From assembly GCF_037392515.1 (NCBI RefSeq), contig NC_090283.1, positions 34,860,249 through 34,924,248 on the forward strand: 64,000 nt of DNA. The letters run 5' to 3'. How positions within the stretch are numbered: position 1 is the stretch's first letter; each line of letters starts with the position of its first letter. The translations under genes and the position numbers were made by a program. The notes below the pieces were generated by a model that saw only the letters and a list, made by a program, of their open reading frames with translations, was not told the DNA's origin and did no database searches. Below are positions 1 through 64,000 of this stretch, piece by piece. This DNA comes from Haliotis asinina. Its lineage: Eukaryota; Mollusca; Gastropoda; Lepetellida; Haliotidae.

Positions 1-3000
1 ACAACGATAAGATACAATCCTCCAATATATCTATGTTCGACATACGAAAGGTGAGCTAGATACTTGCTAATGTCATGTAATTACATGTAGCGTTCTCTAT
101 TATCAGTGGTTGACTGAACTATGCAAGGCATACAGGTCACGAATACATAATCATTATATTGTACCAGCAATACGTATATTGTATAGGAATATATTTGAGA
201 GACATTGTGTAGTTAAAATATGTTTCGACAGTAAAGCATTAGATACAATCTCGCGATGATGAATTACTGTATATGGCCAATGCAGTATTCCAAGACACTA
301 TACTCATGCTGTTGGTGTTACTGTCACAGGATCAGATGGTGACCTTCCACAACCGTTTGGTCGCCATCCCTCAGACAGAGCTGAGTAAATCCGACCTGGT
401 CAACTACAAGATCCTGGATGACATGTTGACCACCTACATCCGGGGCTGGGAGTGGAGACAGTAAGGCGATGTTTTCGGATATAGACACTGCGTGTGGTAT
501 TTTGTCTAGGTTGGTTAATGTAAGTTAAAGTATTCATAGCACCTGACAGACAGTAAATGGACGGCGTACTGTCTGGGATGAACTGGAGCGAGTTAGAATC
601 GTTTTACGTTGTCTCTAGCAATATTCCACGATTATCACAGAGGGACACCAGAACTAGCCTTCACACATTGTACCCATGCGGGAATCGACCGGCCCTAAAA
701 TGAAACGGGAATACATCATGGTATGACAAACTTTTAATATTTAACTAGTCTCGGAGCAGGAGCTGGAACATCGACTGAAACGGACCGGCTATGAGGCGTT
801 TCCTTTTAACCTGGTACGCTCTGCAGATTGAACATTGTAAAGATGTATACGTACATTCTGATTTTCTTGGTTGGTCCTGCCAGAATAGGACGAACACGTC
901 CAAAGTTTACCTAATTCATTTCTTGTTTTAAGTTCGTCTTTGGCTAAAACACTCTTGAAGATGTAGGGAATTATAAATATAGATGTGGGAATTATAGAAT
1001 ATAGATGTCACGAGAAAAGAAAAAACTTATAAAGAAAAATCTCCTCCATCGTTACTCCAACGTTGACATAAGAAAGTGCATGTGTCTCAACCATCACACC
1101 CAAAGACATTTGTACATTTGTGTGTGGCTGTATGGAGTAGTTTTGTAAAATATATAAACTTTCTTTGTAGTACGATACTTGGCTACATGAAGAGGTTTCC
1201 TTGTTTTAATGTCCCAATATGTGGATCTGATGTCTAATTGTTTGATCTGTACATCATATACCAGTAGACTGACATGCACCTACAATGCTTCCAGTTTTCA
1301 GAGTCTCAGTCCTGTCAATTTTCTGGAAGGTCCACAGTCGTATATAGATTCCATGGTCCAGTCTCTGCCCTTCTTCACTCTCGGAGACTTTGAAAACTAC
1401 ATTGTCAGACTCCAGAAGTTTCCTCAGCAGGTAAATATCAGCAAGACTGAAGATACTGGGCATCAAGTAACTTTAGTTTACCTCGTGTGCACTGTCTCAC
1501 GTGGTTTTGATGTTTATTTGTTCTTGGTTTGATATTTACACTGTCTCGCCGTCAGGTGTTTACTTGTTCCGAGTTTGATATTTATACTGTCTCACTTGTT
1601 ACGGGTTTGATGTTTATACTGTCTCGTCGTCAGATGTTTACTTGTTCCGAGTTTGATATTTATACTGTCTCACTTGTTACGGATTTGATGTTTATACTGT
1701 CTCGTCGTCAGATGTTTACTTGTTCCGAGTTTGATATTTATACTGTCTCACTTGTTCTGGGTTTGATATTTATACTGTCTCGTCGTCAGATGTTTACTTG
1801 TTCCGAGTTTGATATTTATACTGTCTCACTTGTTCTGGGTTTGATATTTATACTGTCTCACTGTTAGATGTTTATTTTTTGTATTATCTTCCAGTATGAA
1901 GAGTTCAAAGAACTGATGCTTGAAGCGGTTAGACTGAACAGGACCTATCACTCGCATTCACTGGTTACGTACAATTACCTTATTCATCTTAACGCGTTTA
2001 CATGTTACATCTTAACATTCACTTTATGGTTGTGTGTTAACAAACACATGTATGTATGTATGTATGTATGTATGTATGTATGTATGTATGTATGTATGTA
2101 TGTATGTATGTATGTATGTATGTATGTATGTATGTATGTATGTATGTATGTATGTATGTATGTATGTATGTATGTATGTATGCATGTATGTATGTATGTA
2201 TGTGTAAGCATAATTATGTCAAGAGGTAAAGTTGTGAATGCACTGTAGTACAAATATAGAGAATTCCACAAAAAAATGACAGCACACATTTAGTTTGCAC
2301 AAAGTGTTCAAGGACTAGATGTTATGCCTCTATTACAGAGTCGTGTTAAGGGTCAGTTCGAGAAGTTGCAAGTGGCGGCCAATGAATCACAATTCTTCTG
2401 GCCATTTACGGGCACCTTGGACAATAACACAGACATATCACTGCAGAAGAAGTAAGACATAGTTGCTGCCGCTGACGTCATTTCAACTGAAGCTGTGAAA
2501 TGAAATGAAAAGTATATTTTGCAACTTTAGTGTCACGTCCTGGACATTTCGCAACTGGACAGGTGTACACAGTATGAAGTCTCACATGAACATCCGCACA
2601 CAGTTAGACGTCATTTAACTCACATATGAACTGCCAGCTGGACGTGTATCTATGTATCGCCATAGCTTCTCGATACACCACGACAGTATGCTGTCTATCT
2701 TAGGACACACGAACAACTAACCAGCGCTGGTGTTTGCCGTTTCAGAAACGATCTTCGGGTCCGAGGAGCGGAAGCAGTAACTGGATTACTGCAGGCTCTC
2801 GCTGACCTCTCGCTGTTTATCGAACAGGTGAGATACTGTGAAGTTCTAGATAGAAAGTACTCGAGATCTTCTAATGCCATACCAATCAAACAGTAATGTT
2901 TGAAGAGTCTAGTTATGATGGGCACGACATCATGAGTGCGTTTCACACCCTCACCTTTGTGTGTATGTTCATAACACAGGAGTATATACCCCACACCCGA

Positions 3001-6000
3001 CCAGATATCGGCATCAGCTCTCTGGATGGAGGAGGGGACTTCTACGAGGCTTGCATCAGGTGGTATCTCTCCGTCGACATGACGGCACGAGAGGTCCACG
3101 ACATCGGCCTCCGCGAGGTGGACAGGATCGTCGGCAATATGCAGAAGGTGGGACTCTCTTCATCATTTCCACAGAGTAGATACAGGAAAAACATATGGTA
3201 ATTCGTAGAAACAAATATGGTAATTATATCTGATAATGTACGACGACCATATTTTGGGGTTTAGTGTTATAAGTGCAAAGTGTCATATCGCACATGCCCT
3301 ATTTTATTTGCCAGTGAAGTGTAGTGTGCATTGCCCCATAAAAAAGGTATTGTGTGTACTGATGTGTGTGTTTTCCTTACAATATGATGTCCATAAGTGC
3401 TCTGTGTGTTGTGTGTACTGTCCCATCAACCAGCTTGTCTGCATATATCCGTGTATGTCGTGCGGGCTGTCCTATCAGCTGTGTGTTGATATCAGCTATG
3501 CCATGTGTGCTGTATGAAACGTCTAAGCTTGAACTAGAGTGCATTCTCTGCTAATGTATATCTATGGCTCTACTAACATTAATGTTGTTGTGTTGTTGTC
3601 CAAGCAGATCATGACGAAGCAGGAGTTCGCTGGGACTGTCCGCGAGTATTTCCAGGCCATCATGAATAACACAGACTTCTTCTTCGACACTGCGGTACGT
3701 GCAGTTTCAGTTCCCTTACATGGACAACCGATCACCTTCCGATATACTTACCAAGACCTGTCTCTACAAAGGGTGACCACTTGGTCACGTAGAACAGAAT
3801 TACATGGTCCCCAGTACATACATTTTATATGGTTGCATTAAGAATTCACTCGCTGACGTTAAATGTTTTAAACGGAACAGTTGCTAAACTTTGATAGCTG
3901 GTGTAGCACCTCAAAAGCTACGAACTGTTATCCGGTGCGAAGGAAATTATCTGAAGATTAGTACTTAAAAAAGGCAGTAATCTGGGCTCATTGAATAGTG
4001 TACTTAACGAGTCAAGATTTGCCGTCGTCTTGCAAATAAATGAGATATAATTAGCAGTATCTCGTGAGATTCTAGCTGCTATTAGACATCATACCTTTGA
4101 GTCGTTGGGGTAGAATTGTGGTTAAATGCTGGTTAAAGCCCATCTGCATCTCCGGAGTCGTAATATTACTACAAGTTACAAAACACATACACACATCATA
4201 CATTAAAAGGTTGGATGCGTGTTGTGGCACCAACACTGTCGCAACAAGTAGGATATCTCAAAACAATTCTGTCTTAGTGCTATCCACAGTTTTTCTTATT
4301 ACTCCTCTTAAATCAACAATCTGAACCGGACCCATGAGGACCATACCTGCCGAACTACCACAACTACCTAATTGTGTGTTGTTATAACAGGCAAGGCCGA
4401 TGCTATGATGAATAATTTTATGAAATATGTCCGGCATGGTAAAATGTCTTGGGAACAGGGCGTGAGTGACTCTCAGGCATGGTCAAATGTATTGGGGATA
4501 CAGCGTGAGTGGCTGTCAGGCATGGTAAAATGTCTTGGGGACATGGCGTGAGTAACTGTCAGGTTTATTCATCATCAGATAACCCAGCCAGCTTTCTATG
4601 TAGCATTCCCATTTCCAGGAGGACATCTTAGCGGAATTCCGTCATCAAATATTTGATGTCATAGAACCTACACTTGAAGACTTCTTCGTCAACCTGCCCG
4701 GTCTTCCTCTGGAGTACGTATCACAGTGTATAGTCAGCCTGCCCTGTCTTTCTCAAGAAAGTTTCACATTTTATAATCAGAAAGCCAAACATATGAAACG
4801 CATAAAGCAATTCACACGATGATTTAGATAATGTTTTAATAGTCTTCACATCATAAAAACCGGTATTTTAAGAACTGTCAAAAGTATATATGCAATTTTA
4901 ACCCCCAAATAAGGATTAAATGATGTTTCCTAAATCTACTGATTAAAGCTTGTGGAAATTGTTGGTTAGAACTGTCCCTCTACGATGATTACCTTAAAAC
5001 AGAATTGTATGCATCACGCGATGACGCTCTGTGATTTGACTGTGTCATATTCTTTGGGCGTGGGGCGTTGTGCTCAACATCGATCACTGAATCGCTGGTC
5101 CTTGCTTGAAAGTCCACCTGTAGTGACACAAGAGAAGCATCTTTGCATGTTCACGTTTTCACAGTGCACTCACATTATTGTGTTTCCTTTGATGATTCCG
5201 GTGTAATAGTTTGGGTTCTGGAGCATCTTCCAACCAGCAATGTCTTGAAACTATGCTGAAACATGAAATATAGAAAATATGTCGTCATATCCTTCTAGCT
5301 AGAAAACGTAAGTGGCGACTAACGGGATAGGTTGGTCAGGCTGGCTGACTTGGTTGATACATGTCATCTTATCCCAGTTGCGTAGATCGATGCTCATGCT
5401 TGTGATCACTGGATTGTCTGTTCCGGACTCGATTACTTACAGATCGCTGCCATATGGCTGGAATATTGCTAAGTGCGACGTAAAACTAAACTCACTCACT
5501 CACTCACCTTGAGTGGATTGCCCTTGAAGGAACCTATAAGAGTATCGCAGTTAAACAACAACCATCCCACCCTTCCCTTAAGGCATACACAAGGTGACAT
5601 AAACGATGGCCTTAGACAGGCCATTGAAGTTTTCGGAGGTCAATAAAGGGTACCTTAGGCTTTGTCATGTTTCTTACTGCCGAGGCTATATGATAATGTT
5701 TGCGTCATACCAGGGTGCGGGAGATGCCCAACGACGGCCCAGGTGGCTCCTACTCCACAGGATCTGCTGACGGCTCCAGACCGGGAATATTCTGGGCAAA
5801 CGTGTTACGGCCCCATGAATCGTGAGCTGTCTAACGTGCTTGAGCATGGCGGAAGGACTGTGGAGTGTGTATGCATGTTGTGTGTTAGTGTATGTTTAGT
5901 GTGGTGTGCGTGTGCTTTTTGTATTGACCCTTCATTCTTCCTTTCAATATTCGTAAATGCACAATGAAATGTGATGTCCTGCTGTTTATATGACGTAACT

Positions 6001-8608
6001 CAACTCCTATTACAGCCCCAATCTGACCATGATGGCGCTGTCCATCCATGAGGCCAACCCCGGACATCACCTGCAGGTGAGTGTCACCAAGCTGTTGGAC
6101 AAGGTACACATATCACTCTGTAGATGAAAGTCCAGTGGTTGGTATTCCTCAGGAATCTGTGATTCGCCCAGGTCACTCGCCTGTTTTGTTTTTGTTTTAC
6201 AGTATTCGTATAAATAATCCTCTGTGCTGTGTAATGCAACCTCTACACAAGTTTGCAATATCTCACACCGCCTATAATTTCCGTTTCAGCTTAGCTACTC
6301 CATTACATCCGACACCCCTAACTTCCGCCAAAAGATGGTGTCGTCTGCTTTGTACAAAGTTCCATTTGGTTTCCCCAGATACACATCATATGTTGAGGTA
6401 AAGTTGTGCTCTCATTTCTTAACTACATGAATGGCGTTCTGATATCAATACCGTGATATGACAAGCCTTCTTTTCAATTTCCGTGTTGGTAATTGTTATA
6501 ATGTGGCATTCTTAAATCCAGTTAGTATAAACGTTTGCAAGTAACTGTTGACAGAACGACTTAACCAGTAGTGAAGTGGGTCAAGACCTTTACAAAATGT
6601 TGGTTTTCGATAATAAGATCTCCTTGACACCAACTCACCAAAGCTGATCAGATCCTTTCAGTTACCTATCTCATAAAACAGACCACAATAAAACTGATCT
6701 CACGCTGTCCACTCCAGGGTTGGGCGCTGTATACGGAGTACCTGGGCGAGGAGATGAAGCTGTACAGAAATGACTATGAACTGTACGTAGTACATCATCG
6801 TGTGCATTATCGGAAATGGAACACTTCTCGAAATAATTAGTAAATAGTACAAATTGCAAAAAAAAGATGTGCGAGCATACCAGTAGCCAAAGCTAATTCA
6901 TATTAGAAAAAGTTATATTTGTATATATCCATCCAGATGAAAGATTTTCAGAGGAATGGAATTTTCCCTTAATTTTCCTTCATCATTTGTTTCCTCCTTG
7001 GTTTCATCATTTGCATTTTAATCTTGTAAATCAAATATACCTTACCTTTCATGGCATATAGGCGAAGTAACGAGTTTAAAAAACGCACCTTCGAAGAAAT
7101 ATAGATATTTGGAATAACGAGCTTTGTTTGCAATATCCAAATTGTACTATCAACGTGGTCGCATAAGGCTTTCGTAACCTATCCATGAATGTGTGTAACA
7201 GTATCCAGTTTATTCCCATGTCAGCATGGGACGCTACAGCTCAGAGATATTCCGGGCATGCAGACTGGTAGTGGACACGGGCATCCATGCTTTTAAGTAC
7301 GTACAGGACATCATGACATTCATCGTGCCATGATATCAATAACTTTCTCTGTTTGTATGGAATAAATAACCCATTTCATGTAATATACTATTTTCATTCT
7401 CTCGTTATTTTTATGCAACCCATTGCATTATCACCATCACACATATATAATCAGTAGCCATGTTGACACAGCTGGACACGCGACCAGGCCATTGACTACA
7501 TGTTAAACTACACGGCGGAATCTTATGACAGCATTGCAGTAGAGATTGACCGCTACATCACGTGGCCTGGTCAAGCTCTGTCTTACAAGATCGGGGAGAT
7601 CAAGATCCTGGAGCTACGACGGAAGGCGGAGCAGAAGCTAGGTGATGTGACGATGCATACGTAGCGGATAACTGCAGTTGCAGACATATGTTGAACATTT
7701 ATGTGTAAACATCGGAAACAATGCCATGAAAGTTGAGTAACTAATCACCCATGTCTTGTCAAGACAGGATTATTCAGTGAAGCAGCTCAATTGTAACTGC
7801 ACCATCCCCTGGTGTTAGCGTCACTGTTATGTGTGGACTTGGATTGTGGTGTGGTTTGGTTTTTTGTATTGCGCCGCACTCACCAATATTCCAAATAGTA
7901 AATAGTCAAGTCTGGACCAGACAATCTCATAATCAACAGCATAAGCATCGATCTACGTATTTGGGATACAATAACTAGTTTCAACCAAATCAGCGAACCT
8001 GACCACCCGGTGCGTTTAGTCGCCTCTTTCGACAAGCGTGTGTAGTAGAGGACCAATTCTAACAGCATGTGTGAATGCTTTGAACGTTATATAATTGGTA
8101 AATGCTGGCGGCTCTGTGGTTCCCTGTCGAGACAAACCTTTGGTTGTGTTATAGCACTTCTCTTCTGTTGCCACTACATATCAGCAGGTTACACGTTGGC
8201 AAGTTGTCAACAAGCCCTCCCCTGCATTCTTAGCTGAGGACAGATTCAAAATTTCTGATTTATCAATATTCATACTCTGCCTTGTACTCGACCTTCAGCT
8301 GTGTCCACAGCTGTGTCACTCAACAGAATACCAGACCAGTTGTTCGGTACCCGTCTATCGCCGTCAGCTTTATGTCAGGTTCTGTAATTTCAGGAACCAA
8401 GTTTGACATCCGTGAGTTTCACTCTGTGGTGCTCGAGAGTGGAACTGTGCCCCTGAACGTGCTGGAGGACCTGATCAATGACTGGCTGGACACGTACCCC
8501 GTGACCACCCCCAGACCGGAAACCCCAATATGTGGAGCTTCTTACAATGTACCTATGTACATATCAAGTCTCATATCACTCTACCTGTCGGTCTGCATGT
8601 ACATTTAA
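1..8608 (+). CDS. DUF885-family putative metallopeptidase, copy 1 (5' partial)
   Basis: Exons: <1-50, 330-460, 1295-1430, 1895-1963, 2339-2451, 2746-2827, 2980-3147, 3608-3694, 4619-4713, 5714-5821, 6016-6076, 6290-6397, 6718-6782, 7225-7296, 7472-7641, 8394-8608; about 575 codons are present. All joins keep frame at AG/GT sites. The product shows the family signature [12 protein letters not shown] (exon at 6016), whose His/Glu/His residues resemble a zinc site, and the family's conserved C-terminal part ([48 protein letters not shown]). The family is widespread in bacteria as exported proteins; the substrate in animals is unknown to me. The last 17 residues (MYISSLISLYLSVCMYI) are hydrophobic, which suggests a GPI-anchor signal or a membrane tail. 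The signal-peptide exon expected from the neighbouring copy lies left of the window. The donor after 1963 (GTTACG) is weak but matches the intron position in copy 2. Confidence 0.9.
585..695 (-). mobile_element. SINE family A fragment
   Basis: The segment reads tail-to-head: CTAGCAATATTCCA, then the 'cacagagggacaccag' block, then TTGTACCCATGCGGGAATCGA. It matches the other family A copies at 16138, 17083 and 50180. It is degenerate and truncated, and lies in a DUF885 copy 1 intron. Confidence 0.7.
1548..1866. repeat. 78-bp minisatellite in DUF885 copy 1 intron
   Basis: About four units of 78 bp (TACTTGTTCCGAG recurs at 1561, 1639, 1717 and 1795). The period is a multiple of three, so a 112-residue reading frame stays open across it; that frame is a by-product of the repeat. 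The array ends just before the 1895 exon acceptor. Confidence 0.9.
2048..2203. repeat. (ATGT)n microsatellite
   Basis: About 38 near-perfect ATGT units with one interruption (ATGC near 2181), inside the intron after the 1895-1963 exon. Open frames on both strands (YVCM and HTYI repeats) are artefacts of the repeat. Confidence 0.97.
4433..4562. repeat. 43-bp tandem repeat, three copies
   Basis: GGCATGGTAAAATGT-type units begin at 4433, 4476 and 4519 with some divergence. The repeat is intronic, about 60 bp upstream of the exon starting at 4619. Confidence 0.8.
5305..5508 (+). mobile_element. SINE family B copy
   Basis: It contains the family B blocks in order: GCGACTAACGGGATAGG, the 'ggtcaggctggctgacttgg' block, TCACTGGATTGTCTG, GGAATATTGCTAAGTGCGAC, and an ACTCACTCACTCAC tail. 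Compared with the copy at 27553, the 5' end is truncated. It lies in a DUF885 copy 1 intron. Confidence 0.8.
7850..8068 (-). mobile_element. SINE family B copy (reverse)
   Basis: The reversed tail (GCGCCGCACTCACCAATATTCC) comes first, then GACCAGACAATC and GACCACCCGGTGCGTTTAGT, matching the reverse complement of the family B copy at 27553. It lies in the last intron of DUF885 copy 1. Confidence 0.78.
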
Positions 8609-10400
8609 ATAGCGTTAGGTTCCGATATACAATCAGTAATTATTCATCGTGTGCTATTATTACTTTTGGTCACATTTCAAAGTAATGTTTACTGTGTGGT
8701 GGATGTATGAATTTGTTCGTACGCTTGTAGCTGCCCTTTGGGGATACCTTAGGGGATAATGTTCAGATGTATAGTGACCTCTTTAATCGATATTCTCTAA
8801 TTATATACTGTGGGTGCATGTGCCTCTCACCATGGTAGGCTTGTGTTATATATATGCATATATGCATTATGTTCTGTAAACCTGTTGTATATCATGATCT
8901 TTCAGATGTGTAAATTGATAAATTATCAACGTGTTTGCTACATAGCCGAGAGTGATGTACAGTACTGTGTACAGCTGTAAAATTTGTACTTCTGTAAAAT
9001 TTGAACGTTCTTTTTGTAAATGGTTGCTTTTAATAAATAAATAAATAAATAAATGGTATATCGAGAGGGATGTATACTGACTGTTCCGACTACAGATACC
9101 GGAGAATTAACCACGGTTCTCACGATGAATGTGACGACAGGCGAATTTCGCTAGATGTGTAGATAATAGTATACACATTGCCATACAGAAAGTTGTCATA
9201 TGTAACTCATGTTATAGTTGTGATTTCATTTTCTCAGCAAAGTACATCAGAATCCTAAAAGGCCATTCTGTTGTTTAGACAGTGGTTCAGAATATTTACA
9301 GACTTTAGGTGTGTTCTTCACCTTCTTTCGTGTCCTTTATCTTTGCCACTTCAAGAGATGCATAAATTTGGGACATAAGCTGTGTCCATGAAATGTACTC
9401 GACACCCTGTGCTACCTGCTGAACTTAAACGTGTCAACATCGTAAATTTCATGCAACAGTTATTATATCTATAGGGAGAACTATCAAGGCATTCCTGGAC
9501 ATTTCTGCTTGGCGAACTACCAAGGTTGTCTCAACAATGATCTAGTAAAGCATCTTGTTTGTCAGCAGTACTTCATCTGTGACTTATATATGTGGACGGT
9601 TTTATTTGGAGGCCCATGTATCTTCATGAAGTAGATCATATCCATGCAGGCCCTCATGAGGTTTATTCTTCTTAGAGCTCTCCAACTGCCGTAATGCTCA
9701 CAGCTCGGATTCAGCTTGCCCTAGACACTGAAGACCTCAAATTAACATGTCAAGCTGGTCCTCACACTAGGTTTACTTTACACAAGTCAGATGCTGCAAG
9801 CATGAATCTGTACACAAACAAGTACATGGCAGATAAATAATGTATTACCTTCACTGACGTAGTTGTACTGGAGAGCATGTGCTGTCGTGCGGAAAGTTCC
9901 CTGAGATTAGTAGAGCTTCATTTTAAACGTCTGCTCATTCCGAACATACAAAGCAGAGACGTTCAAAGCAGTTGCTAACATTCTTGATTCAAAAATAGTG
10001 TTGATACGTACTGAACATGTTATGTTTACCCCGAATACGTGGATCCATAACACATCAAGAGACACAGGAAAAAGGCGACTTGTCATAAAATCAGATCATT
10101 AAAAAGTTGATTTTATCATTTCTCTCCATACAAAGTCTGCTTGATACTTGATCATGTTTCTGTAGATCAGGCGTGAAAATGTATTGGAAGACAAAGTTTA
10201 TCGGGTGAGGGGAAACCTACCTCCACGCACTCAAACCATTTTGAAAATCGAACACTTCACCCGGTGCGCTGGCCCGCTATCAGCCTCTCAGCGAATGAAT
10301 GAATATTTCATAAACGAACATAAAAACTATTCCTGTGCGTATGTTTACACACATTGATCTGTAAATCAACTGTATCATCTGTTGGGAAGAGCCCTTGACT
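8609..10400. other. 3' UTR of copy 1 and intergenic spacer
   Basis: No conserved coding stretch or known repeat was recognised apart from the AAAT tract at 9032. The spacer between the tandem DUF885 genes is AT-rich and ordinary in look. Confidence 0.6.
9032..9054 (+). terminator. Probable poly(A) signal of DUF885 copy 1, within an (AAAT)n tract
   Basis: AATAAATAAATAAATAAA lies about 420 bp after the stop codon and is the first AATAAA cluster I see on this strand. It doubles as a short AAAT microsatellite. The exact cleavage site cannot be read from sequence alone. Confidence 0.5.
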
Positions 10401-10513
10401 GAGTTTGCATGTGACAGCGTTGATTGGTGAGAGTTATTCGTCAGAGCACAAGTTTGTCACACCAGGCAGGACATCCGAGTTGGTGAGACGTCTGTCAAGA
10501 CCTGTCATCCCAG
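10314..10513 (+). promoter_or_regulatory. Candidate promoter and 5' UTR exon of DUF885 copy 2
   Basis: A good donor (CCCAG|GTAAGACC) ends a possible non-coding exon at 10513. It would splice to the acceptor CATTTCAG at 11210, one base before the ATG. A CATAAAAACT TATA-like box near 10318 could set a start about 30 bp downstream. This is inference from splice and box consensus only. Confidence 0.4.
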
Positions 10514-11211
10514 GTAAGACCAGGATATGTTCACCGCAGTATTCTGTGTTTGGGGTTTACTGATGGCTGCTTTACAAATGTCGCTTCATTGCAGGGCATA
10601 CCTCCATGACAGGGGGGACTTAACAGTCTTACAGTCATCTGGACACCTGTAGTTTGACCTGTTGACACAATCTACTGTTAGCCGTGCCAGGACAGTGTCG
10701 TGCTTATTTTCATCTGCTGGATATCACTGACCGGGGTTTGTCTCGTCCTCATGACATCGTGTCCTGGTTTGCTTTACATGATGACAACAGTCGCTGGGAC
10801 AATTTACAATAAAGCATAAAATATTGTCCTAGCATATCAAAGTAGGCATGGTATTGATCTAACGGTGGATTATGTTAAACTAAGGTCCTTCTAAAAATGT
10901 CAGTTGCAAAATTATGAAAAATATGGAGAACGTAAATATGAAAGTGATTACGCTTGTGAGACAAATGTATTATCAAATTCGTCTGTATCGGGAAAAGAAT
11001 ACCTAGATCTGCATTATGCATCTTCCAGTATGAAGGAATATACATTGGGTGACTCATTACATCTTAAACTGCTGGAGGTGACCTTGAATTAAGTGTAGGG
11101 TGGTGAAGGCGGGGGATGATGATTATTATCATGGGGAAACATATACAATATGAATGATATCCTCTCATATTTGTGTTTGTTATATGTTTCATTGAGTTTC
11201 CACATTTCAGG

Positions 11212-14200
11212 ATGTGGATCCCGCTGTCGATCATACTCTGCGTACTGTCAGGGGCTGACATATGTCGTGGTGGGTACATTGTGGTCCAGGAGGATATACT
11301 AGCAGCGGAGAGCTCTTGGTTGTTATTTATTGTTGATCTGACAAGTATACGATTATGGTCATGTTGCCCTAGTTAATGTCGGGCGAATGGGTCAATCATG
11401 TTTGTAATCCTAGACTGTAAACCTTTCTTTAAGGGAGTGCTTCTAGAGATCTCTCAACGCTGCACAATGAGTTTTTTGCCTGGCGAATGTCGGACAGACC
11501 GGTAACCGCCACCACGAAGGGAATACACAATTATGATGATCAGCTGGAGTCCTTCAATATGTCCATGTTCGCCATCAGAAAGGTAAATTGAAGTAAAAAA
11601 GTAAAATATCTGACAAATAAGTTTTGTAACACGTAAATGTTTTAAAGAGAACACTAATCAGGTTTGTTCTTGTCGCATCAGGAGAAGGCAGACTCCTTTC
11701 ACAACCGACTGGTCGCCATCCCACAGACTGACCTGAGTAAGTCGGACTTGGTCAATTACAAGATCCTGGACGACATGCTGACCACCTACATCCGGGGTTG
11801 GGAGTGGAGAGAGTAAGGGGAACAATTTCAGTGAGTGAGCGAGTTACGTTTAACGCCGCTCTGGAAGTATTTCAATCTCGGCGCCTAAGCTTGATCATGG
11901 GAAAAATCCCGATAAAGGCAATATTTTCTCTTCCTTTTACCATGGATCAGGTATTGGCAAATCTAGAGCATAATCAGGAGTTGGGATTTGCACCAACGCT
12001 CACTGTTTTCACGGTCTGGCGATGCAAGTCAGCCTGGTCACCCGCACATCCTGATCAGGGCAGGTACAAATGGCATCATAGGAACACGTATTATGTACCA
12101 GTAAGGTTTGGGATAGCATGTTTCTCCTGAGAACATTGTTAAAGTACCAGTAAGGGTTGGGATAGCATGTTTCTCCTGAGAACATTGTTAAAGTAACCAG
12201 TCACGACCCCTTGATTCCTTCTCAATTATTGCTCAAGGGTTATTTAGAATGGTACTCAAGCCCTGGTATGATTTATTCCAGGGGTAATCAATCTCCGGTA
12301 TACACTATTGCAGATACCAGAACCTGAATCCGGTCACTTTCATGGACGGGATACAAAGGAATCCATCTGCGTTTGTCAATTCCTTACCATTCTTCACTCG
12401 GGGCGACTACGAGAATTATATTGCCAGACTGCAGAAAATGCCAAACCAAGTACTTACAACATCGCCTTGAACAACTCAAGTTTATGAAATTAAGAACTAA
12501 AATGTTATTAATCATTTTGATCTACAGATTAAATGCTAAGTTTAAAGATGACTTGAATACACTTTCTTTTGACTTCAATAGTCACATGTTAATAAAATGA
12601 CTGACACGTACTGCAACCAGTATGGCCTTGTTGCTGTTTCAGTACCAGGAATTCCAAACACTAATGAGGACTGCCATCGAGCTAAACAGGACCTCCCACA
12701 ACCAATCATTGGTACTGATAACAATGTGGTCAGTGAGTGAGAGAGTCACTTAGTGAGTGAGTGGGTGAGTGAGTGAGTCACTTAGTGAGTGAATGGGTGA
12801 GTGAGTGAGTGAGTGGGTGATTCACTTAGTGGGTGAGTGATGGGTGAGTATGAGAAAATGGGTCCAAAGGAATGGTAAATGATTTTAGAGATTCTAATGA
12901 ATAGGCTTCTCACAGTACATTGTCTGCGGATTCGAACCCGGTGCGTGACGTCACTGCATCAAATTATCCAAACATACAAATGAATGCAAGCAGAATGCAT
13001 ATCTTGACAGACTGTATGCCTTTCCAGTTTACAAGAATGAAATGGTAATTTAAGACATGTCTCAACTTCAGATTCGTGTTGAGGAACAGTTCGAGGCCTT
13101 ATTGGGTCAGGCCAATGCGTCAGTATTCTTCACTCCCTTTCTTGGTTCCTTGGACAACGGTACAGTTGATCCGGAAGTCAGGTACGCCCTCCGTTGCCCA
13201 TGACCTTAGGCATACAAGTCCAGTCCAAGATCCGTCGTGGACGCTACAACAGTCACAATAGTTCTGCACCACCACCAGCCATGGACACCACAGTAGTCGC
13301 TTTAGTCTTATACTACCACCAGCCATGGACACCACAGTAGTCACTTTAGCCTTATACTACCACCAGCCATGGACACCACAGTAGTCGCTTTAGCCTTATA
13401 CTACCACCAGCCATGGACTCCACAGTAGTCGCTTTAGCCTTATACTACCACCAGCCATGGACTCCACAGTAGTCGCTTTAGCCTTATACTACCACCAGCC
13501 ATGGACTCCACAGTAGTCACACAAGTCCTGCACCACAAGACATGGACTCCACAGTACTCACACTAGTCCAGCACCACCACCAGACTTAGACACCACAATA
13601 GTCACACTAGTCTTACACCACCACCAGACATAGACACCACAATAGCCACACTAGTCTTGCACCACCACCAGACATGGACTTCACAGTACTCACACTAGTC
13701 CAGCAACACCACCAGACATATACACCACAATAGTCACACCAGTCTTGCACCACCACCAACCATGGACACCACAGTAGTCGCTTTAGCCTTATACTACCAC
13801 CAGCCATGGACTCCACAGTAGTCACACTAGTCCTGCACCACAACAAGACATGGACACCACTGTAGTCACACTAGTCCAGCAACACCACCAGACATGGACA
13901 CCACAATAGTCACACTAGTCATTTTTCCCACAAACTAACCTCATAAGGTTTCACCTTTACAGCATCAAACATTTAAGAAATTTCCTTTGCACTTGGTATC
14001 AACGACTTTGATGCACAGAAAATGTCTAGAAAATGATATTTGCTACTGTCTACTGTTTAGTACAAGTAACCTAAACAAACATGACGTGTTTCCTCCCTCC
14101 GCCAAACATGAATGAGTAGGTTCCTGGTCACAAAACACATCCAGGTATCCAGACATCCATATTATGTATACACACCAATCGCTAATAGACAACACCAGGG

Positions 14201-17200
14201 CATCTCCAACATGCTCTAAAGTTTCCAGTGCACCGTCTGACACTGTTCCAGGCAGTTTCTTTGCAATATCCATGAACACACACACTTCACTGCCGCTTGT
14301 AATCTGGCGTACCTTTTCCTGGGAACAAAAACATGATGCGGCTATGTCATTTAACCCACAAAACTCTAATGCAGTTGTGTTTTCCTTTTCAGTCCAATTT
14401 TCGGCAATGTCTTCAAAATAGACGCTTGCAAATTTGTCAGGACGGCCGATGAAAAAATACTGCCGAAGTACCGCAGTGACAATGTCCAATTCAGACTGCG
14501 CTACAGTACAGTTCGATTTCTTTCGGTTTTCATACACTATTGAACAGTACATGTAACTGCAAGTTTGTTCCGTAACTCCGTGCTTCATAATCACTGCTAA
14601 CACCAGGGTGAGGGTGACATACCCCGCAATGTCAATTTTTTATACTGGCTGCTGTTAGAGAAATTTGTTCAAATATGAGTGCTCGTTGAATAACCCTCGT
14701 TTGTTTTGGAGTCATAGAAGTAATTTCCGGGTTTTTGGCAGGTGCACTCTGTAATGACTTAAACCTAACCTGGTGCAATAATGAATGCAAATTATACCTG
14801 TGTGACTTCTTCTCAGATATTCTGTGTCATTTACTTTGGAATATTTCATGTTTATAATAATGAAACTAAAATGATTCTCAAATCTGGAAAACCTTGTTTC
14901 ATATTCTGAGACACTGATGCGTTTCAATCAAACTCTTTGATTATTGTTGAATTATTTTGCATAGTTGGATTGTTGTGCACAGTTGGTGGAGTTCCTGGAA
15001 TTTGGAGACATCCTGGAATTTGTAGCCAAGTGACGAATGGTTTAATGTCTACTTAACATCTTCAGGTTTGCCCCACATCAAACATTGTTTTCCTGAATAC
15101 TAGCATCGGCATTTGTTTCTTACACAGACAATCGTTGAAAGAACGGGGGCTGCAAGCAGTCTCCGCTCTGCAGACAGCTTTCGGGAATATGCAGCAATTC
15201 ATAAAAAATGTAAGACCTAATGTGATATTTGTCAGTCATAATGAGTTTCAAACATTTATATAAAATAATGATCTTTGTTACTGCGTTTGTGTCTGGTCTG
15301 TACTGCTTAAGCACCTCATCATACGTATAACCAGTTCATCATACTCACATTTCTTTCTGTTCGAGTTATACTGTTTTATGATATTCAGATGGACAGTGAA
15401 TGATTTGATTAGTATAATATATTAGTTTGTTAGCTGGAATAGACACAATGTTATCAACGACGCGTTTAGCTCCTTGTGTTCAGTTTTTGTTCAGTTCGGA
15501 AAGGTTTTATATTTTAATTTCACAGGAGTATATGCCCCACACCCGCCCCAATATCGGCATCAGCTCTTTGGATCGAGGGCGAGAATTTTATGAGGCTTGC
15601 ATCAGGTGGTATCTCTCCGTCAACATGACGGCACAAGAGGTCCACGACATCGGTCTCCGCGAGGTGGACAGGATCGTTGGCAACATGCAGAAGGTAGGGA
15701 CTGACGCATGAGAGTACTCGGTCATTGGGTTTGTCTATGTGGATATCTGCATTGTCTCCTCTGTATCAGTATATTAACGGCATTACATTTGGTTTCCAGA
15801 TCATGAAGGATCAGGGGTTTGAAGGAAGCGTCAGGGACTACTTCAGGAACATCATGAATGACACTCGTTTCTTCTTCGACACCGCAGTAGGTCACAGCTA
15901 CTGACTCTACAAAGCAGTTTATCACCTATACCCTAGTTACACTGTCTCTGGTGAACCTTGAACATTGCGGGCCTCTGATCGCGTTACAGTTGCAGGACAA
16001 AACACTGTAACACCGAATCCCGAACACTGTACTCTGTAATAACGAATCACTTTCCCTTACATAGTAACTGTGATCCGAAATCCATGACTGTGTATATTGA
16101 CACCCCATCTGTATCTCCTAAGATATGCCAGTAACAATGAGTAAGTTTTGTTTTACGCAGCATTTAGCATTATTCCAGCAATATCACAGCGGTCGACACC
16201 ACAAATGGGCTTCACATACTGTACTCATGTGGGGAATCGAACTCGAGCTGAGCGAACACTTTAACCACTAGGGCATCCGCCTCTCACGGTAACAGTGAGT
16301 CCTCTAACCCATGCCGCCGTAACAGCGATCCCCTATTCCTTTACTCTCTACTCGATAACAATGATCTCCTGATACAAGCCAGCTCGAGATCATCCACTAC
16401 AGGTTATGCTCGGGCCTTCCCTTGCTGTAGTCGCCGGGTACTTCTATATATTGCTTGTTTTACTTGTTGCTTACCGTCGGATTCAGCAATATTCAAGACA
16501 TACGGCGGCAGACAGTCCAGGGACCACAGGGACCTGAGCATCGGCCTACGCAGCTGGGATATGATGACATGTGTCAACCAAGTCAGTGAGCCTGACCACC
16601 CCATCCCATCGATTCATGGATTCAGCATGGATTGCTGAAGATCAATTCTAACCTGGATCTTCAATGTATAATGCCTACATCTTGTTTCAGGATGAGATGA
16701 TAGAAGAGTTTGAGAAGCAGATCTTTTCAGTGGTGGAACCAAAGCTGGAGGGGTATTTCAGTGATATACCAGGGTTACCAATTGAGTAAGTGATGCACAA
16801 ACAATACTTTAAACAAAACCAAAACGTCCATTATTGTAAATTCGTAGGGAGAACATCACGGGCGGGTTTCTATACAGGTGTGATTCTGCGCAGGGTCCGG
16901 CCAACGCCCAATGATGGTCCAATCGGGTCCTACAGCAGTGGATCAGCCGACGGTTCCAGACCTGGCATATTTTGGGCAAATGTTCTGCACCCCAAGTCAA
17001 GGTCAGTGCTAACACCTGTACATCATAATGTCGTCTGCCTGGCAGTTAACGTTGTCTTGTATCTTACTTCTCTCACACAGAGTGAGTGCGTATAGGTTTA
17101 TACAGTTTTTTAGAAATATTCCAGCAATATCACATCGGGGGACACCAGAAACAGGCTTCACACATTTTAACCATCTGGGGAATCGAACCCCGGACGAGCG

Positions 17201-20200
17201 AACACTTTAATTACTGGGCCACTCCGCAGCCCTCGGTTCACACAGAGCATCCAACTGTAGCATATAATATCTGTGGATGATGTTGGACAGTAACTTGTGC
17301 TTTGACATCGGTTTATTTCAGCCCTAACCTGACCATGATGGCGCTCACCCTCCACGAGGCCAACCCCGGACATCACCTGCAGGTGGGTGACCAGTACAAG
17401 CTCCTGGACACATGACAATGTCACAAAGTGAAAGAAGCACCCTGTAAATATCCAACATATTATACTCTTCCAAAAAGTAGGGGAACCTGAACTTTGAAGT
17501 TTGGTAGAAAGAATACCCACTGAGGAACGTTACATTCATCGTGTGCATACAGCATCATTTCACGATATCACCACACACAAACACAATGCATGGGAAGCAC
17601 GTGCTCAATGTGGGAGCCTCATACACGTGCATGGGGGTGTCATTATGAATCTTGACGTTTTTTAGGTAGGTCGATAAATCACTGATGACCATGTTCTTCG
17701 ATAACTTTCTTGAATCTGTGCATGGTCAGCGTTTCAGTCACACACTACTGACTGAAAATTGTAAACTTGAAATTTTCATGTTACATTCCAGTCACATAAC
17801 AAGTGAGATACCTGAACGAACAGCATTGCTTTGTCTAAAACCCACGTGGTGATGCATTCTCAAAACATGCATTATTATTGTATCAGCATTGATTCAGTCC
17901 CATATATCTCCCAATTTCGACAATCGTACATTGAAAGTACAGTTCCTCTAGTTTTTTGGGGAGGATATTTATGAACACGAGACCCCAGTATTCACTTTAC
18001 ACTCAATATAACCATGACACTCTAACTACTATTACTGGCCTCTAATCAACTACCAATGGGAACAAGAGAATCTTTCTAGTCAACATCTCAGTGGTCGTTC
18101 AGATATATCGACGTTATCATGTACTAGTGGTTTCGTACACTCGTACACGTACGTTCACCGGATTAGGCAGATGCGCTGAATTCATTAATGTTGAATTGCT
18201 GTCATGTTTTTGAACCCAGATCAGCTATTCCATCACATCAGACACGCCAGATTTCCGACAGAAAATGGAATCCTCGGCTTACAATAAAGTTCCTCTTGCC
18301 TTCCCGAGATACACTGCCTTTGTGGAGGTATGTTCGCATTGTGACAACGTGAAATTGTTACCCGGGAAACTGTATTTATATTTTAAGTCGTTCACTGGTC
18401 CAAAGGGCTAGGGTAACATAAGCAGACATAAGGGGTACATGGGGCCCCGAGGGACCAATGAACAACGTATTTATCTTAACGAGCACCTCAATGTTAATTT
18501 TAAAGTGTTTGAAGCACAGGTATATCGGATCAGAATAAGTATGAGTTGGGTCGTTAGCCAGAACCGAGTTATCGCCCTTCCATCAATTTGCAATCGTAAA
18601 CCATCCTTACATTATACATGGTTCAATCATTCAAGATAAAGAATTACTAACACGAAGAACTAAATGTATTCCAGCAGTTCGGCATTCCAGGTGGGTAACA
18701 TAAAAATGTTATTTCCTCGCGTGCAAGCTTGATACATTGAAAATAATTGAAGAACGCTCTACCAATCTGAAAACGACATTTATGTGTGACGTAGGATGAG
18801 ATGAGTTAACTCCCCGCTGTTCATCATTTGCATCCACTCAGTCTGTGCTGACAGCCATCATCGTCTGCTGCAGGGCTGGGGACTGTATGCCGAGTTCTTA
18901 GGCGAGGAGATGAAGCTGTACAGAGATGACTATGAACTGTAAGATTGTTGTCTTCAACAGAGCAGTGTATTCTTCTGACTAAGCAGTGTATTCCTCACAC
19001 AGAGCAATTTATTATTCCAAAAGAGCAGTGTATTCTTCTGACAGAGCAGTGTATTCCTCACACAGAGCAATGTATTCTTCTCACAGGGCAATATATCCTC
19101 CTCAGAGAGGAATATATTTTCCGTATAAAGATTGCAAAAAGATTCTTAAGACATTTGTTAATACCACGAAGTCTATTTCAGGATGGGTCGTTACGGTTCT
19201 GAAATGTTCCGAGCGTGTAGACTGGTTGTGGACACAGGCATACATGCATTCAAGTATGTACTGTCTGTTTGTTTCAAGAACATAGCTGGTTTAAAGGTAA
19301 AACCGCTGGGAAATAAAGCACAATGTATACACAAGTCTTCGTACACCCTCTGTATTATGCGAGCACCCATGAAAAGAGCCTGCCCATGGCTTTTCGCTAT
19401 GATGTTCAGATGGTCACATACAATCATATAACGAATGGTCATTTTGGCACAGCTGGACACGTGACCAGGCCATTGACTACATGCTAAACTACACAGCCAG
19501 GTCGTATGAGGCCGTTGCTGTAGAGATTGACCGCTATATCACGTGGCCTGGTCAAGCGCTGGCGTACAAGATCGGGGAGATCAAGATCCTGGAGCTACGA
19601 CGGAAGGCGGAGAAGATGCTAGGTAGGCGGTGATGTACGGCTGGGCTTTTCACACTGATCAGATAACGAAAGGTGATCACGTTGAACACTTTCACCTAAG
19701 CTTACGTCCAGACAAGCAGCTATTTCATTATGACTAAACCGTTCTTCAGTAATAACTGGGGGTGACAGCTTAGTGAAATGATGAGCCCGCAGATCCTTTG
19801 ATGTCAGTAAGCATGTGTCTGTTTGTTACAACATGAAATAGCCAAGTCAGAAAGTTTGACCAGCCGATCATTCTTAGCAGCTTATTACACAAGTAAGACA
19901 TGTTATACACAAACGTATGTTTGTTCAGATATACATCCAGCGAATCCTGCAAATGCATGCACTTCTATAAGCAGAAGTATATTTTAGTTTTGTCTCTGAT
20001 GTTTGGAGGTACTGAACTGACTCTCATAAACATCTGACCTTTTGCAACTCCAGTCTGTTACTCTAAGATATATATTCCCTTGTTTACAGGTGAAAGGTTT
20101 GACATCCGGGAGTTTCATTCCGTTGTACTGGAAAGCGGAACCCTTCCCCTGACAGTACTGGAGGATCTCGTCAATGACTGGCTTGATTCCTACCCGGAAC

Positions 20201-20304
20201 CAGGCACTGGGACCCCCGCCCCTCCCACATGCGGAGCGACAGGTCTTGAGTCGTCCCTGGTGTGGGTGATCCTGGGCCTGTACGTCCTCCCTCCAGTCAT
20301 GTAG
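11212..20304 (+). CDS. DUF885-family putative metallopeptidase, copy 2 (complete)
   Basis: Seventeen coding exons: 11212-11269, 11449-11582, 11682-11812, 12314-12449, 12643-12711, 13072-13181, 15128-15209, 15526-15693, 15800-15886, 16691-16785, 16894-17001, 17322-17382, 18220-18327, 18874-18938, 19182-19253, 19453-19622, 20090-20304; 622 residues. The first exon encodes a signal peptide ([19 protein letters not shown]). The mature part opens with the family's typical LHNEFFAWR...TKGIHNYDD start. The [10 protein letters not shown] signature lies near residue 404, with a further conserved [16 protein letters not shown] segment and [19 protein letters not shown]. The C-terminus ([17 protein letters not shown] after a Pro/Gly-rich stretch) is a likely GPI-attachment signal, so the enzyme is probably on the cell surface. 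Intron positions and phases are the same as in copy 1, showing tandem duplication. Peptidase activity is inferred from the family motif, not shown. Confidence 0.93.
11826..12060 (+). repeat. Possible SINE-derived block sharing the GTGAGTGAG end
   Basis: It starts about a dozen bases after the donor at 11812 with GTGAGTGAGCGAGTTACGTTTAACGCCGCT, the terminal motif seen on the window's SINEs. The body beyond that does not match family A or B clearly. It may be a third family or a very old copy. Confidence 0.35.
12075..12195. repeat. Short tandem duplication, about 49 bp, two copies
   Basis: TTGGGATAGCATGTTTCTCC followed by TGAGAACATTGTTAAAGTA occurs twice in succession, in the intron between the 11682 and 12314 exons of DUF885 copy 2. 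Confidence 0.85.
12725..12845. repeat. GTGAGT-rich tract
   Basis: Repeats of GTGAGTGAGTGGGTGAGT and CACTTAGT follow directly after the donor at 12711. It could be an expanded SINE tail or an independent simple repeat. Confidence 0.8.
13240..13925. repeat. 44-bp minisatellite
   Basis: More than a dozen degenerate units carry CATGGACACCACAGTAGTC and TTATACTACCACCAGC. Together with the candidate nested gene next to it, the array expands this intron to 1.9 kb, against about 0.3 kb in the paralogue. Frames open across it in either direction are repeat artefacts. Confidence 0.92.
14043..14588 (-). CDS. Candidate nested cysteine-rich protein in a DUF885 intron
   Basis: An uninterrupted frame of about 181 codons from an ATG at 14588 lies antisense in the intron between the 13072 and 15128 exons. 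I do not recognise the protein. It has many cysteines ([20 protein letters not shown]), N-glycosylation-like sites and no repeats. The residues just upstream in frame ([11 protein letters not shown]) are hydrophobic, as in a signal peptide, but lack an ATG. A TTAGCAG acceptor-like site sits right before the ATG, so this may be the second exon of a small secreted protein or a retrocopy. The paralogous intron of copy 1 has nothing like it. A chance frame remains possible. Confidence 0.35.
   Translation of the reverse strand: MKHGVTEQTCSYMYCSIVYENRKKSNCTVAQSELDIVTAVLRQYFFIGRPDKFASVYFEDIAENWTEKENTTALEFCGLNDIAASCFCSQEKVRQITSGSEVCVFMDIAKKLPGTVSDGALETLEHVGDALVLSISDWCVYIIWMSGYLDVFCDQEPTHSCLAEGGNTSCLFRLLVLNSRQ
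16138..16290 (-). mobile_element. SINE family A copy
   Basis: Tail-to-head order on the + strand: TTTTACGCAGCATTTAGC, CCAGCAATATCACAGCGG, TGTGGGGAATCGAACTCGAG (reversed box B), then AACACTTTAACCACTAGGGC (reversed box A). It matches the tRNA-derived layout of the copy at 46203. It is intronic in DUF885 copy 2. Confidence 0.85.
16436..16660 (-). mobile_element. SINE family B copy (reverse)
   Basis: The reverse tail (CGGATTCAGCAATATTC), then GACATGTGTCAACCAAGTCA and GAGCCTGACCACCCC, correspond to the family B copy at 27553 in reverse. It is intronic, just upstream of the 16691 exon. Confidence 0.8.
17083..17235 (-). mobile_element. SINE family A copy
   Basis: Starts GTGAGTGCGTATAGG, continues AAATATTCCAGCAATATC and GGGGACACCAGAAACAGG, then GGGGAATCGAACCCCGG and AACACTTTAATTACTGGGCC. 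The last two are the reversed box B and box A regions. It lies between the 16894 and 17322 exons. Confidence 0.88.
18953..19105. repeat. Minisatellite of GAGCAGTGTATTC units
   Basis: Degenerate tandem units (CAGAGCAGTGTATTCTTCTG, CACAGAGCAATGTATTC) begin about 15 bp after the donor at 18938 in DUF885 copy 2. Confidence 0.85.
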
Positions 20305-20589
20305 GATGGTGTCCTCTGAGTTTTGCACTGTTTCTTGTCAACTGATTTTAGATTACCTATACCGCGTTCTCATTGTATACTTATCGTAATATTAACTGTT
20401 GTCCATAGATAATCTCTGCTATGAACAGTCTGTTATCCAATCCCCTATACATGTGCTATTCACGTTACCCATGATATACAGACTATCTTCTCATCATCCC
20501 ATCATTCTTAAAGTCACCAAATAGAGCTTCCGCACTCGTACACGTTTCGATGCCACGTCTGCCCAAGTAAGTTCATTCCCCCGATGAAG

Positions 20590-20595
20590 AATAAA
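20590..20595 (+). terminator. Probable poly(A) signal of DUF885 copy 2
   Basis: AATAAA lies 286 bp after the stop codon, and no earlier canonical hexamer was seen on this strand. It faces the convergent plakin gene about 0.7 kb away. Confidence 0.55.
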
Positions 20596-20599
20596 CAGA

Positions 20600-22152
20600 A
20601 TACATCCACGTGTTTCATATATAACATATCATGTTTCAATATGGTACACATATATCCATGTGCTTGTTGCTTATATGTCCATATCAGAATTGATTGAGCA
20701 CCATCTAAATCAAAATCTTATTTCGAGAAGATCTGCCTGCTCTGCACCCTGCACATCCCATGTGCATTAACTTGACGGTTCAATACGAGTTCGTGACCCC
20801 CCGTGTCATATACTGAATGAACTTGTCACCCTGTTACTGTGCCAACCGGGGTCCCGTGGAGGTGCCTGGTGATTATCGTCCCTGAAATGTGTTGATACCC
20901 TGGAGTCTGGTGTATCATCCCAAAGTATACCGTCAACTCGGTAAAGTTCAGTGGTCAACCTCCCGTGCACATTTTATTGTCATGATAATTTCTTTCTTTA
21001 ACATTTTATATTTATATTAAAAAATATACATTAGTACTTACTTTTGTTGTGACTGAATATATTACTTTCCGCCCATCTAAGGACCATGTAATACCAAGTT
21101 GATATCGGTGTGTGTGTGTGTGTGTGTGTGTGATGGGGGATAGGAAAGAAGTGGGTGGGTAGGAGTGTCTTTTTGCTGAAGTATATCACTATGATCCTTC
21201 GTTCTGATTTTGAACGATTAAGTCCATATTAATCTTCTTCAAACAGCGATTTGCATTAATAATATATTCATCAACAGAGAATACACACACAACACACTTT
21301 AAAAACGGTAAAATTTAATTGATAAAGTAGTAACAATACAAATATATTATTCATTTGCAATACCGCAATTCAGATTCTACATGATAGAGATCTACAGAGA
21401 AAGAAAAGCACCCTGTGCAATGGACACGTGGTGGTAGTGAGGCCCTCTGTGTTGCCACACTGCACTTTGGTCCACATGACTGAAGAAATGCTTACACATC
21501 AACAAATCGTACTGTGCCCCGAATGACTTCATGAAAAGCCTAACGTCCAACAACTGACATTCCTGCATAAAACTGGCCTTGGAGTTACTTGAGATATACG
21601 TCACTCCCAAAGTAGACGAAACTTAAAAATATTGGAGCTGCAGACGACTTGAAGTGATTACACAACTATATAGTCTTACATGCATATAGTGTAACTAAGT
21701 TAAACACAGAGAATCGTCGAGACAGCTAAAGCCTGTCGGAGTACCGTAGTGAATCACACAGGCAGGCCATTTGTATGGATGTCGCAATCCACTATAAAGA
21801 TGATATCTGCTCTGTCGGACAGGCGCAGACAGTTGCCATCTACATGCTATAATGTAAATGCTTCAAATAAAGATGGAATGTGATTATTGTGTTACACAAT
21901 ACATTAGACACCTAAATATGCAGCTATTCGTTATAATTGTCATCTTGGGTAACAATCAGCACCATTAATTAGTGTTACGTTTTAGTCGATCAAATCACAC
22001 AGTTTTGGTTCCGACGTGAGGTCTCAGAAATATGTTAAATGTAAAAGTCATCAGTGATGACTTTTCCCTGTAGTGAACATTAACAGCTTGTTACTCAAGC
22101 AAATCTGTCCATCGTCAAACCATGTTGATTTTTGTATGTCGTAATTCAGCAG
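20600..22152. other. Convergent spacer and plakin 3' UTR
   Basis: It holds a short (TG)n at 21111-21132 and no recognisable coding sequence. The right part is the plakin 3' untranslated region on the - strand. A small frame at 21392-21610 (-) has no support. Confidence 0.6.
21314..21319 (-). terminator. Candidate plakin poly(A) signal
   Basis: TTTAAT on the + strand is ATTAAA on the - strand, about 830 bp after the plakin stop. It is a common variant hexamer, chosen only because no AATAAA was found closer. Confidence 0.3.
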
Positions 22153-25100
22153 TTAAGGCAGGGGTTTCCCCAGGGACTTAAACATCTTCATGGCCTTCAC
22201 ACCTCTCAACAGCTTGGTCTTGGCATTTTCAAACTTCTGAATAATGATCTTATTCTCGGGGTCTATGTCAAGTTTGCTTGGATCCGCCACTACTCTGGCT
22301 TTGATGAAGCCTTTCATGATGGCTTCATGCACGGAGATCTTCTGATGGGTCTTGTTGTTGATGTACTCGCCCGTCTCCTTGTCCAGCAGACCTTTTCTGA
22401 TGGCATCGCTGAACGGCACCTTCTCCTTCCGCAGCTGGTCCACTACACCACTCACGCTGTACGTCTTCGTCACAACCTCCGGCTTTGCATTGGGGTGGTG
22501 CCTTTCGTCATACTCCACCAGCACTAGTCCGCTGGAGATGGCGTCTGCTATTGGCATCTTCTCTCCAGTTTCAGTCTTGTATTCCGAGCAGCTGCTGTCC
22601 AAGATTCCTTTCTCCATTGCCACGTCGAGAGACAGTCTCTCGTCTGTGTGTGGATCAACTACAGCCTGGATGCTGAAGGGCCGAGTCTCGTGGGTTGTCT
22701 TGATTGTGATCAACCCGAAGGTCTTCTTCTCTTCGCGGATCTTCTGTTTTGACACTATCTCCATGAGTATCTTGCCGTCATTGATGGCTTCGTTGACGTC
22801 TATAGAGCGCCCGGAACGTGGGTTAATGTACAGACCGTTCGCTTGGTCGATGATTCCTTTCATGATAGCCTCCTGCAGAGTCATCTCGTTGTTGTTGTTC
22901 GGGTCCAGCACTCCCTGGTGAAATATCAACACATATTATGGCAACATCTGATGTTTGAAAACATAAAAATAATTTTAAAAATGTAGAAAAGTGATACTAA
23001 GTATTTGAGGCAGCAACAAAAATAATATTGATTGGTACATATCTACTTCTAGTTCGACATATTCATTATGCACACACTATCAAAAGCAAGTGTATCTCAG
23101 AAGGTTACACTGGGACTACATGACTCCTACCTTGACTATAAACGTGTGACATTCCTCAACCTCCTCTGTCACAACCTCCTCGGACGTTGTCTCCTCATGC
23201 TGTGTCTCCACCGTCACCTCACTACTGACTGGCATCTCCTCGCGTGGCTTCTCATACAGTGCTAGCGATGCCTGGGACTTCTTGATGTCCTCAATATCCA
23301 GATGTGTGTCCCAGAATCTGACAACCACACACATACTCTTACCATATGCCAACACTGTCTGCCTATATCTGGCAACCATACACACATGTCCAATTACCAT
23401 ATGTCAACAACACATTGCTATACATCTGTCCACAAAACCTGACTCTTTTTCAGAGTAGCCATCCGTTAAAAAAAGTCGTTCTGACAACCTTAGTTAAGAG
23501 AATATTCCTTACAGACCTATGAACCATCTAAAGAACTGCTTGCGCATAGAAACACAGAGATACGTCATCTTAGATGTAGTCGAAGTGTTGGACAGGGTGC
23601 ACTCTTTATGCTGTATTAATGTTATAGTGTAGTGGCACTTTACATACTTTATGGCCACCAATCAGTAACAGTAGGAAAGGGATTAGGAAGCAGAATGAAG
23701 ATATTGGACTGACTTGACGAAGTGTGCTGTAGTGATGTATCTGAGCTGGTCCCACTTGTCACACACCAGCAGGTGCTTAGGCTGCTTCAGGAGCTCCACG
23801 ATCACCTTGAACGTCTCCCAGTACGCCCAGAAGTCCTACATCAGGAATACAATAGCGTGATACTGTTCTTTTGCTTCTACTTTACGATAAGCTACATGGA
23901 CATAAAAGTGTTTTCAGAAAACAGCTAAACTCGACACCTTTTACACATTTTGATCTGACATATATTCATTTGGCGTTGTTTTGCACGTGTTGAAAAGAAA
24001 AATGACATATTTACATGAAGTATATGAAACTAATAATCTTCAGAATAACTATTGATGTAAAAGAGGTGTTTCTTAAATATGTGCCAAGAAGTATCCCTAT
24101 CGTCTCTGTGTGCTGCTAAGTGAATCCATGTCAGCGTCAGTGTACGTACACTGTATTTCATCAACATCTCCTCCAGAGTCTTGATCTGCACCACCACAGT
24201 CGCCAGCAGCTCGTCATCTACAACCAACCAACCAACTCACACTCACTAACCACGTATATATGTATCTGTTCATCCACCAATATGTCCATCAGATATAAAT
24301 ATCTACGTCACATCACACTCCTTTGTGCATGTGATACATACATGTCAGTGATCGGTATCTATATATACATGTATGGGCTAGTATAACTTTGCACTAGCAG
24401 ATTACATTTACGTAGTTTCCACATACCGGAAACACCTCCTTCGGGCGCCTCTTCCATGATCATGCGCAGTCGCTCCATGCGTTCCTCCAGCTCGCTGTAG
24501 TCGGAATAGCCTGTCCAGTTCTTGCCCAGTGTATCTTCGATGTACTTTAGGATGCGCAGCAGCTCCAACTTGTCCGTCTCCTTCATACACTGAAGGATGG
24601 ACACCTGGACAAACATCACGTAATACGTCAGTCGGGTGGACATAAGGGGCACCGCCCCATCGTGCATCCCAACATGGACATGACAGCCAGGCTTTCTAGA
24701 CATTTAACAGTCAAACTGCCGGATGATACAATTTCTTTACTAAGGTGTAAACACGGTGAAAATATCATCAAATACTCATTGAAATTAATGTGAGAAGAAT
24801 CCACATGAGAAGAATTATTGCAATATACGCGTTTATCGTTATTCTTAGATTTGTAGATGCTTAGCAAGTAGCTGAGGTAATGTCAATAACGACAAGTAAC
24901 TTGGTTAGTACACATCGGATGACACACACCGAAGTGAAACAGTAAAATTGTGGGTGATGCCAAAGGCGTGCTGTGCTGTGGAAGTCTTCCGATAAAGTAT
25001 GTGTTGATATCATTGCGTTTATTTGTTATCCATATAATCTGTTATCTCATATTTCCGTTTACCATCGACCTGTGAAGATCCGGGTTAGAATTGATCTTCA

Positions 25101-28100
25101 GTAAGTAACCCATGCCTGTCATAAAGGGCGACTAACGAGATCGAGTGGTCAGGCTAGCTGACTTCGTTGACACATCGTATCCCAGTTGCGCAGATTGATG
25201 TCCATGCTGTTGATCACTGGATTGTCTGGGCCAGGCTCGATTATTTACAGGCCGTTTCGATACAGTTGGGATATTGCTCAGTCCGGCGTAAAACTCAACT
25301 CACTCACTCACACACCCAATCACTCCGTTTACAGTCAGAAAATATGATCATCTCTGACTCTGGCTATGCTAATGTATACGGTGCCTACTTTGTATCTTCC
25401 TGAAAGGAAACTGTCTGTGCATGGAAAAGGGAGTAGAAAAATGTGTCGTATGGGTGGAAACATCAGGGTGTAGAACTGTCTTGGAAGTGATGGAGTGTCG
25501 ACGGGACGTATAAGACGTAGGACTGGCGTTTAGATAGAACATATAGAGACTAGAACAGACTATAGACAGAATGACGTAAGGAATACTGACAGTAATAATA
25601 GGTCATTTGTAGGAGATATTTGCATATTCACGAGGGTTGATTGTCTCAAGTCTCACATTGGTTAACTTCGTCATAGAGAAGCAGTTTATAATGAACCTTG
25701 CATGGTGTGCTAAACGGATGTCTACACAATATTACGTCAGTATGAGGACACTGTTCGCTGTGACATACCAGTGATATAGGCTGGAGTTGTGGGACGGGCT
25801 GAGAACGTATCAATCAACCCTCGTACGTGTACATATTCAGATATACAATTCAGGTACATGTTTTTTCAGGTGTGCAAAATTCGAGAAAAAGCCTAGGCGG
25901 TCACACAACAGAACGCTTCGGCAACACAACATTGTCACATCAACACAACGTGACGTCCGCAAGCATAGGCATATAGTTAACGAGGGAAACCACTGCGGTC
26001 CACTGCACACGTTTTGAAATGAACAGATGTAAGAGCACTTTATGAGCTTATCACGTTTACCTGTATGGAAACACAAGCACCTTTGTTTAGTCATGCCAGC
26101 CAACCACCCGAATATACACATGCACAGTCTGCTTAATTTAACACATAAAAACCTCTTGCCCGATAGCTGTGTCTGACACAGACCATGCACCTTTACATTT
26201 CTTATTAATGTAACTTGTTCTGAGGTATTATCCACTTAATATCCTTGTGTGTGACTTAGCCGAATACTTAGACTTTCAAATACGTGGAAAAACAGTTGTT
26301 ATACGCAACACAGGACGAGCAGACGACAACACAGACAAGCACATGGCCCGTTACCTTGTCCTTGGCAGTCTGCATAGAGAGATGAGGTTATCAGTAGATG
26401 CAGATCAGTGGAACGTTAATACAGGATTTAATGCATACCGAATGATGAACATATCAAGTTAACACTGAGAAGCGTCATGCCATTCTCTTACAATTATATC
26501 GTATAGCACAGCCACAAAGCAGACAACCTGTAAAGCTTAAACTGTTCCAGATGTTATATGCTTGCATGACAATACATAATGCAGCTTGTAAAGCCACACA
26601 CAGAGACACAGAGCCTGTCGTATAACCTGCATCGTCATATTTCCGCGGAGGATGTTCACAGAGTGACACTGCTGCGTGCTGCTTATTAGATGCTTACCCA
26701 GCCATGAGTATCTTTATATTATCCTTGCTCAATGTTCACCCAAACTCCTTGGTGACCGATGTTTACATAACTCTCCCCAAGCCCCTCCTTTCACGTTCAG
26801 GTCATCTTAAGTGTGTAAGCCTTAGTCTCTTAATGTAATTCTAGGTTAATCACTCTCGCTTCCTATCTCAAGTCAATCCCAGGGATTCCTGACATAAATC
26901 TCATTATGGACAGTGCTAAGGCTTCGCACATGGTAAAAACACACCTTCATATTATATTCACTAATGTCCATAAAATAACATATGGCCATATACTCTTTAC
27001 ATGTCAAAACACGACGTTAGATTTAAGATGCAGCTTTGTGTGGTCTGTGCTACTGTGAGGCGAGGCTGCTGCTAGCAGATCCTACCCTGATCCAGTCCCT
27101 CCAGTGTTATTCCCGATGACCTACCTCATCCTCGTCCCAGTCCTTGAAGACAATCAACATGAAGGCCAACATCTGGTAACCCAGGCGCTTCACTGAAGTC
27201 GTCCACAGTGACAGCAACTGCAGCCGGAGTCTGGGCAACACAAACAGTTTCAGTGTAATGTAGATTGAAACAGGCAAACTTTAGACATTTCTTGGAAACA
27301 ACTGGGTTCAAAGCCGCTTTACACTATGACAACTATAATACGACCTTAAGTTGGTTGTCAGCTGTGAACATTAAAAAGCAGCTACTCCAGTCAACAAAGT
27401 GACACAACAGGTTTTGGAACTTCAAACCGCAGAGGACTCCCTGTAAACGTGTACGTGTGTATTTCGATCCAGTTAGGAATAAATATCAAGGCCACAGTAA
27501 GGGAAATGCAATTACCGTATTATAATGAGTTATGTCAGTACCTGATTGCTGCACCCGTGAAGGTCCCGGGGTAGAATAGGCCTTCAGCAACCCATGCTTG
27601 CCATAACAGGTGACTATGCTTGTCGTAAGAGGCGACTAACGGGATCGGGTGGTCAGACTCGCTGACTTGGTTGACACATGTCATCGGTTCCCAATTGCGC
27701 AGATCGATGCTCCTGTTGTTGGTCACTGGATTGTCTGGTCCAGACTCGATTATTTACAGACCGTCGCCATATAGGTGGAATATTGCTAAGTGCGACGTAA
27801 AACTAAACTCACTCACTCACTCACTCACCTGATTGCTGCGTCCACTGCCTCGCCAGCAGGCCCTGGGATGACCAGTATCACGGCCGGCACTTCTCCGGTC
27901 TGTCCACGACTGTTGGTGACCTGACAACATACACACAACCAAACATATTTAAATCCGATAGCAATTACGATATACAAGGGCACAAATCAGATTTGGACAA
28001 TCCAGTGTGTAAACAAACTCAGAACCACGAACTTAAATCAAACAATTGAATTCGATTAACGCATGCTCACCCTCCACTTCCGGCGGTTGCTGTTGTCGAC

Positions 28101-31100
28101 AATGGTAATAGTTTCGCCTTCATTCAACTCGATCTGCAATCATACGTAGGAATGACTGCTAATGAAAAATGTCTCAGCTTGTCAGTTCGAAGTATTATGT
28201 CCACTTAATTGAATATCGATAGAGACACCAAATGAACGTGTTACCTCGTCTGAGCGGAAGTCTACCAGCACCAGGGCAGGGCGTGGGTCAGTCAGCTTTT
28301 TGAGTCGGAGAGGAACGGGGACGATGTTCCTGCTGCGGTCAAACAAGTTGTCCACCTTGGTCTGCCACTGCAGGTAGGCCAGAAGGACGTCCTGGGCACA
28401 CGGACACAAATAAGTCACGATCATAACATGATGGCAGTAAAACATGCCTGGATGCAATCGGCCAATCACAAGTTTTAATTCAACTTGCTAGTCTGCTACA
28501 TCATTGCGTGAGTATGTGAGTATATACATGTATACTTCTATTTTCAGATGCCATTTAGAAATAAAGGTGTGAAGACTTATAGGTTGTTTGTTTTTGTTCC
28601 GTTTGTTAACAATGCAAAACAAAAATATTGTGATGAAAAGATAAGTACAGTCGTTCAATACAAAGCTAGCGTACTTGGAATAAACTGACAACACAGTGCC
28701 TGACAAACATGTTCGCGTCTTACAACCGTGGGACGATCCATTTAATGCTTGATTTGAAAACAGTGTTTGATCAAATGAACTATGTTTATACTTGACTAAA
28801 CAGTAGCTCATGAATTATGTTGTTATGGTACAAGAGAATTGAGATGAACACGACCTCTCCGTCATGTAGAACAATGTTACTTGGAGAGGTAATCCTAGGA
28901 CACGCAGACAATGTTTACTTTTAACTAATCAGATATGCTGTAAACAATACCAGGTTTAGTGTTACCAAATTCAGTGTTCTAAATTCGGCTTAATGTGGTT
29001 TGCGAATGACAGCCATATTGGCGAGTCTGTATGGACGTACTCTGATCTCATTCAAGATGGCCCTGGCGTCCGCCTTGTCTCCATTCAGCTTCTGTCGGTC
29101 GAAAGACAGGTGGATCCTGGACAGTGTGGTTTTCATCCAATATTCTGCCTCCTCCACCTCATGGAAGTACTGCAACACCAACCTCGCTCAGCTCAAGCCT
29201 CACACGGGAGGAATACATGAAACCCTTACATAGCAACATAACCCTCAAGGAAACCCATACATAGAATATTACCTTCGGAAAACCCTTATATAGCAACATG
29301 CTCCTCGAGGAATTGCATACATAACAACATTACCTTCGGGGAAAGCCGTACTAAGGAATACAAACTTCCAAGAATCCTCTAAATACAAACATAACCTTTG
29401 AGGAAAATTGAGACACAAACCTAAGTTTGGGGAGGTGGATATTTCGAACATGTGCAGAATGTTGCCCTCGTGGTGGTGAGATGGTTCGAGATGCTATATT
29501 GCAGTACTCAACCTCATGGGGTGCATTACAGAAGGGTACTGATGCCCTTGTATTAGTTTTAAAATGCTAAAACCTTAGTGTTGTGTTCAAGTACTAATCT
29601 CCTAGTGCTGTATAACAACACTGACCTCCTTGTGTTGGATTACTGCACTGACCTCCAATAATGCCCTCCTGGTGTTGCATTACAATACTGACCTCCTTGT
29701 GGTGCATTTCAATACGGACCCCCTTGTATTATGTTATCGTACTCACCTCCTTTTATTGTGTTAGAGTGCTGACTGGTTATTGTACTGACCTCCTGGTAGG
29801 CTGCTGCGTTCTTGAGATGGACCTCGGAACACTGCATCGTGGTCAGGATCCACTTCCAGTTCCTCCTGACGGCCGTGATGCAGTTCTAAACCCAGAACAT
29901 AGCTCATGTACACTATAAAACCTTCCGCCTACCCTTCTCAGATACATCCATGCATTTATACTATGCTATAGGGACAAAGAGTAACACTGTAACTTTATTC
30001 AAAGTACAATGAGATAATAGCCACTCTTCGACTGACATAATAAACAACATTGTTCAGAGTGTTGTCGTGTATCAGCACAAAAATGTCCAGTTTTGACTTC
30101 TATGATTGGTTTTTAACATCCCCCTATTTGGGCGTGTATACATTTATCTATACATTTATTCCTCTCTATACGTTTGTCCTTTTTTGTTTGTGTAAACTCA
30201 CACCCTGATCAGGACTTATTTATAATTGTCACAGATGGGGTGCCAGTCAAATCGCCCCAGTTACAAAACACCCCAGCAAATTTGGTCAAAATGCCCCAGA
30301 TCTTTGGTCAAATCGCCCCAGGTTTGGTCAAATCGTCCCACGGGGATAGTCAAAATGCCATCGCCATAGTACAGCCAGATGTTCCAAGTGGAACTAGAGA
30401 ATACATGGATCAGCCAACAAGGAACAATACATTATATGGTCCCTGGTTACTATGTGACTATACTGACTTATCTAAGCCCTCCATCGGTAGGCATCCCTGC
30501 TCCCAATCAAGGTCCTCCTGCTGAAGGAGAGTAAAGTGAGAGCAAGAATCTGGGACCGATTAAACCAGGATCTTTGCTCTCTGAACAGAGTTCAGGAAAG
30601 ACCAAATTTCAGTTCAGCAGCTACATTCATGGACCAGCCCACCATGCAGACAAAAGTTTAAAAGTTAAAACTGATTTCCTGTATGGGGAACTTCTGTATG
30701 AGGATTATGATATCCCAGTTGACAAAACTCGAGATAGTTTTATACGTATTATATATACCATACTTGTTATGATTACTCAAAGTCATTTGTTGACAAAAAA
30801 AACAAAAAAAATCTATCCATTTACAGCATTTACAATAAACGTATTATACAAACCTGTAATTTACATTGTTGTCTATACACGAATACTCTTTTTGCTGTTT
30901 GCAGTTTGCTAACAGGAAATGTATCAGAAATATTACTACATAAATATTATGTAAAGAATATTGTATGGAAGTTGACAGAAACTCTGTATTTATGGCTTAT
31001 ATTAAACCATATTAAGTAAATTGGGGCATTTTGACTACCCCCTTGGGGCGATTTATAAAACCTGCTGTATTTTGACCAAATTTGCTAGGGCGTTTTGTCG

Positions 31101-34100
31101 CTGGGGCGATTTGACTGGCACCCTACAGATGCATATGGCTTAGCCGTATCAAAACAAGTTTCCGAAATCTTGAATGTAAAGTGAAAAGTCGTGACTTAGT
31201 GTATTTCTACTCTAATGCAACATAGATTCCACTTCTGTAAATCACTCTTTAAAGTCCGATGTGTTTTGTCGTCTTTGTAACCCTGAATGCGCATAGCTGC
31301 CCTGTATGTGATAAGTCTGTGATAACTACCTGTGCAGTTCGGGCCATGCTCTCGTTGGTCTGGTCAGTGCTGCCTTTGGGTTTCCCAGCATCCCCTGTGT
31401 TTACCAGGTGTACAGCCCGGGAGTCAAACTCGGTAGAAAGGTTCTGGAATTCAGGAATACACATAAAGAAAACGGGTCGTGTGAAATATTATCATGAATC
31501 AAATGCCTGAGAAGTCTAGGGCATATTACTTACCTCCACTAACTCTTGAAGCCCTGAGATTTGCGAAATGACCTCAAAACATGAGCCTCGTTTGGATGAC
31601 AGCGCCTATCAAATACAGAAATATCACATTACGCACCTGATACACCAGCACAACTGACAGAAAGTAGGAACAAAGTGAACTAGCACGACATAACAGGTAA
31701 AGTCACTTGAGCCCAATGTTAAAATCAAGGATGGTTAAATTTAAGGGGTGATAATTCAAAGTTGTCTCCCTTACTTCTACTGAGCTGTATTTCCCCTTCA
31801 GATCAGCTGCCTCCTCCTCGCCAACGTTCTGTCAAATGAATGGAGACCACTGGTCAGTTATACAAGACTTACGGATCATTGATATTTTCACAACAGGTTT
31901 TGTTATACCTTTCTCGCTGTTACAAAGCAATAGTGAACATTCTTTAGTGATATTCGAGTTGTGAGTTGTGAGAGCTAGACAGGGACAGACCGGGTTCTGG
32001 ACGAGCTTGTCAATCTGCTGACTGAAGTCTTTGATCTGGATTGCCTTGGCTTTCTGTTGACTCAGTGCCTTCATAACACCGCTCTCCCCCTGGCCGAAAC
32101 TGGCGCATTCCAGCTCTCCCTGTGTGGAAATAGCGAGATGTTACTTCTGGTGTCATATTGTGAAAGCTTAACGTGGTGTTTTACAGTAACAACTTACCCG
32201 TGGTGTTTTACGGTGACAACTTACTCGTGGTGTTTTACAGTAACAACTTACTCGTAGAGGTTTACAGTGACAACGTATGCGTAGTGTTTTACAGTGACAA
32301 CTTACTCGTGGTGTCGTACAGCGACAACCCACTCGTGGTATTTGACCGTGACAACTTTCTCGTGGTGTTATTTAGTGACATCTAACTCATGGTGGTTTAC
32401 AGTGACAACTCACCCGAGGCCTTCTAGAGTGACACCTTACTCGTGGTGTTTTACAACGGCATCTCACTTGTGAACTTGACCGTGACAACTTACTCGAGGC
32501 GTTTTACAGTGACAACCAACACATCTTACACAATGATACCTCGCTATACTATACAATGATGTCTCGCATGTGGTCCTAAAACATGTGACTCCTGTTTACA
32601 TATTAGATACATTAATTCCAAGATAGAAGAGGTAACGGTGCTGGCAAGATTTGCACTTACCTGCTGTTCAAATAGCCAATCCAGGCATTTCTGTACCTCA
32701 GACTTGGCCATTTTCCTCTGCAACAAAACGATAGCAAGACTTACACACACGACAGGCAGGAATTTCGTATAGATCTATACAGTTTCAAACATAACAGATA
32801 CAGTCTCCCACAGGACAGTTTGGTACATCTGACACCGGTAGTCACCCACATCACTGCAGCAATGCCGGTAGCAGTAGATGGCAGGAAGCGAGTGTCACAC
32901 CCTGTATCACTGACATTTAGATGCAGTCAGTGAGAGTAGGAGCGTTCTGCTACACTACAATACACCGAACTTCATTGCCATATTTGTAAAGCGACATTGT
33001 GGAAATCCGACTCCAGCGTGCAATATAAGGGCACATTTACCTTTCAGTTAAACAACTGGCACGTATGAGTAGGCTCACTTCATGAACCTTTGAATGGCGG
33101 CCTTTCAAAAGCACGGTGTCTACGCTATGCTTTGAATAGTGTTAGCCTGTACAGTGAAGCTAAGTATAGTGAATAGACCTTATCATTGTTACCTCTATAT
33201 CATTACAAACAACCACTGTACGTAGCAACTCATGCAACATATTCTTATTATAATGGTACAATTACAGCTAACAATTTCTATTCTGTGATCAGAGCCTCAT
33301 CAGCTTAGGGTTAAAATTAACGCAGGCGTGCTATGACAGTCAAGGTTGCCGACCCACGTGTACTACGTTAATAGACGCCAGTTGTACAACGCAACCAGTG
33401 TGTGGCCAGCCAGGCAGACACTGAATCACACCACTGTCTGTGAGGTGGTGACATCTGTCGGTGGTCACTACATCAGTCCTACCTTCGTCAAGATTGAGTG
33501 GATGTCTAATAACATGAACAGTGCTGCACACGTCACTGTCCTACCTTTAAAGTCTAGCCGGTGCATTTGTAATCATACGAAAGTTTCCGGGACCTAATGT
33601 ATTTGCAATGGATTTTACCATCTCACACCGACCTGGTTTCTCTATTTGCTGTATAACAGGTAAATTATGAGAGCCCTGTTTCCATAGAGACAGACGCCTT
33701 TACTTAACCCGCGTGCGGGGTTCAAGTTTAAATATAACAGAACACAAGGCTTTTTATGGACGATTTGAATTATCTAACCCTGCTACATGTACTTGGTAGC
33801 CAGTGAGGTGACATAAGGCAGGATTAGGTGTTGTGTTCTGGGTGCAAGCTAATCCAGAGTTTTAGCACGATCTTAGAACCTTTGTCATGGTACTGAATGC
33901 ATATTCAGGTCAATGAATCTTGGTTGATGATGGGCGACGTCTTTTTTTTATTAAACAAATACCTGTCTAACCGATGGCATGACACATCAGCGTTTGTCAT
34001 GGCCCAGGTAGAAAGTTAATATTGAGTTAATAAACACCCGCTGAGTGTGTCAGTAGTTTCACCTGTCGCCACACAGATCTCAAACCAGTCCTACGAGTTT

Positions 34101-35702
34101 TTTCTTCATTAGACGAACTCAGATACATCTACAAAGAAGCATTGCGCTACCACAAAGAAATGACCTCTTTAAAAAGTCATTAGTTTTTAACATACATTTC
34201 TGTCCCAGTACCCGATTAGATTCCGTGATTAGGCTGCGCCACCCCTTTCACCCGGAGCACAAACGGCATGACGAAGATTTCCGTAATGGAACGTAATGTA
34301 AGGAATGTGTTCTATTTGAGTAATTTCATCTTGAATTTAAAATAGTCCATGAATCTTTCAAATTACATTCTGAATTCGTAAATGCATTATTAGCAAATAC
34401 TTTTAGGCTATACATTCATAACACACAAATACATTCAAATAGCTGAAACCGGTAATATTTGAAACTTGATTGTAACTGAGCACCAGGAGAGTGTCATGGC
34501 TATAGACCTGTATGAGCAAGATCACCTTACAATATGACGATGTCTCAAACGAAGACACCTGTAGATTACCTTATGGATCGATATTTGAATGAGACATTCC
34601 TCTAATAATGTATATATGTCTGATATCTACGATGTAATACTTACACGTCTGTCCCGTGTGGTGTCGACGATTGTGAATGCGTGTGTGGTGCTACTACCTC
34701 GATAACCCGACACACCTATACGACTCTCGCATGACCTCCTTAGGCTTTCAAAAATACCAGCTAGTAGTTTGATCTCAGAGTGGAGAATACCTTCTCTGTT
34801 CACGTGCCATTTGGCTTTAAGGAGTAGCACTTGACTCGGGTATTGTAATATGGATATGCTCAACATACTTAGGAATTTTTTCACACTTGCGCACGTCGAC
34901 AGTTCAACTTTTCAAAACAGATCTTATTGAATACATTTTACGGGTGAATAAAATACTGCTGGTAGGAGCGGTTAATAATATATCTGTATGACACAGAGCC
35001 TAATGACAACGTCAGTCATTGTCTGTTATAAATATTATTTAGGACAGGTTTCCCAAATATGGCCCTACTGTCCTGTGACGGGTACAGCGCCCGATGATGT
35101 CAATGAAGCCTTCCAGATTCATGCAGGCTGTGGGCGGATTTGTTTGCCTTGTAGATTGTGTGGTGCGTCTCTCCACTCACCTCACTATTAAGCATTACCG
35201 TGCCAGTCACGAACACATTTTGCTTCTTAAATAGTCTGAGGATTGCATTAACTTATTAAGATATTTATCTTAACACCTATTTTAATACATTAAGTATGGA
35301 TCGATATTCTCACAGTGCTGAGCGGACAAGTAAAAGCGTGTTTGGTACTCTGCTTCACAATAAGATTGACATCGACAAGAATGACCAGAAGTTTTAATCC
35401 ATCCCTTCCAGAGCCTAGTCAGTGCCCCGTTGTCCAGGCGCACAATACCTACACCGGTATAAGGAGCTTGTCGACAGCCACAGGAAACCCGCTGAGTATA
35501 TACCTGACATGGTCAATAGAAAGGGAGGGTCAGCTCACTTGAATCACAAACGACATACATCAATCTGAGCCTCTTTCACATACATGAGTGTCTACACGCT
35601 AAAGCAGAACCACAACATTCCCAGTGTAATCATTCGTAGCCCTGGTTTCCAATTTTTGAGAAAAACAACAACATATAGTTCCCTCACCTCTGAGCTCGAC
35701 AT
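22153..35702 (-). CDS. Miniature plakin (plakin domain with SH3, then plakin repeats)
   Basis: Exons 5' to 3': 35702-35688 (MSSSE), 32717-32661, 32119-31991, 31828-31775, 31605-31534, 31443-31330, 29885-29790, 29169-29041, 28391-28245, 28133-28071, 27920-27829, 27230-27125, 24604-24427, 24217-24150, 23835-23714, 23317-23131, 22914-22153. All joins keep frame; the common part is 791 residues. Spectrin-type helices open with VQKCLDWLFEQQ, which resembles a spectrin repeat inside vertebrate plakin domains. WKWILTTMQCSEVHLKNAAAY is a plakin hallmark. An SH3 follows (ALVLVDFRSDE, GETITIVDNSNRRKWR, GEVPAVILVIP). The last exon (253 residues) holds plakin repeats such as EAIMKGIIDQANGLYINP and AISSGLVLVEYDE. 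No actin-binding pair, coiled-coil rod, long spectrin rod or GAS2 domain is present. By family, it should link intermediate filaments or junctional membrane proteins. The terminal KAMKMFKSLGKPLP is basic. Confidence 0.9.
25080..25305 (+). mobile_element. SINE family B copy
   Basis: Contains GGGCGACTAACGAGATCGAG, GGTCAGGCTAGCTGACTTCG, TGATCACTGGATTGTCTGG, GGGATATTGCTCAGTCCGGC and an ACTCACTCACTCAC end. It lies in the 2.5-kb plakin intron between exons 27125 and 24604. Confidence 0.85.
27553..27826 (+). mobile_element. SINE family B, full-looking copy with 13-bp target duplication at a splice donor
   Basis: ACCTGATTGCTGC occurs at 27540-27552 and again at 27827-27839, flanking the element. The element runs from CCCGTGAAGGTCCCGGGG through GAGGCGACTAACGGGATCGG and GGAATATTGCTAAGTGCGAC to the ACTCACTCACTC tail. 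On the - strand the right-hand duplication contains the end of plakin exon 27920-27829 plus the GT of its donor. The SINE tail supplies the rest of the donor (GTGAGT). Confidence 0.93.
29215..29445. repeat. Degenerate tandem repeat in plakin intron
   Basis: Units with AACCCTTACATAGCAACAT and TACCTTCGGAAAACCC recur about every 40-60 bp just upstream (on the - strand) of exon 29169-29041. Confidence 0.7.
29600..29800 (-). repeat. Tandem array repeating the plakin 5' splice site
   Basis: On the - strand the exon ends CAGGAG|GTCAGTACA at 29790. Downstream in the intron, GGAGGTCAGT or GGAGGTGAGT recurs with its G-T at about 29744, 29690, 29650 and 29624, within degenerate units of 25-55 bp. Units carry AATGCA or AACACA spacers. 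Only the exon-proximal site fits the phase-0 join to the next exon. Confidence 0.75.
30237..31124. mobile_element. 888-bp terminal-inverted-repeat DNA element (non-autonomous)
   Basis: The left end GGGTGCCAGTCAAATCGCCC and the right end are inverted copies extending about 60 bp, including AGCAAATTTGGTCAAAAT. ACAGAT flanks the element on both sides (30231-30236 and 31125-31130), a 6-bp target duplication. Extra 'ggtcaaatcgcccc' motifs lie inside the left end. No transposase is encoded, so it is MITE-like. It sits in the plakin intron between exons 31330 and 29885. Confidence 0.88.
32165..32545. repeat. About 26-bp minisatellite in plakin intron
   Basis: Roughly fifteen units of the type GTGGTGTTTTACAGTGACAA plus CTTACTC lie between exons 32661 and 32119. 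Period and sequence drift toward the right end. Confidence 0.9.
34645..34866 (-). CDS. Possible alternative first coding exon of the plakin
   Basis: A frame from ATG at 34866 (MLSISILQYPSQVLLLKAKW...) runs to DTTRDRR at a consensus donor (CGT|GTAAGTATT). It exits in phase 0, as the shared exon at 32717 needs, giving about 865 residues in all. The final third (GYRGSSTTHAFTIVDTTRDRR) looks more protein-like than the rest, so the true start may differ. Confidence 0.4.
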
Positions 35703-36259
35703 GACCGGAGTGGTCTCCCCTTCGTCTTAATATTTGCAACTATGGTGTGTTCTGCATGGTTCACGTACAGATAACAAACAGACCCCGGGGACACGTGATT
35801 GACACATTGATGGATATTTTGGCGATGTTCTGACAGTGGCGCGGCAGGAATGTCCACGACTTACACCGTGCTGCCTCCAGCACTCACACAATTACTTATT
35901 CACCTGTAACACGTCTCTGCTCCGATTGATCATCACAGTGTCATGCTGTTTCAATGTTTTACCAAAAGCATGATGGGTGCCTCGATATATTCAACCGCCC
36001 ACATACCATTAGAAAGATGTTGATATTTACACTTCAGTCCAACGGAACAAGGGGTCTCGACGCTGCTGACGCAGCCGAGATTCAATGAACATGTGATATG
36101 TCCATATAGTTGACTCACTATGACAGAATCAAAGCTTCAACCACTGTCCGTCTGTCCGCCTGTACCCATATTAATCCACATGATTATCGATCCCGTTACC
36201 TAATGGTAACACAGGCGTCAAATGTCATTTCTTGAAAACAGTTCTCAACTCAGTGACAT

Positions 36260-36372
36260 GTCTCACTGCATTACCTGATCTTCAATCGTGAGATATCAGG
36301 TACACCTCAATAATGTCTCACTGTGTTAACTGATCTTCAATCGTGAGATATCAGATACACCTCGATAATGTA
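36260..36372. repeat. 54-bp direct duplication
   Basis: CTGATCTTCAATCGTGAGAT followed by ATCAGATACACCTCGATAATGT occurs twice in tandem in the 5' intron territory of the plakin gene. Confidence 0.85.
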
Positions 36373-37559
36373 TGGATCGAACTGCTGTAGATCAGTGAAT
36401 TCAGTGAGATGGTTTACAATGTCTCAGTTTTCAGTAAAAATAGTGCGACTATGTCTGTATTCCCCGAGATGCGGTGATGTGGCACAACAAAGGTTTGTGT
36501 GACGGTCATGATGAAGTTTATCATAAGCAATAGTACGTGGTATAGTTGACATAGGAGACCATGCTATAATTATTCAGGGATTTCAAATTTGTTAAGGTAT
36601 ATAATTATGACAAATTGTCATTATGTAATGTTCTTCTAGGGTTATTGATTACTGGTTCTACACACCATACGCCATTCGCCACCCTCAGTCTGGCGTGACA
36701 ACACAACGTGGGATGAGGAAAAACATATCAATATATTCAGTGGAGTTCAGTGATATATTATCTTGTTTACTGCGGTAGTTAACTGGCCGGTGCATATGTC
36801 TGTACCAGGCGTGATGCTGTGTTCAATCAAACCATAACTGGCTTGATACAGTCAGTCAAGCTGCCAGGGGCAGTATCCTGCATTTGATCACAATTTATGA
36901 CGATGCAATTTAGCTAATACAGTAATATTCTACTACCATGGCAACACGAGGAACACTGATGGCTCATCAGTGATTACCTTGTTCTGCAGGTCTAATGTGG
37001 ACCCCCTGAGGCATGTTTTACCTCTCCCCCTCCACTCCCCCTGCGTGTGCGGCCAAGTGAAGGGTCATGACATGGAGTGAATCTTTATACTTCACGAGTT
37101 GGAGCATACCTTGAAAATGTGCTCGAACAATTGCCTTTCGTGTATGAAGTGATCCATGCTATAAAGTTAGAAACCAAACCCCTGATGGGATGTTTATCTG
37201 TCACCTAGTACCTTCTACGTTCGTATGCCAAATTAAGGTGAAACCTGAAGTAACTGGCATATGTTTAGCTTTGTGGGTAAAGAATGATCTCGTCTCATGG
37301 AGACCCGAGTTCAATTTTCCGCATGAGTATGATGTTTAAAGTCCATTTATGAAAATATTGCAGGAATATTACGAAAAGAGACGTGAGACAATACCTATTC
37401 ACTAACTCTTCCACATGCTTCTCAAACATGGAAACGAGTTCCTTGCAAAAGAACGAGTCAAACCTTAATCCGCCCCTTTTACACACGTACACTGTCCTTA
37501 TCTTAGACCAGGTGTGGGTTGTGCTTGCCAGAGCACTGGGGCCCTCTGTGTAGGCTCTG

Positions 37560-37720
37560 GTGTACAGAGCTTTGGACACGAGGGATCAGGGTGTGTGTTC
37601 TAGTGTTCAGTGTGTTAGACACAACGCGAGGGAGCAGGGTGTATATTCTGGTGTACAGTGTGGTGGACACAACACAAGGGAGCAGGGTGTATGTCCTCGT
37701 GTACAGTGTTTGTCGGGAAG
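37560..37720. repeat. About 55-bp tandem repeat
   Basis: Three units with GGGAGCAGGGTGTATATTCT and GTGTACAGTGTGGTGGACAC; overlapping open frames come from the repeat. Confidence 0.85.
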
Positions 37721-40218
37721 GTTGGGCGACACTATTGACATTCGACACTCTCGTCTATTCAGGTTTCCTCATAAATTAAACACGATGTTGCAGCTGAACT
37801 TTGGGGATGGTTGTGTGAATCAGTGAGAGGTTACTTCATAAATATTTTACTTTCATCTATATGTGTGATGTATGGTATGTGTCTGTTGGGCAGTCAGGCA
37901 ATATCACCGGCATGTGGCGCTGCACATTGTCTTTTCAATGGAATTACGTTATCATGAGACATGCGCAGTGATTGCCGGGTTCACACAGGACAGAGTGATC
38001 GTCACACAGGTGGCCTAGGGTGGGGTGAAGACGGTGGTGGGGCTGGGGTAGGAGGGAGGCAGAGGCGTGATAGCTGATATTCACGCTTTATGCTCTAATT
38101 CTTGGTGATTATGTACACGTTGTTAGAAGTTGACAGTTGTTGGTACCAACAAATCCCCGACTGAATCCCTGCTGGATCATGAAAGTATTATTGGCCTCAA
38201 AGTTTTTGTCTGCCGAGTGGATGACTAAGCATACGTGAGATAAAACACCCATATGTATTTCAGAAGGTTATGTAAACATCAGTAGGTCTGTAGGCCTCGC
38301 TCGGCCCTCCTTCACTGTGCGCCCCCTTCACTCCCGATAAGGGAGCTAGGGTCGTGTTAGGTGGAACTGGGGGTACTCTTAACCAACAACAAATCGCAAT
38401 AATGTTCTCAGTATGAAACGCCAGTGCAACAAATTCAAGTTTCAGCTCCAAGAAAGGCCCCGACAGAACCTGTTTTGACAGATATTCAATGATAAGATTG
38501 CATTTGTCTTTGAGCTAGAAGAAGATGAGGATATGCCAGTGACATGCGAGAGGTAGATACACCGTCATGGCTGCTGTTGCTACTGCAATGTAATGGCGTA
38601 ATGGTCATTAAATCCAATTACTGTAATTTCTCTTGGATAGCACGTCACTCTTCTTGTGAATCCCATCAACATGCAGATCGATTTGGGACCATCTTAACGA
38701 TACGTCAATTCCCAAGGTGTTTGGCATCCGATAACATTTCGTGAAAACACCTCATTTGCCACCAACGTCTGTTTCAAAGACAGGTAGGGAATTTGTTTTT
38801 CCCCCGCTTCTCACAGAACAAATTGGTTCGCCTAGATAAGTAAGGTGATGTGGTAATGATGACAAGCAGGTTGCAGTTGTGTGTGAGTCAGTGCATAATA
38901 AACACGTTATGGTGTACACTGAAACACATTAGAAAGGTGACACTTTGGAGTTCACTGTTTCTTCGCACATACTCCATAGTAGACACCAGAATAGCATGAC
39001 TTCATAATGCTTGGGGAGTGCACAGAAGGAAGTATCGATGACCTGTAGTCAGCACCGGCTTTAACTCACGCTTGAAATCTGCCTGCACCAACCATGAACG
39101 TTGTTCCACGCTCTGGATGTTCATCACTCCGGCGTAGGAACAAGTCATACAGCCAACATGTTACGTGTCTGAGGTGTTCAGTAAAAACGGGCTACAGCTT
39201 GGTGTTAAGTATCACAATAAACAACAATATTCAGATTTTAAAAAAACGCCAACAAACAAACAATACATCACTCAAACACAGGTGTCTATTACTGTTGACA
39301 CATGAGTCTGCTGCCTATGACAAGGTGTCATCTCCAGAAAGAAGTCATGGCCATCTTGTAAACTGAACCGTTTTCAGTCCATGTCCTGGTGTTACCTTGA
39401 CTATACGCATGACAGGACAACGCGTTATTGACAAGCGTGAATGACAGAGTTAACGCAGTAAGTGATACATACAAGCAGCTACTGGGAACATGCTTAAGGC
39501 CATGCCCGTGTCACACTTCGCAAAGACGGCAAACATTAAACTTTAATTGATTTACAAGTTGTATGGAAATGTTTTTGTGGGCACAAATCGGGTATGTTGC
39601 CTGGGAAAGTAGGAAAGGGGTCGGTGGAGGGTACTAGACGGGCATTACCGGATCTATGGTGGGAGGGTTGGTCTGACTCACATCATGAGTGCTTTGTACA
39701 TGCCTGTTCACATCGTTGCAACTGAGTAATAGAATATGGATATGCAGTGCCAGTGTGCCCCGCCCTCACCGTCATAGTGCTGCTGTCAGGATACAGTCAA
39801 GTAAAATATCTGCCTATGCTACTTTCCATCAACATTCCCCTTGTTCATAGTTTGCATAGCACATGCAACATATTGGAGATATGGACATTACGTGTTCAGG
39901 CTGTGTAACATGTACACAGTGTTAAATTGTTTTTATGACGAAGGACGCAGAGTTGCTTAATCCATAGCCCAATATCGTCTGGTGTTAGGGTGAGGAACAA
40001 CCCCGAGGCTGAGGCTGAGACTGTACAAAGTGACAATGTGACAGATATAGGCGCGATGTCTTATCGCCTTACATGTTCGGAAGTAACTGAGCCATATGCT
40101 GTAATGAGCATTAGTGTATCGTTACGGTGGTAAGTGGTGTAAGTGGTGTAAATTAATGAGTAATGTGATGTATAGCACATATAAATATTACTTCGAGATA
40201 TCTGCACGCGAACATATG

Positions 40219-40281
<63 letters not shown>
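40219..40281. repeat. (TG)n microsatellite
   Basis: About 30 uninterrupted TG units. Confidence 0.97.
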
Positions 40282-40284
<3 letters not shown>

Positions 40285-40657
40285 ATGGACACACATATCC
40301 CTCGGAGTTTCCACCCAAAGACAAATTAGTGCTTTAACAGTAAACAGTATATGACTGCATGATTGACTGTCAGTGATGACGTCACATGGAGTGTAATTGA
40401 ACACAACATGAAGACATATGGAGACAGATTCAAGGATTCCTGCATTGTCTGACATAACATGGACAAAAGCACAGGTACAGGTACAGTCTGACAAAAGAAC
40501 AGAGAGGTGATGGCGCTCTGCCACCATCGAGATGAAAAGGCTGTTCATCTTTATAACAACCTTATAGCAACGCTCAAACCTCAAATCATTGTACCAGAAG
40601 ATTACTGACACCCCCAGGAAGGGTTCCCGACAGCCCAAGTATGTACTTACCTGCAGT

Positions 40658-40740
40658 ATAAGAATAACGTTGTTTAAGCTGATACACCTGCACGGAGAGC
40701 GTTTGGAGACCCAGGCTCATACAATCTATGCAAGGTCACG
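40658..40740 (-). other. Possible non-coding first exon of the plakin
   Basis: A strong donor (CTGCAG|GTAAGTACATAC on the - strand) follows a stretch whose only short frame (MSLGLQTLSVQ...) exits in phase 1, wrong for the next exon. If used, translation could start at the ATG inside the shared exon (AGGAAAATGGCC), giving about 789 residues. Confidence 0.3.
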
Positions 40741-42900
40741 AATTAAATACATCCTATTTGTTTAAGGCATTGAAACAATTACCAAACAGAGGAGTTAATA
40801 GTGAAGGTGCGTTTCAGATATACATAGAACCGCCTACCTGTGTTGTTCTGTGTGATGTGCAGTAGTCCTCCTGTGTGGACGGTCACCTGCAGCCGTGTGG
40901 CTATAATGTGTAGTGTGTGGCCAGTCAAGCCCGGCTCCCCACGCCCCTAGCCCCGCCCCTCACCGATACTCTCCCCTACGTCCACACAGGCGCTCCTTAT
41001 CGTCTACACAGGCGCTCCCATCACTCTGACATAATATACAGGGACAATATTACCAAACAAGGCCAACTAGTTACCCGGAAATTGAAAAGTGTATCAAAAT
41101 CATAATTGCTGAAGTGTTAAACCGTGAAGTTTCTATATATAACTGAATGACAACAGGTTAGTCGACATAGTTGTCGAGGACAGGATATCACTGTGGCATT
41201 TAGGAAAATGACATATGTGGCTGGCTGTTGCGAGGGCAGTACAAGGGCTGGAGGGAGTATGGTTAACGCACAGGTCCATATAGAGGTCATTTAAATCATG
41301 GCCTGGGACATAGAGACTTCAGATAATGCCAGTCCTGCCACCCAAACAGCTGGACAGCGGCAGGGAATGTATTGTCGGCGATCGCTATAGCCCCATCTCA
41401 TACATAGTGTAAGTTTTATAGCCAATCTAATATAGCGATAGCCCTCATTCAGAGTTCAGTCCTATTGACAGACTGTTGTGATGGTGTGTGCACTTTTGTT
41501 TATTATCCCCGGCTACCTACAATCGGTGGGAGCAGCGTACCTGCTTGTGGATTCCATTATCGGTGAAATAAATAGCACTAGCATTTCTACGGGTAGTCGT
41601 CTATTTTCTCACACAGTGCTTAGTACATAGCTAAAGCTGCTAGCGGTACATTTTATGTATTGGGTATTAGGGTGAAAATAACGTTGATCTGAATGGTAAA
41701 TGTTCACTGAAGAAATAACATCTTGCGTTAAAATGACATCCATCATTTGAAGGGACATGGTTATTTAAACATAGATTGGTAGCAATAGATGTCATGTTGG
41801 AAACATGATAAAGATAGGCAAGACTGTGAAAAGTTTGACAGATACATGTGGGGCTGGTGCTCGTAGAATACACATTATTACCAAAACTAACTCGTGCAAA
41901 TGTCGTATTCCACATCGACGAAAAGAAGAAAATTCCAAACCATACACTTTCTTTTGATTCATGTGGTACCATAAACCTGACAACACCTCAAAAACATATA
42001 ACATTAGAAAATCCATGTGTGGGAATAAATTATGACTTACATTATTGATGAGTGCATATTTCTGTGGATAATATAATGCCATTTCATAAGTAGGATAATT
42101 TCATAACATTTCAAATCATGTCATCATCTGTAGTCTTGCCCTCTCTCAATTATAGAAAACTGTGGTCCAAACAAAGACAAAAGCTGCTCTGGAAAGCGAA
42201 GTTAAGCGCGACGTGTTCCCCCTGAGAGTGTCAACACAGCCTGGAACGAGTACATGCTATACTCTATGGTATAATAATAGATTAATTCTATCTTCATTTC
42301 TCACTGGCATCCCAAAACTTGGTCATGCGAGTAATTCTATAGAAGACTATGCAGTGTAGATGTCACCATCAGATATTATGGAGAGTTGTGTTGTCAACAC
42401 AAATGTTCGTATCAAATAAAGCTAATAATAAATAATTATAAAACCGCATGCGTTATTCAAGATTCCAGTACAGCTGCACTCCCTCAACCCGTGTATGTAT
42501 GATGTATCCCGTGGACACTATGGAACCATCAAGCTGCACAGACAAGTGGCGCTTCCAGTGTAGGCATCTAGTCTGACAGCAGATATTAGTCTGTGCAACA
42601 CTGGATGTGTGGCTTCATCTTGATGGTCTTCCTTGGATGTTTTATGTGTTTCCAAAGTCTCAACAACGTCAGAGATTTGACGTTTGATAGTAGGAAAATG
42701 CAGTTTGTCATGATTTAAGGGTCAGCTTGATGCAGTAACGAGACAATCACCTTTAAAATAACAACAGCAACAAAACAACTAAAGAACATTCAATTATCAA
42801 TAATCAAGCACTATGAGATTATCAGGTTGGCTGCATATTCACATTGAAGATTTGCCAGGTTCTACACTTTCTCGTCACCCTTTCACCCTTTAAAATAGAC

Positions 42901-43170
42901 AGAAAATACAAGCAATGTTACGATGTGTACAGGAAATATCAGCAATGTTACGATGTGTACAGAAAATATCAGCAATGTTACTATATGTACAGGAAATACC
43001 AGCAATGTTACGATGTGTACAGGAAATACCAGCAATGTTACGATGTGTACAGGACATACCAGCAATGTTACGATGTGTACAGGAAATATCAGCAATGTTA
43101 CTATATGTACAGGAAATATCAGCAATGTTACTATATGTACAGAAAATATCAGCAATGCTACGTTATGTAA
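42901..43170. repeat. 30-bp minisatellite, nine units
   Basis: Exactly 30-bp units (AGGAAATATCAGCAATGTTA followed by CGATGTGTAC) run without length change. Because 30 is divisible by three, several frames on both strands stay open. Confidence 0.97.
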
Positions 43171-43689
43171 ACCCCAAAAAATGAAACTTGTTTCACGCGC
43201 AAATTATTAGATGTGAGTGTATATTACAGTTTATATGCAACTGTCACACGTGGTAGTTAAACACTGACATAACAAGATATCAGATGTTCATCTCTTAGTC
43301 ACACGAGACATTGAAATACACAATTAGTATTAACCTAGTTACTGTACATCACGGAACACGCGTATTTTACTCGGCAACTACACGTTCCTCGTCATGCTGT
43401 CAAGTGTCCGGCCAGATACGACCACAAATACCAAATATGATCACAAAACAAGCTGTTGCGAATATGTTGTCCTTCCTCGCAGAAGGCCAACATCCCGTTA
43501 ATATGACAGGGAAACACGCTGTACCCCCACGTTATTGGGATGGCACGATCAGTCGGACATTTAGCAGTGTAGCAGTGCCATATTAATATCTTACTTACAT
43601 CATGGATAAACTCATGAATACAGACTACTGACATAGTCACATTATTTTGGTAGAGTCTCACAGGCAGGCATTCAACACACGGGTGCTGT

Positions 43690-43950
43690 ACCCATATGTG
43701 GTGCTGCAAAGGTCGTCTCTGTGACAGTTCTGTGATAGAGGTGTATTGGTGCTGTAGATGTGGTGCTGTAAAGATCGTGTATGTGACAGTTCTGCGATAG
43801 AAGTATGTTGTCGGTGGATCTTATATGTGGTGCTGTAAGGGTCGTGTCTGTGACAGTTCTGCGATAGAAGTATGTTGTCGGTGGATCTTATATGTGGTGC
43901 TGTAACGGTCGAGGTGTGTTGTCGGTCCTGTAGTTGTGGTGCTGTAAAGG
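43690..43950. repeat. Tandem repeat of GTGGTGCTGTAAAGGTCG units
   Basis: Four or more units with GTGACAGTTCTGCGATAGAA and GTATGTTGTCGGTGGATC, in the plakin 5' intron territory. Confidence 0.88.
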
Positions 43951-44730
43951 TCATAAAACTCTGCACATGAATAACAGTTTTTCACAGTTCTGTACACGAA
44001 TAACATTTTTTTTAATATTTCTGTTTTTACACGAATGTACATGAAAATGATGTTTCGCATATCTGTACAGGCATGATATTAAATAAACGTTTTGCTAAAC
44101 ACTATTGCACAAGAACAACACAGAGATATTATCTGAACATATATATGTTTGTGTTAGTTACATCCTTACACGTTTCTGTAAACACATTAATTGATTTCTT
44201 GTGAGAGAATAGACAAGGACAATGGTTGATGCAGGAACAGCTCCTCATACGTTTAAAATTGACACAGTTATGCCTGTAAGTACATCTATTTAGTTCAATT
44301 AAACAAAGCACAATTTAAATGACCTCAGAAAGGTGATAAACTTTCAGACTGGATGAGTTTACACCTGATGAGTCACCGGACGTGTGATGGTGGAAAATCC
44401 ATGGGATATTGATATTGTCACACATGTGTCAGTCACAGTCGCTGGGCGCAGTTATCTCCCTTCAGCCATAAGAAACTATTTGCAGAAAAAATCTCTTATA
44501 CAGGTAAACTACAACGTTAATCAACACAGGTTGGTTGTCCCCATGAGGCAGACATGTCTCTAGTGACAACAGTGTTATCATGGGATACGTTATTGATGCA
44601 GTGTCTGATGATGAGACACGTTCTGTTGGGTTGCAGCTGAAGCCAATGGGGAGGGAGAGGGGATGTATGCACGTGAAGGGGCAGGGGGATATAGGCTGGG
44701 AGGGGGAAGAGGTAGTCGAGCTGGTCTTAC

Positions 44731-44811
44731 CTGGTGGCGCAACTCGGCACAGTCCAACAGGTAGTTGGCCAGGTCACGAAAGTAGAACCAAATGAGAGCG
44801 GCGGTCAGCAT
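44731..44811 (-). CDS. Candidate alternative first exon of the plakin (27 codons)
   Basis: ATG in a good context (CACCATG) opens MLTAALIWFYFRDLANYLL... and ends with CAG|GTAAGACC in phase 0. The hydrophobic N-terminus could associate with membrane. No other - strand gene lies between it and the shared plakin exons, so joining it to 32717 (818 residues) is plausible but unproven. Confidence 0.45.
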
Positions 44812-47800
44812 GGTGATGGGTTTGTGTCCAGGCAATGACCACTATACTCTCCTACACGAGTGGTATCGGGGGCCGTCTGGACCAGTACTGAGTGGGTGGT
44901 GAAAGGATCACCGCCGTACAGACATTTTTCCTCTCACTAGATAATCTGCCTCCGTAAAACAACACGAAACGAAATATGGGTCAGGTCGACACACAGTGTC
45001 TGTCCTCTTCAATGGATTGTTGTAAACACTTTCCGAGGTGAGAAGAATGTCTATACTGGTCAAGAGGAGAGTCCAGGACACGTGTAGGAAGTTCGAAAAT
45101 ACGATGACCATGCACTCAGAGAAGACTACATCCCTCACAAGGTCAATGAGTTGAATACATGCCTAGGCGGCCATGATACATGCATGAATAGATTCGTTCC
45201 GGCTGGCCGAATAGACTTACTACGCGGAATAATCAGTATCCAAGGGTTACCACTGCCTTGTTAGGTCCACATCTGTGAGGGGGGGGGTCAGTCGTGGCCA
45301 GGGTGGGTCCCAGTCTCTACACACAGCGTCCGTCCGTCACCATGGCAGACAAAGTGTTACACCTGCTGGTGATGGTGATGATCAATAACGTGTACATACA
45401 GAGAGAGACTAGAGTGGGTAGAATCTCCTACATGGCAGCGTCATACACATCAATTAGCAGTTGAGGATTCAACTATATTGCCTTGGGATTAACGTTACGT
45501 GAATTATACAGACACTGGGAAATGATATAAAGATTAAAAGGATATGGAGAAAAATAGCTTGTTTCTACAATCATGTATAAATTAATAGGAAAGAAGTACA
45601 GGAAGATTATATGAGACTAATATGACGTGTGATAGGTATGACAAGGGCGGTACCCTCCACGTGGGACTTCTGGCAAGATCCTGGTTAATGCACAAAGCTG
45701 ACTAATCTAAAGCCTGGTGTTACACAGACGAGAATAAAACTACATAAATTAAGCCAAGAATAAAACCACATAAATTACACCACGTTTCAGTACGTCGATC
45801 CGGATGAGGCTTAAACGTCGCTTTGTGAAGTTAAACACTTATTGTGAGATCAGCAGTTGTGGGACTGTAGTCCGATACGTATCAGAGTCGCGCGTGAAGC
45901 CGTCCACATGTGTGCCCTAACCTCGACATATTGGCGAGATGATTGATGTCTCTGCAACAGACGGGGCATAATGTGCAGTATTCAGGAGATGCTATTGAAT
46001 GCCACTTTGTTAGCAGGCAGCAGCTATCTATAGTCATTATAAAAGTATGCACATAAAAGTATGTGTAAGTCCCGCATGTCGATAGAAGATCAGTTAGTAA
46101 GACCCACAGCAGCTAGTGGATGAGATGTTTATTGAAAGGTTTTAACTGTTGTGAGGAGTTGTCACATTCATAGATAGATCCCATATGTGTTCAATAATCG
46201 CTAATAGCCTAGTGGTTAAAGTGTTTGCTCATTACGCCGAAGACCCGGGTTTGATTCCCCACATTACTGTGACATAAGTACAATGAATTTGTGGTGTCCG
46301 TAATATTGCTGGAATATTGCTCGAAGCGCCGTAAAACTATATTCAGTCAGTGAAACCTCGCCACTTGCACACGTGCATAGGGAAGTTGGTGTCGTCTACG
46401 CAGCAGCAGAGTGTGGGGGGAGGGGGGTGTCGTGTTTAGGAATGGTTCAAACCAGTACTCAAGCAGGGGAACAATCCCAATACTCGACTACCCCACGGGT
46501 GTCACCATTTAACCAGAGAAGGGGAGTGGACTCAGACTGGTTTTACCACTGTAGGACATGACAGACAGCCGCCTCGACAAACAGACTCCTGCTTCAACAT
46601 CAGCCACTACAGCAACCTGTGGAGCAGGATGTGCTCACCACGCGGAGAGCATCACTGTCAGATATGCCACTACATCTCTGTGATCTCGGTGTTGAGGGTT
46701 AGATAACAATAACTTGTTTGTCTCAAACCCACATAATTGTGGACATGATAGAAAAGTTAACGTTATGTCAGTGGATCTTTGTAGTTTCACACTGACTAGC
46801 CTTTGTTGACATGAGATGATGGATATCGATGTTCTGTAGGTTAACTTCCAGTAGATAGTATTTCATGATGGAATGGCTCGCTGTGTGGCCGATATTTACA
46901 GTGAGAAGGTTCTTGATTTACATTAGTGAGCAAACACAAAATGGCGTACATTGTGCTAGAAATGTTTCCACACGTGAGATAGTTCGCTGTAACCATTCAA
47001 ACATTTTCCAGCTGAACTTCTCCTGATTTCTCATTTTTCACTATAAAGCAAGAGTTCTGTGGTCGAAATCAAATTAAACTTATAAACTGTTCGAAATGTA
47101 TACTTTTACACTTATTCTGAAAGGAATTACATAGCTTTGATTTTCACAACTGATTAGTCAGTTGAAGTGAAGACCTAAGTTCTCCCTTGGTTCTACCTTG
47201 ACAAACTAAGTAAACTTATGTACTGAAGTGTGTGTAGGCATGGATGTATAACGCATTTGATCTATCAGTATCCCACGCAAAACGTAACTAGAAGCGATTG
47301 GTGTACATACAACACGTTTGTATTAACTACACTTCCATCACAATTATATAGCTTCCACATACGCCATGTGCAAGAGAGAAAACCGTATACATTTTAGATA
47401 CAGTTTGTTCAAAAGTCGAGGAAACTAGTGTTGACTAGTTGAATTGACTTCTGGTCTTGATAGTGTCAACATTGTGACCCAATAATAATTATCACTTAAT
47501 CAATTATACAATTTACAGATAATACACCCTCGTAACACTAGTACCATTTCAAGTTCACGTTTAATCACTAAAAACGAAGATTTTATCTCTGGATTTAAAA
47601 TGATACTATAAGACATACTTATAATTATACAATAGCAAATAAACTACAAGACAAGACATTAATGGATATCAATTCCTTCTATGTTCTATGCACACTGCTT
47701 CTGAGCTTTTTCTTGCCCATTGTCAGGTGAAATTATACTATTTTGTTCTAGTTTGAGTGTGTCTCCCGCTTAGCTTCACAAGGCTGGATATTTGCGATGC

Positions 47801-48600
47801 ACCAATAAAGAAGAAAGATACAGTCGCCCAGTGGAAGGCGCTGTCAGTGAAAGTATGCTGTCGGCTACCTGTGAAACACCTAGAAAACAAAGACGCGGAC
47901 CAGTGGTGCCACGCTGCATGGGTGTCTTGAGGGGGACACTCTCGTCTGTCAGCTGCTAAGTGTTTCTTGGTGAGGTGTAAAGTTCGACGTTTAGTTTAGT
48001 CAATATTTCACCAACATTATGCCGACAAACAGTAAGAGATTCATTGGATTTGTTGGAGGAAGTGAAGATGCCTTGCGTGGGACACTCTCGGCTGTCAGCT
48101 GATGTGTGCTTGTTGGTGAGATGTAATGTTCAACGTTTAGTTTAGTCAATATTTCAGCAACATAGCTTCTAAAAACTAGACATTCTAATCATGACATCAT
48201 GCGAAGAGTCTAGACGTTTCTAGCAAAGGGCTGACCTTTCGCACGGCTTTCATCGACAGGTACAACTGACTGAATGCTTCACTGATCTAACAATATATTC
48301 TGAAATACATAGGCGCAAGCAGTGTAAAATACAAACGCCATTATAGCCACTATAACTATAAGTATACAAACGAGAAATACAATGGTAGTTTCACGACAAA
48401 GGTACAGGTGTCGTGGCAATGGCAGTATCAGTACACATCTGCAAAGGCAGATAATACATGGAAGTGTCATAAAGCAACTGTAGGCTTCGCTGATACAATG
48501 GCAGTTACATGAAACAACTACAATGTTGATAAATGCTAAGATCCGTCGCTGAAAGATCAAAGGCGCAGACAGGACATTAACAGGTTATATCGTTATATCA
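44812..48600. other. Plakin intron territory without recognised genes
   Basis: A direct duplication occurs at 47934-48010 and 48080-48170 (shared TTTAGTTTAGTCAATATTTC). Nothing else coding or structured was recognised besides the SINE at 46203. Confidence 0.5.
46203..46355 (+). mobile_element. SINE family A copy with tRNA-like head
   Basis: TAGCCTAGTGGTTAAAG fits the RNA polymerase III box A consensus and GGGTTTGATTCCCC fits box B with one change. The rest (AATTTGTGGTGTCCGTAATA, GGAATATTGCTCGAAGCGCC, GTAAAACTATATTCAGTCAG) is the shared tail. It is a tRNA-derived SINE in forward orientation. Confidence 0.9.
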
Positions 48601-48611
48601 GATACTTGGCA

Positions 48612-48766
48612 ATTGTTTGTTTTGTTGTTTTGTTTTGTTTGTTTTTGTGTGTGTGTGTGTGTGTGTTGTTGCTGTTTTGTTTGTTTTTTTTGTTGTTGTT
48701 TTTTTTTTTTGGTTTTTTATGTTGTTGTTTTTTTGGGTTTTTTTTTTTTTGGGGGGGGGAGTTGCC
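48612..48766. repeat. T/G-rich low-complexity tract
   Basis: Runs of GTTTTGTTTTG, GTGTGTGTGTGTG, T10-12 and G9. Frames open in it are compositional artefacts. Confidence 0.95.
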
Positions 48767-50179
48767 TCACTTGCCACCTTATTAAACTTTACAGCACTGC
48801 ATACATACATAATTCAACACACATTCAGTGATTTGCTTTAAACGTTTGAGAATTTGTTCTGAATTTGATGACCAGTGATTTTCTTTAAAAAAATATAGTT
48901 TTGTAGCGTGTATCTCGAAAATTGTCTAAATACTCTTGATGAACAGAGCAAGAAGGCTATTGTGACACTGTACATGCATTAAAAGAAAGTTAGAAATACA
49001 GCACGTCGAGGTTTATTACAGAAATTTGATGGTATGATTGTTTCTAGAGTCTGTTATGGTCCTGAGTTATCGGCCACCTCATATTGTACAGTTACTACAG
49101 CGAAATGTGGAAATGGCTTTTAAAAACGGATAAAGAACGACAAGCAATGTTATGGTATTAGTAGCATGTCACAGAGCACATGTCCAACTTTTGTACACCA
49201 TCAAGTATTGGTACTGGCTACGGTATTTGGATGAGCACTGACTGCCTCGCCTGTGCTGCATAATGGACGGTTCTGGTACCACATGGCCTACTCATGTCAG
49301 AAATATTCTGTTCAAAAGGTAGTCTAGAAAATGATACAAATACAGCTGGTTTATGGTTCACTTTCCAACATGCTATCTGTCAACCTAAAAAATTAGTTTT
49401 GCTGTGTTCCAGAAACACGATCCCCATTTTGTTAGACGTTTTTTCTTGGTGCCCCTTCCCAAAACGCGAAATAATAAATAATAAATGCACTACAAGGAAC
49501 CAAAATATACAAGACACATTGTGTGTGTTTGAGATAGGTAGAGGTACGTGAGAATCAAAATTAATTATGATTAGTACAGTGTATACAAAGGCAACGTGAA
49601 GCTACAATCGCTTGTTAAAGTGACTCCCCCCAATCAGAGGACATACCATTATCCAAGAGATATCAAATGACACATCGTTTTTCATTTTCTGCCATTTTTT
49701 TAAAGAAATATTACCCCGTTGTGATGACTAATATCTCGTTAGCCACACTACCCACATATGTAAAATTTTGGTTATGGTTTTGCTGATGATTCCTACAAAA
49801 CTAAAATGGATGCTTTTCAAAACGTTGGACATCGCCATTATAGGTAGGCTTTAGTCTAGACGTAGAACATGGGTGATGTAGGAAATATGACGATAATCAT
49901 TCACATTTTTAAAAAGGGATTATTTGACAACCTACTACAATCATGGTTCTGTCAACAGTTTATCTGATTCCTTCTATCAAAAGCACTTTAAAGCACTGTT
50001 AAATGTAGACAAGTATGTTATTCTTGAACACCTGAGAATATGCATGACTCGATTCAGATGTAACAGGTCTGGACTTTCATTTGATTTGGGGAGATACACA
50101 AATGTCGAATACATATTGTAAATTAAGAGGAATATATTCATATATTGTTTATAGGTGAGCATTACTCCTCCATAACACC

Positions 50180-50440
50180 TGGTGCGTTTGGTTTTAGGCT
50201 GCTTTTAGCAATATTCCAGCAATATCACGGCGGGGGAACAACAGATATGGGCTTGACACATTGTACCCATGTGGGGAATCGAACCCGGGTCTTCAGGGTG
50301 ACGGGCGAGGGCTTTAACATGATGGCTACCTCACTACCAAATTTTATCGGATCGATGCACACACTGTGGATTGTCTGGTCCAAATTTGGTTACTTCCAGA
50401 CCGCCGCCATATAGCTGAAATAATGCTGAGTGCCACGTTA
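50180..50440 (-). mobile_element. Composite of SINE A and SINE B pieces
   Basis: 50190-50335 is family A in reverse (GCAATATTCCAGCAATATCA, GTGGGGAATCGAACCCGGGT, GGGCTTTAACATGATGG). It is followed directly by a forward family B 3' part (GGATTGTCTGGTCC, CCGCCGCCATATAGCTGAAA, TGCTGAGTGCCACG). The two heads meet near 50340. Nested insertion or head-to-head joining could explain it. Confidence 0.75.
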
Positions 50441-51230
50441 CTGTGACAACCAACCGATCAAACAACATCTTTTATCGAAGTTCTTTCATCTGAAAACTTT
50501 GGTGTTGTATGTAACACATGCCCATTTTTATACGAAGTCCAACAGCGAAGGGAAACTGGTTCCAAAACTGAATTTACCCCGGTCCATACCCCACACCAGC
50601 TCCATATATAGGTTAATGTAACAGTGGGGGGTGGAAGATTCAGTCTTTCATATATATCATAGTCGTGTGATCAGCCATATCCAGTAGATAACACGCCGAT
50701 GTTTAGTCAACTTATCGGTAGTATCAGTGAGACCTTGCCATACCGTGGTTATCATGAACCCGACAGAAAAAGATAGAATAGATACGGACGTTTTATTGCA
50801 ATGATATGTGCCAAATGAATATAAGATGATAAATATTCTATGTTATCATATCAAATTTGAAAGTGCATACAAGACATGGTTGAAGTAATCAATTGTGTGT
50901 TTAAAAATTGTCTTAAATCTATTTAGTATTATATATATCATTCCTAACCATCATTTACTATTAACTGTTACGGGGCGTTCATTTTATTTCCGGCGTGAGC
51001 GTTGGAATGAAGCTGTCGTGTAGTTGTTTATTTGTGAGTCGAGCTTTCATATTTTTTATTTTTTTCCGTCGAAATAGTTTTGTTCAATGTTATGCTTCCA
51101 CCAGTGATGTTAGCTGAATGAAGCAATTGAAAACCCAGAAGCTGACTGCTATGGAGCCAGGCTTGGCAAGACTGTACTTAATAAAGACTGACATCCATCG
51201 TGACGTTGGTGAAGAAGCGTAGCTTTGATT

Positions 51231-51340
51231 TTCTTTTGTTTTTGTTTTGTTTTTGTTTTTTTTTGTTTTTGGTTGTTTTTTGGGGTTTTTTTTTTGGGGG
51301 GGGGGGGTTGGGGTTTTTTTTGCTTGTTTTTTTTTTTACT
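51231..51340. repeat. T/G-rich low-complexity tract
   Basis: Alternating TTTTGTTTT blocks with G10 and T9-10 runs, like the tract at 48612; possibly related expansions. Confidence 0.93.
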
Positions 51341-52059
51341 TTGTTATCGAGGTGGAGGGATAGAGATAGGGGATTGCCCATATCGCGGGTTTCCTAATAG
51401 AGAAACTGTTGTTTTACTTTTATTGTTTCTCACATAGAATACTCACACGGATAGTAAAAACAATAACCGACCCGTGACGGTGAAACACAAGATTATCTTT
51501 CCCTCGTTATATTAACTAGGTAATTCTCTCTCCAAGATTCGAGTACTACATATGTAATACAACTTGGGAAAGATAGTCTGTCATTTCCCGTCACTAGTTA
51601 GTTCTTGTCTACGTCAGCACCTTGATCTTTAATGAAGCATCTTAGAATCCTTAATTTAATGACAGTTTCGTGAAACAACTGCACGGTTCCTGCAGGGTTC
51701 GTCATTACCGCGGGACTCTTCAGTCCGAGGGAAGGATGACGAGTATGAAAGCGTCACTACCGACACGATGAATTCACATTATGCAATTATAGATTTTAGT
51801 AAGCACATATGTTTTTCGTTTTTATTGCATCTGGCTAAACAGTTCCAATAGACTGATTAATGTTGAATTCGTGATAACTATTGATATTTCTTCTGGCAAT
51901 GGGCAGTTGCAGAGCAGCTGCCGGTATCCCTGGGAATCACTGGCATGTCTAAAACCTGCTCGGAGCTATTGCTGCAGCTACATTCTAGTTTAGTCTTCAT
52001 CGTAGTGGTTTCTGAAAGGCTGAAAATCTTTGCAACAGACAAAGCTCCATATATTTGTA

Positions 52060-52430
52060 TCATGATACATGTACAGGATGCCGAGTTACAGCAGTATTTG
52101 TATCATGATACATGTACAGGATGCCGAGTTACAGCAGTATTTGTATCACGATACATGTACAGGATGCCGAGTTACAGCAGTATGTGTATCATGATACATG
52201 TACAGGATGCCGAGTTACAGCAGTGTTTGTATGATGATACATGTACAGGATGCCGAGTTACAGCAGTATCTGTATCACGATACATGTACAGGATGCCGAG
52301 TTACAGCAGTGTTTGTATCATGATACATGTACAGGATGCCGAGTTACAGCAGTATTTGTATCATGATACATGTACAGGATGCCGAGTTACAGCAGTATTT
52401 GTATCATGATACATGTACAGGATGCCGAGT
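52060..52430. repeat. 43-bp minisatellite, about nine units
   Basis: ACATGTACAGGATGCCGAGT followed by TACAGCAGTATTTGTATCATG recurs with a 43-bp period. The 154-codon frame across it cycles through three frames of the same unit, so it is not a gene. It lies about 430 bp downstream of the candidate distal plakin exon. Confidence 0.95.
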
Positions 52431-52858
52431 GACAAGAGCCTGTGTATCACGACACATCTACAAGATGTCGAATCAGACGTCTAGCTAACTGGCAGTTGGT
52501 TACTGCCAGTCGGCAAGCACCTATGGGAACACTATACACGGCCGGTTTACCTTCGTTTACTTCTACCCTTCGTTGGTCGCTATTCGTGTAGACGCATGAC
52601 CAACGGGTGTTCTCCTAATTACATTTATCTCCGTGTTATATTGGGTGAAGATATAAACAGAAGACGTGATGAGTATGGACCTATTATGGTCACATGCATG
52701 TAATTCAGAGACCTTAGCGTAGCTAGTGTAACGTCACATCACTGTCTGGGCACATGTAACCCCAGGTGTTTTACTCTCTCAATTCACTATAGTCTGATCT
52801 AGGTGCTCTGTACATACAAGTCCCGTGCAGCCTTTACCTTGGTGCACGCAAGTCTTAC

Positions 52859-52912
52859 CTCAGAGTTGATGTAGAAGTCATATCTGACGCACACGTTGTC
52901 CGGTGCCCCCAT
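52859..52912 (-). CDS. Candidate distal first exon of the plakin (18 codons)
   Basis: MGAPDNVCVRYDFYINSE ends at GAG|GTAAGACT in phase 0, the phase required by exon 32717. It would give an 809-residue isoform and a 20-kb first intron. It is the outermost candidate promoter on this strand before the divergent ANKRD42 gene. Confidence 0.5.
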
Positions 52913-53775
52913 TGTCCAGCTCACTACAGCGCTGTCCAGTACTTTCACACACCCGACCAACTCACAATTCGGCCAACTCCGGGTTGTACGGCTACCTTCT
53001 AATATATTCCCCTGTTCGATTTGTTATTATCATGCTAAAACTGAATTACTCACGAATCGATGTCAAGTCGCGAGGTGACAAGGGGAATAACTAGTGTCTT
53101 TAACAGAAGGAGGAACAAGTGTTTATCTTAAATAATGAATAAGGATAACACCTGTACACACTGGGAGAGTTTGATTGGATGCGGGTGTTCGCGGGCATGC
53201 ATTTAGATCCTCCTCCCCTCGTTATGGTGGTACCCGGATCAATATATCGCTCCATCTCCAACCCTGTCATGCACGAATTCCAGTTCCGGTCTGCTGCCGG
53301 GACAGATGGATAGCGTTACCATAGTGATCATGCGTGGGTAGAATGAAACAGGTTTGTGCTGAACGTGCACAGACTCTAGAAATGGTAAAATGTCTCTTAA
53401 ACAACTGTGTGTGTTTATGCTATTGAATAAACCTCATTTCATGGCAAGGAATTTTAAAACTTGTTTACCCAGCTGTGGGATGTGGATATCTTTTGCGACA
53501 ATAAAACCGTGGGTAGTAAAGAGAGGCATAGTATTTGTTTATTCAGTGGGTAGGTAATGCATGATGACTTCGAATAAAAACTTGAGTTTCCTATAGAAAC
53601 ATCCAAACATCCAATAACACATCGTCGTAAACAAATTTAAATCACCTGATGTCATGAGTGTATATTCTGATTTGCTACCCCTTACACAGACGTTATCATA
53701 AAAACGTTTACATCAGGTTGCGGCGAGTGAGTATGGCTTGAACTATAAACAGTGTCCATCATAGCATGACTCTGC

Positions 53776-53850
53776 GTGTGTGTCTGTGTGTGTGTGCGCG
53801 TGTGTGTGTGTGTGTGCGTGTGTGTGAGAGAGAGAGAAGGGGAGAGAGAG
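53776..53850. repeat. (TG)n/(AG)n microsatellite
   Basis: TG/CG alternation followed by AGAGAGAGAG, in the spacer between plakin and ANKRD42. Confidence 0.95.
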
Positions 53851-53929
53851 AAAAGAAGACTAGGGAGAGTAATGGGAGATTCTCCAGACAGATACTACTT
53901 TCTTCAATTGCCCATATACTTTTGTAGTG

Positions 53930-54060
53930 CAGACAAACCAAACAGATTTAAAACAATCAGTGAATCCCCTGTGTACAGATATGGAGTAGACAAACCAAAC
54001 AGATTTAAAACAATCAGTGAAAGCCCTGAGTACAGATATGGAGCAGACAAACCAACCAGG
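53930..54060. repeat. 54-bp tandem repeat
   Basis: GACAAACCAAACAGATTTAA followed by AACAATCAGTGAA recurs twice, with a partial third unit at the right edge. Confidence 0.9.
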
Positions 54061-55869
54061 AAGACACACACAGTCTATACCGTACTCTCACTCACTAAAC
54101 AAACTTGAGCACCTACAAACGTTCCCTTTCGCAAACTGATTGTTAGTCTCTGCACAGATATATACTGCCGCGCACTCAGTCATATATTGAGTACAAGGGT
54201 AGATGTGAACAGCTGGGTAATCACTGTTTGACAGTTACATTACACGAATGATATATCATCTGTAGTAATAGGCTCAAGTGAAGTGTGTTTACATAGCCAC
54301 AGAGCTGACCTCCTCTCCACGCCATGACCTGGGTCAACCCAGATCTGATCAGTACGCGTTTAAAATCATATGGCCACCAGGTAGCAAGACTTCCCGAGTT
54401 GCCTCCCCTACTGCAGTGATTCACTCCAGGCGATGTCCTCTACATACGACATGGACGGATCCAGGAATATGAAAGGTGAAGATGTGGGATGGGGGATTCC
54501 CGCTCACCCCCCTGTCTATGGCTCCGCCGAGGCACAGAAAAATCTTCATGTGGAATATGGACTTAAACCATTTTCAAGTTTTCATTGGGTGTGTGGGGTG
54601 GGTGGGTGGTCTCATTCTCACTGAACCCAAACCACTCACCTTCACTCTCACTGGATCCGCCCTTGTGTAGCGAGTGTTTTCCATTACTAAATTTTCATCT
54701 TGTGAAAACATCCTCGCATTGTGCAAGACTGATGCAATAGTAAATATTTCAGTTTGATCGCATTACAATATATTATAACATCTCAGTAACGACGTAGCAC
54801 TCAAAATGTTTCACGTCGTGAGTGCAGATGCCAAAGTTGGCATGAGGTTTGATGATTCAGGTGTTCTCATGCTGGAGTGAAAAGAATATGTGAAAGATAA
54901 TCAGCTGAAGACTGATCTCTGCACTCTCTTGGATATTGGCGGGAATTATCTATCCGAAAACCGCTAACATTTTAGTGATTCGTGAACAATCGATTCAGCT
55001 ATTGTTTCTGATTTCACATGAAAATGGATATTTTTTAGTCGTATATATCCATAGGTGTTCCGTATTCAGGAATTCAGCATAATTTAAATACGGCTGTATA
55101 TTGTTTAAACTTAAAAATTATTAAGCATTCTCGAGGTGAGATACGGTTGATATCTCACACAGAAAATGAAAGCAAAGCAGAGATGAATTCAATTCTTATA
55201 CATGTAAATAGATACATCAACAATATTAACATCACATATATCTATTGCTTATCTACTCATAGATCAAAATAATGTGGAAGTGATTTATCGGTGAATATAC
55301 AACAAACTTGTTTATACAACGGCAATATGTGCGTACATGTGATGTCTCACACCAGGTGAATGAAAAATGACGAAATACATTATGCTTCCTGCACCCCGGC
55401 GTGTCGTGCAAATCATTGTCAAGATTCATCACATGGATACAAACCGATCAAAGTCTGAATGTTGTTCAGATTGCAACATCATCTGGCGCACGTTAAATTG
55501 TCAACATCTCCTTTATACGTTTGGATTCCTGTTGTATTCCTGTTACTGAAGACCTGTTGTACATACTTTTTTCTTAACGCCCCGATTTGTTATGTATTTT
55601 GATCAGTATTTGTAACATTTGATACTGTTAATAGTCGTTAAATCGACTGTTAAAGCATACCCCGCATTGCATATTATTGTCTTACGGAATGGCAACAACA
55701 GCCTTCGATTGATCAGGTTTCTACTTCAACTATTGTCCATTTTGTCACACAAGACAAGGGAATTATATAAATTCACTTTTAACACTAATTCTGTACCAGT
55801 AAAAAATGCGATCACACAAAAAATGAAAGTATTTAACAATTAACACAGCGATTCCGTAAAGGGTGATCC

Positions 55870-55991
55870 CGTTCCAGGTGTGGTCTGAACTCCGAGTTTG
55901 CGCGGAGCATGTGCGCGTTGTCCCGCAACAACGTAAACAAACCCCGACGGGCGGATCTGGTGGTTGGCTTTGATCTTTTCGAGTATTCGAT
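55870..55991 (+). promoter_or_regulatory. CpG-rich ANKRD42 promoter and 5' UTR
   Basis: The segment is clearly richer in CG than its surroundings. It includes TTTGCGCGGAGCATGTGCGCG, which resembles an NRF1-type GCGCATGCGC site, immediately upstream of the start codon. No TATA box was seen. Confidence 0.5.
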
Positions 55992-63972
<7,981 letters not shown>

Positions 63973-64000
63973 GTAAGTACCCAGCGAGACCTGCTTAATG

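Follow-up and report, generated by a model that had tools for sequence, protein, structure and literature searches.

A SINE on the 5' splice site of a plakin intron in Haliotis asinina, with a tail that probably supplies the donor in use

Introners recruit their 5' splice site from the target-site duplication (TSD) that accompanies insertion, create new introns and are, in most cases, thought to move as DNA (PMC9860276). The canine merle SINE is described as lying in reverse orientation on an exon-intron boundary of PMEL, flanked by a 15-bp TSD and with its tail taking part in the splice signal (PMC7349775). Exonization of Alu elements and cryptic splice sites derived from them have likewise been described (PMC7349775, PMC11321964).

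Here we describe a SINE in a plakin gene of Haliotis asinina, within a stretch of 64,000 nucleotides (the window), and consider it highly probable that this element inserted across a 5' splice site, that the donor was duplicated, that the near donor, rebuilt by the SINE tail, is the one used and that the insertion has been tolerated. The locus resembles Introners in that the TSD of a mobile insertion would supply a splice site and the element would be spliced out. Introners make new introns, whereas the plakin SINE appears to have entered the first bases of an existing intron and to have replaced that intron's donor; a stretch of 311 nt with its own acceptor remains outside the SINE, so that the place was not intronless before and the intron is not wholly new. 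The merle SINE shares with the plakin SINE the reverse orientation on an exon-intron boundary, the TSD and the participation of the tail in a splice signal, but it lies on an acceptor and disturbs splicing through its tail length, whereas the plakin SINE lies on a donor and its tail gives a near-consensus site. In the Alu cases, as in plakin, splice signals are offered by antisense SINE sequence; there, as described in those sources, the SINE becomes an exon or disrupts splicing, whereas in plakin the exon is unchanged and the SINE is intronic. What sets this case apart from Introners and the merle SINE is the replacement of the donor of an existing intron by tail sequence, and a limited literature search turned up no other donor replaced in this way by a SINE tail.

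The plakin exons and the two donors

The plakin gene lies on the minus strand of the window, and the four exons around the insertion (A to D; Table 1) form one open frame of 136 residues, which stays single if exon C ends at 27829. The exon A-D protein matches the Pfam domain SH3_10 (E 6.9e-19), and a search of solved structures (E up to 0.001) returned only two sequences, those of desmoplakin (3r6n, E 2.8e-9) and plectin (3pe0, E 9.9e-7). The alignments each span the join of exons C and D; that of plectin is ungapped, and that of desmoplakin has a 3-residue gap shortly after the join. Downstream of exons A to D, an open frame at 22156-22935 contains Plectin repeats (Pfam). Frame and homology together give good support to AATCAG as the last bases of exon C. 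Searched against the whole genome (E up to 10), the exon A-D protein gave four matches, all of them exons of the plakin gene itself, so that neither a paralogue nor a second haplotype can serve as an empty site.

Table 1. Features of the plakin locus around the SINE, in window coordinates; a slash marks the exon-intron junction.
Feature	Position	Strand	Description	Basis
Plakin exon A	28245-28391	-	donor GAG/GTAACA, -6.6 kcal/mol	frame, U1 pairing
Plakin exon B	28071-28133	-	donor AGG/GTGAGC, -9.0 kcal/mol	frame, U1 pairing
Plakin exon C	27829-27920	-	92 nt, end of SH3 domain; terminates GCAGCAATCAG	A-D frame and homology
Plakin exon D	27125-27230	-	next after C, joined in phase 2; donor GAG/GTAGGT, -10.4 kcal/mol	
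Near donor CAG/GTGAGT	27823-27831	-	presumed used; +3 onward is SINE tail	U1 pairing
Far donor CAG/GTACTG	27536-27544	-	presumed ancestral; 287 bp into the present intron	U1 pairing, frame
SINE	27553-27826	+	274 bp; head at 27553, tail towards exon C, antisense to gene	family copies, flanking repeats
SINE tail	27808-27826	+	CTCA repeats, (GTGA)n on the gene strand	
Exon-side copy of 13-bp duplication	27827-27839	.	contains final 11 exon bases and GT	
Intron-side copy of 13-bp duplication	27540-27552	.		direct-repeat comparison

The direct repeat ACCTGATTGCTGC is present at both ends of the SINE, identical at 13 of 13 positions and with 287 bp from start to start; the bases outside it differ on either side, and 13 bp is therefore its maximum extent. 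The initial annotation had described a 13-bp duplication across the exon end and the GT of its donor, and this proved exact, each copy abutting the SINE. In minus-strand orientation the sequence is AATCAG/GTGAGTGAG at the near copy and AATCAG/GTACTGAC at the far one, so that the old donor does still stand 287 bp into the intron, as had been claimed. The near GT could derive from the target or from the tail, as a (GTGA)n tail could also start with GT, and from +3 onward the bases are SINE in both cases. The SINE tail thus provides the donor bases after GT, again as first described, and intron positions of the donor of a coding exon are filled by SINE sequence.

Pairing with U1 was expressed as a duplex energy against the 11-base 5' end of the genome's own U1, ATACTTACCTG, found in the three U1 genes that were read. 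At least 42 matches to the U1 gene exceeded the cut-off in the genome, and a tandem array of U1 snRNA genes, mostly at 635 bp spacing, lies at G000:C13:43860295-43885421 (L013-L018 and further places), with 39 copies of equal score listed. The energy is -13.1 kcal/mol for the near donor (CAG/GTGAGTGAG) and -7.2 kcal/mol for the far donor (CAG/GTACTG), a gain of about 6 kcal/mol. Such energies, computed for unmodified RNA, reflect donor strength only crudely, and their yardstick here is just the three other plakin donors, of exons A, B and D. The far donor falls at the weak end of these yardsticks, yet within their range. The earlier proposal that the SINE turned a weak donor into a near-consensus one is supported by this pairing, although the old donor pairs no more weakly than that of exon A and so was probably sufficient for splicing. 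The far donor may therefore still see some use, with a premature stop.

Use of the far donor would lengthen exon C by 287 nt, and the first whole codon, directly after AATCAGG, would be TGA; the near donor maintains the reading frame and the far donor does not. The near donor is most likely the one in use, because it pairs better with U1, precedes the far donor and, unlike it, keeps the frame.

SINEs usually integrate by target-primed reverse transcription. A SINE copy would have integrated across the 5' splice site of the plakin intron, antisense to the gene, and a staggered cut would have duplicated 13 bp, namely the final 11 exon bases and the intron GT. The exon-side copy now runs into the (GTGA)n tail, giving CAG/GTGAGTGAG, and the copy past the element is CAG/GTACTG. 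With the near donor used, the SINE would be spliced out within an intron of 598 nt, formerly 311 nt as counted from the far donor. The insertion was presumably tolerated because the duplication plus the tail rebuilt the donor that it interrupted.

The SINE family and its junctions across the genome

When 40 of 2,093 first-look candidates were scored, the plakin copy itself came back together with 39 further near-full-length copies, 96-99% identical, and one match of 43 bases at 93% identity. Flanking direct repeats are present at all nine other copies inspected (L002-L010), being 12-16 bp in eight of them and, in L009, sitting inside a longer repeat of 65 bp. The element therefore belongs to a multicopy family with flanking TSDs, and it has the simple-repeat 3' tail of varying length that is typical of a SINE; on the gene strand the tail is (GTGA)n with 2 to 5 units among 100 listed sites, a range bounded by the search pattern itself. 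Together, the duplication and a multicopy family with flanking repeats of its own uphold the proposal that a SINE insertion copied the donor. Exact copies of the tail junction number 17,368 in the 1.14-Gb genome. Five partial relatives of the element, 81-89% identical, lie within the window (5307-5507, 25112-25315, 7898-8037, 16509-16607 and 50367-50438), and an Rfam scan of the window gave no family above its cut-off. Nin-domain SINEs, which carry a deeply conserved domain, were reportedly found in molluscs among others by Piskurek and Jackson in 2011. We take the plakin element to be probably of this type. Passages of a source that cites that work make no mention of a splice-site role for Nin-domain SINEs (PMC3899998).

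AG/GTGAGTGAG followed by SINE body within 12 bases was found at 367 genome sites, and at none in the reversed control. A sample of 102 of these sites (101 loci and the window's own) was inspected, of which four were dropped for having 120 bp around the junction identical to another, leaving 98 distinct junctions. An exact repeat of at least 9 bp was present 120-480 bp downstream of 46 of the 98, a few at unusual element length, and in 28 of those 46 it covers the AG/GT. In three pairs (L046/L047, L040/L041 and L076/L077) both members share the 18 bases that precede the SINE, as though segments already carrying the insertion had later been duplicated. The census junctions gave 55 peptides that end there and have 28 or more residues, and 54 of them were scanned against Pfam (E up to 0.05), a procedure that would miss exons without a Pfam domain or too short for 28 residues. 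The matches were to aldo/keto reductase (E 3.6e-11) and to SH3_10 (E 0.0017, plakin), with three weak ones to Hyd_WA (0.0035), DDE_3 (0.0094) and AA_permease_2 (0.045).

Among the 98 distinct junctions, confirmed coding donors number two, that of plakin and one other (L034; G000:C9, around 10325032-10325063, minus strand), where the SINE lies on a coding donor of an aldo/keto reductase gene, confirmed by homology. The exon ending ...TDYVDLYQ terminates at CAG/GTGAGTGAG; a 17-bp repeat, GATCTGTACCAGGTGAG, spans CAG/GTGAG and recurs past the SINE as CAG/GTGAGACAG, and the next exon starts MHLWDNATPVEETVRTLDD. The joined protein matches Pfam Aldo_ket_red (E 6.1e-26), and its alignment with solved reductases runs through the join (best E 2.6e-28). 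The old donor at this locus was already strong, at -11.4 versus -13.3 kcal/mol at the SINE-tail donor, and splicing from the far donor would bring in 273 nt, stops included. L034 is a genuine second case, built in the same way as the first, and the plakin event is not unique.

Several other junctions were considered and set aside. At L024, L037, L053, L066, L111 and L113 the far copy reads AG/GTA, with at most 20 residues open upstream; L024 has a 12-bp duplication and a far copy, CAG/GTAAGT, that is a consensus donor, with at most 6 residues open upstream. L082 (38 residues open) and L035 (132 residues open) had no Pfam match at E 0.1. Non-coding or very short exons may lie at any of these loci. 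L033 looks transposase-like by its letters; the DDE_3 match came from one scanned peptide, with no locus assigned. The Hyd_WA match lies below its cut-off and comes from a repetitive peptide. At L093, also with no Pfam match, the open frame seems to run on across the far copy, so that no splice site is needed.

Two further loci are noted as observations. L055, a possible third case, has about 70 open, exon-like residues that run straight into a diverged SINE, with no duplication detected; Pfam up to E 1 gave nothing for its peptide, and structure matches were at E 0.27 or worse. L090 (turned locus, junction at 802) has an exon-like stretch of 58 nt with a strong pyrimidine tract, ending AAG/GTGAG at the SINE tail, and a 14-bp duplication with the far copy AAG/GTGAGA; it is a candidate exon, and no match was assigned to its peptides in the Pfam scan.

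Age of the insertion, selection and alternative histories

Set against the majority of ten copies, the plakin SINE has changes in 4 of 268 columns (1.5%), the first 6 tail columns being excluded; over the same columns eight of the other nine copies have no differences and one has 1. As these nine are the best matches to the plakin copy, the divergence measures private changes and not the age of the family. At that divergence the chance that no change has fallen on positions +3 to +6 in the far copy is, by arithmetic, about 0.94, and with only 4 private changes in the 268 columns the far donor probably retains the ancestral bases; the ancestral plakin donor was very probably GTACTG or nearly so.

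The plakin insertion is known from one assembly and may be polymorphic. In the most serious competing reading, though an unlikely one, the allele is harmful or mildly so: both donors are used, a share of transcripts carries 287 nt of SINE with stops and is degraded, and the assembly happens to have caught a polymorphic copy. Both donors do have GT, and the U1 pairing of the far one is close to that of the exon A donor, but the near donor is a much better match and is reached first. Recent insertions evidently exist in the family, as eight of the ten compared copies are identical outside the tail end; the plakin copy, however, has four private changes and so is not among the newest. A tolerated insertion spliced from the near donor is the reading preferred here.

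The same preference holds against the idea that the stronger donor was selected and carried the SINE to fixation. The improvement in U1 pairing is what such an adaptive gain would predict, but random insertion appears sufficient, and we regard selection for the donor as very improbable. AG precedes the tail at 367 of 17,368 junctions, or 2.1% versus 1.6% expected (AG 1/16 x tail phase 1/4), a rough estimate in that the patterns behind the two counts differ slightly, and this genome-wide comparison gives no sign that the family targets AG/GT sites. An animal genome typically holds about 200,000 donors. With 17,368 insertions placed at random and that many donors, rough arithmetic predicts that a tail would meet a donor about once or twice in a genome, which makes selection unnecessary. 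To find two cases in 98 distinct junctions, when the analysis set out from one of them, suggests that tail-at-donor insertions are not strongly selected against; it does not show enrichment.

The possibility that the two 13-mers arose by chance or by an older local duplication, with the SINE merely between them, can be dismissed almost entirely, as no supporting point was found, the 13-mers abut both SINE ends and all nine other inspected copies have a flanking repeat of their own.

Implications for the SINE family and for donor tolerance

Insertion into a highly constrained spot in a gene can be nearly invisible when, as would be the case here, the TSD restores the end of the exon and the tail restores the start of the intron. 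Orientation would matter for this, as a sense insertion at a donor would place the SINE head after GT, giving GTACCC at -7.2 kcal/mol versus GTGAGT for the antisense insertion. A broader proposal, which we put forward tentatively and hold to be somewhat less likely to be right than wrong, is that the (GTGA)n family is donor-safe: antisense landing across a 5' splice site would let TSD and tail rebuild a near-perfect donor, such insertions would escape selection and donors would be repeatedly replaced across the genome, leaving the old donor as a downstream decoy and making the intron side of the donor a microsatellite. The plakin locus illustrates cleanly how a gene can probably go on working after such an insertion. 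Several donor replacements of this kind may exist in one genome, given its 17,368 exact tail junctions, and because thousands of copies share the same tail, the tolerance of donors to insertion and the competition between duplicated donors could be measured directly with ordinary RNA data.
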